Assembly (NCBI RefSeq): GCF_002197845.1
Contig: NZ_NIDE01000002.1
Coordinates: forward strand, 186,001 to 250,000
Direction of reading: 5' to 3'
From: Fimbriiglobus ruber
Lineage (GTDB): Bacteria; Planctomycetota; Planctomycetia; Gemmatales; Gemmataceae
DNA: 64,000 bases
Position 1 is the stretch's first letter, and every line of letters starts with the position of its first letter. Both the position numbers and the translations under genes were made by a program. The notes below the pieces were generated by a model. The model was not told the origin of the DNA and searched no databases. It worked only from the letters and a program-made list of their open reading frames with translations. Positions 1-64,000 of the stretch are shown piece after piece.

Positions 1-65
1 CATCACTGGTGGCATCCCCATGTCCCGCATGGAACATCCTGGGCATCTCCGTTATAACAGGCAGC

Positions 66-1016
66 ATGACTGAACTACCTCTCGTCCTGGTGACCGAAGG
101 CGCTGACCCGACACCGCTCGCGTGGCTGCAGGAGCGGGCTCGCGTCGTCGAGGCGGCCCCGGGCTCCCCCGAGTACGACGCCGCGTTGCCGGACGCGGTC
201 GCGATGGTGGTCCGCACCTACACCAAGGTGAACGCCGCCCTGCTGGCCCGCTGCCCGAACCTCAAGGTCGTCGGCCGCGGCGGCGTGGGCCTCGAGAACA
301 TCGACGTGCCGGCCTGCCGCGCCCGCGGCGTTGAAGTCGTCTACACGCCGGACGCGAACACCCTCGCGGTCGGCGACTTCGTCATCGGGTACGCGCTCCA
401 ACTGCTGCGGCCGTGGGCTTTCTTCCGGGACCGCGTGTACGACCCGGCGGAGTTCAAGCACGTGCGGAACGCGCTCCGCGGCGTGCAACTGAACGAGCTG
501 ACGATCGGCATCCTGGGCATGGGTCGGGTCGGCCGCCGGGTCGGGCAGATCGCGGCGAACGGCTTCGGCGCGCGGGTGATCTACAACGACCTGCTCGACG
601 TGCGGCCGAACCTGACGTTCCCCGCGACGGCGGTCGACAAGCCGACGCTCTTCCGCGAGGCCGATGTCGTCACGCTGCACGTGGACATGCGACCCGGCAA
701 CGAACACCTGGTCGGCGCGCCATTGCTGTCGCTGATGAAGCCGACGGCGATCCTGATCAACGCCAGCCGCGGCGAGGTTCTGGACGATGTCGCGCTGGCG
801 GCTGCGATTCGCGGGGGTAGGCTCGCCGGGGCCGCCATCGACGTGTTCGACCCGGAGCCGCCCGGGCCCGACTACCCCCTGCTCGGGTTCGATAACGTCC
901 TGCTCACCCCTCACATGGCCGCCCGCACGCACACGGCGATGGAGAACATGAGCTGGGTGGTCCGCGACGTGGTGGACGTCCTGAGCGGGCGATCGCCGCA
1001 GTATCCCGCACCGTGA
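66..1016 (+). CDS. D-isomer-specific 2-hydroxyacid dehydrogenase (SerA-like)
   Basis: A 316-residue NAD-dependent 2-hydroxyacid dehydrogenase, the family of D-3-phosphoglycerate, glycerate and formate dehydrogenases. The Rossmann nucleotide site GxGxxG lies at about residues 151-156 (ILGMGRVG). The usual catalytic triad is present: Arg236 (NASRGE), Glu265 (DPEP) and His284 (TPHMA). Length matches the short single-domain SerA-type enzymes; there is no C-terminal ACT or regulatory domain, so this need not be the biosynthetic serine enzyme. I chose the ATG at 66 rather than an upstream in-frame ATG at 9 because the protein family begins just before the TELPLVLV strand. Substrate is not determined by sequence alone. 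Confidence 0.88.
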   Translation: MTELPLVLVTEGADPTPLAWLQERARVVEAAPGSPEYDAALPDAVAMVVRTYTKVNAALLARCPNLKVVGRGGVGLENIDVPACRARGVEVVYTPDANTLAVGDFVIGYALQLLRPWAFFRDRVYDPAEFKHVRNALRGVQLNELTIGILGMGRVGRRVGQIAANGFGARVIYNDLLDVRPNLTFPATAVDKPTLFREADVVTLHVDMRPGNEHLVGAPLLSLMKPTAILINASRGEVLDDVALAAAIRGGRLAGAAIDVFDPEPPGPDYPLLGFDNVLLTPHMAARTHTAMENMSWVVRDVVDVLSGRSPQYPAP

Positions 1017-1190
1017 AGGGTACGGCCGGTCGGCCGGGCCGCGGCAAGGGCTGATGAGTTTAGTTAGTTAGGCGTTCAACAGTTGATAGCTGACCCATTT
1101 CAACCAACCTGGGAAACTCCTCGCGGTACGGCCTTCCAGGCCGTGAATTCCCATCACGGTCTGGAAGGTCGCACCACGGGACCGTCGAGC

Positions 1191-1318
1191 CTGGGAGCAT
1201 TTTTTGCATTTATTGCGCGGAAACCTCTGTTTTGGGGGCGGGCGCATCTCCGCGACTGCCGAGCCGTGGGGTCTGGAGCATTTTTTGCATTTATTGCGCG
1301 GAAACCCCTGTTTTAGGG
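1191..1318 (+). repeat. Two-unit tandem repeat (81-bp period) with T-rich core
   Basis: Two copies of a T-rich core (GCATTTTTTGCATTTATTGC, at about 1198 and 1279) lie 81 bp apart in the same orientation, each followed by a G/C-rich tail with a CTGTTTT motif. The gene-free stretch 1017-1432 holds nothing else I can identify. The same paired unit occurs inverted at 22811-22925, and the bases between cores (CGCGACTGCCGAG) also resemble that locus, so the whole unit is repeated, not just the core. Short ORFs running through it are not credible genes. Function unknown. Confidence 0.8.
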
Positions 1319-1432
1319 CTGACGGGTCGGGCGTTCGCCCGGGCATCCCCCGACCGGGGGACGAATTAAGCGTTTTTGCCCTTTGACAACGCGCGACCTG
1401 GTTCGGTCAACCCGCTGATGCGGCAACAACCA

Positions 1433-1963
1433 CTACCTGATCCGCCTCAGCACATACGCCGCCGTGCGCCCCAGCGCGGAATTCCCTCTGAGCCGCTCAC
1501 AGGTCTCGATCACATTGGCCGGCGCTTCACCAGGCTGGTAACGCGAGAAACAATCCAGTGCAAGTGACCGCAAGCCCTCGTCCTCTGTTTCGTCGTCGAC
1601 CAGTCGGAGGAGTCGGGCGCGAACGCGCGGCTTGTCAATCCACAACCGACAGGTCGTGATCGCGTACACCCGCTCGTTCGACCGCCGCCCCGCTTTGTCG
1701 ATCCGCCCCAGTACCCATTTGATGACCCGCTGCCGGTAGCGGTCGTTGGGAAACGTCAGCCACCGGAACATTTCGAGGGCCGCGATCCGTAGACTCTCGT
1801 CCGCCTCATCCGTCGAGGCCTCGGCGGCGGCGACGAGGAACCGCTTCAGGGCCGCGTTCGTCGTGTCGTCCGCGATCAGCGCCAGTTCCCCCAGCACGTT
1901 CGCCCGTTCGACGGAGGTGGTCGCTGAGCGGAACGTCTCGGTCAACGGCTTGATGTCGGCCAT
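1433..1963 (-). CDS. Hypothetical alpha-helical (HEAT-like) protein
   Basis: 176 residues, with no enzyme motif that I recognise. The sequence is almost entirely amphipathic helices with an alternating pattern of hydrophobic residues and Arg, as in HEAT/ARM-type repeat proteins; short segments such as LRIAALEMFRWL and LRSLALDCFSRY look like equivalent helices. No signal peptide or membrane segment. It lies on the same strand as the ClpN-like and SMI1-like genes downstream in coordinate but is separated from them by 225 bp. A protein-interaction role is only an inference from the fold-like pattern. Confidence 0.6.
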   Translation of the reverse strand: MADIKPLTETFRSATTSVERANVLGELALIADDTTNAALKRFLVAAAEASTDEADESLRIAALEMFRWLTFPNDRYRQRVIKWVLGRIDKAGRRSNERVYAITTCRLWIDKPRVRARLLRLVDDETEDEGLRSLALDCFSRYQPGEAPANVIETCERLRGNSALGRTAAYVLRRIR

Positions 1964-2188
1964 CGGGACTCACCCCGCTCCAACTGGCTCACCAGGTCCT
2001 TTGCAACGCGAGTACGGCCACCAGCCGTACACGACCGCGCTGGCTTGGAATTCGCGCGGGCTGTGGAAGACGACCGAGCCGATCATCCGCACCTGGCCTC
2101 TGGTGCCGAACGCTAATGCTCACCTGCACCGCCGACTTGGGTGCTGTCCGCTGTAGTGATGTTTAGGCCCCATCAGCAGTGCAAGTTG

Positions 2189-2710
2189 CTATGAACCAAG
2201 TACTTTCAGGACGGCCTCACGGACTGCACTATACCCGATCCCGTACTCTCGGAGGAGACCCGTCAATCCCGCGTCGGCTTGCTGGACAACCGCCAGCAGT
2301 AGGTGCTCCGAGCCGACGTAATTGTGTCCCAATGCCAGCGCCTCATGCTCGGCCTGCTGAAGAAGCGGTTCCAGCACGGTCTCCAAGTCCCACCGCTGAT
2401 AGGGGGCACCAGTCTTGGCGAATACCAACCGTTGGTCTCTCGGATCGTAGACGACCGGGTGTTCCTTTGCTTTCTCCGTAAGCAATCGGTCCACCTCGCG
2501 GGCGAGGTCGAAGGGATCGATGCTCATCCGCTCCAAGGCCACGCGGCCGACTTTGCGCTCCCATAGGAGTAGTGACCAAAGAACCAGGGTGGTGATAAAA
2601 GCCGTATCGACCACATACAGCCCGCGGTCGTCAGCACGGTATTGGATCGACTCTAGAATGCGTCTGGCAGAGTCAGTGATGTGCCGCTCACTCCACTTCT
2701 CGTCGAACAT
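2189..2710 (-). CDS. Stand-alone Clp N-terminal (ClpN) domain protein
   Basis: 173 residues. The C-terminal half (about 110-173) is a clear Clp repeat: LGHNYVGSEHLLLAVVQQ followed by the GLLREYGI and VREAVLKVL helices. The N-terminal half (about 10-80) fits a diverged first Clp repeat: an Ala/Arg helix, a hydrophobic helix LVLWSLLLWE in place of HLLLGLL, then ALERMSIDP. In ClpA/ClpC/ClpB this domain binds substrates and adaptors ahead of two AAA modules; here there is no ATPase domain, so the protein may be an adaptor or competitor for a Clp ATPase (inference). It is 49 bp from the start of its neighbour's stop, on the same strand as the SMI1-like gene. Confidence 0.75.
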   Translation of the reverse strand: MFDEKWSERHITDSARRILESIQYRADDRGLYVVDTAFITTLVLWSLLLWERKVGRVALERMSIDPFDLAREVDRLLTEKAKEHPVVYDPRDQRLVFAKTGAPYQRWDLETVLEPLLQQAEHEALALGHNYVGSEHLLLAVVQQADAGLTGLLREYGIGYSAVREAVLKVLGS

Positions 2711-2759
2711 CGTGTCCCTCCGTCCGGGTGGCCGAACGACTGCGTTCAGCTGTTGCTCC

Positions 2760-3518
2760 TTAGCGGAGCGGCCAGTAGCCTTGCTTTCGCCAGTCGATCA
2801 ACGCAGCGTACCCGTGCCTGGTGGACGCCCGCCCCTCGTCGGACACGAAGCGGAACACGGGCTCGAAGTTCACATTCCATGAGTCCACCTCGGGGTAGAT
2901 CACCCGGAAGTCGTCGGACTCCAGGAACTTGGCGTAGCTGTGCAGGAACTCCCCCCAACTCGCGGCCAAAACCCACTTCTCCCACTCGTCCCGACCGAAG
3001 TTGATGATCTGCCCGGCCGACCCGGTCGGGCCGGGAGCCAGATCGGCCGCTAGGTGGCTCGCGCTGGCGGCCTTCGTCAGCGGAATCCAGCCGGGGTTGG
3101 CGTAGTCAGGCTGGATAACTCCAGTAGGGACAGACGTTATATCTTCCCGGTACTCGGCGTTGTAATCAGTCATCCCAGCCCACAATTCCCAGTAGTGGGC
3201 GATCTGCTGCGTATCCAGAAGCTCCAAGCCGAAAACGAAGCTGGCTCCGATCTGCCGGCCAGCTTGCCCGTTGTGGATGGCCAGGGACGACCGAACGTCA
3301 GCGGGCCACGGTCGCCCAATAGCTCTCTCCAAGGTGGCGATTTCGGCCGCGGATGCCCCAGGATTGAGGACATCGAGCAGGTCGGGGACGTGATCACGGC
3401 ACCAGGTTTCGAGCTGGCCCCAAGCGACCTCCACCATGCCGACCGCCGAATCCGGTCCGGACTTCGGCGCGCGTGCGCTTGGAGACAGCGATTCCGGCTT
3501 GGCCTTACGCTTAGCCAT
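2760..3518 (-). CDS. SMI1/KNR4 (SUKH) family protein
   Basis: 252 residues. After a basic, low-complexity leader (about 1-27) comes the SMI1/KNR4 fold: a helix with WGQLETW, the motif GASAAEIATLERAIGR, then PADVRSSLAIHNGQAG and the FGLELLD strand, and later WIPLTKAASASHLAADL. C-terminal part contains DFRVIYPEVDSW and YAALIDWRKQGYWPL. Bacterial SUKH proteins are often immunity partners of polymorphic toxins, but many are free-standing; no toxin gene adjoins this one. A Met at residue 28 is an alternative start that would drop the basic leader. Confidence 0.8.
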   Translation of the reverse strand: MAKRKAKPESLSPSARAPKSGPDSAVGMVEVAWGQLETWCRDHVPDLLDVLNPGASAAEIATLERAIGRPWPADVRSSLAIHNGQAGRQIGASFVFGLELLDTQQIAHYWELWAGMTDYNAEYREDITSVPTGVIQPDYANPGWIPLTKAASASHLAADLAPGPTGSAGQIINFGRDEWEKWVLAASWGEFLHSYAKFLESDDFRVIYPEVDSWNVNFEPVFRFVSDEGRASTRHGYAALIDWRKQGYWPLR

Positions 3519-3754
3519 CTACTCCACACCCTCTGCGGCCGAACTGGAAGTAGACAGAAACACTTCTGTCTCCTCGGGCCCGCTATTCTGTCTAATCCAT
3601 GCGCAGTTGAGTAACGGGCACTTTCCCTCGACCCAAGTTTGATCATTCGATTTGTGAGTGTCAACCGTCAACCATTCCGCCCGGGCTTATTGCCAGCAAC
3701 ATCGTCGGCCCGACGACGGCAATGACGACCGGCACAACCGCTCGGTAACGCCCT

Positions 3755-3801
3755 TAAACGCCGAGAGCCGCGGGGAACTTCCCCGCGGCTCTCGGCGTTT
3801 A
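3755..3801 (-). terminator. Perfect 21-bp hairpin downstream of fabF
   Basis: Arms 3755-3775 and 3781-3801 are perfect inverted complements (TAAACGCCGAGAGCCGCGGGG) with a 5-nt loop, starting 16 bp past the fabF stop codon. Position suggests the terminator of the rpmF-to-fabF operon. The strand lacks a long U tract after the stem, so it may instead act as a 3' stabilising stem-loop. Confidence 0.7.
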
Positions 3802-3816
3802 CATAACTCGGCTACC

Positions 3817-5055
3817 CTACACGGCTCCCAGCGCCAGCGAGCAGTTGTGGCCGCCGAAGCCGAAGCTGTTCGACAGCACCCGCTTGACGCGGGCCTCGCG
3901 GGGCGTGTTCGGGACGTAGTCGAGGTCGCACTCGGGGTCGGGATTCGTGAGGTTGATCGTCGGGTGAATGACGCCGTGCCGCATGATCAGGGCACAGGCC
4001 ACCGCTTCCACCCCGCCGCTCGCGCCGAGCAGGTGTCCGATCAGGCTCTTGGTGCTGCTGATCTTCAACCGCTTAGCGTGGTCGCCGAACACCTTCTTGA
4101 TCGCCTTCGTCTCGGCCACGTCGCCGAGCGGGGTACTCGTCCCGTGGGCGTTGATGTAGTCGACGTCGAACGTGTTCCACCCGGCCTGGCGGATCGCCTG
4201 CCGCATGGCCTCGGCCGCGCCGATGCCGTCCTCGTGCGGGGCCGTGATGTGGTACGCGTCGGCCGTGTTGCCGCAGCCTACGACTTCACAGTAGATGTTC
4301 GCCCCGCGGGCCTTCGCCTGCTCGTATTCTTCGAGGACGAGGATTCCCGAGCCCTCGCTGAGTACGAACCCGTCCCGCTCCTTGTCGAACGGGCGGCTGG
4401 CGTGGGCGGGGTCGTCGTTGCGTTCGGATAAGGCGCGGCAGGCGATGAACCCGGCCAGGCCCATGTGCGTGATCGCGGCTTCGGTCCCGCCGGTGATCAT
4501 CGCGTCGGCGTGGCCGCTCGCGATGGCGGTCATCGCGTCACCGATCGCGTGGGCGGCGGACGAACAGGCGGTGCTGACGGTCGTGTTCGGGCCGCGGAGG
4601 TGGTACCGGATCGAGATCGACCCGGCCGTCGTGTTCGCGATCATCTTCACGATCGTGAACGGGCTCACCCGGCTCGGGCCGCGGGTGGTGAGCGTGTTGT
4701 ACCCGTCTTCGAATTCGGACAGGCCGCCGATCCCGGTGCCGAGGATCACCCCGACGCGGAAGGGGTCGTATTTGTCGAACTCGATGCCGCTGTCCTTGAT
4801 CGCCTCGTGGGCCGCGACCATCGCGAACTGACCGCAGCGGTCGAGTTTCCGGACACTCTTGTGATCGACGATCGGTTCCGGATTGAACCCCTTCACCTCA
4901 CCGCCGAACCGGACCTTGTAGGGTGCCGGGTCGAAGAGGGTGACGGGCGCGATCCCGCTCTTACCGGCCAGCAGCGCCTGCCAGTATTCGGGGACCGACA
5001 GTGCGATCGGGTTGACGGTCCCCAGCCCGGTTACGACCACGCGGCGTCGAGTCAT
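3817..5055 (-). CDS. fabF: Beta-ketoacyl-ACP synthase II
   Basis: 412 residues, the normal length for FabF. It condenses malonyl-ACP with acyl-ACP in each elongation round of type II fatty-acid synthesis (cytosol). The thiolase-fold catalytic triad is visible: Cys in [12 protein letters not shown], His in [11 protein letters not shown], and the second His in [10 protein letters not shown]; the C-terminal Gly-rich loop FGFGGHN is present. Start is the ATG at 5055, which overlaps the acpP stop codon (ATGA), indicating translational coupling; a longer upstream reading is an out-of-frame read of acpP. Last gene of the operon, followed by a strong hairpin. Confidence 0.96.
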
Positions 5056-5321
5056 TTCGCGGCGGCCCCGCCGTCCCCGGCTTCCTTTTCCTTCTTCTTC
5101 GTCTCGATGTAGTCGATGGCTTCGCCGACCGTCTTGATCTTCTCGGCCTGGTCGTCCGGGATCTGGATGTCGAACTCTTCTTCGAGTTCCATCACCAGTT
5201 CGACGATGTCGAGCGAGTCTGCCCCGATGTCTTCGATGAACTTGGTCGTGCGGTTCACTTTGGACCGGTCGACGGCAAGGTGGTCGCAAACGATCTCGAT
5301 GACCTTTTCTTCCACGGACAC
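5052..5321 (-). CDS. acpP: Acyl carrier protein
   Basis: 89 residues, acidic, with the 4'-phosphopantetheine attachment serine in [16 protein letters not shown]. It carries acyl chains as thioesters through the fatty-acid cycle. The last ~10 residues form a charged Lys/Glu then Gly/Ala tail ([15 protein letters not shown]), slightly longer than the E. coli protein. Its stop overlaps the fabF start by 4 bp. A 228-bp gap with a hairpin precedes it, so acpP-fabF may also have a separate promoter, as is common because ACP is needed in high amounts. Confidence 0.96.
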
Positions 5322-5347
5322 GCTTCAACCCTCCCGGGCGGTTGTGT

Positions 5348-5378
5348 CGGCCGCCGGACCAAACGGTCCGTGCGGCCG
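5348..5378 (-). promoter_or_regulatory. Hairpin in the fabD-acpP gap
   Basis: CGGCCGCCGGACC and GGTCCGTGCGGCCG pair around a 4-nt loop with a single bulge. It lies between the fabD stop (5550) and acpP start (5321), about 26 bp ahead of acpP. It could be an internal terminator/processing stem that sets the acpP-fabF level relative to the upstream genes. No U tract follows. Confidence 0.4.
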
Positions 5379-5549
5379 GATCATAATCAGTTATGGTGGG
5401 CCGGAGGCGTCCGCCGGCTGGTACGCACGTCTCGTCGCAGGTTCGCGCTGTACACGCGGTTAGAATCTACGAATAATGGCCCGAAAAGAAAAGGGGAAGC
5501 GACCCCGTCCGGTCGCGTTTTCGTCCGAATTTCCCCGGCCCAATCCGTT

Positions 5550-6458
5550 TCAGGCACCAATGTTGCGCACGTCAGTCTTCCGGTTCACGCGCTTCAGCAG
5601 GCCGGCGAGCACGCGACCCGGCCCGATCTCGTAAAACCGCTCGACCCCGGCCGCCATCAATCCCCGCACGGTCTCTTCCCACCGCACCGGGGAGACGACC
5701 TGCCGGACCAGGAGCCCGCGAATTTCGTCCGGCTCAGTGTGTGGCTTCGCGTCGACGTTTGACCAAACCGGGACGCGTGGGGCGACGATTCTCGCCCCCG
5801 CGAGGGCGGCCGCCAGCTTTTCGTCGGCCGGTTTCATGAGGTCCGTATGGAATGCGCCGGCCACCGCGAGCCGGATCGTGCGGACGCCGCCCTTCTCCTG
5901 ACAGAGCTGGTCGAGCCGATCGAGAGCCGCCGCCGCGCCGGACACGACCGTGTTCCCGGGGCAGAGCAGGTTCGCCACCTGGAGCGTCCCGGCTTCTTTC
6001 GCGGTGGCCACCAGTGCTTCGACGTCCGGCAGTTCGACCCCGAGGATGCTGATCATCCCGCTCGGCGTCACTTCCGCGGCGGCCTGCATCGCCGCTCCCC
6101 GGGCCTGGACGACCTTGAGCCCGTCCGCGAATGACAGGGCGCCGGCGAACACAAGGGCCGTGTATTCCCCGAGGCTGAGACCGGCAGTGTCGGTCACACC
6201 CCCGAGGGCGTCCGGCTCGGTCGCCTTGAGGTGTTCGAGGGCCGCCAGACTCGCCACGAAGATGGCCGGCTGGCTGACGTCCGTCGCGTTCAACTTCTCG
6301 GCCGGGCCGGTCGCGCACACGGCGAGTAGGTCGTACCCGAGGACGGCCGCGGCTTCGGCGAACAGGGCTTTCGCGACCGGCGACTGGGCGACGAGGCCGG
6401 CGGCCATGCCGACGGTCTGGGCGCCCTGGCCGGGGAAGAGGAACGCGGTCCGGGACAT
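5550..6458 (-). CDS. fabD: Malonyl-CoA-ACP transacylase
   Basis: 302 residues, full length. Transfers malonate from CoA to ACP, supplying the extender unit for FabF. N-terminal FPGQGAQ motif, the nucleophile elbow at about residues 94-98 read as GLSLGE, where the usual form is GHSLGE, and the catalytic His in the AFHTDLM motif are all present. The Leu in place of the His next to the nucleophile is unusual; the Ser itself is retained. Lies 85 bp downstream of plsX in the operon. Start ATG at 6458 gives the standard MxxTAFLFPGQG beginning. Confidence 0.95.
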   Translation of the reverse strand: MSRTAFLFPGQGAQTVGMAAGLVAQSPVAKALFAEAAAVLGYDLLAVCATGPAEKLNATDVSQPAIFVASLAALEHLKATEPDALGGVTDTAGLSLGEYTALVFAGALSFADGLKVVQARGAAMQAAAEVTPSGMISILGVELPDVEALVATAKEAGTLQVANLLCPGNTVVSGAAAALDRLDQLCQEKGGVRTIRLAVAGAFHTDLMKPADEKLAAALAGARIVAPRVPVWSNVDAKPHTEPDEIRGLLVRQVVSPVRWEETVRGLMAAGVERFYEIGPGRVLAGLLKRVNRKTDVRNIGA

Positions 6459-6543
6459 GAGGACACCGAGGTGCGAATGCGGGCGACCCGGTCGAACCGA
6501 CCCGCGATCGAACGCGGGTCGGGCGTCGATCGCGAGGGGAGAA

Positions 6544-7557
6544 TTACTCTTCGCCGAGGTCGGGCAGGGTCGCGAGTTCTTCGACGATCCGGTCGTTCAA
6601 CCGCACGCGAACGTTCTGGGTTGCGGTCGCCAAAGCGTTCGCGATCGCGCGGTCGTCGGACGACCCGTGGCAGATGACGCAGACGCCGTCCACGCCGAGC
6701 AGCGGGGCGCCGCCGGCCGCACTGTGGTGGAACCGGCCGACGAGTTGCTTGACGGCCTTGGCCGCGGTCTCGCGCTCGGTCGTGAGGGCGCCGACCACGT
6801 CCTTCGCAATCAAGCCCATGACGAACTCGAACAGGCCCTCGGCCTGCTTGAGCAGCACGTTCCCGACGAACCCGTCCGTCACGATCACGTCGCACGCGCC
6901 GCGGTGGATGTCGCGGCCCTCGACGTTGCCGATGAATCGGTCGTTGAGCGGGCTGTTGCGGAACAGCTCGTAGGTCTGGCGGACGAGGTCGTGGCCCTTG
7001 ACCTCTTCCTCGCCGACGTTCATCAGGCCGATCGTCGGCCGCTCGACGCCGAGCATGTGCTTGGCGTAGACCGAGCCCATGACGCCGTACTGGAGCAGGT
7101 GCGAGGGCTTCGGGAAGACGTTCGCGCCGACGTCGAGGATGACGGTCCGCCCCTTGGCGTTCGGCATGACGGCCGCGATCCCGGGCTTACGAATGCCCTT
7201 GAGGAACCGCTTGGTGAACAGCCCGCCGGCCACGACCGCGCCGGTGTTGCCGGCGCTGACCAGGCCGTCGACCTTTTTCGTCGCGACGAGTTTCCACGAC
7301 TGGGCGATCGTGTTGTCCGGCTTCTTGCGGAACGCCTCCACCGGCTTCTCGGTCATCCCGATGACGCCGGCGGAGTGGACCACTTCGATCCGGTCCGTGG
7401 GGTATGTGCCGGCGGCCGCCAGCGCGGGGCCGATCTGAGCCTCGTCGCCGACGAGGACGACCGTGAGGTCGGCCGCCGCGGCGACGGCGCGCAGTGCCCC
7501 GGCGATGTTCGGTGCCAGGCCGTGATCCCCGCCCATTGCATCCAGCGCGATCCGCAT
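6544..7557 (-). CDS. plsX: Phosphate acyltransferase
   Basis: 337 residues. PlsX converts acyl-ACP to acyl-phosphate, the acyl donor used by PlsY in phospholipid synthesis (peripheral membrane). The protein opens with the family hallmark ALDAMGGDHG and contains the conserved SAGNTGA, LDVGAN and GNVEGRDI segments and the IVTDGFVGNV motif. It starts 4 bp after the rpmF stop, the classical rpmF-plsX arrangement. Confidence 0.96.
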   Translation of the reverse strand: MRIALDAMGGDHGLAPNIAGALRAVAAAADLTVVLVGDEAQIGPALAAAGTYPTDRIEVVHSAGVIGMTEKPVEAFRKKPDNTIAQSWKLVATKKVDGLVSAGNTGAVVAGGLFTKRFLKGIRKPGIAAVMPNAKGRTVILDVGANVFPKPSHLLQYGVMGSVYAKHMLGVERPTIGLMNVGEEEVKGHDLVRQTYELFRNSPLNDRFIGNVEGRDIHRGACDVIVTDGFVGNVLLKQAEGLFEFVMGLIAKDVVGALTTERETAAKAVKQLVGRFHHSAAGGAPLLGVDGVCVICHGSSDDRAIANALATATQNVRVRLNDRIVEELATLPDLGEE

Positions 7558-7561
7558 CTGA

Positions 7562-7756
7562 CTACGCCCCCTGCTCCTTCTCGTCCATCACGATCACTTC
7601 GCGGCCCTGGTAGTGGCCGCAGTTCGAACAGATGCGGTGCGGGAGAACCGGCTCGTTGCACCGCGGACAGTACTGGACCCCGATCGGGGTCTTGTGGTGG
7701 TGCGAGCGGCGCGTGCCCTGGCGGGCCTTCGAAGTTCGTCGTTTGGGAACGGCCAT
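7562..7756 (-). CDS. rpmF: 50S ribosomal protein L32
   Basis: 64 residues starting MAVPKRRTSKARQG, with a four-cysteine zinc ribbon: CPRCNEP then CSNCGHY. The ATG at 7756 is chosen because the family invariably starts MAVPK; an upstream in-frame extension to 7828 is spurious. First gene of the fatty-acid/phospholipid operon; rpmF-plsX coupling is widespread in bacteria. Its C-terminus GREVIVMDEKEQGA is typical in type but slightly long. Confidence 0.95.
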   Translation of the reverse strand: MAVPKRRTSKARQGTRRSHHHKTPIGVQYCPRCNEPVLPHRICSNCGHYQGREVIVMDEKEQGA

Positions 7757-7964
7757 GACAGTCTCGGGATAAATCGACCTTCGGAAAACCAAGACGGTAA
7801 TGCTAAAAGCGCCGACCCGAACCGTCAAGCGGCCCCGCCGCTATTCGGTTCTTGCCGCGCCCGCCGTCCGGCCTCGTATAGTAAATTTAATCTATGGCCC
7901 CCGTCCGTTCCCGGACAGGGGCGCGGCTGGTTCCTTCCCCCGTTCGCGGCAAGGTGGTATCCCG

Positions 7965-8456
7965 GTGGAGCAACTCTGGGCACCCTGGCGGCTGGCGTAC
8001 GTGACCCAGCCGGCCCGGCCGAAACCGGCCGACGACGACTGCTTCATCTGCCGCGGGCTGGCCGAGGCGGACGACCGCACGAATCTGATCGTCTACCGCG
8101 GTACGCACTCGTGCGTGATTTTGAACCGATTTCCCTACAATAACGGCCACCTGCTCGTCGCCCCGCTGGCGCACAAGGCCCGGCTCGCCGACCTCACGCC
8201 GGACGAATTGCTCGACCTCCAGGAAATGATCCGCCAGATGGTGGCAATCCTGGAAAAGCGGATGAAGCCTGAAGGGTTCAACGTCGGCCTCAACCTCGGC
8301 AAGGTCGCCGGCGCGGGCCTACCGGGTCACCTACACTGGCACGTCGTCCCGCGGTGGAACGGGGACACGAACTTCATGCCGGTCGTTAGCGACGTGCGCG
8401 TCATCGTCCAATCGCTCGACGCGCTGTGGGAATTGATGCGGGAAGAGTTGGCGTAA
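7965..8456 (+). CDS. HIT-family nucleotide hydrolase/phosphorylase
   Basis: 163 residues of the histidine-triad superfamily, of the AP4A phosphorylase-like branch with an N-terminal zinc motif: LWAPWRLAY, then C-x2-C (CFIC), and the signature HLHWHVVPRW (HxHxH) with the active-site histidine near the C-terminal third. It hydrolyses or phosphorolyses dinucleoside polyphosphates or nucleotidyl amides; the exact substrate is not evident. I chose the GTG at 7965 because the family starts just before LWAPWR and an AAGGTGG-like ribosome site precedes it. Divergent from rpmF; the 208-bp gap should hold both promoters. Confidence 0.85.
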   Translation: MEQLWAPWRLAYVTQPARPKPADDDCFICRGLAEADDRTNLIVYRGTHSCVILNRFPYNNGHLLVAPLAHKARLADLTPDELLDLQEMIRQMVAILEKRMKPEGFNVGLNLGKVAGAGLPGHLHWHVVPRWNGDTNFMPVVSDVRVIVQSLDALWELMREELA

Positions 8457-8534
8457 CCCGTCGCCCGTGTGGTTTTGTGGTTTAGCGCCCGGCAATGTAA
8501 CCATCGCCCCGTCCTCCGGTCGGCCGGTCCGCTC

Positions 8535-9753
8535 ATGTCTCACCCGCCGCTCTCGCTCGACGCCTGGATGGACCACGAGGACGCGTGGCTCGCCCCTTAC
8601 GCCATGCGGAATCGTGCGACCCGGGGGCGGCGGCACGCGGAGGATTCGCACGCGTACCGGGCGCCGTTCCAGCGGGACCGCGAGCGGATCGTCCACAGCT
8701 CCGCGTTCAGGCGGATGACCGGCAAGACGCAGGTCCTGGTCGCGACCGTCAACGACCACCACCGGACCCGGCTCACGCACACGCTGGAAGTCGTTCAGGT
8801 CGCGCGGACCGTTGCCCGGCGGCTGCGACTGAACGAAGACCTGACCGAGGCCATCGCCCTCGCCCACGACATCGGGCACCCCCCGTTCGGGCACGCCGGC
8901 GAACGGGCGCTGCACGAATGCCTGGAGCGGTTCGGGGGTTCGACCACAACCTTTATGGGCTTCGACGGGTCGACGAGTTGGAGGAGCGTTACCCGGAATT
9001 CCCGGGGCTGAACCTGACCTTCGAGCTGCGCGAGGCGTTCGTCCGACACAGCGGCCGGCCCGACGCGCCGGCCGCCGCCGAGTTCCGCGACGCGGGCGGC
9101 CCGCTCGTCGAGGCCCAGGTCGTAGACGCTGTCGACAGCATCGCTTACGACACGCACGACGTCGACGACGCGCTCGGGCTCGGGCTGATTACGCAAGTCG
9201 ACCTGCACGAGGTCGAATTCTGGGCGCGGGCGGCGGCGGCCGTCCGTGCCGCCCATCCGACGCTCTCCGGGAACCCGTTCCGGACCGCGGTCGTCAGAGA
9301 ATTGCTCGCCCGCCAGGTGACCGACCTGCTCGGGGAGACCAGCCGGCGACTGGCCGATTGTGGGATCGCGTCGGTCGACGACGTGCGGGCAGCGACCTTC
9401 CCACTTGTCGGGCTCGGGGCGGACATGGAGCGGATCAAGGGGGAGTTAGAAGCGTTCCTCCGCGAGCGGGTCTACCGCCACCACCGGGTGCTGCGGATGA
9501 CCGCGAGCGGAAAGCGGGTACTCCGGGCGCTGTTCGCGGAATACGTGTCCGCGCCGGAATTGTTACCGGACAAGCACTTGCGGCGGTGGGCCGGGTCGAA
9601 CCGGGTGGTCGGTCCGCCGGCCGGGCCGTTGCTGCCGGGCGGACGCTGGTCCCGGACCTCGAACGGGTCGTCGGTGATTATCTCGCCGGCATGACCGACC
9701 GGTTCGCCCACGAGGAATACCGTCGCCTGTTCTCGCCCGCGGCCGAGTTGTAG
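8535..9753 (+). pseudogene. dGTPase-like HD-domain hydrolase, two apparent frameshifts
   Basis: Read across three frames the product is a complete deoxyguanosinetriphosphate triphosphohydrolase-like protein of about 400 residues. Frame 1 (from ATG 8535) has [21 protein letters not shown] and the HD signature [15 protein letters not shown]. It breaks at a G5 run (8934-8938): one extra G restores FGGFDHN followed by [22 protein letters not shown] in frame 2. A second break between about 9590 and 9645 again needs one extra base and leads to PDLERVVGDYLAGMTDRFA, the conserved C-terminal helix. Both breaks are single-base losses in G/C runs. Either true decay or sequence error; the coding quality on both sides of each break argues for error or a very recent mutation. 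Confidence 0.85.
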
Positions 9754-9799
9754 GATATCGCCTTCGGGCCGCCCCGCGGCCGACTTGTGACCGAGGTTC

Positions 9800-10999
9800 A
9801 TGATGTTGATGTGGTTACTCCGCGGATTCTTCGCGACGCTGTTGGTCGCGATCGCCGCGTTCGCGTACAGCTTTTTCCACTCCGAAGACCCGCTGGCCGG
9901 GGTTGCCACCGCGGCCGCCATCGTCGCGATCGGGGGGTTCGTCCTCTTTACCGACGTGAAGGAGCGGAACAAGCAGATCGGGACGATCTCGGCCGTGTAC
10001 TTCGGCCTCCTGCTCGGCCTCCTGCTCGGGTGGCTGTTCTCGCTCGCCCTCGGGCCGATCATCGAAGCGGCTTATACCGGGTCGCCGGAGCGAGTCAATC
10101 AGCTGAACACGATCTGGCGGTTCGTCCTGACCCTGGCGTGTTGCTACATATCGATTTCAACGCTTTTGCAGACCAAGGACGATTTTCGGTTCATTATCCC
10201 TTATGTCGAGTTTTCCAAGCAGGTCAAGGGCGAGCGGCCGATGGTGCTCGACACGAGCGTGATCATCGACGGCCGGATCGCGGACCTGTGCGATACTCGT
10301 GTGGTGGACACGAAGTTGATCGTCCCCCGGTTCGTCCTCCAGGAGCTTCAAGCGATCGCGGACAGCTCGGACAAGCTGAAGCGGAACCGCGGCCGCCGCG
10401 GGCTGGACATCCTGAAGCGGCTCCAATCGAACACGAAGATCGAACTGCTGATGCACGACGGGAACGTCGGCGAGATCCGGCCCGGGGAAAAGATCCGGGT
10501 CGACGAGCGGCTGGTGCTGTTCACGAAGGCGATCAACGGGCGGGTGGTCACGAACGACTTCAACCTGAACAAGATCGCCCAGTTGCAGGGCGTGGACGTC
10601 ATCAACCTGAACGAGGTGGCGAACTCCCTGAAGACGGTCGCCTTGCCGGGGGAATACCTCCAGGTCAAGGTGGTCAAGGCCGGCGACCAGATCGGTCAGG
10701 GCGTCGGGTATCTCGACGACGGGACGATGGTCGTCATCGAGCAGGGCCGGCACCTGATCGGGCAGGACACGTCGCTGCTGGTGACGAGCGTCCTGCAAAC
10801 GCCGGCTGGGCGGATGATCTTCGGCCGGCCGGAAGGCCGCCCGTCCGGGACGTTCAACCCGGTCCCGGGGCCGTCGAGCGGGACGCACTCCCCGGTCACC
10901 GCCGGGGGCGGCGCGCAGAGCGGGACGCACCCGCCGTTCGCGCCCGAGAAGTCCGGGCCGCAGCAGCCGCTCCGCGGGCCGGACGGCGCGAAACCTTAA
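9800..10999 (+). CDS. Membrane-anchored PIN-TRAM domain protein (YacL-like)
   Basis: 399 residues. Four hydrophobic segments occupy about residues 5-25, 33-52, 64-85 and 105-123, then a PIN domain begins at VLDTSVIIDGRIADL (about 150) with acidic residues of the metal site (VLDTS, ELQAIAD, TNDFNLNKIA). A TRAM-like segment follows (EYLQVKVVKAGDQIGQGVGY). The Pro/Gly-rich tail after about 345 is low complexity. This matches the YacL family of membrane PIN proteins, whose ribonuclease activity is inferred from fold. Start ATG 9800 or 9803; an ideal terminator follows the stop. Confidence 0.85.
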   Translation: MMLMWLLRGFFATLLVAIAAFAYSFFHSEDPLAGVATAAAIVAIGGFVLFTDVKERNKQIGTISAVYFGLLLGLLLGWLFSLALGPIIEAAYTGSPERVNQLNTIWRFVLTLACCYISISTLLQTKDDFRFIIPYVEFSKQVKGERPMVLDTSVIIDGRIADLCDTRVVDTKLIVPRFVLQELQAIADSSDKLKRNRGRRGLDILKRLQSNTKIELLMHDGNVGEIRPGEKIRVDERLVLFTKAINGRVVTNDFNLNKIAQLQGVDVINLNEVANSLKTVALPGEYLQVKVVKAGDQIGQGVGYLDDGTMVVIEQGRHLIGQDTSLLVTSVLQTPAGRMIFGRPEGRPSGTFNPVPGPSSGTHSPVTAGGGAQSGTHPPFAPEKSGPQQPLRGPDGAKP

Positions 11000-11020
11000 C
11001 GCGGGCCACGCCTCCCGGAT

Positions 11021-11055
11021 GGAACCCGCGGGCTGCCCGCGGGTTCCTTTGTTTT
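11021..11055 (+). terminator. Rho-independent terminator
   Basis: Stem GGAACCCGCGGG (11021-11032) and CCCGCGGGTTCC (11036-11047) with a CTG loop, followed by TTTGTTTT. It sits 22 bp after the PIN-TRAM stop codon and 45 bp before the TPR gene. Confidence 0.9.
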
Positions 11056-11099
11056 CCCACCCTTGTACTGGACGTGTACGGGAGTGGGGGAGGCAGACC

Positions 11100-11852
11100 A
11101 TGACTCGCTACACCCGAATCGCGGCCTCCGCACTGGGTATTCTTTTCCTGGCAAGCGCCACCACCGGGGCCGACCCGGCCCCGAAGCCGCCCGCCGCCCC
11201 GCGGGCGACCCCCGCGGGCGCCGCGCACGACGCCGAGTTGGTCGAGCGAGTCGTCGCGGCCCGCAAGGAATACCACCACGCGCTCGTCGCCCTGTACGAG
11301 GTGTACGCCAAGTCCGGGGACGCCGAGCGGGCCAAGTGGGTGGAAGACGAACTGCGGGCGTTCCACCTCGCCACCAAGCCGTCGTACCGTCTCGACATCC
11401 TCGACGTGCCCCCCGCGACACTCGAAGCGAAGGCCAACATCAAGGAAGCCAACGACCTGTACAAGCTCGCGATGGAATATAAAGACCGCGGCCTCGGTAC
11501 GGATTACGTCCTGAACCAGCGGCGGGCCGAGTTGCTCTTACAGGAGATCCTTCAGAAGCACCCAACCAGCGATAAGATCGCGGACGTGGCGTACCAGCTC
11601 GGGGAACTGTACGAGGGCCGGGCGTACCGCCAGTACGACCGGGCGGCGGCGTACTACGAGCGGTCGTACCAGTGGCGGAAGGGTTCGCACTCGGACGCCC
11701 GGATGCGGGCCGCCCGGATCTACGACAAACAGCTCAAGGAGCGGTCGCGGGCCATCGAGCTGTACCGCGAGGAGATCGCCAACGACACCGACGCGGGACG
11801 GATCAAGGAAGCCGAGAAGCGGCTGGGCGAACTCACCGCGAACAAGAAATAA
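11100..11852 (+). CDS. Secreted tetratricopeptide-like protein
   Basis: 250 residues. The ATG at 11100 is followed by a signal peptide (basic start, ALGILFLASATTGAD cleavage region); an upstream reading of the same frame runs through the terminator hairpin and is rejected. The mature part is helical, with TPR-type pairs: ELLLQEILQKHPTSDKIADV, QLGELYEGRAYRQYDRAAAYY, and AARIYDKQLKERSRAIELY. Such periplasmic TPR proteins usually scaffold other proteins. A perfect 65-bp inverted repeat begins 10 bp past the stop. No partner is evident from the neighbours. Confidence 0.75.
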   Translation: MTRYTRIAASALGILFLASATTGADPAPKPPAAPRATPAGAAHDAELVERVVAARKEYHHALVALYEVYAKSGDAERAKWVEDELRAFHLATKPSYRLDILDVPPATLEAKANIKEANDLYKLAMEYKDRGLGTDYVLNQRRAELLLQEILQKHPTSDKIADVAYQLGELYEGRAYRQYDRAAAYYERSYQWRKGSHSDARMRAARIYDKQLKERSRAIELYREEIANDTDAGRIKEAEKRLGELTANKK

Positions 11853-11861
11853 GATTTTTTC

Positions 11862-12076
11862 GCCGCAGATTCCCGCAGAGGAACGCGGATCAGACAAGCA
11901 GGAATGGCCACAAAGAGGCACAAAAAAGCACGAAAAGTAAGAAGAAATCCAGACCGAACAGAATGCCGATGTGAGGATTGTTTATCGTCGGTGTGTTTTA
12001 ATTTTTGTGTCTTTTTGTGCCTCTTTGTGGCCATTCCTGCTTGTCTGATCCGCGTTCCTCTGCGGGAATCTGCGGC
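11862..12076. repeat. Long palindrome, 65-bp perfect arms
   Basis: Arms 11862-11926 and 12012-12076 are perfect inverted complements around an 85-bp centre. The inner arm sequence ATGGCCACAAAGAGGCACAA is shared with the element at 39133-39250. It lies between the TPR gene and the CDF transporter, 10 bp after the TPR stop. See the findings for the element family. Confidence 0.9.
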
Positions 12077-12111
12077 AAAGAGTATTGCGTTCCCTCACTC
12101 CACCGGCCCGC

Positions 12112-13074
12112 ATGACGCAACCCAATCTCCGCGGGCCGATTACCCTGTCGATCCTGGCGGCCGTCCTGACGATCGGCATGAAGGCCGCCGCGTACCTCAT
12201 TTCGGGGTCGGTCGGGTTACTGGCGGACGCGCTGGAATCCGGCATCAACCTGATCGCGGCGGTGACGGCATACTTCTCCCTGTCTTACGCCGCCCGCCCG
12301 GCGGACGCGACCCACACTTACGGACACGAGAAGATCGAGTTCTTTTCGAGCGGGCTGGAAGGAGCCCTCATCTGCGTGGCCGGCCTGGGAGCCGCTGTGT
12401 TCGCGGCCAGCCACCTCATCGTCCCCCCGGCCCTGGAGGCCGTCGACCTGGCGGCCGGGATCGCGGCCGTCGCCACGGTCATCAACCTGGTCGTCGGCCG
12501 GATCCTGCTCCGGGCCGGGCGGGCGCACGGGTCGATCGTCCTCGAAGCCGACGGCCAGCACTTGATGGCGGACGTGTGGACGACCGGGGCCGTCGTGACC
12601 GGGCTGGGGCTCGTCGCCCTGACCGGGTTTCGTCAGCTCGACCCGATCCTCGCCCTGGGCGTCGGTTTGCACATTGTTTACATGGGCTCCCATCTCGTCC
12701 GCCGGTCGTTCGACGGGCTGATGGACCACGCGCTGCCGCCCGACGAGCAAGCCACGCTGCGGGACGCGATCCGCGCAGCTTTGCCCCGCGGGACCGACTT
12801 CCACCACCTGCGGACCCGCCGGGCCGGCCGCCGCAAGTTCGCCGACTTCCACCTGCTGGTGGCCGGCACGATGTCGGTCCGCGACGCCCACGCGCTCGCC
12901 CACCACGTCGAGAGCCACCTGCACGACAAGATCCCCGAACTGGAGGCGGCCATCCACATCGAGCCGATCGACGAGGACACGTCGTGGGAAGCGGCCGAAC
13001 TCGCCCGCCTCGGCGAACCTCCGACCCCCACGGCCGCCCACCTGCCGCCCGCGGCGCCGCCGATCGACGACTGA
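12112..13074 (+). CDS. Cation diffusion facilitator (CDF) transporter
   Basis: 320 residues with about six membrane helices in the first ~205 and a cytosolic C-terminal domain. The TM5 metal motif HxxxD is intact (QHLMADVWTTG). In TM2 the expected HxxxD or DxxxD reads ESGIN within LLADALESGIN, i.e. ExxxN, a variant seen in one CDF branch and suggesting altered metal choice. C-terminal domain contains FHHLRTRRAGRRKFADFHL and HVESHLHDKIPE, typical of the cytosolic ferredoxin-like domain. I chose the ATG at 12112 (MTQPNLRG); it starts right after the palindrome. Exports Zn, Fe, Mn or similar in exchange for protons. Confidence 0.85.
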   Translation: MTQPNLRGPITLSILAAVLTIGMKAAAYLISGSVGLLADALESGINLIAAVTAYFSLSYAARPADATHTYGHEKIEFFSSGLEGALICVAGLGAAVFAASHLIVPPALEAVDLAAGIAAVATVINLVVGRILLRAGRAHGSIVLEADGQHLMADVWTTGAVVTGLGLVALTGFRQLDPILALGVGLHIVYMGSHLVRRSFDGLMDHALPPDEQATLRDAIRAALPRGTDFHHLRTRRAGRRKFADFHLLVAGTMSVRDAHALAHHVESHLHDKIPELEAAIHIEPIDEDTSWEAAELARLGEPPTPTAAHLPPAAPPIDD

Positions 13075-13097
13075 TTCCTTTGCGGAGGACTCTCCCC

Positions 13098-13751
13098 GTG
13101 CGGTTCATCGACCTGTCGCAGCCCGTGTACCACGACTCGCCCAATTGCCCCGCGCACCCGCCGGTGAAGTCCGAGGTCATCAAGGACCACCCGGCCCACG
13201 GCTGGCGCGTCGAGCTGATGACCCTCGCCAGCCACACCGGGTCGCACGTGGACGCCCCGCTGCACAAAATCGCGGGCGGCGCCAGCCTGGACGACATCCC
13301 CCTCGAACATTGGGCCGGCCCCGCGTACATCGCCGACTTTCGCGGCATCGCGCCGGGTACGAAGATCACGGCCGAAATGCTGGCCGCGAAGCTCCCGCCC
13401 GAACTGGCCGGCCAGATTGTGCTGCTCGCGACTGGCTGGGGCGACAAGCGGGCAAAGACGGACGAGTGGCTTTACCAATCCCCGTGTCTGTCCGAAGACG
13501 GGGCCGCATTCTTGGTCGCGGCCGGCATCCGCGGCGTTGGCATCGACCACTATTCGATCGGCGGCATGACCGACCCGACGAACCCGCGGGTCCACACGAT
13601 CTTGCTCGGCGCCGGCGTCTGGGTGGTCGAAGAACTCCGGTTCCCGCCCGAGGTCTTTGACCTTCCCCAACCCGTGACGTACATGGGCCTGCCCGTCAAC
13701 TTCCGCGGTCACACCGGCGCGTTCTGCCGGCCGGTGCTGGTGGTGGGATAA
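13098..13751 (+). CDS. Cyclase family protein (kynurenine formamidase-like)
   Basis: 217 residues, metal-dependent hydrolase of the cyclase/KynB superfamily. The defining metal motif HxGxHxDxP is present as HTGSHVDAPLH at about residues 53-63, followed by a downstream HYSIGGMTDP segment and a C-terminal GAFCRPVLVV. GTG start at 13098 with a GCGGAGGA ribosome site 12 bp upstream gives the family-typical opening RFIDLSQPVYHDSP. Starts 24 bp after the CDF stop and is followed 6 bp later by an alpha/beta hydrolase, so the three may be one transcript. Substrate unknown: formylkynurenine, isatin or others. Confidence 0.85.
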   Translation: MRFIDLSQPVYHDSPNCPAHPPVKSEVIKDHPAHGWRVELMTLASHTGSHVDAPLHKIAGGASLDDIPLEHWAGPAYIADFRGIAPGTKITAEMLAAKLPPELAGQIVLLATGWGDKRAKTDEWLYQSPCLSEDGAAFLVAAGIRGVGIDHYSIGGMTDPTNPRVHTILLGAGVWVVEELRFPPEVFDLPQPVTYMGLPVNFRGHTGAFCRPVLVVG

Positions 13752-13756
13752 ACCCG

Positions 13757-14635
13757 ATGCACTCACCTCACCCCACGGCCGCCGACCTCGCCCGCGCCGT
13801 CGCCCGGTACGACGCCGAGACGCGGCCCGGCGTACTCCAGACGCCCCGCTACCGGCTCCGGTACGTTTCCTGGGGCAAGCCCACCGAACGCCCGCTCGTG
13901 TTCGTTCACGGCATGGCCGACCAGCCGCGGTCGTTCGCCATGCTGATGAGCCAACTCGTGGACGCCGGGTTCTGGTGTGTGGGCTACGACCTAGCGAACG
14001 GCGCGAGCGACGGCGCCGTCCTCGGGATGTACAAGCACCGGGACTTCGCGGCCGACCTGATCGCACTGCTCGACCACCTCGGCGCGAAGACGGTCGACGC
14101 CCTCGGCTCGTCGTTCGGGTCGACGATCGTGCTGCGCTCCCTGGCGACCTATCCAGACCGATTCCGGCGGGCCGTTCTCCAGGGCGGGTTCGCGCGGCGG
14201 CCGCTGAACCGCTTCGAGCGCGGGCTCTGCCGGCTCGGGCGGTACTGGCCGTGGACGATGGGCCAGCTCATCATCCGCGAGCGGATGATGCTCCGGTACG
14301 ACGGCCCCGCGTTCGATGGCTGCCCGCCCGAAGTGTTCCAGTTCCTGCTCCAGTGCAGCGGCGCCACCCCTGCCCGGGCGGCCGCGCGGCGGACACTCAT
14401 CATCGACAAACTCGACCTCCGCCCGTTCCTGCCGACGATCCCGCACCCCGTGCTGATGATCGGCGGCGACCGCGACGCGATCGTTTTCCGGGAGTTTGAA
14501 GCCGACGTGGAACGGGGGCTCAAGAACGTGCGGCGGGTCGAGTACAGCCCGTGTGGGCACTACCCGCAGTACACGATGCCCGGGCCGATGGCGGCCGAGA
14601 TGAAAGATTTTTTAGCCACGGATGAACACGGATAA
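13757..14635 (+). CDS. Alpha/beta hydrolase
   Basis: 292 residues. Nucleophile elbow GSSFG (DALGSSFGSTIVL) at about residue 117, oxyanion region VFVHGMADQPRSF near residue 50, acid in GGDRDAIVF and catalytic His in PCGHYPQYTMPGP near the C-terminus complete the triad. The last residues TDEHG and the stop codon are encoded inside the palindrome that begins at 14612, so the native end of the gene was probably replaced or extended by the element. Substrate class cannot be told. Confidence 0.85.
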   Translation: MHSPHPTAADLARAVARYDAETRPGVLQTPRYRLRYVSWGKPTERPLVFVHGMADQPRSFAMLMSQLVDAGFWCVGYDLANGASDGAVLGMYKHRDFAADLIALLDHLGAKTVDALGSSFGSTIVLRSLATYPDRFRRAVLQGGFARRPLNRFERGLCRLGRYWPWTMGQLIIRERMMLRYDGPAFDGCPPEVFQFLLQCSGATPARAAARRTLIIDKLDLRPFLPTIPHPVLMIGGDRDAIVFREFEADVERGLKNVRRVEYSPCGHYPQYTMPGPMAAEMKDFLATDEHG

Positions 14636-14701
14636 ACACGGATCAGAAAAATATCAATTGTTTTTTCTGATCCGTGTTTATCCGTGTTCATCCGTGGCTA
14701 A
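14612..14701. repeat. Palindrome, 40-bp arms (CACGGATGAACACGGAT type)
   Basis: Arms 14612-14651 and 14662-14701 are inverted complements with a 10-nt loop. It supplies the last five codons and stop of the hydrolase gene and lies 8 bp before the yidD stop codon, between convergent genes, so it could serve as a bidirectional terminator. Confidence 0.92.
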
Positions 14702-14708
14702 TGAGTTT

Positions 14709-14951
14709 TCAAGGCGGATCGTAGCCGCCCGGGAAGAACGGGTTGCACCGGCAGATTCGCCATGTGCCTTTGATCGCCCCCTTGATCGGCCCGTATTTGC
14801 CGACCGAGAGGATGAAATACTCGCTGCACCCGGGCGTGAACCGGCAGACCGGCGGGAGCAGCGGGCGGATGAGATACTGATATCCGCGAACGCCCACGAT
14901 CAGGATCGCGGACAACACCACTGCCGGGCCGTGCCACAACCACCGGATCAC
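14709..14951 (-). CDS. yidD: Membrane protein insertion efficiency factor
   Basis: 80 residues, with the family signature: an N-terminal hydrophobic helix (about 5-24), then QYLIRPLLPPVCRFTPGCSEY and a C-terminal WRICRCNPFFPGGYDP. YidD assists YidC-dependent membrane insertion. Its start overlaps the rnpA stop by 4 bp, the classic rnpA-yidD order. Confidence 0.95.
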   Translation of the reverse strand: MIRWLWHGPAVVLSAILIVGVRGYQYLIRPLLPPVCRFTPGCSEYFILSVGKYGPIKGAIKGTWRICRCNPFFPGGYDPP

Positions 14952-15445
14952 GGGCGGGCCTCCGCGGGCGCCGGGGGCGGCGCGGGACTGGGAGCCGGAC
15001 CGCGGGGCGGGGCGGCCAGGCGCTTCGCGGCCTGGGCCGCCAGTTTGACCAGCGACGCCTGAAGCTGAACCACGGTCGGCTCGGGGCCGGGGCGCGGGAT
15101 CATGATCAGGTCGACGCCCGCCGGCAGGTCGTGCTGACTCAGCCGGAACGCCTCGCGGAACAGCCGCTTGTACCAGTTCCGCAAAACCGCCCCGCCGACC
15201 TTCCGCGACACCGACACGCCCAGCCGCGCGTGCGGCAGGCCGTTCTCGCCCGCGTAGACGATCAGCCGCTCGTCACTCACCGACTTCTTCCGGTCGTACA
15301 CCGCCTGAAACTGCGCGGGCGCCTTCAGCCGCAGCGTCTGCGGGAAGGGCAACGGGCGGCGGTCGTCGCGGGTCGGGTCCATGATCGGGCCAAACTCAAC
15401 AGGTGTCCGGGGATCGCTCCGCGTGAACGGACACTTCACTTCCAT
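14948..15445 (-). CDS. rnpA: Ribonuclease P protein component
   Basis: 165 residues from ATG 15445; a second ATG at 15382 would give 144 residues and start just before the family core, so the true start is uncertain. The core has [41 protein letters not shown], the RNA-binding signature RNxxKRxxRE, and a Pro/Ala-rich tail. It binds the RNase P RNA for 5' tRNA maturation. Immediate neighbours are dnaJ (upstream) and yidD (downstream); rpmH, which usually precedes rnpA, is not in the window. Confidence 0.93.
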
Positions 15446-16356
15446 AACACGTTCGCGCGGGCGTCTTGCGGGTGGAGTTCCGCGAACTCTTCCATCAGGG
15501 CTTTGCCCTTCTCGCCCACGGACGACGGGGCCACGATTTTGAAAACGAGGTACTGGTCGCCGCCGTTGATTCCCTTGCCCCGAAGGCGGACCCGGCCACC
15601 GCTCGACGTACCGGGCGGCACCTTCACCGTCAGCCGGTCGTCGCCTAGTGTCGGCACTTCCACCTTGGTCCCGAGAACGGCTTCGGGGATGTCGATCGGG
15701 ACTTCCAGCGACACATCGTTGCCGGAGCGGGTGAAGTACGGGTGCGGGTCGACGTGAACGCGGAGGTAGACGTCCGCGCTGCCGGTCGCGGACGCGGGCA
15801 CGCGGAGCTTTTTCCCTTCTTCGATCCCGGCCGGCACCTTCACGTCGATCGTTCGGCCGCCGACGGAAATGCTGATCGCCCCGCCGGTCGCGGCGACCAG
15901 GAACGGGATGGAGATGTCGGTTTCCACGGTTTCGGGCTGGGGCTTGGCCCGGGTCCCGCGGCCCTTCCCCCGCTTGGGGCCGCCGCCGCCGGCGAAGAAG
16001 TCCCCGAAGTCGGCTCCGGCACCCGGGCCGCCGCCGCCGCCGAAGATGTTGCGAAAAAGATCCTGGGCCATTTCCGGGTCGACCTGCCCGCCGCCGGGGA
16101 AGCCGCCCCCGCCGGGGAAGCCACCCGGCCCCGCGGACGGGCCGACGTGGCCGAAGCGGTCGTACTGGGCCTTCTTGTCGGCGTCGGACAGCACCTCGTA
16201 CGCGCTCGACAGTTCCTTGAATTTGGCCTCGGCCTCTTTGTCGCCGGGGTTGCGGTCGGGGTGGAACTTCGCGGCCAACTTCCGGTACGCCTTCTTGATC
16301 TCTTCGGGCGAGGCGGACCGGGAGACGCCCAGAACCTCGTAATAATCGCGCGGCAT
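15436..16356 (-). CDS. DnaJ C-terminal domain co-chaperone (CbpA-like)
   Basis: 306 residues. J domain at 1-70 with the HPD motif (KFHPDRNP), then a Gly/Phe-rich stretch (about 80-160) and the C-terminal substrate-binding beta domain ([27 protein letters not shown]). There are no four CxxCxGxG zinc-finger repeats, so this is a CbpA-type rather than canonical DnaJ. It stimulates DnaK ATPase. ATG at 16356 gives [11 protein letters not shown]; a longer in-frame reading through the permease gene is spurious. Overlaps the longest possible rnpA start by 10 bp. Confidence 0.93.
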
Positions 16357-16572
16357 AGTGTTTCCGGACGGTGCGTGACAGTAATTCGCGGTCGCGGTCG
16401 GTTCACTCTTACCGGGATATTGTAGCGGGTTGTGAGAGCAGCCCGTAGTCTCGGCGGACGGTCTCCATGCGGCTGTCGGCGGTACAGCCACTCTCCGCCC
16501 GCCAGTCTCCATAAAATTCCGGTCACGGACCGCGCGCCGTAGCGCATCCCCAAAACCGAACATGGAGCCGAC

Positions 16573-18168
16573 GTGCGTACCACCGACCTGATCGGGGCCG
16601 CCGCGGGCGGATTGTGGCGGCAGAAGGCGCGGACCGCGCTCACCCTGGCCGGCGTGGCCGTCGGCGGGTGCGCGATGGCGTTCAGCCTGTCGCTCGGGAT
16701 CGGCCTGCGGGCCCTGATCGACCGGGAGTTCCAGAGCCGGCCGGGGTTCTGGAGCGTGTACGTCCGCGCGTCCCAGCGGGGGTTGCCCGTCCCCGAGGCG
16801 GAAATCCCGCCCGAGAAAATCGAAGTCGTCGGCCAGATGGCGGACGACCGCCGGCAGCGGATTCGCGCCCGCCGAATCACCGAATATCAGAACGAACGCC
16901 CCCGCCGCCCGCCGGTCGCGCTGACCGCGGAGCGGGTCGCGGAGCTGCGCACCCTGCCGGACGTCGTCGACGTGACTACCACGCACGTCTGGGGCGGGCG
17001 GGTGTCGCTCGGCGACGTCCGCCGGGACGCGACGGTGATGGCTTCGGTCCCGCCCGCCAAGGCCGCGGCCAAGCGGCTGATCGCCGGCCAGGTGCCGGCC
17101 GCGGACGACCCGGCCGCCGCGTTCGTCTCGGAATACCTTCTCTACCGGCTGGGCGTAAGGGACGACGCGGCGGTGGCAGCCGTCATCGGCAAAGTCATCC
17201 ACATTCGCGTCGGCGGGACGAACGACGCCATCCCGGAAAACTTCGCGCGGTCGATCGGCGCGATCCCGGACGACCTGACCGCGTTCCAGGAGCAAACGCT
17301 GGCAAAGATCGCCGCTCAGCTGCCCAAGGCGATCGACAAGCTCGACTTGACCGCCACGGAAAAACGGGCGCTTTCGAGCCTGTTCGCCCCGCGGGTCAAG
17401 CCGAAGGCGGGCACCGCGGCGGAGAAGGCGGACGCCGGGGTCGAGGGGGGGTTCCGCATCGCCGGCGTCTACCGCCTGCCGACCGCGGAGGAAGGCGAGG
17501 GCGGGATGGCCGACCCCGACGCCGCGGCCATGAATTACCCCGACCTGTTCATCCCGCCCGAGAGCGGGAACCGGCTGTTCGAACAAATCCCTTACGTCAA
17601 GCAGACGGGCTTCCAGTCCGCGACGATCCGCGTGCGCCCGGGCGGCGACCTGGTCCGGGTGGTGGCGGCGGCCAAGGCGATGGGGCTGCAAGCGGACTCG
17701 GCGGCCGAGTGGCACAAGTCGGCGAAGCGAGAAGTGACGCTGATCGCGGCCGGGCTGAACCTGTTCTCCCTGGTCTCGCTCCTGATCGCCGCCCTCGGGA
17801 TCACGAACACGCTCATCACGAGCGTCGTCGAGCGGACGCGGGAGATCGGCATCCTCAAGGCGCTGGGGGCGACCGACCGCCAGGTGATGGCACTGTTCTT
17901 GACCGAGGGGGGGATCATCGGTTTGACGGGCGGCCTCCTCGGCCTCGCACTGGCATGGGGCCTGTCGTTCCCGGCCGATAGCCTCGTTCACCGGTTGATC
18001 CAGGAGCAGGCTCCTGAGATGCTGGTGTCCGAAACCGTCTTCGAGTTCCCCGCGTGGCTACCGGTGTTGACGGTGGTGTTCGCGATCCTGGTGACGACCC
18101 TGGCCGCCTTCTACCCCTCCCGCCGGGCCGCTCGCGTGCAGCCGGTCGAAGCCCTGCGGCACGAGTGA
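16573..18168 (+). CDS. ABC transporter permease (FtsX/MacB-like)
   Basis: 531 residues. One N-terminal membrane helix (about 20-45), a large periplasmic MacB_PCD-type domain (about 46-390), then an FtsX domain with three helices near the C-terminus: [19 protein letters not shown], the conserved [15 protein letters not shown] loop, and a final [16 protein letters not shown]. This is the permease type that pairs with LolD/MacB ATPases for lipoprotein or mechanotransmission transport. No ATPase gene lies next to it in the window. GTG start at 16573; the gene is divergent from dnaJ with a 216-bp gap. Confidence 0.85.
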
Positions 18169-18206
18169 GGTAAGCAGCCAGTCTTCTCACAATCGAGGGG
18201 CAGGAC

Positions 18207-18400
18207 ATGGTTCTCAGAGTGCTGCTCGCGATCCTCGGGTGCGCCTTGGGTGCGTCCGCCAGTCTCGGTGCCGAGCCGGAAGCGAAGCCCCGGGCGGACG
18301 CGGGGACCGCGAAGAAGATCGCGTCACTGAAGCATGCCAGTTCAACCATCAGCGACGAGGATTATCACTTATTTCTTCTGCCGCCACTTCCACGGCGGGT
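18207..18400 (+). pseudogene. Signal-peptide-bearing gene remnant
   Basis: After the ATG at 18207 a good signal peptide is encoded (LRVLLAILGCALGASASLGAEPEA) followed by a Lys/Ala-rich start of a mature protein. From about 18350 the frame stops looking coding and runs into the antisense strand of the DUF1559 gene, so only an N-terminal fragment seems to remain. The stretch 18400-18623 carries nothing else I recognise. Identity of the parent protein unknown. Confidence 0.35.
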
Positions 18401-18623
18401 GGGTGATTTGATTTGTCCGCCCATAGGCGTACTCTCCGATCCGCTGGTGGACGATAGAGCAACGGAATTCGTCCACGTTTTAGTGGAAGTGAAGCGGCAC
18501 AAGTCGCGGCCGGGGTGTACACTCCGGACAGGACCGATGGCTTGTGGGTCGAGAGGTTACCCACCGCGAGGGTGCCCCTGCTCGGCCTCGGGCTACCAGA
18601 AATATCAAGTTCGGCGGAGGGCA

Positions 18624-19544
18624 TCATGGCTGTTCCACGACTTCATTCCACGCCCGGGTACACAATGCCGACATGACCGCGCTCGCCGCCGTGTAAGGCA
18701 AGAACCGCACCGCCCCGTCGCAGTACAGGAAGTTGGCCCCGCCGCGGTGCAGACTCCAGAAGTGGTACCGGTCGCACGGGTTGTCGGTTCGCCCTGGGCC
18801 GTAGAGCGAACTCGGGCACGGGTCGGCGTCGACGACGAATGGCGCCTGAAAGTAGTACATCGTCCCGGTCGGGCCGGGGAAGATCTCTCGTCCCCAAGCC
18901 GACTGGTACCACTCACCGGCTTGTGCGGTGTCCGGCGGCGGACGCTCGGCAACGTGAATCGTATTCGAAGTTCCGTCAGTGATGTCCGTCAGGCGGACTA
19001 CCTGATGCCAGTCAAACCCGCCACCCGGAGCCTCCTGTTGCGGCAGGATGTTGGGAGCAAGGCCCGAACCGGCCACTCCGATGTACGACGTCAGCGCCAC
19101 CGACCGACCGGTGGGAGTCGTGAGTGGCCGCGTGAGACGCTGGTCGGCTGGGCAAACGAATGCGGCGACGGGGGTAGAGTTGCCCGTGTGCGGCGGATCG
19201 AGGTACGCCAATCGCTCGGCCCGACAAGCGGCAGAAGCCTGGTCGTACAGGGCCTGCTGCTCAAGATACGGCAGAATATTGGCCATCCACGACAAAATCT
19301 CGTCCGGCGTGGCCGCGCCGACGGCGGCGGGGTTCACGCCAAAGCTGCTGTACGGAAAACACCCGCGCGCGGAGTGGTAGTTGTGAAGGCCGACACCCAG
19401 TTGCCGCAAACGATTCTGGCAAGCCGCACGACTGGCGGTGTCCCGGGCCGCCTGCACCGCTGGCAGTGCTAGCCCGACAAGCACGCCGATCACCCCGATA
19501 ACCACGAGGAGTTCCACAAGCGAGAAACCGCGGCGATGGATCAT
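18624..19544 (-). CDS. DUF1559 domain secreted protein (type IV pilin-like N-terminus)
   Basis: 306 residues. The N-terminus is a prepilin-type motif (GFSLVELLVVIGVIGVLVGL) with the Glu at position 5 after the Gly-Phe cleavage site. Next come the DUF1559 core (RAACQNRLRQLGVGLHNY; ILSWMANILPYLEQQALYD; VAAFVCPADQR) and the C-terminal H-x-G-x-N/F-x-D-G signature (LHRGGANFLYCDGAVRF). These planctomycete proteins are exported through a pseudopilin pathway and are usually linked to the envelope; exact role unknown. Start ATG at 19544 rather than the longer reading. First of four minus-strand secreted-protein genes. Confidence 0.9.
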   Translation of the reverse strand: MIHRRGFSLVELLVVIGVIGVLVGLALPAVQAARDTASRAACQNRLRQLGVGLHNYHSARGCFPYSSFGVNPAAVGAATPDEILSWMANILPYLEQQALYDQASAACRAERLAYLDPPHTGNSTPVAAFVCPADQRLTRPLTTPTGRSVALTSYIGVAGSGLAPNILPQQEAPGGGFDWHQVVRLTDITDGTSNTIHVAERPPPDTAQAGEWYQSAWGREIFPGPTGTMYYFQAPFVVDADPCPSSLYGPGRTDNPCDRYHFWSLHRGGANFLYCDGAVRFLPYTAASAVMSALCTRAWNEVVEQP

Positions 19545-19582
19545 CGTGACGGAGCCTCTGGGGTTATGGTCGGGCGTGTATG

Positions 19583-20638
19583 CTAGTCGGTCGCGCATGT
19601 TACCTGAAGTGTGTGGACGGTTTCAATCCCGTCCAGGGTCACCCCGACGCGGATCTGAGCGTCGGCAGCTGACCCTAGGGTGGTACGGGCAACGACTAGC
19701 CGCCGCGGGGCGGTGGGGGCGACTTCGGAATCGAAGTGGGCGGTGAATCCTGACGGGCATTCGACCACCCGGACTGTGGCCGGGCGACCGTGCGTCACGC
19801 ACAAGAACGTACCCTGTCGCACGTCGCCCGCCGTCGGCAATAACACGAGTGTTTTCGGCGCAAACTCGACGGGCGCAGCAACCCGTCCGAGAACACGTAT
19901 CGACACGGGACTACTGGGGGCCTCGTTCACGAGCCACACGTTGACGCGCTCGTCGATTTCCGCCGGCGTTTGGGTTGCGACATCGATACGCACGCGGGCG
20001 ACGATCCGGCCGCCGGGAATGGCAGCTTCGGCTTCCGGGACAGCAAGTTGCGTGAGCCGAACCAGCTCGGAGTTGCTCGTCGCTACCCGATCGACTGCCC
20101 GGGGCGGCGAGACGGCATCGATGATATCGACGACCTTGAACACGGGCTGACTGACGGACGTCGTTCCAAAGGCGAACGCGACCGGCTGAGAAAACGCGCC
20201 CGACCGGATGCGACGGAGTCGAACGGCAAGGTTGACCTCGGGGCGTGCCGGGTCGTCGGTTTGGAAGTGGAAGCCGCTCGTGAGCGACTCGCCCGGCGGT
20301 CCGTTCACGGCGAGGCGAACCACGAACGTTTTTCGTTCGCCCGGTAGTATGGTGACCGCCTCAACTTTTGAATATTGGCCATCCGGCTGCTTCGTCTCCA
20401 GCCCCGTGCACGAACACGCCGCGTGGACGCCCGCAATGTTCAATTCCGCGGTGCCGTCGTTGGCAATATCAAATTCCGAGGTGGCGATTTGACCCGCCTC
20501 GCATTCCCCGAGATCGATAAACTCCGGGACGTGAATGGTCGGCACCCCGGGCGACGAACCGCGTTTTGAGTACCACGCCACGCCCCAAACCGCGGCGAAG
20601 GACACGGTGAGAAGGACGATGAGAATGTAACGCGTCAT
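19583..20638 (-). CDS. DUF1573 domain membrane-anchored protein
   Basis: 351 residues, with a single N-terminal membrane helix/signal anchor (RYILIVLLTVSFAAVWGVAW). The DUF1573 domain begins with FIDLGECEAGQIATSEFDIANDG and contains the diagnostic AACSCTGLETK; these domains have an immunoglobulin-like fold. The remainder shows further beta-strand segments (FKVVDIIDAVSPPRAVDR; RVNVWLVNEAPSSPVSIRVLG). Placed 38 bp from the DUF1559 gene. The ATG at 20638 was chosen because the upstream frame is poor. Precise function is not known. Confidence 0.85.
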   Translation of the reverse strand: MTRYILIVLLTVSFAAVWGVAWYSKRGSSPGVPTIHVPEFIDLGECEAGQIATSEFDIANDGTAELNIAGVHAACSCTGLETKQPDGQYSKVEAVTILPGERKTFVVRLAVNGPPGESLTSGFHFQTDDPARPEVNLAVRLRRIRSGAFSQPVAFAFGTTSVSQPVFKVVDIIDAVSPPRAVDRVATSNSELVRLTQLAVPEAEAAIPGGRIVARVRIDVATQTPAEIDERVNVWLVNEAPSSPVSIRVLGRVAAPVEFAPKTLVLLPTAGDVRQGTFLCVTHGRPATVRVVECPSGFTAHFDSEVAPTAPRRLVVARTTLGSAADAQIRVGVTLDGIETVHTLQVTCATD

Positions 20639-20742
20639 GGTTTGTGACCGGGGTCGGATGAGAGGTGGCGAGCGAGGATTATTTCCTCCTACGCGGCCAA
20701 TACCTCCTGTGAAATCGTGTGTCTTTAGACAGGCAGCTGGCG

Positions 20743-21771
20743 CTAGCGGCGTCGACGGATCAACAGCCGGACGGCCAAGGCTATCGCCAATACGGACACG
20801 GAGGCGGGCAAGATCCACCACCCCGTTCTGGCCGGCTCGACCGTCGTCGGCAACTGCTTTTGGTCGGCGGCCGGCGTTAAAGCAACCAACTGTCGCGAAG
20901 GACGGACTTCACCCAAGACGTTGCCACCTTCGTCAATCGTGTACTCCGTGCCATCGATCATATTCGTCACTTTCGTGTCACGCGGATATCGCGGTTTGAC
21001 GGCGTTCTCGTCGAAGGGCTTCGTATCGATACCCGTAAGCCTGGTGGTATGATCGAAAAGAGTCGTCGTGTTGCCGCCGGCGGTATTTGTGACGCGGAAT
21101 GACATGACTGCGGGAACAACGACTCCGTCGGCACTCCGAATAAACTCTAAGACCGAAGCTTTCTGATCAGAAACAACGTTTTTATCGCTCCCGCGAGCCT
21201 CATGCGCAACAACGAGGTAATTGTTGCGCACCGAGAGAAAGATAGTATGGCTACCATCTAACGTTAAGAGACGAATCTCATCCCCATCCTTGTGAATCTC
21301 CACCTTCTTGGGATCATTCTTGAGGAGAAGTCTTAAACTGTTCTGGGCGGTCGGCAACGCGCCGCCCAGAAAAGTCACGAGCATGTCTCGATAGGGATCA
21401 ACGTCCAGCATCGTACGAAGCGTTGGTGAAACGAGTACTTCCTTTCGGTGTTCACGCTTGCCACCACGCACCACTACCTCGGCCCGTAAACACTCGACCC
21501 GGTCGGGACGAACGTAAACGAGGCTCTCAAAGTCCGTTGCTTTAGCCGTCACCACGAGCAGAGACGGTCCGGCTGTGATCGTGCCTGTCAACACGCGAGG
21601 TCGAGCTAAGAAAGTCGACGACGAGGTGTTGGTGAAACTGCATCGGAGAAACTGGAAAGAAGCGACAGAAGATTCATGCGCGGCCAGAACAGTGTTGAGA
21701 TCCTGGGCCGCGCATGAATAGGTTGCGATCACGGCGATCGCAAGTGCGTACACTTCTCGGTGAGGCACCAT
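20743..21771 (-). CDS. Exported protein with C-terminal membrane anchor
   Basis: 342 residues from ATG 21771, chosen because it directly precedes a signal peptide (YALAIAVIATYSCAAQ). The mature part is beta-rich (SLLVVTAKATDFESLVYVRP; EIHKDGDEIRLLTLDGSHTI) and resembles LolA-like carrier domains only loosely. A membrane helix near the C-terminus (WWILPASVSVLAIALAVRLL) followed by RRRR anchors it with the C-end inside. Sits 104 bp upstream (in transcription order) of the DUF1573 gene. No database family recognised with certainty. Confidence 0.65.
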   Translation of the reverse strand: MVPHREVYALAIAVIATYSCAAQDLNTVLAAHESSVASFQFLRCSFTNTSSSTFLARPRVLTGTITAGPSLLVVTAKATDFESLVYVRPDRVECLRAEVVVRGGKREHRKEVLVSPTLRTMLDVDPYRDMLVTFLGGALPTAQNSLRLLLKNDPKKVEIHKDGDEIRLLTLDGSHTIFLSVRNNYLVVAHEARGSDKNVVSDQKASVLEFIRSADGVVVPAVMSFRVTNTAGGNTTTLFDHTTRLTGIDTKPFDENAVKPRYPRDTKVTNMIDGTEYTIDEGGNVLGEVRPSRQLVALTPAADQKQLPTTVEPARTGWWILPASVSVLAIALAVRLLIRRRR

Positions 21772-21828
21772 TAACGCTCCACGGATTGGGTGACTCCGAT
21801 ACAGGGTGAGCAATCGCTGTGCGAACTT

Positions 21829-22182
21829 CTAGCATAGGTTGATCGCCTGATAGCAGCCAAAATACACGCCGTTCACGACGTAGGCTCCGCCACACCCGTT
21901 TGGAGCATATGATATTGCGGGGCAGCTGAGGGTCGGGTTCGAGACGCAGAATTGCACGGTTGGGTTGCCCATCATGCAGTTCGCCCCCGCCGGAAGAGGA
22001 TTCCCTGATCCGTCGGTCGGAGGTTGGCCCCACGTGACGGCGCTGCAGGCAGGGTTAGCGCATGTGGACTGTAATACCGTGTAACCAGATCCCACCGTCT
22101 GCGCCGCTCCGCGTCCCGCGAGCACACCGCAGACGAGCGCCAGTACCAGCAGCCCAAAGGCAGTCTTGTTCCGCATGAGCAT
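21829..22182 (-). CDS. Small secreted cysteine-rich protein
   Basis: 117 residues. Two adjacent ATGs (22182, 22176); the first has a GGAGG ribosome site at 22192-22196 and is preferred. A signal peptide (FGLLVLALVCGVLAGRGAAQ) is followed by a mature chain of about 90 residues carrying eight cysteines (CANPAC, C in NCMMG, FCVSN, LSCPA, NGCGG, FGCYQ, final LC), suggesting disulphide-stabilised structure. Even cysteine number and export fit an extracellular protein. No known family recognised. Most upstream of the four genes and possibly the operon leader. Confidence 0.7.
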   Translation of the reverse strand: MLMRNKTAFGLLVLALVCGVLAGRGAAQTVGSGYTVLQSTCANPACSAVTWGQPPTDGSGNPLPAGANCMMGNPTVQFCVSNPTLSCPAISYAPNGCGGAYVVNGVYFGCYQAINLC

Positions 22183-22293
22183 AACGAAGCCCTCCAATTT
22201 ACGAATGTCAGTCGAACCATGACGATAACGAACGTCATCGCCGAGCTGTGTATTGGTTTGGTTGGAATGATCGAACACCGCTTCCCATAGACT

Positions 22294-22725
22294 TTGGGAA
22301 CGACAAGGGAAACTATCAAGCAAAATCTTGGAATAATTTCGTCCCTATTACTAAACTCAGATCGTCGTGGCCCTGGTGCCGTGATGACCACACTGATCGA
22401 CGGACTCGCCAAAATTGACGCACCCAAAATGGGCTACAGTAATTTGCCCTCGTATTCCCTTTTCCTACCGCTCGATGACTTCAGTCCGGCCGTCCTTTCG
22501 CTGTACAGTCACTCATCGCCGGAGTCGACGGACGCCATGCGGGAGCTGGTGAAACTGGGGGTGGTGGCGGTCCCGTTCCTGGTCGACCACCTGGACGACA
22601 AACGGCCGACAGTCATTCGTCCGATCGTAATGTTTCAAAACTCTGGAAGCATTTATTTTAACGGCGTTCGCAACGTCAACGCGACTCATTCGGCGGACGA
22701 TTGCTACGGCTCGTGCCGTGCATAA
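22294..22725 (+). pseudogene. Fragment of a HEAT-like protein gene
   Basis: A 143-codon frame with short patches that look coding: MRELVKLGVVAVPFLVDHLD resembles the repeating helix of Gemmata HEAT proteins, in which a residue pair AVPxLxxHLDD recurs. Before and after this patch the frame does not read well, and its end runs into the repeat block at 22811. Most likely a truncated remnant, not a full gene. Confidence 0.3.
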
Positions 22726-22810
22726 TTGGCTCTGTGAGACGAAGTCGCGACCGGATTCCAGTGCAGATATGACGCGATAGCCGTGGCGACCCGCTGGCGA
22801 TAATACCGGA

Positions 22811-22925
22811 CTTCCCGCGCAATAAATGCAAAAAATGCTCCCAGGCGACATGACTCGGTAGCCGCGGAATCGCGCCGATTCCAAAACCGGGGCTTCTGCG
22901 CAATAAATGCAAAAAATGCCCCGCA
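22811..22925 (-). repeat. Two-unit tandem repeat (82-bp period), inverted copy of the 1191-1318 element
   Basis: Two cores reading GCGCAATAAATGCAAAAAAT on the plus strand begin at 22817 and 22899, 82 bp apart, the reverse complement of the pair at 1.2 kb. Unit sequence between cores (CGCGGCTACCGAG on the minus strand) corresponds to CGCGACTGCCGAG there. It lies in the gene-poor 22183-23002 stretch, which otherwise holds only the fragment at 22294. Confidence 0.85.
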
Positions 22926-23002
22926 CGCCACGGCTTGACGACCTTGTGGCATCTCACGGGACGTGGCACGAAAACGGCGTCCAGGATTGAAGTCTTGGTC
23001 GC

Positions 23003-24066
<1,064 letters not shown>

Positions 24067-24070
<4 letters not shown>

Positions 24071-24519
24071 GAGGCGCCCTCGTGCCGGCCGGGGTGCGGC
24101 GCGCCGGGTTCGCCCGGGTGTTGCCATTCCGCGCGGCCGTCGGGGGCGTTCTCCTTCTTCCAGATCGGGACGAGTTCCTTGAGGGCGTCGATCGCGTACC
24201 GGCACGCCTCGAATGCGGCCGCCCGGTGCGGGCAGCTCACGGCGACCGCGACGCTCACCTCGCCCACGCCCAACCGGCCCAGTCGGTGGACCATCGCCAC
24301 GTCGCCGACCGGCCAGCGGTCGCGGACGGTCGCCTCGATCTCGGCGAGCTTCTTCTCGGCCATCAGCGGGTAGGCGTCGTAATCGAGAAACACGGTCAGC
24401 TGGTCGCCGGTCAGTTCGCGGACTGTGCCGAGGAAGAGCGCGACGGCCCCGCACCGCGGCGAGCGGACGGCTTCGGTCAGGGCGTGGTAATCGATCGGGT
24501 CGCGCGTGAGGCGGATCAT
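24067..24519 (-). CDS. moaE: Molybdopterin synthase catalytic subunit
   Basis: 150 residues. MoaE pairs with MoaD to insert two sulfurs into cPMP, giving molybdopterin. Recognised by GAVALFLGTVRE, YDAYPLMAEKKLAEIE, VAMVHRLGRLGVGE and the C-terminal PIWKKE with its active-site Lys. A further His/Gly-rich tail of about 15 residues is an extension of the family core. Start ATG 24519; overlaps moaA by 4 bp, so translationally coupled. Confidence 0.94.
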
Positions 24520-24581
24520 GTCTTTCAAGGTAGCGAGTCGACGCCCGGCGAAGAATGGCGGGTGGTGGCAGCGTCTCGACA

Positions 24582-24827
24582 TTACCCGCCGCTGACCGGC
24601 GGAATGACGGCGATCTCGTCCCGGTCGCCCAGGACCGTGTCGTCGACCGCGAAGTCGTGGTTCACGGCGATCGCGCAGCGTTCCAGCAGGCTTGCGAGGT
24701 CGGGGTACGAGGTGGTCAGGGCGCGGCGCAGGTTCGCGACCGTCGCGCCGGCAGGCAGTTCGACATCGACCCGGTCCGCCCCGGCGATGTCTCGCAGTTT
24801 GGCGAAGAGGAGCACAGGCAGGCGCAT
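24582..24827 (-). CDS. moaD: Molybdopterin synthase sulfur carrier subunit
   Basis: 81 residues with the ubiquitin-like fold: MRLPVLLFAKLRDIAG, ELPAGATVANLRRAL, AVNHDFAVDDTVL and the terminal PPVSGG, whose last glycine is adenylated then thiocarboxylated by MoeB. First gene of moaD-moaE-moaA; 62 bp precede the moaE start. moaC, moeA and moeB are not in the window. Confidence 0.94.
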   Translation of the reverse strand: MRLPVLLFAKLRDIAGADRVDVELPAGATVANLRRALTTSYPDLASLLERCAIAVNHDFAVDDTVLGDRDEIAVIPPVSGG

Positions 24828-24842
24828 GAGATTCCTTGAGGC

Positions 24843-25640
24843 TCAGAATTCCACGCGGTCGCCGAACCGCCGGCGGAGGACGGCGATGCCGGCCCGCGTG
24901 ATCCGATTTCCGATCAGTTTCAGCTTGTGCAAGTTGTCTACGCCGCGGGCGGCGGCGATCGTGTTGGCGGCGGCATCGGTGAACGAGTTCGTCGCGAGGT
25001 TGAGAACGTGCAACCCCGGCGCGCACGGGAGGTCGGCAAATTGCGCGAACAGCGAGACTGCGGCTGCGTCGTTGAGACCGTTCCGGCCCAAGTCCAGAAC
25101 ACGTATGCCGGCCAGGTTCGGAGAGGTCAAGAAGTCCATCATCTGTTGGCGAATCGTTTCCTCGCTCGTGCCGTACCCGAACGCCCCGGGGCCGAACTTT
25201 AGCACCGCCAGCCGGCCCAGGAACGTCGCGTTTTCGGGCCACCCGGCCTCTTTCGAGAAGTTGGCGAGCCGGAGAACCCGCAGGGGGGCGACCGCAAGCA
25301 GCACGTTTCCGACCGCGGCGATGGCCCGCGGGTAGGTGTGGATTTCGTCCAAAAACCCGCGGTAGCGATAGACGTGGCCGCCGACGGTCGACTTGGCCAG
25401 GATCGCGTCCGCCTCGTCCACGAACGACCCGCGGAAGGCGGCGGCCCGGACGGTCAACTCGTGGCGCGCGGTCGAATCCTCGGGGTGGGTGGCGGCTTCG
25501 ATTTGCAGGCGAATGTACTGGGCCCGGGCGACGTTCGCGGGGTGCCCGGATTCCTCCAGGTGGTCGGCGAACACTAGCCGCGGCAGGTCGTCCTCGGGGT
25601 TCGCGAGGACGGCGGCCAAGAGGGCGTCGTGGTCGGACAT
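24843..25640 (-). CDS. TIGR02996 domain, leucine-rich repeat protein
   Basis: 265 residues. The N-terminal ~45 residues are a TIGR02996 domain (LLAAVLANPEDDLPRLVFADHLEE), specific to Gemmata-type planctomycetes. The rest carries leucine-rich repeats of the ribonuclease-inhibitor kind: LRVLRLANFSKEAGW, IRVLDLGRNGLNDAA, LHVLNLATNSFTDAA, LHKLKLIGNRITRAG. No export signal. Overlaps the next gene by one base (TGATG), so the two LRR genes are co-translated. Ends 15 bp from moaD on the same strand. Confidence 0.85.
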   Translation of the reverse strand: MSDHDALLAAVLANPEDDLPRLVFADHLEESGHPANVARAQYIRLQIEAATHPEDSTARHELTVRAAAFRGSFVDEADAILAKSTVGGHVYRYRGFLDEIHTYPRAIAAVGNVLLAVAPLRVLRLANFSKEAGWPENATFLGRLAVLKFGPGAFGYGTSEETIRQQMMDFLTSPNLAGIRVLDLGRNGLNDAAAVSLFAQFADLPCAPGLHVLNLATNSFTDAAANTIAAARGVDNLHKLKLIGNRITRAGIAVLRRRFGDRVEF

Positions 25641-26773
25641 CACTCCTCCAGTCCTGCGTCGTCGGGAACGTGCCACCCGAACGCCGACCGCGTCACGGTC
25701 ACCCCGACGCCCGCCAGGGCGTCGATGCCGACCGGGCTGAGCTGGTTGTCGTCCACCCGGAGATACTTGAGCCGCGAGACGGCCGGGCACACGGCCAGTT
25801 CTTGGGCGCCGTCGTCCGTGATACCGCACCCAGTCAGGTCGAGCCCCCGGAGGCGGTCGATTAGCCCGGACGCTATCAGCTCGTCAATCCCGACATCGCC
25901 GAATTGAGGAAGCCGCAGTGTCAGGTAACGTAGGGCGGGGAAATGCGGCGAACGAAAGAAAGTGCGTAGCTCGTCCGGCGTGATCGTGCGGGGTCCGGGG
26001 TATTGCCGATGAGTGATCGAACCGAGTTGTATCCGGCGTAAATTTCCCAGCCGCTCACAGCTCTCAAGAATCCTGAATGGTATGGGATCGGATGTCGTGA
26101 TTTCCAGTCGCCGGAGCCGCCGCGGGCTCCGAGCCCAGAATCGGGACCAGTCCTCGACGCTGCCCCGGAATTCGAGCCGCTTCAGGCGTCGGGCCCCAGC
26201 AACAAAGTTCTCAATCTCCGTGAGGTGCAATACGGACTGACCCGACACGATCGGGCCGAAGGCGAAATGACGGAGTGCCGGAAGCCACGGCGCGCGGACA
26301 AGGGGGATGAATGCCGGACTGCGAGGCGTCGCCGCGGGCGGCCCCGGCCTGGTCTGCATGACCGTGAACCGTTGAAGAGCCCGCGCCACCGGGCACGCCG
26401 CCAGCGCGGCCGCAAGATCCGCTCGCAGAACATTCACGTCGACGTTGTACAGCCAACCCCGCTTCCACGTGACTTCCACGTTGCGGCTCGCCACCATTGC
26501 GCCGACCGACGATCCGGTGGGCGGATCGATAAACTTGGCCAGCGGCCCGAGCCATTCGGCTTCGTATCGCTGACGGAGGGCGAACGCCTCCTGTTCCAGC
26601 GCCCGCAGGCGGTCGGCCGGCTGGTCGCGGTCCTCGCAAGCGAGGGCGAGCCGAATGTAGTCGCCGCGGGGGTCGCCTTCCTCCATGAGCAGGTCGGCGT
26701 AGGCCGAATGCCGGACCACGTCGTTCGGCCGGGCCGCCAGAGCGGCTTCCAGGGCTTCGCGGGTGGACGACAT
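25640..26773 (-). CDS. TIGR02996 domain, leucine-rich repeat protein
   Basis: 377 residues. TIGR02996 motif at the N-terminus (ALEAALAARPNDVVRHSAYADLL), then a central region with few repeats and C-terminal LRRs (LKRLEFRGS, LRRLEITTS, LRYLTLRLPQFGDVG, LRGLDLTGCGITDDG, LKYLRVDDNQLSPVG). A paralogue of the shorter gene that follows it; such pairs are common in this group. Protein-binding function inferred from repeats; partner unknown. ATG 26773 is preceded by a CAAAAGGGGTGAG ribosome site. Confidence 0.85.
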   Translation of the reverse strand: MSSTREALEAALAARPNDVVRHSAYADLLMEEGDPRGDYIRLALACEDRDQPADRLRALEQEAFALRQRYEAEWLGPLAKFIDPPTGSSVGAMVASRNVEVTWKRGWLYNVDVNVLRADLAAALAACPVARALQRFTVMQTRPGPPAATPRSPAFIPLVRAPWLPALRHFAFGPIVSGQSVLHLTEIENFVAGARRLKRLEFRGSVEDWSRFWARSPRRLRRLEITTSDPIPFRILESCERLGNLRRIQLGSITHRQYPGPRTITPDELRTFFRSPHFPALRYLTLRLPQFGDVGIDELIASGLIDRLRGLDLTGCGITDDGAQELAVCPAVSRLKYLRVDDNQLSPVGIDALAGVGVTVTRSAFGWHVPDDAGLEE

Positions 26774-26837
26774 CGGCTCACCCCTTTTGCACGCGGCTGT
26801 CCGGGCGACGGTTATTCTACCGTACTTGGACAGCCGT

Positions 26838-28391
26838 TTACCCCACTTCCGGCCGCAGTAGCGGGAAGAGGATCACGTCGCGGATCGTCTGGGTGTTGGT
26901 CAACAGCATCACGAGGCGGTCGATGCCGATGCCGAGGCCGCCGGCCGGGGGCATGCCGTGGCGGAGGGCGCGGATGAAGTCGTCGTCCATCTTCGCCATC
27001 GAGTCGTCCGCCGCGAGGCCGACCAGTTGCCGGCGGAACGTCGCCTCCTGCGTGACCGGGTCGTTCAGTTCGGTGTACGCGTTCGCCAGTTCCATCCCGT
27101 GGACGTACAGCTCGAACCGCTCGGCCAGCTCCGGGCACTCTCGCTTCCGTTTGGTCAGTGGGCAGAGGGCGGCCGGGTAGTCGTAGACGAACACGGGGCC
27201 GGACAGCTTGTCCTCGACGTACCGCTCGAACAACTCGTGAACAAGGACATCGTGTTCCTTGTCGGCCGTCGTACCGGCCTTCTCGTCCTTCAGCGCGAGC
27301 GGAATGTGCGACTCGGCCGCCCGCCGCTTGACGCCCTCGCGGTCGAACAGGTCGACCCCGACGTGTTCCTTGAAGGCGTCCGAATACTTCAGCCGCTGGA
27401 AGGGCGGGGCGAAGTTCACCGTCTTTTCGCCGTAAGGCAGTTCCCGCCCGGCGCCGAGGCAGTCGACGCTGGCGACGATCAGGCCTTCGGTCAGGTCCAT
27501 GATCGAGAAGAGGTCGCCGTAGGCCTCGTACAGCTCGAGCATGGTGAATTCGGGGTTGTGCTTCGGGCTGATCCCCTCGTTGCGGAAGACGCGGCCGATC
27601 TCGTACACCTTTTCGAGCCCGCCGACGAGCAACCGCTTGAGCGGGAGTTCGAGGGCGATGCGGACGAACAGGTCGATGTCGAGGGCGTTGTGGTGCGTCT
27701 CGAACGGCCGGGCGGCGGCCCCGCCGGCGATCGCGTGCAACGTCGGCGTCTCCACCTCCATGAACCCGCGGCCGTCGAGGAACGTGCGGATGGTGCGGAT
27801 GATTTGCACCCGCTGGTGCGCCCGGCGGAGCGTGTCCGGCGTGTAAATCAGGTCGAGGTACCGGTGCCGCAGGCGGTACTCCATGTCCTGCATGCCGTAG
27901 TAACCGGACGGGTGCGGCTCCAGCGACTTGGTCAGGAACGTGACCCCGGCCGCCCGGATCGTCGCCTCGCCCATCTTGGTCTTGCCGTACTCGCCGTCGA
28001 CGCCGATGAAGTCGCCCAGGTCGAGCAGTTCAATAATCTTCCAGCCGAGTTCGCCGACCTGCTTGGCGCCGACCATGACCTGGACCTTGCCGGTCTGGTC
28101 CCACAGGTCGATGAAGTAGACCTTGCCCATCTTCCGCCGCCCGACCACCCGGCCGGCCGCCCGAACCTTCGGCCCGGGGGCCGCGTCGTTGAACGGCTCA
28201 CAGGGCAGTTCGCGGATCGAGGCGATCGTCTGGTGCCCGTCGAACCGCTGACCCCACGGATCGACGCCGAGGGCTTCGAGCTGCCGCAGTTTCGCCAGGC
28301 GGGCCTCCGCGTGGTCGGTCGGGTCCGCCACCGGCGCGGGGGCGGGATTGGGAGTGGGATTCGTCGGCTGAGGGAGCGGGTCGGTCGCCAC
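26838..28391 (-). CDS. lysS: Lysyl-tRNA synthetase, class II
   Basis: 517 residues. Anticodon-binding OB fold after a Pro-rich N-terminal leader (about 1-28), containing VRAAGRVVGRRKMGKVYFIDL; then class II catalytic motifs 1 (FMEVETPTLH), 2 (RVFRNEGISPKHNPEFTMLE) and 3 (GGLGIGIDRLVMLLT). Charges tRNA-Lys in the cytosol. Start ATG 28391; the Pro/Ala-rich first 25 residues are an extension over most family members. Divergent from the DUF4337-like gene, with a palindrome in between. Confidence 0.97.
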   Translation of the reverse strand: MATDPLPQPTNPTPNPAPAPVADPTDHAEARLAKLRQLEALGVDPWGQRFDGHQTIASIRELPCEPFNDAAPGPKVRAAGRVVGRRKMGKVYFIDLWDQTGKVQVMVGAKQVGELGWKIIELLDLGDFIGVDGEYGKTKMGEATIRAAGVTFLTKSLEPHPSGYYGMQDMEYRLRHRYLDLIYTPDTLRRAHQRVQIIRTIRTFLDGRGFMEVETPTLHAIAGGAAARPFETHHNALDIDLFVRIALELPLKRLLVGGLEKVYEIGRVFRNEGISPKHNPEFTMLELYEAYGDLFSIMDLTEGLIVASVDCLGAGRELPYGEKTVNFAPPFQRLKYSDAFKEHVGVDLFDREGVKRRAAESHIPLALKDEKAGTTADKEHDVLVHELFERYVEDKLSGPVFVYDYPAALCPLTKRKRECPELAERFELYVHGMELANAYTELNDPVTQEATFRRQLVGLAADDSMAKMDDDFIRALRHGMPPAGGLGIGIDRLVMLLTNTQTIRDVILFPLLRPEVG

Positions 28392-28522
28392 GGCGCGGAC
28401 TCACGGTTGTCGGAGGAATCGGTTCCCGCCCGGCCGGAAATCATACCGGGGCGGGCGAATGCATTATTTTACGGATTTAAGGACGGTCCCTCGTTCCCCG
28501 CGGTTCGCGGGCAGACGTTTTG

Positions 28523-28690
28523 AGCGCCGAAGGGGCGGCAGAGATTAGCCCAGGTCGTGAGCCCTGGGCGGCCCGCCGGGGGCGTACTCCAACCCAGTGC
28601 GGAAGTCTCGAACGGGGAGTGGGAGGACGTCAACTCAGGGCATGCCCAGGGCTCACGACCTGGGCTATTTTCTGCCGCCCCTTCGGGGCT
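28523..28690. repeat. Palindrome, ~47-bp imperfect arms (CCCAGGTCGTGAGCCCTGGGC type)
   Basis: Arms 28523-28569 and 28644-28690 are inverted complements with about three mismatches and a 74-bp centre. It carries AGCCCAGGTCGTGAGCCCTG and GCCGAAGGGGCGGCAGA. Lies in the divergent gap between lysS and the DUF4337-like gene, so it is not positioned as a terminator for either. Confidence 0.9.
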
Positions 28691-28837
28691 CGAAGCAAGC
28701 GTCGTGGGATGGCGGCGCGAAGAGTTCGAGAAGAACGCCGAAAGTCGGTTTTCTTTCGCTTGGGCCACGGGCTCATAGCTTAAAACTGCGTGCGGGTTTG
28801 CAGGCCGCATCGTGATCCTCCCCCGGAGACCGCCATC

Positions 28838-29764
28838 GTGTCCGACGCCCCCACCCCGCCGCCGGTCGACGCCATAGCCGAGGCCCCGAAGTCGTGGTTC
28901 GAGAAGGCCGGGGCCGCCCTGCCGATCGCGCTGACCGCGCTGGCCACCGCGTTCGCCGGGATGAGTTCGAGCGAGATGAGTCGGGCCATGTACTGGCGGT
29001 CGGCGGCCGCCCAGGACCAGTCCAAGGCGAACGACCAGTGGAGCCTGGCCGGCTTCAAGCGGGACCGGGCCTTGATCGTACAGACGGCGGCCGCCCAGTT
29101 GCACGCGGCCGCCGGGTACCGGCCGTGGAAGCCGGCCGTGTCGCCGGGGGCGAACCCGGGGGCGCGGGCGAACGGCTGGCGCGAGTGGGAACGGAAGGCG
29201 GCCGAGGCCCCGGTCGACGACGAGGCGGTCCGCAAGGTGCTGGACGCGGTCCGCGACCACAAGCCGGAAGCCGACGCGGTCGCCCTGGCGCGGAAGGTGA
29301 GCCGGCACAAGTTGGACGCGATCGTCGGCGCCAACGACAGCGAAATCGACCGGATGGACGACGAGTGGCGGCCGCTCTCGGCCGAGGCCGACAAGGCGAC
29401 CCAGGCCGCCGTCGTCGCCGCGGGACGGGCGGACGACGCCGGACGGGCGAAGGCGGCGGACGAGGCCCGGGGCGCCCAGGCGGCGCGGTACGAGATCGAC
29501 GCCGGGCGGTACCGGGCCGAAGCCGTCTTGAATCGGTCGGCCGGATTCCTGTACGAAGTGTGCGTGAAAATATCCGTCGGGAACTCGGACCGGCACCGCA
29601 CCCGTAGCGAGAACTTCTTTTACGCCATGCTCGCCGCCCAGGTCGGGGCCACGATCGCGTCCCTCGGCCTGGCCCGCAACCGGCAGTCGACGCTGTGGCT
29701 TCTCGCGAGTGCGGTCGGCCTGGTGTCCGTCGGGTTCGGGATTTATGTTTATCTGGGAATTTGA
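28838..29764 (+). CDS. DUF4337-like membrane protein
   Basis: 308 residues. A hydrophobic N-terminal helix (about 29-45, GAALPIALTALATAFAGM) is followed by a long charged coiled-coil-like part (about 55-250, with repeating Ala/Arg/Glu), then two C-terminal helices (LAAQVGATIASLGLARN; LWLLASAVGLVSVGFGIYVYLG). The order NxxDQWxxAxFKRDRA resembles DUF4337 family proteins, of unknown role. GTG at 28838 was preferred over an upstream ATG because the reading then begins with SDAPTPPP after a purine-rich site. Confidence in the family is moderate. Confidence 0.65.
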   Translation: MSDAPTPPPVDAIAEAPKSWFEKAGAALPIALTALATAFAGMSSSEMSRAMYWRSAAAQDQSKANDQWSLAGFKRDRALIVQTAAAQLHAAAGYRPWKPAVSPGANPGARANGWREWERKAAEAPVDDEAVRKVLDAVRDHKPEADAVALARKVSRHKLDAIVGANDSEIDRMDDEWRPLSAEADKATQAAVVAAGRADDAGRAKAADEARGAQAARYEIDAGRYRAEAVLNRSAGFLYEVCVKISVGNSDRHRTRSENFFYAMLAAQVGATIASLGLARNRQSTLWLLASAVGLVSVGFGIYVYLGI

Positions 29765-29768
29765 AAAG

Positions 29769-29915
29769 ATTAGCCACAGAGGTCACAGAGGACACAGAGA
29801 GAAATCAGAAGTGAAAATCGAGAGACGCTTCCCCTGATACGGCACAGTCGCATCAGGGGAGGCGTCTCAAAAATTGCTCTCTTCCTCTGTGTTCTCTGTG
29901 ACCTCTGTGGCTAAT
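29769..29915. repeat. Palindrome, CACAGAGG-type, with nested inner stem
   Basis: Arms 29769-29798 and 29886-29915 (ATTAGCCACAGAGGTCACAG) match at 29 of 30 positions. Inside is a second stem, GAGACGCTTCCCCTGAT paired with ATCAGGGGAGGCGTCTC. It begins 5 bp after the stop of the DUF4337-like gene and ends before the methyltransferase start. Confidence 0.92.
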
Positions 29916-29948
29916 TTCTTCCTTCTTCCTTGTCGTCAAGGGCGACCG

Positions 29949-30713
29949 ATGACGCTCACCGCCGACCGGCTGACCAGCGAGCAAGCGTTCCACGACCGCC
30001 AGGCGGCGGAGCGGGCGGCCACGTTCCGCGACCGGGCCGACCTCCGGTTCGGGGACGACGACTACCTCGGCCACGAGTCGTGGGTCCGCCCGGCGTTCGC
30101 GGCCCTCGGCGACGTGCGCGGCAAAGCAGTTCTGGATTACGGCTGCGGGCACGGGATGGCGGCCGTCGTCCTCGCCCGGCGGGGCGCGGCCGTCACCGCG
30201 TTCGACCTGTCGCCCGGGTACGTCCGCGAGGCCGAGGCGCGGGCGGCCGCCAACAGCGTCGCGGGCACGTTCGTCGTCGCCGACGGCGAGCGCCTGCCGT
30301 TCCCGGACGCCTCGTTCGACGCCGTCTGGGGCAACGCGGTTCTGCACCACCTCGATCTCGCGGTCGCCGGGGCGGAACTGGCGCGGGTCCTCAAGCCGGG
30401 CGGGGTCGCGGTCTTCTGCGAACCGTGGGGCGGCAACCCGGTTCTGGAGTTCGCCCGCCGTCACCTCCCCTACCCAAGCAAGGACCGCACGCCCGACGAA
30501 CAACCCCTCCGCCCGCGCGACCTCGCCCCGCTCCGCCGCGTCTTCCCCGGGCTGCGGGTCGACGGGCACCAGTTCTTCGCGATGATCGGCCGCGTGTGGA
30601 AGCACCGGCGGGTCGCCGCCGCGCTGGGCGCAGCCGACGCCCGGTTGCTGCGGTGGGCGCCCGGGGTCGGAAATTGGTGTCGATATGTGGTAATCACATT
30701 GCCAAAAGGGTAG
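29949..30713 (+). CDS. Class I SAM-dependent methyltransferase
   Basis: 254 residues. Motif I VLDYGCGHGMAAVVLARRG at about residue 62, motif II TAFDLSPGY, and a C-terminal half with ERLPFPDASFDAVWGNAVLHHL, LARVLKPGGVAVFCEP. This is the UbiE/SAM-MT fold; substrate unknown. ATG at 29949 is preferred because a longer reading begins inside the palindrome. Followed 25 bp later by the ComEA-like gene. Confidence 0.9.
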   Translation: MTLTADRLTSEQAFHDRQAAERAATFRDRADLRFGDDDYLGHESWVRPAFAALGDVRGKAVLDYGCGHGMAAVVLARRGAAVTAFDLSPGYVREAEARAAANSVAGTFVVADGERLPFPDASFDAVWGNAVLHHLDLAVAGAELARVLKPGGVAVFCEPWGGNPVLEFARRHLPYPSKDRTPDEQPLRPRDLAPLRRVFPGLRVDGHQFFAMIGRVWKHRRVAAALGAADARLLRWAPGVGNWCRYVVITLPKG

Positions 30714-30738
30714 GATTTTTTCGACCGGCTGTTTCTCC

Positions 30739-31512
30739 GTGTCGATACGGGCTGCCGAGATGTCGCCCCCACAACCGCCGCCTCTGCCACCGGCCCCCGC
30801 GCCGGCTCCGCTGCCGCAGCCGCCGGCACTCGGCCCCGCGCCGCCGCTGGCGCCCCGGGTGGCGCTCGCCGTCTGCGCGGTCGCGCTGATCGGGTTGCTG
30901 GCCGTCCGCGGGTACGGGAATCGCCTCGGCGCCCGGCCCACCGAGTTCCACCCGGCCGCCGTCGCCCGCCAGGTCGATCTCAATTCCGCCGACAAGACCG
31001 AACTCCTCCAGATCCCGGGCGTCGGCCCCGTGCTGGCCGATGCGATCCTGACCCACCGCCGCGGCGCGGGCCGTTTCTCCAAAGTGGACGAACTCGGCGC
31101 GGTGAGGGGGATCGGCGGCAAAACACTGGACAAGCTGCGACCGTGGGTAACCGTCGCCGACGCTCCGGCGGTCGAATCAGACGAACCGGCCGAACGGCCC
31201 GTCGAGGTTGAGCGCCTGGAACGCAAGCCGGTGCCCAAGCCGCAACCCGTCGCGACCCCGCCGGCCGCACCAGCACCCACATCCTCCTCAAGTGGCAAGC
31301 TCCAGCCCGGCGACCCGCCGCTCGACCTGAACGCGGTCGACCCGTCCGAGTTTCAGCGGCTCCCCGGGATCGGCCCCGCGATGGCCCAGCGGATCGCGGC
31401 GGCGCGGGCCGAGCGGCCGTTCGCGGCCGTCAACGACCTCCGCCGCGTCCGCGGGATCGGGCCGAAGACGCTGGAAGCCTTGCGGCCGTACGTGACGGTC
31501 GCCGCGAAATAA
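30739..31512 (+). CDS. ComEA-like double helix-hairpin-helix protein
   Basis: 257 residues. A Pro-rich N-terminus, one membrane helix (VALAVCAVALIGLLAV, about 43-58), then two HhH DNA-binding units separated by a Pro/Glu linker: first about 78-140 (LNSADKTELLQIPGVGPVLADAIL; VRGIGGKTLDKLRP) and second about 195-255 (LNAVDPSEFQRLPGIGPAMAQRIA; VRGIGPKTLEALRP). This is the ComEA/competence DNA-binding architecture with a duplicated domain. A Met at residue 8 (30760) is an alternative start. No comEC in the window. Confidence 0.85.
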   Translation: MSIRAAEMSPPQPPPLPPAPAPAPLPQPPALGPAPPLAPRVALAVCAVALIGLLAVRGYGNRLGARPTEFHPAAVARQVDLNSADKTELLQIPGVGPVLADAILTHRRGAGRFSKVDELGAVRGIGGKTLDKLRPWVTVADAPAVESDEPAERPVEVERLERKPVPKPQPVATPPAAPAPTSSSSGKLQPGDPPLDLNAVDPSEFQRLPGIGPAMAQRIAAARAERPFAAVNDLRRVRGIGPKTLEALRPYVTVAAK

Positions 31513-31558
31513 CGTCCGCCCCCGGCCCAACTGAACCCGACAATTGTTGAGGCAACGC

Positions 31559-31918
31559 ATGGCCCGCGCCGACCTCGAAGACCGTTGGGACGTCGACCGC
31601 GGGCTCGAATCTACCCGCAAGCGCGTCCTCCGCTTTCTGGACGACGTCGACATGAAGGTGATCGAGGACGACGACGAGAAGATCGTGGCCAAACAGGGGT
31701 CACAGCTGAAAACCCGGCTCCTGGGCGGGTGGTTCGTGTCGCCGGAGTCGCTCCCGAAGCGGGCGACCATCCGCCTGCGCGAGACGTCCGAAGGCACCCG
31801 GGTCAAAGCCGTGATCGAAGAATCGCTCGGCTTCGGCATTCTCGACCCGATCCTGAAAGGCAAGTACGAGAAGTACTTTGACACCTGGATGGACGACCTG
31901 GCCGACGCGGTGAAGTAA
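31559..31918 (+). CDS. Conserved small hypothetical protein
   Basis: 119 residues from ATG 31559, chosen over an in-frame ATG at 31544 because the sequence from MARADLED reads as a compact alpha/beta domain. Charged, no signal peptide: ESTRKRVLRFLDDVDMKV, EEDDDEKIVAKQGSQL-like strands, SEGTRVKAVIEESLGFG, then FDTWMDDLADAV. No catalytic motif seen. Located between the ComEA-like gene and another small unknown. Confidence 0.6.
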   Translation: MARADLEDRWDVDRGLESTRKRVLRFLDDVDMKVIEDDDEKIVAKQGSQLKTRLLGGWFVSPESLPKRATIRLRETSEGTRVKAVIEESLGFGILDPILKGKYEKYFDTWMDDLADAVK

Positions 31919-31947
31919 GGCCGCGGGTTGTGATTTTCGGGTAGCAG

Positions 31948-32406
31948 ATGGATTCATCGGAAGGCGGCAGCGGGATGTCCGTCAGTGTTCACGACAACTG
32001 GGTTTACGCGCACTCGGTGGACTACGAAAAGCGTCGCGTCGTCCTCTACACGATTTACCCGCACGTTCAGCCGCCCGAGTACACCGACGTCGTCTTCGAC
32101 GGAGTCGTGTTCCACCATTTTGAGCAGCAAAAAATCGGAAACGGGGTTGTGCCCGCGAACGTGCTTTTCGACGTGGAAGAAGCCGACCCGATGTTCACGC
32201 TCAACGAGTACAAAGAGTTGTTAGCGCGGGGCAGAAACCACGGTTGGCCGGGCCAGGACTACGACAGCCTGGAAAACCTTTCCGCTCGACTGACCGCGAG
32301 CGGTGCCAGGTGTTTTCGGGTGAGCGGGGTCTGCGGCCTGGACGGGTTCGTGTTCGCTTCCTCGCTACAGTTCCTAACACGGTCCTCGCGGGCGGAGGTC
32401 GTTTGA
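31948..32406 (+). CDS. Small hypothetical protein
   Basis: 152 residues with a likely beta-strand pattern: VYAHSVDYEKRRVVLYTIYP, DVVFDGVVFHHFEQ and later CFRVSGVCGLDGFVFAS. Resembles small immunity-type or unknown-function planctomycete proteins; I do not recognise a family. The ATG at 31975 (MSVSVHDN) is an alternative start. Follows the previous gene by 29 bp on the same strand. Confidence 0.55.
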   Translation: MDSSEGGSGMSVSVHDNWVYAHSVDYEKRRVVLYTIYPHVQPPEYTDVVFDGVVFHHFEQQKIGNGVVPANVLFDVEEADPMFTLNEYKELLARGRNHGWPGQDYDSLENLSARLTASGARCFRVSGVCGLDGFVFASSLQFLTRSSRAEVV

Positions 32407-32619
32407 TGACCGGCCCGGCCGTCGGCGATGGAGCCGCTTTAGGATGTTGTCCGGTATCCTCTCGTTCAACCCTTGTCAAGAACTCGCGTGAACCCGGAAC
32501 TCGTGACCGCCGATTCGGGCGGCACCGCGACGCCCGGCGCTTCCGATCCGCCTCGTATCCCCCGCGCACCGGCGTTAGAATGTGACTCGCGGCAACCGCG
32601 GGGCGCGAACGGCGACGCC

Positions 32620-32653
32620 GCCCGCGGCGTCCGTTTTGCGGACGCCCGCGGGC
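32620..32653 (+). promoter_or_regulatory. GC hairpin upstream of miaB
   Basis: GCCCGCGGCGTCCG pairs with CGGACGCCCGCGGGC (one bulge) around a TTTTG loop. It lies about 80 bp before miaB in the 325-bp gap 32407-32731, which shows no other feature. No T tract follows, so the role, if any, is unclear. Confidence 0.3.
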
Positions 32654-32731
32654 CGACCCGTAAAACAAACCGATCGACGTTCGCGCAAACGAGATCGCCG
32701 GACGAGCCCAGGCACACGGATAATTTCAGCC

Positions 32732-34198
32732 ATGCCCGAGAAGACCGTTTACATCGAAACCGTCGGCTGCCAGATGAACGTGCTGGACAGCGAGCTGGTG
32801 ATCGGCGCGCTCAAGCGGAAGGGGTACGTCCTCACCGACGCGGCCGCGGACGCGGACGTGCTGCTATTCAATACCTGCTCCGTCCGCGAACACGCTGAGG
32901 AGAAGGTGTACTCGGCCCTCGGCCGCATCGCCCCGCACAAGAAGCGGAACCCCGGCACCGTCGTCGGCGTGATCGGCTGCATGGCCCAGAAGGACCAGGA
33001 GAAGATTCGCGCCCGTGCGCCTTACGTGGACATGGTCGTGGGTACCGGGCAGCTCGGGCAGATCCCGGCCCTTATCGATGCGGTCAAGGAAACCCGGCAG
33101 CCGCAGTACGCCCTCAGCCTCGGCCGGTCGGACGGCGGGCGGCACGAGGTCGAGGCCAGCTTCGAGAGCTACGACCCGGTCCGCGACGCGGCCATGCGGC
33201 CGACCCCGTTCCAGGCGTTCGTCCGCATTCAGATCGGCTGCGACAAGTTCTGCACGTACTGCGTCGTCCCGAGTACCCGCGGGCCCGAGCAATCGCGACA
33301 CCCGGACCACCTCGTGGCCGAAGTCCGGCAACTCGTCGACCAGGGGTGCAAGGAAGTCACGCTGCTCGGCCAGACGGTGAACAGCTACGAGTACGCACTC
33401 GGCGACGGCCGCCGGTCCCGCCTGTCCGACCTGCTCGCCCGCATGCACGACACGCCGGGCCTGGAGCGGATCAAGTTCGTGACCAACTACCCCAAGGACA
33501 TGACCGACGACCTGCTCGACGCCGTCCACGAGTTGCCCAAGGTCTGCAAATATCTCCACGTCCCCGTCCAGTCCGGGTGCGACGAGGTGTTGTCGCGGAT
33601 GAAGCGCAACTACACGGCGTCGTTTTACATGGAGATGCTGGCCCGATGCCGCGAGATGGTGCCGGGGGTGGCCGTCAGTTCGGACTTCATCGTCGGGTTC
33701 TGCGGCGAGACTGAGGAAAGCTTCCAGAAGTCGATGGATCTGGTCGCGAAGGCCAAGTTCAAGAACTCGTTCATCTTCAAGTACAGCGAGCGGCCGGGGA
33801 CAAAGGCGATGGACCGCTTCCCGGACGACATCTCCGAAGACGTGAAGAAGCGGCGGAACAACGACCTGCTCATGGTCCAGAACGCCAACAGCCTGGTCGA
33901 CCACCGGGCGTGGATCGGGCGGACGGTCGAGGTGCTGGTCGAAGGCCCGAGTCGGCACGGCCACCGGGAGGCCGGCCCGGTCAAGCAGCTCATCGGCCGG
34001 ACCATGACGGACCACATCACCGTGTTCGACGGCCACGACCGCCTCGTCGGCCAGACGGTCACGCTCGACGTGACCGACGCCAGCGCGTTCACCCTGTACG
34101 GGACGGTGCGAACGGGCGAGCAGGTCGGCGTGACCTGCGCCGCGGAGCCGGCCCCGCGTGAGGAAGGGGCGAAGCGGATCGGGCTGGCGCTGGTGTAA
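32732..34198 (+). CDS. miaB: tRNA-2-methylthio-N6-dimethylallyladenosine synthase
   Basis: 488 residues. Converts i6A37 to ms2i6A in tRNA using two 4Fe-4S clusters. The N-terminal MTTase domain has Cys13, Cys49 and Cys83 (VGCQMN, NTCSVRE, GCMAQK); the radical-SAM CxxxCxxC is Cys170/174/177 (CDKFCTYCVVPSTRG). C-terminal TRAM region includes TVEVLVEGPSRHG. ATG at 32732 begins MPEKTVYIETVGC, standard for the family; a longer upstream reading is spurious. Followed 50 bp later by a conserved unknown, likely the same transcript. Confidence 0.95.
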   Translation: MPEKTVYIETVGCQMNVLDSELVIGALKRKGYVLTDAAADADVLLFNTCSVREHAEEKVYSALGRIAPHKKRNPGTVVGVIGCMAQKDQEKIRARAPYVDMVVGTGQLGQIPALIDAVKETRQPQYALSLGRSDGGRHEVEASFESYDPVRDAAMRPTPFQAFVRIQIGCDKFCTYCVVPSTRGPEQSRHPDHLVAEVRQLVDQGCKEVTLLGQTVNSYEYALGDGRRSRLSDLLARMHDTPGLERIKFVTNYPKDMTDDLLDAVHELPKVCKYLHVPVQSGCDEVLSRMKRNYTASFYMEMLARCREMVPGVAVSSDFIVGFCGETEESFQKSMDLVAKAKFKNSFIFKYSERPGTKAMDRFPDDISEDVKKRRNNDLLMVQNANSLVDHRAWIGRTVEVLVEGPSRHGHREAGPVKQLIGRTMTDHITVFDGHDRLVGQTVTLDVTDASAFTLYGTVRTGEQVGVTCAAEPAPREEGAKRIGLALV

Positions 34199-34248
34199 AA
34201 CGGGTGGTCAGGGTCCGCGTCACAGCGAAGAATCCAGGGAGCTTGTCG

Positions 34249-35019
34249 ATGGCGAAGGAATCTCGCGACCAGCGGCGAAAGAAGAAGCTGGCGGAAGAAA
34301 AGCGTAAGGAACGCCAGAACCAGTCGCTGGCGTACATGGGAGAGAAGTTCAAGACTGACAAACTGATCCCGACGTGGATGCACGCCGAAATCGGCATCTA
34401 CGAGACCTACGTCATATCCGACCGGAAGCTTCTGGACCAGACGGTCGTGGACGCGCTTGAGAAGCTGATCCGCATGATGAAAGCCGGCCCGCTCCCGCCG
34501 CTTCCGGAGGCCGACGCGATCCACTACGAAACCGACGGGGAAGAGGATTTGGTGATCGAGAACGTCCGCCGGAGCTGGGCCCGCCACTTCGCCACCGAAT
34601 GGAAGCCGCCGCGCGACGACCTCATCGGCGTCCTGCGCACGATCCTCGGCTCGATCCAGAAAGTGAAGGCTCCCAGCCCGTTGTCCCAAAGCTACATGCA
34701 CCACATCGCCGGGTTCCTGACCAAGAAACTCGGCGTTACGGTGAAAATGGTCACCAGTGATCGGGAACCGCTCCCGGAGCCGAAGGAAGGGGATCTCGTG
34801 CGCCTCGGCCGCCGGTGGAGTGTCGCCGGCAACGCGGACGCCCGGACCGACTTCTTGGAGCTGGCCGCCCACCTGATGAAAACCGGGCAGGCCAACCGGG
34901 TGATCGACGACGGCCATCTCCTGATGGGAGAACTATCGGACCCGTCATCGCCAGTCGTTCACGAATTGATGGCGTTGATCCACAAAGCCCGGGAGTCGCT
35001 CCTCACGACAATGGGATGA
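34249..35019 (+). CDS. Conserved hypothetical protein
   Basis: 256 residues. Begins with a highly basic 25-residue coiled stretch (KESRDQRRKKKLAEEKRKER), then a largely helical body (PTWMHAEIGIYETYVISDRK, RSWARHFATEWKPPRDDLIG, LAAHLMKTGQANRVIDDGHL). No signal peptide, no metal site. ATG 34249 gives the most natural start; a reading from 34204 adds nothing. Lies just after miaB, so it may share its transcript, but I cannot state a function. Confidence 0.55.
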   Translation: MAKESRDQRRKKKLAEEKRKERQNQSLAYMGEKFKTDKLIPTWMHAEIGIYETYVISDRKLLDQTVVDALEKLIRMMKAGPLPPLPEADAIHYETDGEEDLVIENVRRSWARHFATEWKPPRDDLIGVLRTILGSIQKVKAPSPLSQSYMHHIAGFLTKKLGVTVKMVTSDREPLPEPKEGDLVRLGRRWSVAGNADARTDFLELAAHLMKTGQANRVIDDGHLLMGELSDPSSPVVHELMALIHKARESLLTTMG

Positions 35020-35177
35020 GTTGGGAGCAGAAGAATATCCGGTGCGGCTGGAGAACGAAATGAATCCATATCTGTTGATTTGAATAGCCGTATTGAGCGA
35101 GCGGCAGACTCACGTTCATCCCTGTCAGAGTCCCCGCGGGAGCCGAGGGGAACTGGGCGCGTCCCCGGAACGTGGTT

Positions 35178-35240
35178 CGGAGTTGGGTGGTAGTCGCGGC
35201 CGGGGTGTGAAGCCGGCGGCCGCGATACCACCCAACTCCG
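35178..35240 (+). terminator. Imperfect hairpin after the 34249 gene
   Basis: CGGAGTTGGGTGGTAGTCGC (from 35178) pairs with GCGATACCACCCAACTCCG (to 35240) with one bulge and a 14-nt loop. It is in the 406-bp gap 35020-35425 between the miaB-linked gene and the DUF1559 gene, which otherwise shows no gene. Likely transcription end or a leader structure. Confidence 0.45.
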
Positions 35241-35425
35241 TCGACCCTCCACCTCGATCCAAAGGGCTGAACGCACGCCCCCCCTCGCCTACAGCGCACT
35301 GCGGCCCGACCGCTCTACATTCGTCATTTCAATTATTTCCGATTGTCTTGACGCACTCTGTTCGTGAGGGTACCTTCTTATTCACCTCTCCGACATTGCC
35401 CGACCGCTCGTGGGAGGTACGTCCA

Positions 35426-36462
35426 TTGACTGCTTCATTTTCTCCCCGTCGACACGCTTTTACCCTGATCGAATTGTTGGTCGTCATCGCCATCATCGCG
35501 ATTTTGATCGGCCTGCTGTTGCCCGCGGTCCAGAAGGTCCGCGAGGCGGCCGCCCGGATGAAGTGCAGTAACAACCTCAAGCAGCTCGGCATCGCGCTGC
35601 ACAACTACCACTCGGCCTACAACCAGTTCCCCCCGCCCGGAAGAGCCTCGGCAACACGGAAGGGTCGTCGATCGCGACCTACCCGCCCGACCCGATTCTC
35701 TACAACATGCACGGCCTCGTCATCCTCCTGCCGTACATGGAGCAGAACGCCTTGTACCAGAAGTGGAACATGAGCGGGGCGTCCGGCAACTTCCTGGGCA
35801 GCGCCCACGGCTACTCGATCGGAAGTTCGACCCTGGCCTCGCCGGACGCGGTCGCCAGCGGCAACGCGGCCCTGTCCGCGACGCTGATCTCCACCTTCAT
35901 CTGCCCGTCCGACCCCGGCCCGCAGACCATCTCGCCGTCGTCGTACTACAGCCCGGACCTGGGCTCGACCGGGATCATCGCCACCAAGACCAGCTACGAC
36001 TTCGTGACCGCGTGCGCGGGCGTCGCGTACTACAACTACTGGGCGAAATCGAGCACCGGCACCCGGTACGCGTTCGGCGAGAACAGCACCACGCGGGTGA
36101 CGGACATCACCGACGGCTCCAGCAACACCCTGGCAATGGGGGAGCAGACGCTGGCCCTGTACAACGGCACCACCTCCAGCTGGGCGTACGCCGGGTGGGT
36201 GTCGGTCGGCATCGACCCCGTCGGGGCGTGGAACACCACTTACCCGGCCCAAGGGCTCAACATCTGGAATTACAACGGGACGCAAAATCCCGTCGGCACC
36301 CGGGCGTCGTGGTACAACGCCGCCAGCCTGCACACCGGCGGGGCGAACTTCGTCTTCGCCGACGGGTCGGTCCACTTCATCAACCAGAGCATCGACATCC
36401 CCTCACTGACGTACCTCTGCCGGTCGGCGGACGGGATGGTCATCCCGAACCCGCCGCAGTAA
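35426..36462 (+). pseudogene. DUF1559 secreted protein, single frameshift
   Basis: Joined across one frameshift this is a complete DUF1559 protein of about 345 residues. A TTG start at 35426 with a GGAGG site at 35412-35416 precedes the prepilin-like motif [18 protein letters not shown] and the DUF1559 core [21 protein letters not shown]. At about 35640 (QFPPPG then out of frame) a single missing base shifts the reading; the continuing frame has [30 protein letters not shown] and the C-terminal LHTGGANFVFADGSVHF. Both halves are well conserved, so decay is not evident; sequence error is likely. The lipoprotein gene follows 27 bp later. Confidence 0.85.
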
Positions 36463-36489
36463 CCCCGGGCCCGCAACAGGAGCAGACCG

Positions 36490-36942
36490 ATGAGGCGACT
36501 TTGGTTCGCCGCGGCGGCCGCGATGCTCGCGGCCGCCGGCGGCTGTGGCGACGGGCTGAAGCGGGTGTCGGTGCAGGGCAAACTCACCGCCGGCGGCCAA
36601 CCGCTCGCCGGCGCCACCGTGCAGTTCATTCCCTCGAACGCGGTCGCCGGGGAGGGTGGGATCGGCCGGACGGACGCCGACGGCGCCTTCACTCTGACCG
36701 GCTCGCGAAACGGGGCCAAGGGGGTCGTCCCCGGCCAGTACAAGGTCCGGGTCAGCCGGCTGGTCGCCCGCGACGGCACGGCCCTACCGCCCGACGCCAA
36801 GCAGGCCGACAACCCCGGTTGCCGCGAGTCGGTCCCCGCGAAGTACACGTCCGTGGACGGGTCGCCCCTGAACGCCACGGTTCCCGAGGCGGGCGGGGCT
36901 TTGACCATCGAGATCCCGGAGCCGCTGGCCGGGAAGAAGTAA
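36490..36942 (+). CDS. Lipoprotein, carboxypeptidase-regulatory-like
   Basis: 150 residues. Signal peptide with lipobox LAAAGGC (Cys at about residue 19), so an outer-face membrane lipoprotein. Mature part has the beta-sandwich pattern of carboxypeptidase regulatory-like or transthyretin-like domains: VQGKLTAGGQPLAGATVQF, RTDADGAFTLTGSRNG, GQYKVRVSRLVARDG. Adjacent to the DUF1559 gene, a pairing very common in Gemmata; they probably act together at the envelope. Confidence 0.85.
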   Translation: MRRLWFAAAAAMLAAAGGCGDGLKRVSVQGKLTAGGQPLAGATVQFIPSNAVAGEGGIGRTDADGAFTLTGSRNGAKGVVPGQYKVRVSRLVARDGTALPPDAKQADNPGCRESVPAKYTSVDGSPLNATVPEAGGALTIEIPEPLAGKK

Positions 36943-36971
36943 GCGGGCGATGGGTGTGGTCGCGGGCAGGC

Positions 36972-37117
36972 GTCCCCGGGCTCCCGCCCGGGTCTACGTC
37001 CGGCCGCCCCGGAGGGGCGGTAAACCCTGCCCTCGTCTGCTCACTTTGCAATGGGACGGCGGTGTCTTCCGCCCCTCCGGGGCGGCCGGACGTAGACCCG
37101 GGCGGGAGCCCGGGGAC
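36972..37117. repeat. Palindrome, 49-bp perfect arms (GTCCCCGGGCTCCCGCCCGG type)
   Basis: Arms 36972-37020 and 37069-37117 are perfect inverted complements around a 48-bp centre. Located between two lipoprotein genes on the same strand, 30 bp after the first stop. Confidence 0.92.
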
Positions 37118-37155
37118 ACCGGGCGCCGACTGACACCTTATGCGGAGAACCCACC

Positions 37156-37599
37156 GTGTCGACGTACACCATCGTTCGTTTCGGGTGCGCGGGGATCATC
37201 TGCCTCGCGGCGCTGGCCGCGGGCTGTCAGCCGAAGGGGGGCGACGTCCCGGTCCCGACGGTCGTTGCGCCGGTCTCGTCCGACCCGGGCGAGATCGAAC
37301 TGTCCGAGCCGAAGGTTACACTGGTCGAGCCGAAACTGGTCCAGTTCGAGATCCATTACAAGTTCACCAAGGGGCAGCCCGACAAGTTTTACTCGTGCGA
37401 CCTGTCATTCCCCGGCACCTCCAACGTCGGCGTCCGACGGATGGAAAGCTGGGAATTGAAGCCCGAAGGGGTCATTCGCGACCGGATTGTTTTGTCCAAG
37501 GAGGGGGCCAAGATGTTCGAGATCGTCGTGTCCGAAAGCCCGTCGCCGCGGGAGCATTACAAGAAAATCTCGAACGTTGCGAAGGGCTCCGTGCAATAG
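37156..37599 (+). CDS. Lipoprotein of unknown function
   Basis: 147 residues from GTG 37156. Signal peptide with lipobox LAALAAGC. The mature part is beta-rich: VTLVEPKLVQFEIHYKFTKG, DLSFPGTSNVGVRRMESWEL, AKMFEIVVSESPS. Resembles periplasmic lipoproteins without a named family. The 3' end is followed by a convergent DUF1501 gene 45 bp away. Confidence 0.7.
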   Translation: MSTYTIVRFGCAGIICLAALAAGCQPKGGDVPVPTVVAPVSSDPGEIELSEPKVTLVEPKLVQFEIHYKFTKGQPDKFYSCDLSFPGTSNVGVRRMESWELKPEGVIRDRIVLSKEGAKMFEIVVSESPSPREHYKKISNVAKGSVQ

Positions 37600-37644
37600 C
37601 GTACGCGGCCGCACGGGTCGCGCCGCGACCTGGGAGCAGCTCTG

Positions 37645-39027
37645 TCAGTCGCACAGTTCGTCGATCGGTTTGCCGTCTGGCAGGACGCTGACGGGGCGGC
37701 CGGTGCTGGTCAGGTACTGGGCGTTCGGGTCGACGCCGAGGTGCCGGTAGACGGTGGCGAGGACGTCCAGCGGCGTCTTCGGGTTGGCTTTGGGGAACGC
37801 GCCCTTCTCGTCCGAGGAACCGACCACCCGGCCGCCCTTGATCGGCCCGCCGGCGAAGGCGCCACTGAACACGTTCGGGTAGTGGTCGCGGCCGGCGTCG
37901 TTGTTGACCTTCGGCGTGCGGCCGAACTCGCCCCAGGCCAGCACCAGCGTCGTCGCGAGCAGGCCGCGGCGGTCGAGGTCGGTGATGAGGGCGTGGTACG
38001 CCCGGTCCCACCGCGGCAGGAACCCGTCGCGGAGCGACTCGAACCCTTTGACGTGCGTGTCCCACCACCGCAAATCCACCGTCACCACCCGCACGCCGGC
38101 TTCGACCAACCGCCGGGCGAGCAGCATCCGCTGGGCCCAGTTCGGACAGCCGCACCGGTTCGACGCCTTCGGGTCGAACGCGGGCATGAGCCCGTATTCT
38201 TCGCGGATCGCCTTCGGTTCCTTGTCCAAATCGAACGCCTCTCGGGCGGCCGGGGAGGTGACGATTTCCCACGCGTTCCGCTGGAAGCGGTCCATCGCGT
38301 CGACCTGGCCGGACGCGTCAAGGTCGCGGCGGAGGGTGTCGAAATCGTGGAGCAACCCCTTGCGGTCGCCGACCCGGTCGACGGTGACGCCAGCGGGCAT
38401 CTCGAAGTTCGGCAGCTTGAACGGCGCCCCGGTCGCGGCCGGGTCGACCTGCGTCTCGAACGGCTTGTGCGCGACGCCGAGGTACGCCGACCCGGCGCCC
38501 GGGACGGAGCGGGGGATCATCACGTAGGTCGGCAATTTCGGGTTCAGGTGGCCGAGCTGCTTGGACGCGATAGACCCCAGGCTCGGGTGGACGTTCTCGT
38601 CCGGGTTCGGGCCGGGGCCGTAGCCGGTGAAGCAGAGTTGGTCGCCGGTGCTGTGGCCGGCGTCGCCGTGGTAGAGGCTGCGGACGATCGACCACTTGGA
38701 CATAATCTTCCCGGAGAGCGGGAGCATGTCCGTCAGGTTGATCCCCGGAACGGCGGACGGCTTGGTGCCGAATTCGCCGCGGTATTCGGCCGGCGCGTCC
38801 GGCTTCGGGTCCCACATATCAATGTGACTTGGCCCGCCGCGCATCCAGAGCAGGATCAGTGAGTTCGGCCGCGCGCTGGGCGACCGCGCATCCGCGCGGA
38901 GGACATCGGCGAGCGACAGGCCGCCCACGCCGAGGGCACCGGCGTGCAAAAACCCACGGCGGTCCGGCCGGCGGAGGGATTGGCGAAATTCGGGACACCC
39001 GACGCGGTCGGGTACGGGGGCAGGCAT
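37645..39027 (-). CDS. DUF1501 domain protein with Tat signal
   Basis: 460 residues. A twin-arginine-type signal is present near the start (RRPDRRGFLHAGALGVGGL). The DUF1501 core shows WMRGGPSHIDMWDPKPDAPA, MSKWSIVRSLYHGDAGHSTG, RWDRAYHALITDLDRRGLLA, LVLAWGEFGRTPKVN and GRDHYPNVFSGAFAGGPIKGG. These sulfatase-like planctomycete proteins often pair with DUF1549/DUF1553 partners; no partner is next to it here. ATG 39027 chosen; longer reading is not supported. Confidence 0.9.
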   Translation of the reverse strand: MPAPVPDRVGCPEFRQSLRRPDRRGFLHAGALGVGGLSLADVLRADARSPSARPNSLILLWMRGGPSHIDMWDPKPDAPAEYRGEFGTKPSAVPGINLTDMLPLSGKIMSKWSIVRSLYHGDAGHSTGDQLCFTGYGPGPNPDENVHPSLGSIASKQLGHLNPKLPTYVMIPRSVPGAGSAYLGVAHKPFETQVDPAATGAPFKLPNFEMPAGVTVDRVGDRKGLLHDFDTLRRDLDASGQVDAMDRFQRNAWEIVTSPAAREAFDLDKEPKAIREEYGLMPAFDPKASNRCGCPNWAQRMLLARRLVEAGVRVVTVDLRWWDTHVKGFESLRDGFLPRWDRAYHALITDLDRRGLLATTLVLAWGEFGRTPKVNNDAGRDHYPNVFSGAFAGGPIKGGRVVGSSDEKGAFPKANPKTPLDVLATVYRHLGVDPNAQYLTSTGRPVSVLPDGKPIDELCD

Positions 39028-39132
39028 CAATCGGCCTCCGAAGGTGGGAGGAGGCAAAGGCGGGTAGGTAGGATCGACGAAAGAGATTATGACACCCCCG
39101 CCAGCTTGACGCAAGCAGGGGACGAAAGACGG

Positions 39133-39250
39133 ATGGCCACAAAGAGGCACAAAAATTAAGACGCGGCAAAGACAGAAGATGCCGCCGTCGAATTTCTGTC
39201 TTGTCCGGATGCCATAATTTTTGTGCTTTCTTGTGCCTCTTTGTGGCCAT
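39133..39250. repeat. Palindrome, ATGGCCACAAAGAGGCACAA arms
   Basis: Outer arms 39133-39152 and 39231-39250 are perfect 20-bp inverted complements, with a partly repeated AGGCACAA segment inside. The same arm sequence is in the inner part of the palindrome at 11862-12076, linking the two. It lies between the DUF1501 start and the zinc-ribbon gene. Confidence 0.88.
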
Positions 39251-39265
39251 TCTTCTTGGCTTTCA

Positions 39266-39514
39266 TCATCCGGAGGAACTACGATTCGCCTCGGCCGCAC
39301 AGTCCGGGCAGGCGTTCGCTTCGCGGGCGGTCTCCCACCCGACGCCGCCCGGGTCATTCGTTTTGTGTTCCTTGATCTTACCGTTGCTGTCCGGGCGATA
39401 GATCACGTTGGCGTGAAGGCGGAACGAGTAGCGTTTCGGCCGGCGCTGGAGGACGACCCGGACCGGCGGGGTCCGCGGCGGGACGACCTTGCTGCAAATC
39501 TGACACACGAACAT
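39266..39514 (-). CDS. Small zinc-ribbon protein
   Basis: 82 residues. Two CxxC pairs (CQIC at residue 4; CPDC near 69) form a probable zinc ribbon, with the basic middle part VVLQRRPKRYSFRLHANV and NDPGGVGWETARE between them. Conserved small protein in this lineage, function unknown. C-terminus runs close to the palindrome; the last residues may be repeat-derived. Confidence 0.7.
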   Translation of the reverse strand: MFVCQICSKVVPPRTPPVRVVLQRRPKRYSFRLHANVIYRPDSNGKIKEHKTNDPGGVGWETAREANACPDCAAEANRSSSG

Positions 39515-39796
39515 GGAGGAGCCGAGACGCCGTCTCTGTAAAGGAGCGGCGTGCCGCCGGGGTGGCTCACGGCCCGGCGGATCGGGTATGCCCGTTCGCG
39601 AACGAACGGGCAGAAAGAGCCCGGAGGCACTATGCCTCGGGAATCATTCCAGGTTGTAAAAAAGGTTGCTGCGATCGGGGATTAGTGGCCAGTTCTCACC
39701 ATAACGGCGAGTTTTTGTCGGCCTGCGGGACTACGGGATTTCTGACCGAATCATACCAGCACGGCAGGCGCTTTCAAGTTCGCCCGCCAGGACGGC

Positions 39797-40687
39797 TCAC
39801 ATCCCGGTCGTTTCCTCGATCCGCCCGTTTCGCCACGCGCGGTTGACGCTCCACCGGTAGAACCACTGCGACAGGGCCACGAGTACGACCGTCGTCCCGG
39901 CTAGCGCGAGAGCCAGCTCGGTATTCGTCCACGAGGCGAGCGGCGAGGCGGCGAGGGGCGAACCGGGCGGGGGCGGGCCGGTGATCGCGCGGCGCATGCC
40001 CTCCAGCCAGTAGGTCGTCGGCAGCGCCATGCCGATGGCCTGGAGCCAGGGCGGAAGGACCGAGATAGGGAACACGACGCCGGACAGGAAGTAAATCACC
40101 CCGGCGATGCCTTCACTCAGGAACATCGCGTTCCGGGCCATGTTCAGCACCGCGGACGCCAGCAACATCCCGCACGACCAGAGCATGACCGTTCCGATCG
40201 CCAGGAAGACGATCAACCACAGGGGGTCGAAGGACGAGAAGTGGAGGGCGTCGCGGATCTCGGGGACGGCCAACCCGGCCGAGATCGTAATCACCCCGCC
40301 GACCACGCCCTCCAGCGCCCGCGCCAGGCCGCGGCCGACGAAGTACGCCTGGAACTGCGCCGGGCTGATGAAGATGTACTTCAGCATCCGGTAGCTCTCG
40401 CGGTCCGAGATGACGACGTAACTCATCCCGAACATGACCGCCCCGACCAGGCCGTAACACGCGTTCGACACGTAGATGTACGGCAAGAACTCGGGCGGCA
40501 CCCGCGTCGGCACGGCACCGTTGGCCGCGGCGTACTTGACCGCGAAGAACATGCAGACCAGCATCAGCGAGCCGCAGATCGGTTTCACGACGAGGTACAA
40601 GAGGACGAGCCGCAGGTCGGCCCAGTTGGACTCGATTTGCCAACCGAGCCAGGTCGACCAGGACAGGGTGCGCAGAGGTTCGATCAT
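39797..40687 (-). CDS. ABC-2 type transporter permease
   Basis: 296 residues with about six membrane helices: LRLVLLYLVVKPICGSLMLV, ACYGLVGAVMFGMSYVVIS, GVVGGVITISAGLAVP, LIVFLAIGTVMLWSCGMLL, IAGVIYFLSGVVFPISVLP and LALALAGTTVVLVALSQWF. This pattern fits the ABC-2 exporter permease family. No ATPase gene adjoins it in the window. Start ATG 40687; 282 bp lie between it and the zinc-ribbon gene downstream. Confidence 0.82.
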   Translation of the reverse strand: MIEPLRTLSWSTWLGWQIESNWADLRLVLLYLVVKPICGSLMLVCMFFAVKYAAANGAVPTRVPPEFLPYIYVSNACYGLVGAVMFGMSYVVISDRESYRMLKYIFISPAQFQAYFVGRGLARALEGVVGGVITISAGLAVPEIRDALHFSSFDPLWLIVFLAIGTVMLWSCGMLLASAVLNMARNAMFLSEGIAGVIYFLSGVVFPISVLPPWLQAIGMALPTTYWLEGMRRAITGPPPPGSPLAASPLASWTNTELALALAGTTVVLVALSQWFYRWSVNRAWRNGRIEETTGM

Positions 40688-40703
40688 GCTATCAGGATAT
40701 GGA

Positions 40704-40795
40704 GTTGACGGTTCGGTCCCGTTGGACTCCCGGCTTTAGCCGGTGTAGTCTCGAACCGGCTGAAACCGGGAGTCCAACGGGACCGAACCGTCAAC
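40704..40795. repeat. Palindrome, 41-bp arms with two mismatches
   Basis: Arms 40704-40744 and 40755-40795 (GTTGACGGTTCGGTCCCGTT start) pair at 39 of 41 positions with a 10-nt loop. It overlaps the 3' end of the glycosyltransferase gene, supplying its last residues and stop. Confidence 0.92.
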
Positions 40796-42244
40796 CGGTT
40801 TTGCAGTCCGTCTCATGTGCCAGACCAGCCCGCCGATCATGAGGAAGGACGCCCAGAGGTAGTTGCCGTAGGCCTGGATGTAGTGGGGTACTTCCATCGT
40901 GAAGATCATGATCGCGAACAAGACGACCGAGACGGCCAGGATCGCCCACGTCCCCCGGCGGACGGCGCGGGCGGGGTCGACGACCGCCCGGTGGACCAAC
41001 ACGGTGACCGGGTAAAGGAGCCACACGAAGTAGTAGTAGTAGGCGATCGGCGACGCCAGGACCATCAGCGTGATGAGTACGCCCCACTCGGCCGAATCCG
41101 ACGTGGGCGTCCGCCGGTGGTACGCCGGCATGATCAGGATAAATCCCAACCCGATCGCCGCGGCGACGAACATTATGACGACCCCGGCCGCCGTCGGGCT
41201 GAGATCGAGGAAGTTGACGTACAAGGGCGTGTGCGGGGCGTACGTCCCGTCCGGCAGTTTCTCCCGGACGGCGTCCCCGTCCGCGTCGACCGGCCGCAGG
41301 AACCGGTGCCCGACCGAGAAGAGCGACTGGTTCTTCCACGCCTGGGCCTGCGCGGCCCGCTGGCCGAGTCCTTCCGCGTCCGTCCGCGGGATCATCCGCG
41401 ACGCCCACAACTGGAGTTCGTCCAGGTTCCGCTCGAACCCGCGGAACGGCGCCGGGACGAGGACCAACAACACGACCGTGCCCACCAGCATCGACGCGGC
41501 GGCCGTCCAGTACCGCCGCCACAAGAGGTAGCAAATGATGACGACCGGGAACGCCTTGATGGCCGCCGCGGTCGCGAACAGGGCGCCGCCCGCGATCTCG
41601 CGGCCGCTCCGCAAGCACGCCAGTCCGCCCAGCACCAACCCGAGCAGCATCAGGTTCGGCTGCCCGACATGGAACATGTCGTAAACGAACAGCGCCCACA
41701 GGGTCGACGGCACGAGCACAGTCGTCACGTCGACCGGGCCGTCGCCGGCCGCGAGGCGTGACGCCAGCCAGACGCACGCGGTCCAACTCAGGATGTTGAC
41801 GACCACCAGGAAGAGAACGCACCCGTATGGCCCGAGACTGCTGGGGATCGCCAGCAGCAGGGCGGCGAACGGCGGATACAGGAACGGAAACGGGTTGTCC
41901 GGCTTGGTCGGGTAGAGGGGCAAGCCGTCGAGTACGTACCCGCCGCGCTCGTACCAGAGCGGGTAGTCCTTGCTGCCGCCCCGCGACCACTTGGCCTCGA
42001 ATTTGGCCAGCGGTTGGCCGGGGAAGTCGGGAGGATTTGCGGGATCAATGCCGTACAAGATTTTGACCTGGTCGTCTCTCGCAATACCGCGGAACTGGGA
42101 AACGATGGGAAAGACGGACAGCACCGCGTTCGCGATGGCGAACATCACCATGAGCGCTGTACGAGTCCGCGCGGACGAAGTCACTGGAGAGTCCTGGGTC
42201 GTTCCGGTGGGCGCGGACGGACCACGGGCCGCGACACTACACAC
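40736..42244 (-). CDS. Polytopic membrane glycosyltransferase, GT87-like
   Basis: 502 residues with about nine to ten membrane helices, e.g. LMVMFAIANAVLSVFPIV, LVVVNILSWTACVWLA, LLGLVLGGLACLRSG, AASMLVGTVVLLVLVPAP, VVIMFVAAAIGLGFILI, and LAVSVVLFAIMIFTMEV. The DUF2029/GT87 type uses polyprenyl-linked sugars; donor and acceptor unknown. The C-terminal residues GSVPLDSRFQPVRDYTG lie inside the palindrome, so the gene end is repeat-derived. Start ATG 42244; alternative Met near residue 32 begins the first helix. Confidence 0.78.
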   Translation of the reverse strand: MCSVAARGPSAPTGTTQDSPVTSSARTRTALMVMFAIANAVLSVFPIVSQFRGIARDDQVKILYGIDPANPPDFPGQPLAKFEAKWSRGGSKDYPLWYERGGYVLDGLPLYPTKPDNPFPFLYPPFAALLLAIPSSLGPYGCVLFLVVVNILSWTACVWLASRLAAGDGPVDVTTVLVPSTLWALFVYDMFHVGQPNLMLLGLVLGGLACLRSGREIAGGALFATAAAIKAFPVVIICYLLWRRYWTAAASMLVGTVVLLVLVPAPFRGFERNLDELQLWASRMIPRTDAEGLGQRAAQAQAWKNQSLFSVGHRFLRPVDADGDAVREKLPDGTYAPHTPLYVNFLDLSPTAAGVVIMFVAAAIGLGFILIMPAYHRRTPTSDSAEWGVLITLMVLASPIAYYYYFVWLLYPVTVLVHRAVVDPARAVRRGTWAILAVSVVLFAIMIFTMEVPHYIQAYGNYLWASFLMIGGLVWHMRRTAKPVDGSVPLDSRFQPVRDYTG

Positions 42245-42367
42245 GAGACGAGCGGCCCACTGAAACCTTATCGGACTATCAGGCGTTGAAAAGTGAGAAA
42301 ACCTTCAGAGCCGCTATCCCTGAGACACTTCGTCAGCTTTCTCACTTCCAAAGTCTCCGCGCTTCAC

Positions 42368-43222
42368 TCACACGCAACAGAGCGGCCGGTGCGGAGACCG
42401 GGCCGGTCGATGGCTCCCAGACTTTTTCGGAGCAGGTCCGCGCCGGGGGTTCGATTGGTTTGGCGGGTTCACGGGTGCCGAGACGGGCGTGGGGCCAGAA
42501 GGGTTGGCGGCGCGATCGGCCGACCGCTCGGCCGGCGCGGGAACAGCGGCCGACCGGGGTTCGACCCGGTGAGACGTGCTGGGGCCAACGCCAGGGACCG
42601 GATTGGCGGCGGACGAAGCCGGCATCTCGCGGCCCGGGGCGCACGGTGCCGCGATCGGGCTGGTCGGAGTGGCCGGAGTTGCTGGTGTCGCCGGGACGGG
42701 GATCCGGACAGGCTCGGGCGAGTGGGCCGACTCGGTTGGCAGCGGGGAAATCGGTGACACGTCCTTCGACGAGTTCACCGTGCTATTCGCCGCGGCGACC
42801 GGCGGTTGTTGTTCGCTCGGTTCGGTATTCGGTTCCGCCAGGGCTGAGAGACGCATCAGTTCTTCGAGTTCGTCTTCGTCTTCGGCCGGCTCGAACGTCT
42901 TGTTTTTGGCGTATTCCGGGCAGTGCCGTTCGAGCCACCAGGCGGCCGCCTTCCAGTCCTTATGCGCGGCTTTCCGGACGATCTCGACGCATTCCAGGAC
43001 CGCTCTCGCCTCGGCCCGCAGGACGTTCACGCGAAATTCGCGGTACTCCAGGTCCGCGTTCGGCAACAGTCCGAGCCGGAGCCAGAGCTGGAGGGTGCGC
43101 GGGCTGACCCCGGCCCTCTCGGCCGCCGTCCTCCGGGTCGTCCCGCCCTCCAGCATCATCAGAATGATCTTCTGGGCCAGTGGCGTCAATTTGGTCGGGC
43201 GGCCCCGCTCTCCCTCGGCCAT
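42368..43222 (-). CDS. Helix-turn-helix protein, terminase-small-subunit-like, Pro-rich tail
   Basis: 284 residues. The first 95 residues are a helical DNA-binding domain: AQKIILMMLEGGTTRRTAAE then RAGVSPRTLQLWLRLG, and a second helix KAAHKDWKAAAWWLERHCPEY, the combination found in phage-type small terminase or related HTH proteins. From about 115 the chain turns into a Ser/Pro/Ala-rich low-complexity tail of about 165 residues, unusual for that family. No large terminase is nearby. Function is not established. Confidence 0.6.
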   Translation of the reverse strand: MAEGERGRPTKLTPLAQKIILMMLEGGTTRRTAAERAGVSPRTLQLWLRLGLLPNADLEYREFRVNVLRAEARAVLECVEIVRKAAHKDWKAAAWWLERHCPEYAKNKTFEPAEDEDELEELMRLSALAEPNTEPSEQQPPVAAANSTVNSSKDVSPISPLPTESAHSPEPVRIPVPATPATPATPTSPIAAPCAPGREMPASSAANPVPGVGPSTSHRVEPRSAAVPAPAERSADRAANPSGPTPVSAPVNPPNQSNPRRGPAPKKSGSHRPARSPHRPLCCV

Positions 43223-43795
43223 CGCGGCCCCTCCGGAACGTCATTCGCGGAATGCGGTCGTCTCCAACGCAGACTAACCTCCGCGGGGCGCGGCGGCGGG
43301 GATTTTCCTGCGGGTCATCGTGGGGCCGGGTGACCGGCGGGGATTTTTTGGTATTTTTTGCGCTAAAAACCGCGTTTCTGGCGGACATGCATGGGCAAGG
43401 ATCGCGATGGACCTGGATGCACGAGAACCGGGTCAAGCGGTTCCTGTAGGTTTAGGAGGTGTCGCGGCAGCACATTCCGAACTTCATATTGCCCGAGTCC
43501 GGATGACCTACGCCGTCTCCGGGTTCACCGGCGGGATGTTCGTCGGCTGACCGACCTGCACGCACGCCCTGGGATCGCGGCCAGGCTGGGGGCTTGACTG
43601 TATGTAGGCAGCCCAGGTGTCATCTCTTTACCCGATAACGGCCGCACCGGACCGTCCATGATCGCCAGCGTTTTCACGCAGGACGTTGTAGGGCAAGGGA
43701 ACACCGTGTAAAAACTTGGGCAGTTGGCTCATCATCTCACGTGCCTCGATTTCCTCATTTTCCGTGTTTCCGAGGAAAGTCAAACGGCCGCACCC
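43223..43795. other. 573-bp gene-free stretch with a degenerate repeat core
   Basis: No credible gene. At 43338-43385 GGGGATTTTTTGGTATTTTT resembles the core of the 81-82 bp repeat, followed by GCGCTAAAAACCGCGTTTCTGG in place of its G/C tail, so it is a probable single, diverged copy. Nothing else recognisable. Confidence 0.55.
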
Positions 43796-45007
43796 CTAAC
43801 CAGCCGGGTATTCCAATTCTGTCACGCTCTGGCGTGTAAGCCGCGCTTCAAAGTTGCGTTCGGCTTTGAGCCTCTCTGCGCTCGCGTCGTCCTCTGTTGA
43901 CCAACCCATGGCGTCGAGATAACCCAGTTCACAAACATCAATGGTGTCCGGTTCACTTTCCACGAACCCGATCCCGATCACCGTATCGCCCTTTCCGATC
44001 GTGTGCCGCGCCAGACCAATGCGATCGTTGAGCACGGCGAGACGATGATCGCGGTCTTCCGTGGGCTTGAAGAAGATGAGGACGTAGATGGCGCCGCTGT
44101 CACCACACATTGTTCGTGACCGGAACGGGGAGTTCATTGCCTGCTCGACGAACTCCCTCATCGCGCCCGCGAGCATTCGGCGGCTAAGCCGGTCCTCTCG
44201 GGCCATCACCCTCAAGGCGAGTTCCATTCCGGTGAATTGCCCTTCGGGCTCACCAAGGAGTTCCTTATTGGGACCGATGTACTGTTCGATCAGGCGGTCC
44301 CAATCGTAGCTGATTTTGTCCGCTTCTTTCTTTCGCTTGTAATCCTCGCGCTCCGTCAGACCTGGCCAGAACGTGTTGTCGATCATCAGGACGTCGACGT
44401 CGGCCGGGAACTTCTTGTTATTCAGGAGGTAGTAACCGAGGAGGTTTTTTTCTGGGCCGAGCACCAACGTCTTACACCCGGCACTCGTGCAGGCTTCCTT
44501 CGCTGCAAGGAATTTGATTAGGTCGGTGATGGTATCGAGTTCGGTGAGCAGGTCTTCAAACCCTCGCTCGGTCAGGATGTGAACATACCCTTTTCCGAGA
44601 TCGCCCGGCTTGATGGGCACTTCACCCTTGCCACCGATTGCGACGGCGATGCGGTGAACCCGTCGGGTTTCCAGTGGCGGTAAGCGCAGGCCCAAGGAGC
44701 CGTCCTTACGGACGACGCGGGTCGCATTTGCGAGCCACCGCTCTGCGCCGTAGATCTGCTTCACAGATTCATCGATTGCCCCGCGTTCCCACCGCTTGTT
44801 CGCGACGTCCGGATCCTTGTCTGTCTGGTATTGAATTTCTTTGACGCTAATGATGACGACGTGCGGGTCGCACACGACGAGGATGTCGCAGAGCTCTTTG
44901 CTGGCATTCTTCCCTTGCGGATTGTTGTCACACCAGAGGGAGAGGAATGATCGCTTGCAGACAGCCAGCACGAATGCTTCGGTCCTGTTGACGGGTGGTT
45001 GGTTCAC
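43796..45007 (-). CDS. Predicted PD-(D/E)XK-like nuclease, defence-associated
   Basis: 403 residues. The N-terminal segment (about 33-55) fits a restriction-nuclease core: Glu in ASKELCDILVVCDPHVV, then IISVKEIQY, giving an E-D-x(n)-S/V-K arrangement with Ser in place of the usual Glu before Lys. The rest (VRRAERW-type, NNKKFPADVDVLMIDNTFWPGL, DYKRKKEADKISYDWDRLIE) has no family I recognise. Located upstream in a three-gene cluster with a Shedu-like and an HNH gene, so a role in phage defence is an inference. Start ATG 45007. Confidence 0.5.
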   Translation of the reverse strand: MNQPPVNRTEAFVLAVCKRSFLSLWCDNNPQGKNASKELCDILVVCDPHVVIISVKEIQYQTDKDPDVANKRWERGAIDESVKQIYGAERWLANATRVVRKDGSLGLRLPPLETRRVHRIAVAIGGKGEVPIKPGDLGKGYVHILTERGFEDLLTELDTITDLIKFLAAKEACTSAGCKTLVLGPEKNLLGYYLLNNKKFPADVDVLMIDNTFWPGLTEREDYKRKKEADKISYDWDRLIEQYIGPNKELLGEPEGQFTGMELALRVMAREDRLSRRMLAGAMREFVEQAMNSPFRSRTMCGDSGAIYVLIFFKPTEDRDHRLAVLNDRIGLARHTIGKGDTVIGIGFVESEPDTIDVCELGYLDAMGWSTEDDASAERLKAERNFEARLTRQSVTELEYPAG

Positions 45008-45291
45008 GCAACATCCTCCAAGAGCCGCGGAATTCGCGTAATGGCTGTCTGTGTAAAGGACGGCTTTGGCGACGTTCGGGTTCGGTTATTTTACCCCTGC
45101 CAGCTGCTTGTGGGTAACATGGCGGCCGTGATTCGGGAAGACGCCGGCGGAAGGGCGGTCCGTCTTAGAACGAAGCCGAGAGAGCGACTGCACACATGGG
45201 AGAGTGGGCGGTGCGAAAGCCGGGCTGGCCGAAGGACCAGATCCTTCGGATCGGGTCCGCGCCTGGAGTGCAATAGGCTTGGTGGATTGCG

Positions 45292-45921
45292 TTAGACTGA
45301 GAGCTGACCTTCCGCGTTGTCAACTAAGAAATCAAAGCTGTGAAAACGGATATTAAGGTCATCTGACATCTGGCGGCGGATCTCTTTTGTCGAATCGTCG
45401 TTGAAACTACGTCTGCCCATTAAGACCAGCCCTTCGATGCGAGCAGTGATATCTGTGAGGCCTAATCCGTTCTCGGCGACGGAACGTGCGGCGTAATTCT
45501 GGTTTTTGACCAACCATGCCCTCCAGTCCTGAATCTGCTTAATCGCGTGCGTCAGATTCGCAGAAGGATTACCTGCCTTCGTGAACATCCGAGACTTCGG
45601 GCTCTCCAATTCGACCGCTTGCCATCGGAATCCATCCGAATTCCTGTCCCCAATCACGAAATCTGTGATGAATTCCGAGCCGAATTTCTTCTTCGGAATG
45701 ACCCAGCGACCGTGTCCACCGCCTAAATGCCGAATCAACAGATTTGCGTTAACGGTCAAAAATTGTTGCAAATCTTCCTCCCTGCTTGCAGTAGCGAGAC
45801 AGCGTTTCAGTGCATTCACATCCTTCTTCCTCACACCCATCCACCAGACGAAGTATTCGCGCAGCGGCATCCTGGCGAGAATGGCTTCGCGTTTTGTGGG
45901 ACTGATAGATTTGAAATCCAT
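45292..45921 (-). CDS. Shedu-like (DUF4263) nuclease
   Basis: 209 residues. DUF4263/SduA-type region: EEDLQQFLTVNANLLIRHLGG, SEFITDFVIGDRNSDG and RWQAVELESPKSRMFTKAGNP, then LTHAIKQIQDWRAWLVKN. The core has D (DFVIGD) and the E of VELE, while the position usually Lys in E-x-K is Glu, with the Lys three residues on. Single-gene Shedu systems protect against phage (known of the family). Start is ATG 45921, 26 bp after the HNH gene's stop, same strand; both use more A/T at third positions than the window average. Likely co-transcribed. Confidence 0.75.
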   Translation of the reverse strand: MDFKSISPTKREAILARMPLREYFVWWMGVRKKDVNALKRCLATASREEDLQQFLTVNANLLIRHLGGGHGRWVIPKKKFGSEFITDFVIGDRNSDGFRWQAVELESPKSRMFTKAGNPSANLTHAIKQIQDWRAWLVKNQNYAARSVAENGLGLTDITARIEGLVLMGRRSFNDDSTKEIRRQMSDDLNIRFHSFDFLVDNAEGQLSV

Positions 45922-45947
45922 ATAAGCGACTCATGTTTCGAGCGTAG

Positions 45948-46712
45948 TTATACGATTCCTGGACCTGGTGTGGCTGCGATAAGGAAAATCTGACCACCAA
46001 GTTTGATGATGCCAGGGTTCGTCGGGTGGACAACGGCTATGGTCGCCACTTCCCAATCGAATGCAGTGTTATTCGTTTTCAGTTTCATCTTGCGAACCTC
46101 CCGCAAACCAAAAACCAGTAGCCCTGCCGCTTCGATGCCTTTGATTTCATCGGTTAGCATAAATCTTGCTTTCACATGCTGCCCGCTATCCATTTCCGAC
46201 CAGGTTTCGCCCCAATCTTGAAGGTTTTGAAGGAAGCCGGCAACCAACTCTACTTCTTCCTCAGTGTTCTGTTCGTCGTGATCGAACGAAAAAACATGAG
46301 CATCGCCGATAATGTTCGCAATGTCTTTCCCAGTCTTGATCTGGTAAAGCTGTATGAATTGGGGCTGTCCTTGAGTCGACTTATTGCTAAGCCGCTCCTT
46401 TACCCACCGCTCATGGGCAGCCTTCATCTCGCGGAGTTTCTCGATCGGGTACGTCTCAGGTTGGTCATCCACCTTTTTGTGGTGGACCTTGCACAGCAGG
46501 ATTAGGTTGTTGTACTCATCGATATCATTCCGCCCCACGCCCATCTCCCCGCGGGCCGCCGTCGGCCGCTCACCGATGATGTGGCACTCGTCACCGACAA
46601 CCGATTCCGAGTCGTACTGCGTCTCACTTTCGATGAGAACTCGTCGGCAATAGGCGCATGAATTGCCCGATCGACCCCAGAGAATTTTCCGTGTTCTGTC
46701 GGAGATGGCCAC
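45948..46712 (-). CDS. HNH endonuclease domain protein
   Basis: 254 residues. N-terminal HNH: two CxxC-type pairs (CAYCRRV; LLCKVHHKK) with the motif DECHIIGERP giving the catalytic His, and the Asn/His of NNLILLCKVHH. The remainder is a mixed domain with QFIQLYQIKTGKDIANIIGD. In defence clusters such proteins cut phage DNA. Precedes the Shedu-like gene. ATG 46712; the sequence in this and the Shedu gene is AT-richer than neighbouring housekeeping genes. Confidence 0.8.
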   Translation of the reverse strand: MAISDRTRKILWGRSGNSCAYCRRVLIESETQYDSESVVGDECHIIGERPTAARGEMGVGRNDIDEYNNLILLCKVHHKKVDDQPETYPIEKLREMKAAHERWVKERLSNKSTQGQPQFIQLYQIKTGKDIANIIGDAHVFSFDHDEQNTEEEVELVAGFLQNLQDWGETWSEMDSGQHVKARFMLTDEIKGIEAAGLLVFGLREVRKMKLKTNNTAFDWEVATIAVVHPTNPGIIKLGGQIFLIAATPGPGIV

Positions 46713-46981
46713 AATTCCCCCACCGATGATATCGCGATTCCTTTTCCAGCGAATATCAGACTATTTCTAATGATCCTCGATAACGAGCTCAGTTAAAAGC
46801 TCGGTGGTAGTCAATCTTCACCAAAATCTAATATCTGTGGTGGCTTTTCACCAGGTGTGCAATCACTTCTAGCAACGCGGCCTCGCACGTTTCGGCCTAG
46901 AAAAGCCCGTGAGGATTCGCTGGCGTTCCTCATCCCGACATCGCCCCTTCCTCCCGCCCCCTGCCCGTTACAATCCCCCTC

Positions 46982-47059
46982 ATGACTCTGCTCAAGATTG
47001 CCGGCGGCACGGTAGACTTGTTGCGAAATAGCGGGCTTGTGGTTACGCGGGCGGAATGA
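46982..47059 (+). pseudogene. N-terminal stub of an amidohydrolase-like gene
   Basis: From ATG 46982 the first eleven residues read MTLLKIAGGTV, the opening strand typical of amidohydrolase proteins, including planctomycete formylmethanofuran dehydrogenase A. A TACAAT-like box precedes it 16 bp upstream. The frame then enters the IS remnant at 47013 and stops at 47059. Only this stub is left; the parent is not determined. Confidence 0.45.
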
Positions 47060-47321
47060 AGACCTAGAACGAACTCAAGAAGAAGCCTTCGACCTTTCGC
47101 AGTTCAACTGGCTTATCGGTGGTCGAATTCAACCGCTTACTGAGTGAGTTGGAACGCGCCACCCAAACTCGTCACGACCGCCGACTTCAGGACACCCGCT
47201 GTGCCGGCATACGGTCATGATGAAGATTGTGGCCGGATTGCACAACCGGATGTTTGGCTAAGACAAGCGAGTGGGTTTGGGCAACTCCGCAAACACCTCT
47301 ACTTATTGCGCAACAAGTCTA
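47013..47321 (+). mobile_element. IS5-like remnant with terminal inverted repeats
   Basis: Terminal inverted repeats TAGACTTGTTGCGAAATAG (47013-47031) and CTTATTGCGCAACAAGTCTA (47302-47321) bound a 309-bp segment. Inside, from ATG 47056, a transposase N-terminus is readable: MKT, then TAG, then NELKKKPSTFRSSTGLSVVE and FNRLLSELERATQTRHD, stopping at 47220. The nonsense codon at position 4 and the missing catalytic DDE part show it cannot code for a transposase; it is a deleted, MITE-like derivative. It interrupts the amidohydrolase-like stub. Family assignment to IS5-like elements is from the N-terminal motif only. Confidence 0.65.
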
Positions 47322-47488
47322 ATGTCGTTTCTTATCTTGGGAAATGACGGCAAGCAACGGCCGGCCCAACCTTCGCTTCTCGGTGAGCTATTTCGGTCCC
47401 GAACTCTCGTCTGGCACATTAGTTGCCACAATCGAACAGAGGTGCTGGTGATCGAACTCGGTAATTCTCACGTGACGGGGGAACAGCT

Positions 47489-47713
47489 ATGGCCAAGGAT
47501 ACCTGGGGGTTGTGCAAAGACTGCAAGTGGTGGCAGATCGAACCAAAAGCCGCGGTCGAGAATCTGACTTTGGGTCTTTGTATCGACGAAAAATTACAGC
47601 CGTTTCTGCTTCGCGTGTCGGGCAACAGCGGATGCAACCGCTTCATGGCTGGCGCCCCGGCCCGAGCCGAAGGGTCGGGAGCCGCGCCGCCGACTGCCGA
47701 GCCGACGCGGTAA
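47489..47713 (+). CDS. Small Cys-containing hypothetical protein
   Basis: 74 residues with CKDCKWW (CxxC then WW), a later Cys in LGLCIDE and a third in SGNSGCNRFM, consistent with a small zinc-binding or redox protein. No signal peptide. It begins with MAKDTWGL and has a Pro/Ala-rich end. Separated from the convergent anti-sigma gene by 70 bp. Function unknown. Confidence 0.6.
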   Translation: MAKDTWGLCKDCKWWQIEPKAAVENLTLGLCIDEKLQPFLLRVSGNSGCNRFMAGAPARAEGSGAAPPTAEPTR

Positions 47714-47783
47714 GACAATCGAGTGGAAGCGCGCTCACTGCAGCCCCCGCTCGTTCGGCGAGCGGAATTTGCGCCGGTCCAAT

Positions 47784-48362
47784 TCAACCGTACAATTGCG
47801 AGAGGGGAGCAGTTACGAACAGGGTCGCACCCCTCTCGGTTCGCTGTTCTCGGTGCTCACTCCCGACGTCAGCCCTCTGGTAATCCCCTCGCCTCATCAG
47901 CACCGCGCCGACAAACACTTCGCCCTCCAACACGACGCACTCTTCCGGTCCGTCGTGGGGGTGGCCGGGGTACACCGCCCCCGGCTCAAGTCGGATCAGG
48001 CACGTAAACTGATTCCTCGGTTGATCGACGTGTAATACCCGGATGGACATTCCGGGATACCGGGTTGGCTGGAATGCGAGGGCGTCGAAGAAGCGGAATG
48101 TGATCCCGGGTGACTCGTCGCTTGATTCAGGGGGGGAAAGGCGAGCAAGAATCGCACCCTTGAGTTCCGGGGCGGGCTCAGCAGGTTCGCCCTCGGCGAC
48201 CAAGGCGCGGACCGCATTTTCAAATTCTCGCAGCGCGGCCGCGGCCTCCGGCCACCCGGCGGCCAGACGCGCTTCAAACGCCTTTCGTTCATCGTCCGGC
48301 AGCGCGCCGGCCAGATAAAGGGCCGCCAACTCTTCGGCGGACGGCCCGACATCGTCACTCAC
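47784..48362 (-). CDS. Anti-sigma factor with cupin (ChrR-like) domain
   Basis: 192 residues. The N-terminal ~70 residues are a helical ASD-like region (EELAALYLAGALPDDERKAF; ALREFENAVRALVAEG). The C-terminal half is a cupin: FTCLIRLEPGAVYPGHPHDG with PEECVVLEGEVFVG, the metal-binding His pattern of ChrR. It should hold the adjacent ECF sigma factor inactive until a stress signal. Its start overlaps the sigma gene stop by 4 bp. Confidence 0.88.
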   Translation of the reverse strand: MSDDVGPSAEELAALYLAGALPDDERKAFEARLAAGWPEAAAALREFENAVRALVAEGEPAEPAPELKGAILARLSPPESSDESPGITFRFFDALAFQPTRYPGMSIRVLHVDQPRNQFTCLIRLEPGAVYPGHPHDGPEECVVLEGEVFVGAVLMRRGDYQRADVGSEHREQRTERGATLFVTAPLSQLYG

Positions 48363-48913
48363 GTGTGATTACCAAGGGAAAGCGGGTCGGAGAACCGTTC
48401 ACGAAGGCGATTCATCCCCAGGCGAATACGGGTTTTGACAGTCCCCAACGGGATCGTCAGTTGGCGGGCGATCTGGTCGTGCGTCAGCCCGTGAAAAAAA
48501 GCCAGGAAAATCGGCTCCCGCTGCTCGGGGGGGAGGTGGCCGAGCGCCGCGTGTACGCGGCCGGCATCTTCCTGACGCTCTAACTCGCCAGATCCTGTAT
48601 CCTCAATGGGAATGAGGTCGGTGAGTTTGGTCGAGGCCGCGTGTTGTCGCTTCCGCAGGCGGTCGACTGCCCGCGACCGGGCAATCATGAGTACCCATAC
48701 ATCCGGCGACGAACGAGCGGGGTCGAACTTTGCGGCCTGGTTCCAGACCTGCAAAAACGTTTCCTGTAATACGTCGTCCGCCTCGGACCGGTTTCTCAAT
48801 AACCGAAGAATTAGTCCGAGCGCATGGTGAGCGTACCGGTCGTAAAAACCGGCGAATGCGTCCCGATCACCCACGCCGATCCGTTCGAGTAAAGTCTGGT
48901 CAGTCGTAGACAT
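48359..48913 (-). CDS. ECF RNA polymerase sigma factor
   Basis: 184 residues, sigma-70 family ECF type. Region 2 has FAGFYDRYAHHALGLILRLL then EADDVLQETFLQVWNQAAKF and the DNA-binding ARSRAVDRLRKRQ; region 4 is REPIFLAFFHGLTHDQIARQ and LTIPLGTVKTRIRLGMNRLR. Coupled by a 4-bp overlap to the anti-sigma gene, the normal arrangement. A second ECF gene lies about 300 bp upstream in transcription. Confidence 0.93.
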   Translation of the reverse strand: MSTTDQTLLERIGVGDRDAFAGFYDRYAHHALGLILRLLRNRSEADDVLQETFLQVWNQAAKFDPARSSPDVWVLMIARSRAVDRLRKRQHAASTKLTDLIPIEDTGSGELERQEDAGRVHAALGHLPPEQREPIFLAFFHGLTHDQIARQLTIPLGTVKTRIRLGMNRLRERFSDPLSLGNHT

Positions 48914-49211
48914 TACCCCTCGCCGCGATACCCACGGTGTTACTCACCGGTATTCTACCCACCGCGACGGGACGCATGAAGAGACAGGCTGGGAATGACG
49001 CGGTCGCACCCTGACAAAGAGCGCAATCCGAGTGGGCGGGTGCGGATACCACCGGCGCGCGACTTGAATTGTGGGGTCGCCGGGAGGAATAACGGGCTGT
49101 CGCCTTCGCGTCCGGTGTCGGGCAGTGGATATCCATCGAGAACGTCAACGAAATCTCAGCGCGCGGAGAGGGTTCCTGCTCCGCTCACGCAAGGCTCTTT
49201 CGCGCGAAGAG

Positions 49212-49787
49212 TTACCCCCGTATCGAAGCACAGGTCGGAGCGGCGACTCGGGGCGGCCGGGAAGCGATTCCGACCGCGTCACCTGCCGCATCGGAATCGT
49301 GAATCATTTCTTCTTCCGCCGGTAGCCGGTCGCTGAGTCGGAGCATCTCGCGATGAATGCGGGTCATAATGGCCCCGTGCGGGAGTTGAAGACGGCGGGC
49401 AATTTCGTGGTAGGTCAGCCCGTGGAAATACGCCAAACGAATCGGTTCACGTTCCCCGCGGGCTAACAGATCCGGGGACCCCTCGATCGCCCGTTCGGAC
49501 GTCGCCAGCCCCGGACCCGCGGGACATCCCGCGTGGACGAGTGCCCGTGCCCGCGCGATCATGAATACCCACACGTCGGGGGCCGATCGAGCGGGATCGT
49601 ACCGGGCGGCCTGGTCCCACAACTGGTGGAACGTCTCTTGTAGAACCGCGTCGGCGTCGGCCCGGGTGCGGACGAGGCGCAAAATCAAACCGAACACGCC
49701 CGGGGCGAACAAGTCGTAAAAGGTGCCGAACGCTTCGCGGTCGCCGACGGCGATCCTGCCGAGTAACTGCGCGGGTGTCGAGAGCAT
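49212..49787 (-). CDS. ECF sigma factor paralogue, shortened linker
   Basis: 191 residues. Region 2 closely resembles the neighbour (FGTFYDLFAPGVFGLILRLV; ADAVLQETFHQLWDQAARYD) and region 4 has REPIRLAYFHGLTYHEIARR. Between them the sequence is only about 30 residues of Gly/Ala/Pro character, where the paralogue has about 48 including the basic VDRLRKRQ motif; here RARALVHAGCP replaces it. No anti-sigma gene follows. It may be a duplicated copy losing function, or a diverged sigma. The gap 48914-49211 shows nothing else. Confidence 0.75.
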   Translation of the reverse strand: MLSTPAQLLGRIAVGDREAFGTFYDLFAPGVFGLILRLVRTRADADAVLQETFHQLWDQAARYDPARSAPDVWVFMIARARALVHAGCPAGPGLATSERAIEGSPDLLARGEREPIRLAYFHGLTYHEIARRLQLPHGAIMTRIHREMLRLSDRLPAEEEMIHDSDAAGDAVGIASRPPRVAAPTCASIRG

Positions 49788-50376
49788 GAGTGTCCGGTGG
49801 GAGGTATAGCCTGTCCGGGACCGCGTGCCGCCGGACCACAAATCGCCGGGGAAGGATCCCCGTAGCACGTCGCCCGTTCGCGTTGAGCAAATCGCCGCCG
49901 AGTTCAGCCGCCACCCCAACACGATTCGCCAGCTGCCTGAGTATCCACGAGTCTTTTTGACGAACACGGGCGCACACGCGGGCAAAAATGCCTGCAGTTT
50001 TCGTGCGCACTTTCACAAATTATTTTCTTAAGTCATTTTGAAAAAACGAAATCCAAGACAGGTCCGGCCGCGTAAACATCGTGATTTTTACAATCGCTGG
50101 GCGACTCGATCGTCCCGGCCTTTTCATCGGACACTCGCCCCCGCCAGCGGGTTTTTCGCGTGCCGGCTGTGTCGTTCCGTGCATCGGAGCGAGCGCCCGG
50201 GCGCGCCCGTGAAACGGGACTAAACGACCTCGAAGACATACCCACCGGACGAGATCGCCATGCGCAGAGCCGTCGCGCCCGCGTCAGGGCGTTGAATTTT
50301 TGTCTCGACACCCGACCCCGGTTGAAGTCGTTCGTCGCCGGCCGCGCCCTTTTATTCCCCGTTTCCCGGAGATGTT
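49788..50376. other. 589-bp gene-free stretch upstream of the secreted repeat protein
   Basis: No convincing gene. AT-rich patches at about 50020-50050 and elsewhere could hold promoters for the large secreted gene downstream and the ECF gene, which is divergent. No repeat of the window's families found. Confidence 0.4.
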
Positions 50377-52668
50377 ATGCGTCCGCACTCGTTCCCTTCA
50401 CGACTCCCGGGCTTCCCGACCACGACGCGGGGGAGCCGCCGCCGCGTCTCGTACCCGTTTCACGTGGTCGAACTCGAAGACCGGTCGGTGCCGGCGCCCC
50501 TGCTCGGGCTGACCACGAATGACACCCTCGTGTCGTTCGACAGTGATACCCCGGGTACGGTCACGGCGGCCACCCCCGTCACCGGCCTGGCCGCCGGAAC
50601 CTCGCTCGTCGGCATCGACTACCGGCCCCTGACCGGGCAGTTGTACGCGGTCGGGAGTGATAGCCGGGTCTACGTGGTCGACCCGACGAGCGGGATCGCG
50701 ACCGCCCAGGGCTCCGGGCCGTTCGCCCCGGCGCTCAGTGGCGCGAACTTCGGCCTCAGCTTCGACCCGACCGACGACCAGCTCCGGGTCGTGAGCGACA
50801 CCGGCCAGAACCTGCTCATCAGCCTGGTGACGTTCACGGCGACCGCCGAGACCCCGCTGGCCTACGACCCGAGCGACGAGAACACCGGGGCCACGCCCGA
50901 CATCGTGGCTGCCGCGTACACGAACAACCTCGCCGGGGCGACCACGACGACCCTGTACGCCATCGACGCCGCGCGGGACGAACTGGTCATGGTCGGGGGG
51001 CCGGACAGCCAGACCCCGTCCCCGGACGCGGGCGGCCTGTTCACTGTCATGGGCGGGCCGCTCGGGATGCAGTCGACCAGCCAGACGGCGCTGGCCGCGA
51101 CCGAGTCGTCCGACCCGTTCGCCCCCGTCTACGCGGTCACGACGCCGACCGGGAGTTCGGTCACGCAACTCTACGCGGTCAACCTCACGACCGGGGTCGC
51201 CACCGGCCTGGGCGCGGTCGGGAGCAGCCAGTCGCTCCGCGGGCTCGCGACCTTGCCGCCCCAGGTCGGGGCCGGGATCGTCCAGCTCGGGGCCGCGACC
51301 TACATGGAGAACCAGAACGCGTCGCTCACCATCCCGGTCACCCGGTCCGGCGGGGCGACCGGCACGATCACGGTGCCGTTCGCGACGGCCGACGGGACGG
51401 CCGTGGGCGGGGTGGACTACGTCCCCGTGTCCGGCACGCTGACGTTCGGCCCGGGCGTGACCGCGCAGTCGATCACCGTCCCGGCCCTCCCGGACCTGAC
51501 CGGGACGGACGGCACCACGACCAAGACGTTCACGGTCACGCTGAGCAGCCCGACCGGCGGGGCCGCGCTGGGCGCCGTCGCCTCGGCCACCGTCACCCTG
51601 TCCGACACGGCGCTGCCGCCGGCCCCGCCGCCGCCGCTGGCGCCGCCGGCCGCGGTACCGCCGGCGTCGCCGGTGTCCGCCCCGGTTTCGCCCCCGCCGG
51701 CCTCGCCGCCGGGGTCCCCGCCGCCGCCGCCGACCGTACTCGTACCGACCGCGCCCACCCGGTACTACGCGGTCGGGGCCGGCGCCGGCGGGGCGCCGGT
51801 CGTCAACGTGTACAACGTCGCCACCGGGGCCCTGGTCAAGTCCTTCTTCGCGTTCGACTCGTCGTTCCGCGACGGCGTCCACGTCGCGGTCGGGGACGTG
51901 AACGGCGACGGGGTCGACGACATTATCGTCGGGGCCGGGAACGGCGGCGGGCCGGAAGTCGAGGTGTTCGACGGGGTCACGTTCCAGCCCATCATGGCCT
52001 TCTTCGCCTACGATTCGAGTTTCCGCGGCGGAGTCAACGTGGCCGCCGGGGACGTCAACGGGGACGGGTTCGCGGACATCATCACCGGGGCGGGGGTCGG
52101 CGGCGGCCCGCAGGTGAACGAGTACGACGGGACCACCGGGGCCGAAATCCGCACCTTCTTCGCCTTTGAATCGGACTTCCGGGACGGCGTCCAGGTGGCC
52201 GCCGGGCCGTTGACCAACACGGGGACCGACTCGGTCGTGACCACCCCCGGACCCGGCGGGGCCCCGCGGGTCACGGTGTACGACGGGGCCACGAATACCG
52301 TCCTCGCCGACTACTTCGCCGGGGACCCGACGACGCGGGCCGGTCTGTCGGTCGCGGTCGGCCAATTCCGGGCCGGCGGGATCGCCGACGTGGTCGTCGG
52401 GAGCGGCCCGGGGGTCGCCCCCGAGGTCAGCCTCTACCTGGGAACGTCCTCGACTCTCGACACCCAGTTTGCCCCGTTTCCGGCCACCCAGACGGGCGGG
52501 ATCAGCGTGGCCGCCAAGACCGACGCGTTCGGGACGGGGCTCGTCTACGTGGGCCCGACGACCAACGGGGCCCCGACGGTATCGGCATACGACCCGCTGA
52601 CCCAGTCGCTGGTTTCCAGCGTGTCGGCGTTCGACCCGTCGTTCCAGGGCGGCGTGTTCGTTGGATAG
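50377..52668 (+). CDS. Large secreted protein: DUF4394, Calx-beta, FG-GAP repeats
   Basis: 763 residues. The N-terminal part has the planctomycete motif LEDRSVPA (about 35) instead of an ordinary signal peptide. Domains in order: a DUF4394-like region (about 45-295; LVGIDYRPLTGQLYAVGSDS), a Calx-beta domain (about 298-412; YMENQNASLTIPVTRSGG), a Pro-rich linker (about 415-456), then five to six FG-GAP/VCBS-type repeats of about 60 residues (DVNGDGVDDIIVGAGNGGGP, with AFDSSFRDGVHVAVG) to the end. Calcium-binding loops of the repeat are conserved in several copies. Predicted extracellular or surface protein. Ends mid-repeat (FQGGVFVG). Confidence 0.85.
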   Translation: MRPHSFPSRLPGFPTTTRGSRRRVSYPFHVVELEDRSVPAPLLGLTTNDTLVSFDSDTPGTVTAATPVTGLAAGTSLVGIDYRPLTGQLYAVGSDSRVYVVDPTSGIATAQGSGPFAPALSGANFGLSFDPTDDQLRVVSDTGQNLLISLVTFTATAETPLAYDPSDENTGATPDIVAAAYTNNLAGATTTTLYAIDAARDELVMVGGPDSQTPSPDAGGLFTVMGGPLGMQSTSQTALAATESSDPFAPVYAVTTPTGSSVTQLYAVNLTTGVATGLGAVGSSQSLRGLATLPPQVGAGIVQLGAATYMENQNASLTIPVTRSGGATGTITVPFATADGTAVGGVDYVPVSGTLTFGPGVTAQSITVPALPDLTGTDGTTTKTFTVTLSSPTGGAALGAVASATVTLSDTALPPAPPPPLAPPAAVPPASPVSAPVSPPPASPPGSPPPPPTVLVPTAPTRYYAVGAGAGGAPVVNVYNVATGALVKSFFAFDSSFRDGVHVAVGDVNGDGVDDIIVGAGNGGGPEVEVFDGVTFQPIMAFFAYDSSFRGGVNVAAGDVNGDGFADIITGAGVGGGPQVNEYDGTTGAEIRTFFAFESDFRDGVQVAAGPLTNTGTDSVVTTPGPGGAPRVTVYDGATNTVLADYFAGDPTTRAGLSVAVGQFRAGGIADVVVGSGPGVAPEVSLYLGTSSTLDTQFAPFPATQTGGISVAAKTDAFGTGLVYVGPTTNGAPTVSAYDPLTQSLVSSVSAFDPSFQGGVFVG

Positions 52669-52771
52669 ACACCGCCGGCCGCCGGGGGGTGCCCCTGGGA
52701 TGCCTAGGTGGTGCGCGAGCGGACCGTCCGCCGCGCGATCGACATCCTTTTCCGTTTCAGGAGTCCGACAG

Positions 52772-53458
52772 ATGAGTCAGATCAAACCGCCCGAGACCGC
52801 TGCGCCCGGGCCCGACCGCCGGGCGTTCGTGTTCGGCGGGATGGCCGCGGCCGCGGTGGTCGCCGGGACCGGGTTGGTCGGGGAGGAGGCGGCGGCCCAG
52901 GGGCCGTCGAACGCCGTCCCGAACCTGTACCCCGGCGCAAACGCGAAATTGTTCAAGGCGATCCAGACGCACGAGAACGCCCACGTCCAGTTCCTCGTCA
53001 CCGCGCTGGGGGCGGCGGCCCGCCCGAAGCCGAACTTCAAGGGCCTGACGATGCCCAACGTGCGGATGTTCGCGACCGTGTCGAACGCCCTCGAAAACAC
53101 CGGCGTCGGCGCGTACCTCGGCGCCGTCCCGGTCATTTTCAACAAGGCGTACCTGGCGGCGGCCGGGACGATCGCGCAGATCGAAGCCCGCCACGCCGGG
53201 TGGATCAACACCCTGTTGAACAACACGATGACCACGAACGTGTTCGGCCAGCAAGAAAGTTTCGAGCAACCGCTGACGATCGCCCAGGTCACAAGCCTGG
53301 CCGGGCCGTTCATCCAGGATTTGAACGGCGGCCCGCCGCTCACCTTCTCCCCGACCCCGTCCCGGACGAACGACGTCGCGATCCTCAACTTCGCGCTGGC
53401 GCTCGAGTACCTGGAAGCGTCGTTTTACAACATCAACGTGCCGCTGTTCTATTCCTGA
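52772..53458 (+). CDS. Ferritin-like domain protein, Tat-exported, permuted helix order
   Basis: 228 residues. A twin-arginine-type signal (DRRAFVFGGMAAAAVVAG) then a ferritin-like four-helix core. Metal-binding motifs are present: ExxH in THENAHVQF, Glu in NALENTGVGAY, ExxH in QIEARHAGW, and Glu in ILNFALALEYLEASFY. In the family this last helix is the first; here it is the C-terminal helix, so the order looks circularly permuted. ATG at 52772; a strong hairpin follows the stop. Family match otherwise strong; the function of DUF-type ferritin-like proteins is not firmly known. Confidence 0.85.
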   Translation: MSQIKPPETAAPGPDRRAFVFGGMAAAAVVAGTGLVGEEAAAQGPSNAVPNLYPGANAKLFKAIQTHENAHVQFLVTALGAAARPKPNFKGLTMPNVRMFATVSNALENTGVGAYLGAVPVIFNKAYLAAAGTIAQIEARHAGWINTLLNNTMTTNVFGQQESFEQPLTIAQVTSLAGPFIQDLNGGPPLTFSPTPSRTNDVAILNFALALEYLEASFYNINVPLFYS

Positions 53459-53477
53459 CCTCGGCGCCCAAAGGGTG

Positions 53478-53520
53478 CGGGTGCGGTCCCGGAGGCAGGA
53501 CCGCACCCGTCCGGTAAAAA
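53478..53520 (+). terminator. Rho-independent terminator
   Basis: A 12-bp stem (53478-53489 with 53498-53509; CGGGTGCGGTCC) and 8-nt loop lies 19 bp after the ferritin-like stop. It is followed by an A tract rather than a T tract on this strand, so read on the minus strand it has a U tract; likely works at least as a stem-loop barrier. Confidence 0.55.
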
Positions 53521-53629
53521 AATCGCCCACCGCCCGCGGACAGTCATTCGGCCGCGGGCGGCGGTTCGCTCGTTTCCCCCATCGCGTCCGGCGGCCGGGC
53601 GGCCGCGTTCCGGAAGACAGGAGTTAGTC

Positions 53630-54451
53630 GTGATCACTTCACGGGCCCGCGGGCGGGCCGGATACTCGCTCGTCGAAATTCTCGTCTCGATCGGGATCAT
53701 CGCGACCCTTCTGGGACTCCTGTTGCCCGCCGTCCAGAAGTCGCGGGGCGGTGCGGCCCGCCTCCAGTGCTTGAACAACCTGCACCAACTCGGGCTGGCC
53801 GCCGAACACGCCCACTCGACGTACCAGCAGTACCCGCCCATATTCCACGTTTGGCCGGGCGGAACGGGAGGGCGGTTGGGCGGGGTGTTCTGGCACCTGC
53901 TGCCGTTCGTCGAGCAACAGGCCCTGTATCAGGGGCCGATCGCGGGGGACGAGGCGGCCCCCGCGATGCGGTTGTACCAGTGCCCGTCCGACCCCACCTC
54001 GTCGTCGGGCACGCCGACCACGAGTTATCTGGTGAACGAGTTCGTTTTCCACGGGCGGAAGAGTCCCCTGTTCGTGGACGGGGCCAGCCAAACCGTGCTG
54101 TTTACCGAGACCTACGCGAACTGCGACGGGGCGAACCCGGTCTACTGGTCGAACACGTCGTCGGTGACCCTGTTCGCCTACGGGCCCGCGGCAACGGCCA
54201 CGTTCCGGGCGGCCCCGTCCACGAGTGCCGCGACGGCGGGCAACCCGCGCGGGTGCAGCGTGGAACTCGGCGACAACGCCCAGGCCGCGCACGCCGGGGT
54301 CATTCACGTCGCGCTGGCCGACGGATCGGTGCGACCCGTCTCGAAAGCCGGAGCCGACCAACCGGCCGCCGTCCCGGGCGGTCGCACTTCCACCAACTGG
54401 GCGGCCGCATTTACCCCCGGCGGGGGCGAAACGTTCGGCAGTGAATGGTGA
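53630..54451 (+). CDS. DUF1559-like secreted protein
   Basis: 273 residues. GTG start at 53630 with CAGGAG site. Prepilin-type N-terminus GYSLVEILVSIGIIATLLGL, then ARLQCLNNLHQLGLAAEHAH, PFVEQQALYQGPI, LYQCPSDPTSSSG and the C-terminal AHAGVIHVALADGSVRPVSK, matching the DUF1559 pattern in a shorter form. Third such protein in the window. Its product likely sits in the envelope with the ferritin-like and FG-GAP proteins of the same cluster. Confidence 0.85.
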   Translation: MITSRARGRAGYSLVEILVSIGIIATLLGLLLPAVQKSRGGAARLQCLNNLHQLGLAAEHAHSTYQQYPPIFHVWPGGTGGRLGGVFWHLLPFVEQQALYQGPIAGDEAAPAMRLYQCPSDPTSSSGTPTTSYLVNEFVFHGRKSPLFVDGASQTVLFTETYANCDGANPVYWSNTSSVTLFAYGPAATATFRAAPSTSAATAGNPRGCSVELGDNAQAAHAGVIHVALADGSVRPVSKAGADQPAAVPGGRTSTNWAAAFTPGGGETFGSEW

Positions 54452-54882
54452 CACCCGTCAGGAAACATTCCTCGGCGCGCGTCAAGCGTGCGACCGAACG
54501 AAGCCCGGACAGTGATTGAGACGTCGGGTTTGAAGTCTGACCGCGCGGGCGGTCGATTTTTTGCCCGCGCAAAATCCATCAGGTCTTTGCTTCAGAATCG
54601 ACCAGTCAACCAGGCAGGTCTGGCAATTGTGAAAATATCATGTGGAAACCCGTCTCGTTATTTTGACGCAACTTGTTGATTCAAAAGATTTTGTAGAAAC
54701 ATTCCCGATCTCGAAATGGGCGTGTTTCGGAATTGGCATTCCCGTTGCATATCTATCTCGTGCGAATCGGTAAGCGAGTCCCGATTCGCGACGATGATGA
54801 GCTCCTTCCTACACGGGCACGAGACTAGCGGGGTATGCGAGTCCCCCGCCGAATCTCGTGCCCCACGTCTTTTAAAATCACG
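54452..54882. other. 431-bp gene-free, AT-richer stretch
   Basis: No convincing gene. Composition is visibly AT-richer than elsewhere (several A/T runs around 54640-54730). A T-run near 54550 (GATTTTTTGCCCGCGCAAAA) is reminiscent of the repeat core but too short to assign. Possible promoter or decayed DNA. Confidence 0.4.
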
Positions 54883-54920
54883 TCGGGCCGCGGTTGTTAA
54901 ACAACCGCGGCCCGATTTTT
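54883..54920. terminator. Strong hairpin, probably bidirectional
   Basis: TCGGGCCGCGGTTGTT (54883-54898) pairs with its complement at 54900-54915, followed by TTTTT on the plus strand. It lies 28 bp beyond the stop of the PVC cytochrome gene (minus strand), so it likely ends that transcript and also blocks read-through from the other side. Confidence 0.85.
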
Positions 54921-54942
54921 ATTGTCCATCAGCCCGCCCAGT

Positions 54943-57915
54943 TTACTTACCTGCCCCGTCTTTCGCCCGCTGCTCCACCAGATAGGCGAGTAGGTTGTAG
55001 AAGTCGGGCTCGGGGATGGCGGTATCGAAGTTGGCCGGCATCACCGAAATCGGGCTCGTGGCCTTCTTGTCCACATCCTTCTGCTCGATCCGCTGCTCCT
55101 TCGCGTTCGAGTCGACGATAACGAGCACTTGCCCCTCCTCGCGGACGAGCTGGCCCGTGATCGTGCGGCCGTCGAGGGTGGTGACAATCGTCGCCCGGAA
55201 CGCGGCGTCGATGTTCCGGTTCGGGTCGAGGATGTCTTCCAGCAGGCGGTCCGCCCCGCGGTTGCCGATCCCGTCGAGCTGCGGCCCGACCTTCGCCCCC
55301 TGCCCGCCCAGTTGATGGCAGACGGCGCACTTCTGGGTGAAGACCAACTTGCCCTTTTCCACATCCCCCATCGTCTTGCGGAACGCCGTGCCCCGCGCGG
55401 CGATGGTGGCCGACGTCTTCGCGTCCGGCGACGGCAAGCCCTTCGTCAACTCGTCCACGCGGGGCTTCAACCTACCGCCGTCCTGGGCGAGTAGCTTCGT
55501 CGAAACTGCTTTGTCCTGAAGCAGCAGCGCGGACGCCTTGCCGGCTTTGACCAGGTCGAGCAGAGCGCCCGCGCCCTGGGGCGACCCGGCGAGGCCCGTC
55601 GCGATCACACCCGCGAGCTTGGCCGGCGCGGTCTGGAGGGCGGCGACCAGCGCGTCCCGGGCGGCCGGTTGGTTCGACCCGGCGAGCGCCTGGACCGCGC
55701 GTTCTCTTATGGCCGGCTTGGTTGCGGACTCGGACAGGAGTTTGCCGATCGCCGGGGCGGCTTTCGCGGGGTCGATCGCGATCTGGGCCGCGAGGGCCGC
55801 TCCGCGCTGGGCGTCCGACCGATCCTTGCGGCCGGCGAACTTCGCCAGCGGTTCGTACAGCGAAGCGAGCTTGAGTCCACCGGCCAGGTCGATGGCCGCC
55901 TGGATGGCACCGGCATCGGCGTGGTTGAGAGCGGTCGTGCAAACGTCCGCGATGACCGGCGGGGCGGCCGCCGGGAGCGCGGCGCCGCGGGCCTGCAATC
56001 CCCGGTACAGCGCCTGTACGCCGAGGACGCCAGCCGGTTGCTCGGTCTGCTTCGCCTTCAGCACCTCGAACGCGGCCGTCGTCTGGGCGTCGTCTCCGTA
56101 GCGGGCGACGTGTTGGTAGAAGCGGGGGTCGGACTGGCCCGCCTGGAGTTGCTTGAGCAGGAACGCGGCGGCCTTCTTGTCGTGGACGCCGAGCGCGACG
56201 TCGGCGATGACCGCCGGGTCGGCCTTCTCGGCAACCGCCCACCCGTCGGTGTCGCGCAAGCAGTTTCTGAGCGCGACCCGAGCCGCGTGGCGGAGAACGA
56301 CGTCCTCGGCCGGCGTCTCGTGCAGCAACTTGACGAGGAGGGAAACATCGTCGGCCGTGGGGACCGCGATGATGCCGTCCACGACCGCGCGGGCGTACTG
56401 GCCATGAAGGTTGACGAACTTGCGTTCCTCGGCCGCCTCCTTGATGCCCTTTTGTCGGGCGTTCTCTCTGATCGCCGTGTACACACGTTCGTCGTGAACG
56501 TTGCCAATTTCGTCAGATGAGAGGAACCGGCTGGATTTGTCCGTGGCATTTTCCGACACACGCAGCCAAAGGCGGTGTGCGAACTGCAAATCCGATTCGG
56601 GCTTGGAAAACTTGTACTTGTCCTGCCGGCGGATCAGTTCCTGTGTCGCCAGCAGCCGGACCGTGAGGTTCGGGCTACCGAGCAGGTGATCGACCTTCTC
56701 CACCGGCTCCGTTTTCAGGTCCGTAAACGCCATCTTCGGGACCGCGCCTTTGCCGTCCTTGCCGGTGTAGACAATCCGCCAGACCCGGCCGCGGTCCTTG
56801 TCGCGGAGGGGGTGTTTGAGGTCGACTTCGTAGTGGCCGATGATGCGGTTGTAGAAGTCCGCGAAGTAGAGCGCGCCGTCCGGCCCGAGCTTGATGTCGG
56901 TCGGGCGGAACCACGGGTCGGAGCTGACCAGGAAGTCCGGTTGCTCGGCGCCTTCGGGCGTCGCGCCTTTCCAGATAATCTTGTCGCAGTTGATGCGGTT
57001 AGTGACAACGTTCCCGAGGAACATGAATCCGTTGTACTCCTTCGGGAACTGGTCCGCGTCGTACCACGTCAGGCCGCAGAGGGCGGTGCTGCCGTGGTCG
57101 TGCCGGGTGACGTGCGGGGCGTACCCGAGGCCGTCGTGCGGCTTGCCGAAGCTGTCGTAGTGCGCGCCGCGGATGAGTTGCGTGATCGGCTTGCTGTGGC
57201 AATCGGCCGTGTACAGGTTGAACCACGGGTCGACGGTCATGCCGAACGGGTTGACCTGGCCGAACGTCCACGGCTCGACGCGGGAGCCGTCCGGGCGGAA
57301 CCGGAACGTGTTTCCGGACTGCATCTTCACCTCGCTGCCGTCCTTCGCCTTGATCGTCGAGGCGTTCCGGAACCCGTGGCAGGCGTAGACCCAGCCGTCC
57401 GGCAGGTAGACGAACGAATTCATCATCCCGTGTGTGTCGTCGGACCCGAAGCCGGTCAGGATGGTCTCGCGCTTGTCGGCCTTGCCGTCGCCGTCGGTGT
57501 CCGTGAGCTTGATGATGCTGCCGACGTTCGACACGAGGCACGAGTCGCAGTCGGGCAGCGGGAGGACGCCGATCGGGATGTTCAGATCGTCCGCGAAGGT
57601 GGTGACTTTCCGGGCCTTCCCGTCCGGCCCGAAGTCGGAAAGGATGTAGAGTTTGTCGGACGCCTTGCCCTGGGCGGCGAACGGGTAGTGGCGGGACGTG
57701 GTGACCCAGAGCCGGGCCTTGGCGTCGAACGCGAGCTGGATGGGCTTGCCGATGTCCGGGTCGGCGGCCACGAGCTGTGCCTCGAACCCCGGCGGGAGTT
57801 TGAAGGTTTTGAGTTCGTCGGCCGGCAGCTTCGGGTCGGTCGGGGCGATGTGCTGTTGGGCCGTGGCGGGTATGGCGAGGGTCAGCAAGAAGAGCGCGGT
57901 CAGCGCGAGGCGCAT
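54943..57915 (-). CDS. PVC-type membrane-bound dehydrogenase with heme c domain
   Basis: 990 residues. N-terminal signal peptide (MRLALTALFLLTLAIPATAQ), then a beta-propeller dehydrogenase region (FKLPPGFEAQLVAADPDIGK; GLTWYDADQFPKEYNGFMFL; LGPDGALYFADFYNRIIGHY), HEAT-like helices in the middle (about 450-820), and a C-terminal cytochrome c domain with CxxCH (KCAVCHQLGG, about residue 860). These are typical planctomycete putative sugar dehydrogenases coupled to electron transport. ATG 57915. Divergent from the M28 peptidase gene. Confidence 0.92.
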   Translation of the reverse strand: MRLALTALFLLTLAIPATAQQHIAPTDPKLPADELKTFKLPPGFEAQLVAADPDIGKPIQLAFDAKARLWVTTSRHYPFAAQGKASDKLYILSDFGPDGKARKVTTFADDLNIPIGVLPLPDCDSCLVSNVGSIIKLTDTDGDGKADKRETILTGFGSDDTHGMMNSFVYLPDGWVYACHGFRNASTIKAKDGSEVKMQSGNTFRFRPDGSRVEPWTFGQVNPFGMTVDPWFNLYTADCHSKPITQLIRGAHYDSFGKPHDGLGYAPHVTRHDHGSTALCGLTWYDADQFPKEYNGFMFLGNVVTNRINCDKIIWKGATPEGAEQPDFLVSSDPWFRPTDIKLGPDGALYFADFYNRIIGHYEVDLKHPLRDKDRGRVWRIVYTGKDGKGAVPKMAFTDLKTEPVEKVDHLLGSPNLTVRLLATQELIRRQDKYKFSKPESDLQFAHRLWLRVSENATDKSSRFLSSDEIGNVHDERVYTAIRENARQKGIKEAAEERKFVNLHGQYARAVVDGIIAVPTADDVSLLVKLLHETPAEDVVLRHAARVALRNCLRDTDGWAVAEKADPAVIADVALGVHDKKAAAFLLKQLQAGQSDPRFYQHVARYGDDAQTTAAFEVLKAKQTEQPAGVLGVQALYRGLQARGAALPAAAPPVIADVCTTALNHADAGAIQAAIDLAGGLKLASLYEPLAKFAGRKDRSDAQRGAALAAQIAIDPAKAAPAIGKLLSESATKPAIRERAVQALAGSNQPAARDALVAALQTAPAKLAGVIATGLAGSPQGAGALLDLVKAGKASALLLQDKAVSTKLLAQDGGRLKPRVDELTKGLPSPDAKTSATIAARGTAFRKTMGDVEKGKLVFTQKCAVCHQLGGQGAKVGPQLDGIGNRGADRLLEDILDPNRNIDAAFRATIVTTLDGRTITGQLVREEGQVLVIVDSNAKEQRIEQKDVDKKATSPISVMPANFDTAIPEPDFYNLLAYLVEQRAKDGAGK

Positions 57916-58146
57916 GGGGAGGGTTCTCCGGGATGGTAAGCGGAAGTGCGATTGTAAACGAAGGGCGACGGAAGCTCAAAGGGCAGAGTGGGCCGCGATT
58001 TCCGGAAAGCGGTTTGGAATAAGGGCTGTGCGCACCCCCGCCGGATTTCCGTCGTCCGGCTCTTCTACCTCGCCAACGCAGGTGGGGCCGGTCATAATGG
58101 ATACACGTGCGGTCGGCCCGCACGCATACCCAAGGAACCCGTTCCC

Positions 58147-60084
58147 ATGCACACGCGCTCGTTCGCGGCCGCCTTCGGGGCCGCCCTGACCGTCATCCCT
58201 CTCCTCGCGAATCCCCTCCCGGCCGCCGAACTCTCTCCGGCCGCCGAACAAATCAAGAAAGACATCTACTACCTCGCCGGCGACGAGTGCCAGGGCCGGG
58301 GGGTCGAGACCAAAGGCATCCTGAAAGCCGGCGAGTACATCGCCGACACGTTCAAAAAGGCCGGACTCAAACCGGCCGGCAAGGACGGGACGTACTTCCA
58401 ACCGTTCACGATCTCCGGAGCGGCGCAACTCGGGGAGCCGAACAAGCTCACGCTCGTCGGCCGGAACAAGCAAAAAAAAGGGGAGATCGAATTTAAATAC
58501 GGGAGCGATTTCACGGTCTGCAGCCTGGCCGCGAACGGGAAGTTGCAGGCGACCGATGTCGCGTTCGCCGGGTACGGGATCACGGCCAAGGATTTGAAGT
58601 ACGACGATTACGCCGGGGCTGACGTGAAGGGGAAATTCGTCGTCCTCCTCCGCCGCACCCCGCGGGCCGACGACAAGAAGCGGCCGTTCGACCCGAGCCC
58701 GCAGAGCCAGTACGCCGCCCTCGCGACCAAGGTCCAGAACGCCGTCGCCCACGAGGCCGCCGGGGTTCTGTTCGTGAACGACACCGGGTACGCGAAAGAC
58801 GGCGACCCGCTCATGGACTTCCGGTACGCCGGCGGCCAGCCGTCCGGCATCCCCGTCCTCCACATCAAGCGGGCGGTGGCCGAAAAGCTTCTGGCGGACA
58901 CGAAGACGACCCTGCCCGAGATCGAAAAGGCGATCGACGAGAAGCTGAAGCCGCAAACGATCGATTTACCCGATTGGGCGGTGGCCACCGAGGTGACCGT
59001 GGATCGGGTCAAGTTCCCGGTGCGGAACATCGTCGCGGTGTCCGAGGGGACCGGGCCGCTGGCGGACGAGACGGTGGTGATCGGGGCCCACTACGACCAC
59101 CTCGGGATGGGCGAGGGCGGCAGCCTCGGCGGGCCGGGCGCCAAGGGCAAGGTCCACTACGGGGCGGACGACAACGGGTCCGGCACGACCGGCCTGCTGG
59201 AACTGGCCCGGCGGTTCGGGGCGCGGACCGGGCGGGTCGGCCGACGGGTCGTGTTCGTCGCCTTCTCGGGCGAGGAGCGGGGCCTGTTCGGGTCGATCCA
59301 CTACTGCAAGGAGCCGCCGTTCCCGCTGGAGAAGACCGTTTTCATGTTGAACATGGACATGATCGGTCGGGTCGTGAAGGTCGAGGACGACGCGGTTCTC
59401 GCCAAGGCGGCGTCGGTCGTCGGGACGGCCGCCGCGCTCCTGCCGGGCGCCGTGGTGCCCCGCGACCGGGTGGTGGTCTACGGGACCGGCACCGCCCCAG
59501 GCCTCGACGCCCTGGTGACGCGGGTGAACGAGACGCTCGGGTTCAAGATCATCCGCGTCCCCGGCGGCAGCGGCCCGAGCGACCACGACTCGTTTTACCG
59601 CAAGCACGTCCCGGTCCTGTTCTTCTTCACCGGCACCCACCGGGACTACCACCGGCCGACCGACACGCCGGACAAGATCAACCTGGAAGGGCTGAACAAG
59701 ATCGTGGACATGGTCGACGCTTGCGCGACGTATTTTGCTTCCTCCCCCGAGAAGCCGAAGTACCAGACCACGGCCGGCGGTTGGTCGGACCCGACCGAAG
59801 ACCGACCCCGGGCGAGCCGCCCGCCGGCCCCCAAGCTGGGCATCATGCCGGGCAACTACGAGGCCAAGGAGGGGGGCGTCCTGGTCGAAGACCTGTCCCC
59901 CGACGGGGCGGCCGAGAAGGCCGGGGTGAAGCCGCAGGACGTGATTATCTCGATCGCCGGCAAGCCGGTGAAGAACATCGAGACGTACATGTCCGTGATG
60001 GCGAGCCAGAAGCCCGGGGTCGAGATCGAGGTGATTGTCCTGCGCAAAGACCAGAAGGTGCCGATCAAGGTCAAGCCGCAGTAA
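58147..60084 (+). CDS. M28 family metallopeptidase with PA and PDZ domains
   Basis: 645 residues. Signal peptide (FAAAFGAALTVIPLLANPL), a PA domain inserted in the first third (VQNAVAHEAAGVLFVNDTGY), then the M28 catalytic domain: GAHYDHLGMGEGG, ADDNGSGTTGLLELA (zinc Asp), AFSGEERGLFGSIHY (Glu), LNMDMIGR, and the later zinc His in DYHRPTDTPDKIN. A C-terminal PDZ domain (GGVLVEDLSPDGAAEKAGVK, about 560-640) likely sorts substrates. Secreted or periplasmic aminopeptidase-like enzyme. ATG 58147, as an upstream in-frame start lacks signal-peptide character. Confidence 0.93.
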   Translation: MHTRSFAAAFGAALTVIPLLANPLPAAELSPAAEQIKKDIYYLAGDECQGRGVETKGILKAGEYIADTFKKAGLKPAGKDGTYFQPFTISGAAQLGEPNKLTLVGRNKQKKGEIEFKYGSDFTVCSLAANGKLQATDVAFAGYGITAKDLKYDDYAGADVKGKFVVLLRRTPRADDKKRPFDPSPQSQYAALATKVQNAVAHEAAGVLFVNDTGYAKDGDPLMDFRYAGGQPSGIPVLHIKRAVAEKLLADTKTTLPEIEKAIDEKLKPQTIDLPDWAVATEVTVDRVKFPVRNIVAVSEGTGPLADETVVIGAHYDHLGMGEGGSLGGPGAKGKVHYGADDNGSGTTGLLELARRFGARTGRVGRRVVFVAFSGEERGLFGSIHYCKEPPFPLEKTVFMLNMDMIGRVVKVEDDAVLAKAASVVGTAAALLPGAVVPRDRVVVYGTGTAPGLDALVTRVNETLGFKIIRVPGGSGPSDHDSFYRKHVPVLFFFTGTHRDYHRPTDTPDKINLEGLNKIVDMVDACATYFASSPEKPKYQTTAGGWSDPTEDRPRASRPPAPKLGIMPGNYEAKEGGVLVEDLSPDGAAEKAGVKPQDVIISIAGKPVKNIETYMSVMASQKPGVEIEVIVLRKDQKVPIKVKPQ

Positions 60085-60107
60085 GGCGGGGCGGAAGGTA
60101 AGATAGC

Positions 60108-60141
60108 GGGCGGGCGCCGTGAGGCGCTCGCCCGGCGTTTT
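60108..60141 (+). terminator. Rho-independent terminator after the M28 gene
   Basis: GGGCGGGCGCC (60108-60118) and GGCGCTCGCCC (60123-60133) pair with one G-U and a GTGA loop, then TTTT. It starts 24 bp past the stop codon. Confidence 0.8.
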
Positions 60142-60185
60142 GGACAATGAATTGATATGGTGGCGAACAGAGCGGAGGGTTACCA

Positions 60186-61343
60186 GTGATTCGACGCATC
60201 CGCATTCAAAACTATCGCAGCCTAATCGATGTTGATGTGAAACTCGAGCCGTTGACCGTGTTGATTGGCAAGAGTGGCACGGGGAAAAGCAACTTTGTCC
60301 GAGCGCTGCGCTGCCTGCGCGATTATTTAATTACCAATACGATTCCGGATTGGTCTTCAACTCGCCCTGCTTGGAAGATTAATTCGCCACTTACTTTTGA
60401 GATCGATCTATTTGTAAGCAACCGTAATGTTTCGTACATATTATCGTTAGCTATAAACGGCTCCTCTGCTTCGCAAGGAATACGATTAATTCGAGAAAAA
60501 TTGACTGTTGATGACAACATAATTTTCTTCCAAGATGGCGACAGGTGGATTGTTCGTCCAAAGCAAGATGTTTACGCAAGCATCGGAACAGCGTGTCTTC
60601 GCACGTTGACAGGAGTCCGCGAGGCGACTGTTGCTTTTCTTGCCTTATCTCGCGGTATAGGGTGCTATGATTTTCCGGGAACAGTTTTGGAATCTGGCAA
60701 ATACCCGAATATTCCTGACGCCTTACTTCGACAGGCAGTTTCGGAAAGCCGGCTAGGTTACTGGGACGACGGGCAGAATCATGTTGCCGCGGCAAGTTCT
60801 ATGTTCGACGATTTAGATCGCATCGCTGATTGGTCGGCAATAACATCGACAATGAGTTCGCTGAATGGCGAGGTAAAATCACTTGATTTAGAACCCCCTG
60901 CGAGAAAAAACATCCGTGTAGGCTACGAAATTGCTGGCAAATCACTTTCCATCGATGTCTCTGAAGAATCCGAAGGGTTCCGCCGATACCTTGCCCATTT
61001 GCTCGCGCTGTATCAGACACCCACAAAGCAAACCGTTATCTTCGAGCATCCCGAGAGCGGTATTCACCCGGGAGCCCTCGAAACGCTTTTTCTGGAATTC
61101 AAGCGCCATGTCCGCAAAGGACGCGGGCAAGTGATTCTGACTACGCACAGCCCGCAACTGCTCGATTACTTCGACGCGGACCAAATCCGTGTCGTAGACA
61201 TCGACAACCACGCGACCAAAATTGGCGCTCTTGATCCCGCGCAGAAGGAATCGCTGCACGAACATCTGTTGAAGCCGGGCGAGTTGTTGACCGTTGATCC
61301 GGCACGGCTCGAAGGACAACTGGCCGAGGTGCCGAAGGCATGA
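60186..61343 (+). CDS. AAA ATPase (OLD/PARIS-like), defence-associated
   Basis: 385 residues. SMC/ABC-like ATPase: N-terminal NYRSLIDVDVKL then Walker A GKSGTGKSNF (about residues 29-38); C-terminal Walker B VIFEHPESGIHP, in which the usual second acidic residue is replaced by His; H-loop LTTHSPQLLDYF. The gene is AT-richer than its neighbours, with many A/T-ending codons, pointing to transfer. Its stop overlaps the start of the TOPRIM-like gene by 4 bp (ATGA). Together with a TOPRIM partner this resembles PARIS-type or related two-gene anti-phage systems (inference). Confidence 0.8.
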   Translation: MIRRIRIQNYRSLIDVDVKLEPLTVLIGKSGTGKSNFVRALRCLRDYLITNTIPDWSSTRPAWKINSPLTFEIDLFVSNRNVSYILSLAINGSSASQGIRLIREKLTVDDNIIFFQDGDRWIVRPKQDVYASIGTACLRTLTGVREATVAFLALSRGIGCYDFPGTVLESGKYPNIPDALLRQAVSESRLGYWDDGQNHVAAASSMFDDLDRIADWSAITSTMSSLNGEVKSLDLEPPARKNIRVGYEIAGKSLSIDVSEESEGFRRYLAHLLALYQTPTKQTVIFEHPESGIHPGALETLFLEFKRHVRKGRGQVILTTHSPQLLDYFDADQIRVVDIDNHATKIGALDPAQKESLHEHLLKPGELLTVDPARLEGQLAEVPKA

Positions 61344-62022
61344 AGCGCCTCGTGTTCTTCGTCGAAGGCGACGGCGATGTCGAAGCGGTTCCCACTCTCG
61401 CAGCCAAGTTGATGCTCCACTTGCCCGACGAACTTCAATGGCAACTCTTCGTCGACGATCGTGCGTTCAAAATCGGCAACCTCGATTCGGTCACGGGCAG
61501 GCGTGCCGACAACTGGACAAACTATCTGGGCGCGGCCCGCAAGCGCCCCGATCTGGGAGCCGTGTTGACCATCCTCGACGGCGACAGTTCGCATTTTGAA
61601 GGCGCACCGTTTTGCCCTCGGGATACGGCCCTGGCTCTCGCCGCGAGGCCAGGGCCGCTGGCGCCGCGAGTCTTTTCTCCGTCGCGGTCGTATTTCTCTG
61701 CCAGGAATATGAGTCGATGTTGATAACGGCGGCCCGGCAACTTACTGACATACCTGCCGACATCGAACTCCCGCCGTCCGTCGAAAGGGTACCGCGGGAT
61801 GCAAAGGGTTGGTTGGACGACAACCTACCCGGCGGGTACAGCCCGAAGCCGCATCAGCGAAAATTGACGCAGGCGGTCTCGGACTGGCAGCCCGTTCGCG
61901 AGCAAATGCGGTCTTTCCGTCGCCTCGAATCCGCTCTCCAACAACTGGCAACCGCGATCGCCACCGGTGTTCACGTTGCCACACCCACTCTCCACCAAGA
62001 AAAAGAAGCGGCCCGCTCGTAA
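61340..62022 (+). pseudogene. TOPRIM-like (DUF4276-like) effector, single frameshift
   Basis: Joined across one frameshift at about 61642, the product is about 227 residues. First part: RLVFFVEGDGDVEAVPTLA with the E of the TOPRIM fold, later LTILDGDSSHF (DxD). After ALALAA one base is missing; the next frame continues ARAAGAASLFSVAVVFLCQE, then MLITAARQLTDIPADIELPP and the C-terminal helices. Start overlaps the AAA stop. If real, the frameshift would inactivate the effector; if an error, the system is intact. Confidence 0.7.
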
Positions 62023-62065
62023 TTCGGAGCGGATCGGCAGACAGCGGCCGTCGCCGGAGCCTCGC

Positions 62066-63022
62066 TTACCGGATCACCTTGCCCTCGACCCCCAGCACTA
62101 TCGCAGAGGCGAGGCTGTTGCCGAAGTTCTTGAAATCCTTGAACGTCCAGACCACTTTCTTGTCGCGGGTCACTTCGATGAGCTGCGGGTTCTCCGGGCC
62201 GGCGTGGCAGTTGCCGATCACGACGTTGCCGTTCGGGAGGACTTGCAGGGTCGTCACCCAGGCCAGCGTGATGCCCGGCAGTTCCTTCTGGTCGACGCTC
62301 CAGACGGTCTTCCCTTCCTTGGTCACTTCGAGGACGCGGTTGTTGTTGCCGCCGGCGATCAGCGTGTTGCCGTTCGGCAGGCGGACGGCCCCGTACACCT
62401 CGACGCCGTGCCCCTCCGGGCCGTGCCCGCCGGACCGCGGGCGGTCGCCGAGTTCGAGTTTATACTCCCACACGATCTCGCCCTTGTCGTCGTACTCGCG
62501 CACTGCGCCGAGCGATTCCTGGCAGACGAGGTAGTTCCCGGACTCGAGCTTGCGGACCATCCGCGTGTCGCGGTGGGCGTCCGACCGGGCCACTTTCAGG
62601 GGGATTTCCTTCACGATTTTACCGTCCGCGGCGACCTCAATGATCCGCGAATTCCCGGACTCGGAGATCATCGTCTTGCCGTCAGCCAGCCGCTGAAAGG
62701 CGTGGACTTCGACGCGACCCTTGTACCCCTCTTTCGGCTTCGACTCGTACTTCCAGACGATCTCCTTCTTCGGGTTGATCTCGACCGTCGTCGTCGGGCT
62801 GGTGTGCGTGAGGATGTTGCCGTTCGGCAGCAGGTGCAGGTCGTGGACGTCGTGCTTGTCGACGAACTCCCACTCGACGGCGCCGTCCGCGCCGATGATG
62901 GCGAGCTTGCCTTTGGACTGGTCGGCCGCGAGGACGCGGTGCGTCACCTTCGCGGGCTCGGCGGCCGGCGCGACGGCGAGGGGCAGCAGGAAGAGGGCGA
63001 GTGCCGGGAGGCGGCGGCGCAT
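62066..63022 (-). CDS. Secreted beta-propeller (PQQ/NHL-like) protein
   Basis: 318 residues. Signal peptide (LPALALFLLPLAVAPAAEPA), then repeated blade motifs: LPNGNILTHTSP, LADGKTMISESGNSRIIEVA, LESGNYLVCQESLGAVREYD, LPNGNTLIAGGNNNRVLEVT, LPNGNVVIGNCHAGPENPQL. The pattern xLxNGNxLIxxxxxxRVxEVxxxGxxV fits PQQ-like or NHL blades. Function unknown. Convergent with the TOPRIM gene, ends 43 bp from its stop. Confidence 0.8.
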   Translation of the reverse strand: MRRRLPALALFLLPLAVAPAAEPAKVTHRVLAADQSKGKLAIIGADGAVEWEFVDKHDVHDLHLLPNGNILTHTSPTTTVEINPKKEIVWKYESKPKEGYKGRVEVHAFQRLADGKTMISESGNSRIIEVAADGKIVKEIPLKVARSDAHRDTRMVRKLESGNYLVCQESLGAVREYDDKGEIVWEYKLELGDRPRSGGHGPEGHGVEVYGAVRLPNGNTLIAGGNNNRVLEVTKEGKTVWSVDQKELPGITLAWVTTLQVLPNGNVVIGNCHAGPENPQLIEVTRDKKVVWTFKDFKNFGNSLASAIVLGVEGKVIR

Positions 63023-63100
63023 GAGCGGAACCTTCGGTGGAAGGGAAACGTGTCGGGGAGGTCAACATACTGCGGGGGGCCGCGGACGCAAACGGGGCCG

Positions 63101-63925
63101 TTACTTCGCGGTCGGGACGCTCAGGCGGACGCGGGCGGACATGCCCGGGCTGATGAGCCCGTTGGGGTTCTCGCACCTGGCCCGGACATGGATCGTGCCG
63201 GTCCGCGGGTTGACCGCCGTGTCCACGAACGTCACCTCGGCCGGGTGGGGGAACCCGGTTTCGTCGGACAGGCCGACTTCCACGGTCAATTTCTTCGGCT
63301 TGTCGAGCCCGTCACGACGGAAGTGGAGCAGGTCGTGTTCGCTCACGTAGAACACGACCGCCAACTGCTCGGCGTCGACGATCGTGACCAGCGGCCGAAC
63401 CTCGTCGGCGACGAGCAGGCCGCCCAGGGTCGAGGTCAACCGCCCGACCCGGCCGCCCGACGGGGCCGTGAGCCGTGTCCACGACAGGTTCAATTGGGCC
63501 AGAGTCATGTCGGCTTTGGCCGCCTCGAGTTCGGCGGTGGTCACGTCCGCGGCCACCTGCGCCACGGCGACGTCGTTCGCCGACTTCACTTTATTCGCGG
63601 CCAGGTTCTTGGCCTGGTCCAAGGTGATCGTGGCCGTCTTGGTTTTCGCGATCGCCGCTTCGACGTGGGCCTTGGCCCGGTCCAGTTTAGCCTGGTACGG
63701 TCGCGGGTCGATTTCGGCGATCACGTCGCCCGCCCGGACGACACTCCCTTCCGCAACTGGAATCCGGGTCAGATATCCGGTCACGAGCGGCCGGATTGAC
63801 ACGGCGTCGGCTTCGAACCGGCCGTCGAACACGAATTCCTTCTTGGACGAATCGGCCTTCGGCGGATCGTCTGCCCGTATCGTGGAGCAAGCCAGTACGA
63901 CCAGGAACACGGTAGCGTAACGCAT
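63101..63925 (-). CDS. RND efflux periplasmic adaptor (HlyD/MexA-like)
   Basis: 274 residues. Signal peptide (YATVFLVVLACSTIRA), then barrel-sandwich/lipoyl motif SIRPLVTGYLTRIPVAEGSV and VRAGDVIAEIDPRPYQAKLD, a helical hairpin (AKAHVEAAIAKTKTATITLD), then WTRLTAPSGGRVGRLTSTLG and the beta-barrel part. Shorter than MexA but with all modules. ATG 63925 is chosen because the upstream frame is poor. The pump gene expected downstream is outside or not evident in the window. Confidence 0.85.
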   Translation of the reverse strand: MRYATVFLVVLACSTIRADDPPKADSSKKEFVFDGRFEADAVSIRPLVTGYLTRIPVAEGSVVRAGDVIAEIDPRPYQAKLDRAKAHVEAAIAKTKTATITLDQAKNLAANKVKSANDVAVAQVAADVTTAELEAAKADMTLAQLNLSWTRLTAPSGGRVGRLTSTLGGLLVADEVRPLVTIVDAEQLAVVFYVSEHDLLHFRRDGLDKPKKLTVEVGLSDETGFPHPAEVTFVDTAVNPRTGTIHVRARCENPNGLISPGMSARVRLSVPTAK

Positions 63926-64000
63926 AAGACACCCCGGGAGCAGAGACAGACGGACGGCCCCAGTATCCGGCCGCGGCCGAAGTGTGTCCAGCTTCATGTT

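What the first reader, a model, noticed from the sequence alone, without database searches (positions are those of the whole stretch)
43796..46712. Three adjacent nuclease-like genes: probable defence island
Within 3 kb on one strand lie a PD-(D/E)XK-like protein with unknown remainder, a Shedu-like DUF4263 protein and an HNH protein; the last two are 26 bp apart. An IS remnant and gene-poor DNA flank them, as is typical of accessory islands. The 403-residue protein has no family I recognise beyond its nuclease-like start, so it could be a new component.
Basis: partly seen in the sequence, partly recalled or inferred. Interest (0 to 1): 0.65.

Follow-up and report, generated by a model that had tools for sequence, protein, structure and literature searches.

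The report
Three independent nuclease genes, one pocket
A bacterium of the planctomycete group carries three neighbouring, foreign-looking nuclease-type genes that are probably separate anti-invader weapons collected in one spot rather than one machine; one of them belongs to a widespread family of unknown function.

Summary
The three genes are real, on the minus strand: HNH (P3, 254 aa), 26 bp, Shedu-like (P2, 209 aa), 284 bp, then the 403-aa protein (P1). Their G+C (0.52, 0.50, 0.57; window 0.65) marks a foreign pocket. P2 has the Shedu SduA_C domain. P3 has the HNH domain of CBASS-type endonucleases plus an unnamed C-terminal part. P1 matches no Pfam, NCBIfam or PADLOC model, but a confident AlphaFold model has a PD-(D/E)XK-type fold in about residues 1-169, with conserved E10, E38, D41 and K56; its C-terminal half has no clear known fold. 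P1 is a broad family (179 relatives in one species-level scan, 140 plasmid records, phrog_18195 of unknown function). In another genome an 85%-identical P1 occurs without the other two; the shared DNA is only the gene and 89 bp upstream. Best reading: three independently moving nuclease genes gathered in an accessory pocket, with no conserved partnership. Anti-phage or anti-plasmid function is inferred, not shown.

The parts
43796..45007 (-). P1, 403 aa: PD-(D/E)XK-type nuclease domain (about residues 1-169), a linking part, then a conserved C-terminal alpha/beta part of no clear known fold (about 203-403)
   Evidence: ORF; AlphaFold model mean pLDDT 89.7; VIA-align Z 9.6 to R.BspD6I2, 8.8 to Can2, 7.6 to McrBC, all within residues 1-191; motif residues in relatives; C-terminal part alone best Z 5.1; phrog_18195 E 4e-22
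45008..45096 (-). 89 bp upstream of P1 that is shared together with P1 in genome G302 (85% over the whole shared stretch), so possibly P1's own promoter region
   Evidence: blastn window 43801-45096 against G302; homology stops at both ends. No sigma-70-type promoter was found by the consensus scan
45292..45921 (-). P2, 209 aa: minimal Shedu-like protein, DUF4263/SduA_C core at residues 46-199, 45 residues before it
   Evidence: Pfam SduA_C 60.4 bits; PADLOC SduA; D87, E104-x-E106 and Q129 shared by the 12 aligned sequences
45948..46712 (-). P3, 254 aa: HNH endonuclease domain (about 1-113) of the CBASS effector / PDC-M68A type plus an unnamed C-terminal part (about 115-235)
   Evidence: Pfam HNH_2 and PADLOC PDC-M68A E 1e-30; PDB 9om4 'HNH endonuclease' E 1e-30 on residues 1-111; C19, C22, H44, N69, C74, H78 invariant in P3 and 3 relatives

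Best explanation
The pocket holds two or three separately acquired accessory genes, each a nuclease with its own (probably invader-sensing) extra part. P1 is a separately moving gene: an N-terminal PD-(D/E)XK-type domain that would cut nucleic acid with metal ions held by E38 and D41 and with K56, held in check or aimed by its C-terminal part. P2 is a minimal Shedu-type nuclease. P3 is an HNH nuclease whose C-terminal part probably switches it on. P3 and P2 are likely one transcript here, but this pairing was not found elsewhere. The likeliest role of all three is defence against phages, plasmids or other mobile DNA. Shown: the genes, the domains, the predicted fold, the motif conservation, the lack of co-occurrence, and P1 occurring without the others. 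Inferred: DNA cleavage, sensing, transcription units, defence role.
For: Independence (counts include the window's own genome): P1 relatives in 2 of 294 phylum and 4 of 95 family genomes, P2 in 5 of 294 and 2 of 95, P3 (mostly HNH domain only) in 18 of 294 and 9 of 95. G302 has P1 at 85%, no P2 match, and only an HNH-domain match 1.8 Mb away. G382 has P3 at 65% full length and no P2 match. In 80 loci of P1 relatives (873 kb) P2 was found in 0 and P3-type HNH in 1. In 12 P2 loci (11 distinct proteins) P3 was found in 0. P1 DNA homology with G302 covers only the gene plus 89 bp upstream, 183 bp from an integrase-like gene (weak match to an annotated tyrosine recombinase, E 5e-4) and 1.8 kb from a tRNA-Lys gene. 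P1 relatives lie on 140 plasmid records, 89 typed conjugative, some near integrases or between transposases. Among 100 close neighbours of P1 relatives no Pfam family occurs more than twice. Nuclease fold; motif. Defence-library matches of P2 and P3; a Shedu member protecting against phage is described in PMC12137116 (passages).
Against: No activity is shown. Foldseek finds no significant solved relative of P1 (best E 0.02); VIA Z of 8-10 is only moderately above the level the tool warns about. P1 has S54-x-K56 where (D/E)-x-K is usual, and P2 has E104-x-E106 where the lysine is usual. P1 relatives are not always isolated: by my gene of 80 have a same-strand gene less than 50 bp upstream and 15 of 80 one downstream, and one neighbour family (a 533-536 aa protein 42-46 bp downstream) recurs in 4 of 80 loci, three Psychrobacter and one Pseudoteredinibacter; in L065 the gene 6 bp upstream matches CBASS E1-E2 models. 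L064 has a P1 relative between a PDC-S02-type nuclease gene and an HNH gene. G382 (84% complete, 770 contigs) holds a distant P1 relative on a 5.5-kb contig, so closeness to its P3 is not fully excluded. Only 6 of 140 plasmid matches to P1 cover 80% or more of it. Neighbours of P1 relatives include housekeeping genes (enolase, GidA, Cpn60).
Confidence: 0.55

Rival explanations
1. One three-gene defence system in which P1 is a new component acting with the HNH and Shedu-like proteins.
For: Same strand, within 3 kb, all nuclease-type. By rough arithmetic of mine three such rare genes would hardly meet by chance; one other locus, L064, has a P1 relative next to an HNH gene.
Against: 284 bp gap that includes an upstream stretch shared with P1 alone in G302; 0 of 80 P1 loci with P2, 1 of 80 with P3-type HNH; P1 at 85% in G302 without P2 and without a P3 relative nearby.
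Confidence: 0.06
2. P3 and P2 are a true two-gene HNH-Shedu system, P1 being separate: the HNH protein or its C-terminal part senses, the Shedu core cuts, or both cut.
For: 26 bp spacing, same strand, similar low G+C. A PADLOC profile named SduA (PDLC00406) matches the HNH domain of P3 (E 8e-9) while P2 does not match it, which may hint at HNH-containing Shedu proteins elsewhere.
Against: 0 of 12 P2 loci with P3-type HNH, flanks 1.5-4 kb. The three other near-full-length P3 relatives (G382, Nonomuraea, Citricoccus) have no P2 relative beside them. G382's P3 sits 82 bp before a different gene that no Pfam or PADLOC model matches. All these samples are small.
Confidence: 0.19
3. P1 is a nuclease with another job on mobile elements: plasmid or transposon competition, homing, recombination or repair rather than host defence.
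For: Relatives on 140 plasmid records, one beside an integrase-like gene, some between transposases; a phage family, phrog_18195, matches it.
Against: Defence genes are carried by mobile elements too. In 80 loci only 3 had a tyrosine-recombinase and 4 a serine-recombinase relative of my few seeds (few seeds, so a lower bound), so P1 is not tied to one mobility gene.
Confidence: 0.2
4. Inactive relics of past transfers, kept by chance.
For: Gene-poor flanks; unconventional S-x-K (P1) and E-x-E (P2) motifs.
Against: All three frames are intact. The unconventional residues are shared widely, S54 in 54 of 54 close relatives (12 of 14 in a wider set) and E106 in 12 of 12, so they look like family traits and not decay. 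P3 keeps its HNH residues.
Confidence: 0.07

Closest known systems
Shedu (SduA, DUF4263)
   Same: P2 has the SduA_C core (60.4 bits, cut-off 27) and matches nine PADLOC SduA models.
   Different: Only 45 residues precede the core, no obvious sensor domain; E104-x-E106 in place of E-x-K, shared by the 12 aligned sequences, three of them annotated as Shedu immune nuclease.
CBASS HNH-SAVED endonuclease (Cap5 type)
   Same: P3 residues 1-113 match its HNH half.
   Different: No SAVED match; the C-terminal part differs; no nucleotidyltransferase among the seven flanking genes scanned.
PADLOC candidate PDC-M68A and HNH proteins of ABC-three-component loci
   Same: PDC-M68A is the best PADLOC hit of P3, 105 bits. 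HNH-domain relatives of P3 in planctomycetes include loci with a small middle gene and a large ATPase-type gene (the ABC-3C label rests on one annotated plasmid hit, and recall).
   Different: Only the HNH half matches; P3 has no such partners.
PD-(D/E)XK nucleases R.BspD6I small subunit, Can2, McrBC, SduA
   Same: The N-terminal part of P1 aligns at Z 9.6, 8.8, 7.6 and 6.1 (rmsd 4.3, 3.3, 3.7, 4.3 A; 151, 124, 127, 140 residues).
   Different: 10-17% identity; S-x-K in place of (D/E)-x-K in most relatives; different C-terminal half.
NERD domain (PF08378)
   Same: 6 of 54 P1 relatives match at E 0.01 or better.
   Different: The window protein itself does not pass (12.4 bits against 22.1).
phrog_18195 (unknown function)
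   Same: P1 matches at E 4e-22.
   Different: No function is given; a tblastn of 50,697 phage records with P1 found no match at E 1e-3, and viral contigs gave one.

Membership tests
Shedu (P2) | SduA_C / DUF4263 domain above curated cut-off | tested here: met
   60.4 bits against 27
Shedu (P2) | Catalytic D...E-x-K of a PD-(D/E)XK core | tested here: inconclusive
   D87 and E104 present, lysine replaced by E106, in 12 of 12 aligned sequences; a lysine nine residues on (K115) in 9 of 12 by eye. Which lysine matches the essential K557 of VcSduA (passage) was not aligned.
Shedu (P2) | N-terminal regulatory domain | tested here: inconclusive
   Core starts at residue 46; short for a sensor domain, a small one not excluded
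Shedu (P2) | Anti-phage activity | not testable with these tools
   needs bench work
CBASS HNH-SAVED effector (P3) | HNH nuclease domain | tested here: met
CBASS HNH-SAVED effector (P3) | SAVED domain | tested here: not met
   matches of the SAVED_HNH and Effector models end by P3 residue 137; beyond the HNH the only Pfam row is DUF5601 at E 0.17
CBASS HNH-SAVED effector (P3) | CD-NTase gene next door | tested here: not met
   seven flanking window genes between 39.8 and 52.7 kb scanned against Pfam show none
PD-(D/E)XK superfamily (P1) | Restriction-endonuclease-like fold | tested here: met
   model pLDDT 89.7; most of the top VIA rows are such nucleases, first Z 9.6; Foldseek alone was not significant
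PD-(D/E)XK superfamily (P1) | Acidic pair plus (D/E)-x-K | tested here: inconclusive
   54-row alignment: E10 53 of 53 ungapped, E38 and D41 53 of 54, K56 54 of 54, S54 in place of the acid 54 of 54. 14-row alignment not drawn by the peptide patterns: E10 13 of 13 ungapped, E38 and D41 14 of 14, K56 13 of 14, S54 12 of 14
NERD family (P1) | Pfam NERD above cut-off | tested here: not met
   12.4 bits against 22.1
Joint system with Shedu and HNH (P1) | Recurrent genomic association | tested here: not met
   0 of 80 with P2, 1 of 80 with P3-type HNH

The most novel reading that the evidence does not exclude
P1 founds a widespread, unnamed family of one-gene anti-invader nucleases: a PD-(D/E)XK-type domain that mostly has S-x-K in place of (D/E)-x-K, joined to a C-terminal sensing or regulating domain of new fold, spread gene by gene on plasmids and integrative islands through bacteria and some archaea.
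Probability: 0.33. Interest if true: 0.6.

Novelty: new variant of a known kind. Interest (0 to 1): 0.4.

Why it matters
If true, a gene now annotated only as 'hypothetical' or 'SEC-C metal-binding protein' on many plasmids, conjugative ones of enterobacteria included, would be a single-gene nuclease barrier against other mobile DNA or phages. That would bear on plasmid spread and host range, and a one-gene family is easy to test. It also shows that neighbourhood alone can suggest a false multi-gene system: independent nuclease genes can pile up in one pocket.

Tried and rejected
Profile searches of P1: Pfam, PADLOC and NCBIfam gave nothing significant for the window protein. Over 54 relatives Pfam gave SEC-C in 6, weak NERD in 6 and one HNOB; NCBIfam mostly SEC-C-type models in up to 6, plus single stray rows. 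PADLOC matches to CBASS E2/E1-E2 models and PDC-S12 in 2 to 6 of the 54 are probably the shared SEC-C motif, not defence membership (inference, not checked). Sequence search of the PDB with P1 or P2 found nothing useful. The viral structure library gave no row at E 0.001 or better; many of the weak rows are PD-(D/E)XK nucleases. The C-terminal part of P1 folded alone (pLDDT 88.0) found no clear fold: best VIA Z 5.1 to the phosphopentomutase cap region, with RecE- and Cas4-like nucleases among weak Foldseek rows; not taken as evidence. Viral contigs: none confirmed for P2 or P3, one for P1. Empty-site test in the two congeners: synteny too worn to decide. The consensus scan of 43400-47000 found no promoter-like site and no terminator-like site on the minus strand; the hairpin after P2 is not stronger than shuffles. 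No Rfam family in 42-50 kb. Defence-gene enrichment around P1 relatives could not be measured: the PADLOC scan of 100 neighbours lists families, not members, and no control set was run. Those 100 were the direct neighbours of 140-1099 aa less than 400 bp away; others were dropped. Ten proteins chosen by me (seven of them neighbours of P1 relatives loci, one beside P1 in G302, one beside P3 in G382, plus the L064 HNH) were scanned singly with PADLOC; 3 matched at 1e-6. The integrase-like gene in G302 had no PDB match and no clear match to the Xanthomonas integrase; its label rests and reading by eye. The 54-row alignment uses the window protein and 53 of the 80 loci; 27 (truncated, split, near-identical or poorly called genes) were left out by my choice, and since each hit had to contain one of two peptide patterns (over residues 37-45 and 84-91), conservation of E38, D41 and Q84 there is partly by construction; 27 rows match only the first-named stretch, 10 only the second, 17 both. 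Literature: searches with SEC-C and nuclease terms gave two papers unrelated by title and none; a broader one listed 12 rows, none holding a SEC-C term; '9OM4' found none. Shedu with HNH and DUF4263 gave one paper, whose HNH passage concerns another protein, GrwA. Of the two Shedu structure papers in its reference list, Gu et al. is not held and Loeff et al. was not looked up.
Full report
OBSERVATION. The three open frames are as described. On the minus strand the order is P3 (HNH, 46712 to 45948), 26 bp, P2 (Shedu-like, 45921 to 45292), 284 bp, P1 (45007 to 43796). G+C is 0.52, 0.50 and 0.57 for P3, P2 and P1, against 0.65 for the window, 0.66-0.69 for the two genes to the left and 0.59-0.64 for the two to the right. 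To the left lie an HTH protein, a GT87 glycosyltransferase and an ABC-2 permease; to the right a ChrR-type cupin, two sigma-70-type (ECF-like) genes and an FG-GAP/Calx-beta surface protein. So the pocket is foreign in composition, about 4 kb long, and sits among ordinary genes. The 'IS remnant' could not be confirmed: the right flank has only two short repeats.

P2. Pfam SduA_C covers residues 46-199 at 60.4 bits, cut-off 27, and nine PADLOC SduA models match. In 12 aligned sequences, P2 included, the core reads D...E-(L/I)-E instead of E-x-K. This looks like a family trait, not decay. Plasmid relatives read (Rhodococcus, Streptomyces, Leptospira, Sebaldella, Kosakonia, Klebsiella) have no P3 relative in their 2-4 kb flanks, though several have hypothetical genes close by.

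P3. Residues 1-113 are an HNH domain close to PDC-M68A (105 bits) and to CBASS HNH effectors, and to PDB entry 9om4 (E 1e-30). The C-terminal part matches no library model above noise. Near-full-length relatives found: G382 (65%), Nonomuraea gerenzanensis (31%, residues 1-249) and Citricoccus (34%, residues 1-202). The C-terminal part alone finds Citricoccus but not Nonomuraea at E 1, so the latter kinship rests mainly on the HNH half. In 347 class genomes searched with a profile of these four, 36 matches were listed and only two, the window's own and G382, cover the whole model; the others lie in the HNH part (at most 7 candidates were scored per genome). A related C-terminal part (27% over 118 residues, E 2e-10) is fused to a helix-turn-helix that I read as XRE-type in another planctomycete genome, G178, which suggests a portable sensing or regulating domain (inference).

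P1. No Pfam, NCBIfam or PADLOC model matches the window protein; phrog_18195, of unknown function, does (E 4e-22). Relatives are found in 140 of 72,556 plasmid records, 6 of them covering 80% or more of the query, 89 on plasmids typed conjugative; those read are annotated 'hypothetical' or 'SEC-C metal-binding'. A scan of one genome per species with two peptide patterns gave 179 relatives, the best 80 kept, among them Opitutaceae, cyanobacteria, Gemmatimonadetes, Acidobacteria, Bacteroidota, Proteobacteria and two archaea. In an alignment of 54 sequences (the window's and 53 of the 80) E10 is kept in 53 of 53 ungapped rows, E38, D41 and Q84 in 53 of 54, S54, K56 and R72 in 54 of 54. E38, D41 and Q84 lie in the search patterns, so their conservation there is partly by construction. 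In the 14-row alignment made without those patterns E38, D41 and R72 are kept in 14 of 14, K56 in 13 of 14, S54 in 12 of 14, with Q and F as the exceptions. AlphaFold with the 54 rows gives pLDDT 89.7 and pTM 0.89. Foldseek alone finds nothing significant in the PDB, but most of VIA-align's top rows are PD-(D/E)XK nucleases on the N-terminal part: R.BspD6I small subunit Z 9.6, Can2 8.8, McrBC 7.6, E. coli SduA 6.1. Fold and motif agree, so I take the nuclease fold as well supported and catalysis as probable. The C-terminal part folded alone (pLDDT 88.0) has no clear solved counterpart.

DO THEY BELONG TOGETHER? Genome counts, the window's own genome included: P1 2 of 294 phylum and 4 of 95 family genomes; P2 5 of 294 and 2 of 95; P3 18 of 294 and 9 of 95, mostly HNH-domain only. 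G302 has P1 at 85% over its full length, no P2 match, and only an HNH-domain match 1.8 Mb away. There the shared DNA is the gene and 89 bp upstream (window 43801-45096), near an integrase-like gene (weakly supported), a DUF4427 gene and a tRNA-Lys gene. G382 has P3 at 65% next to a different gene and no P2 match; it also has a distant P1 relative on a separate 5.5-kb contig. In 80 loci of P1 relatives (873 kb in all) P2 relatives number 0 and P3-type HNH 1. In 12 P2 loci P3 relatives number 0. These were single-sequence tblastn searches, so distant relatives could be missed. So no conserved three-gene system was found, and no sign of a conserved P2-P3 pair in the few loci available.

IS P1 SOLITARY? 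No partner is conserved across the family: among 100 close neighbours no Pfam family occurs more than twice, and in an all-against-all comparison of 386 neighbours the largest groups span 4 of 80 loci. But P1 relatives are not always isolated: by my rough gene of 80 have a same-strand gene under 50 bp upstream and 15 of 80 one downstream. A 533-536 aa protein follows P1 at 42-46 bp in three Psychrobacter and one Pseudoteredinibacter locus, and a CBASS E1-E2-like gene precedes it by 6 bp in Anabaena (L065). Local partners are therefore possible.

WHY ARE THEY NEIGHBOURS? By rough arithmetic of mine (20 P3-type matches in some 1.5-1.8 billion bases; genome sizes averaged by eye) about 0.01 HNH hits would be expected in 873 kb, and one was seen, in L064. 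There a P1 relative lies between a PDC-S02-type nuclease gene and an HNH gene. Rare nuclease genes thus may cluster more than chance, as expected of accessory or defence pockets, while the partners differ from genome to genome. This is weak evidence (one case) but fits the picture.

MECHANISM. Shown: domains, predicted fold, conserved residues, lack of co-occurrence, P1 occurring without the others. Inferred: P1 cuts nucleic acid in a metal-dependent way through E38, D41 and K56, and its C-terminal part recognises the invader or restrains the nuclease; P2 works as other Shedu nucleases; P3 cuts DNA when its C-terminal part is triggered. The VcSduA study (PMC12137116, passages read) reports that a Shedu member with another N-terminal domain protects against phage and needs its nuclease lysine, which makes a defence role for P2 reasonable, not proven.

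KNOWN OR NEW. P2 is a minimal Shedu-like protein. P3 is an HNH protein of the broad CBASS/PDC-M68A type with a different C-terminal part, and not a CBASS effector by the features tested. P1 belongs to a broad family that, as far as my searches of the libraries and papers show, has no function assigned. The overall label is a new variant of a known kind, because the most novel part is still a nuclease of a known fold class.

Noticed in passing
L017 1426-2133 (genome G178): A relative of P3's C-terminal part is fused to a helix-turn-helix (XRE-type by eye) in a planctomycete: perhaps a portable sensing domain used both by a nuclease and by a regulator.
   Followed up: partly
L064 2132-5465 (Opitutaceae MAG): Another trio of nuclease genes: PDC-S02-type nuclease (YhcG-like by recall), P1 relative, HNH protein, all on one strand.
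   Followed up: partly
L079, L083, L125, L130 (Psychrobacter, Pseudoteredinibacter): A 533-536 aa protein gene follows the P1 relative at 42-46 bp in four loci: a possible local partner.
   Followed up: no
L065 4873-7209 (Anabaena lutea): A gene with a CBASS E1-E2-type match ends 6 bp before the P1 relative.
   Followed up: no
L051 7453-9088 (genome G382): The 65% P3 relative is followed 82 bp later by a 262-aa gene whose N-terminus looks HNH-like by eye but matches no Pfam or PADLOC model; the region also has ParA- and plasmid-replication-like genes by eye.
   Followed up: partly
L050 6875-11313 (genome G302): P1's 85% relative lies between an integrase-like gene and a tRNA-Lys gene, with a DUF4427 protein gene: probably an integrative island.
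   Followed up: partly
PADLOC model PDLC00406 'SduA': This Shedu-labelled profile matches the HNH domain of P3 and not P2, hinting at HNH-containing proteins filed under Shedu.
   Followed up: no
L032, L058 (plasmid loci): P1 relatives lie near efflux-pump or macrolide-resistance genes on plasmids, in one case between transposase genes; described only.
   Followed up: no
window 43510-43554: A 45-bp stretch with many partial copies in the genome; in the two copies read it lies at the ends of surface-protein genes (FG-GAP type by eye).
   Followed up: partly
window 43223-43412: About 190 bp left of the pocket, upstream of the HTH gene 42368-43222, has 76-81% copies elsewhere in the genome, so this region is repeated.
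   Followed up: no
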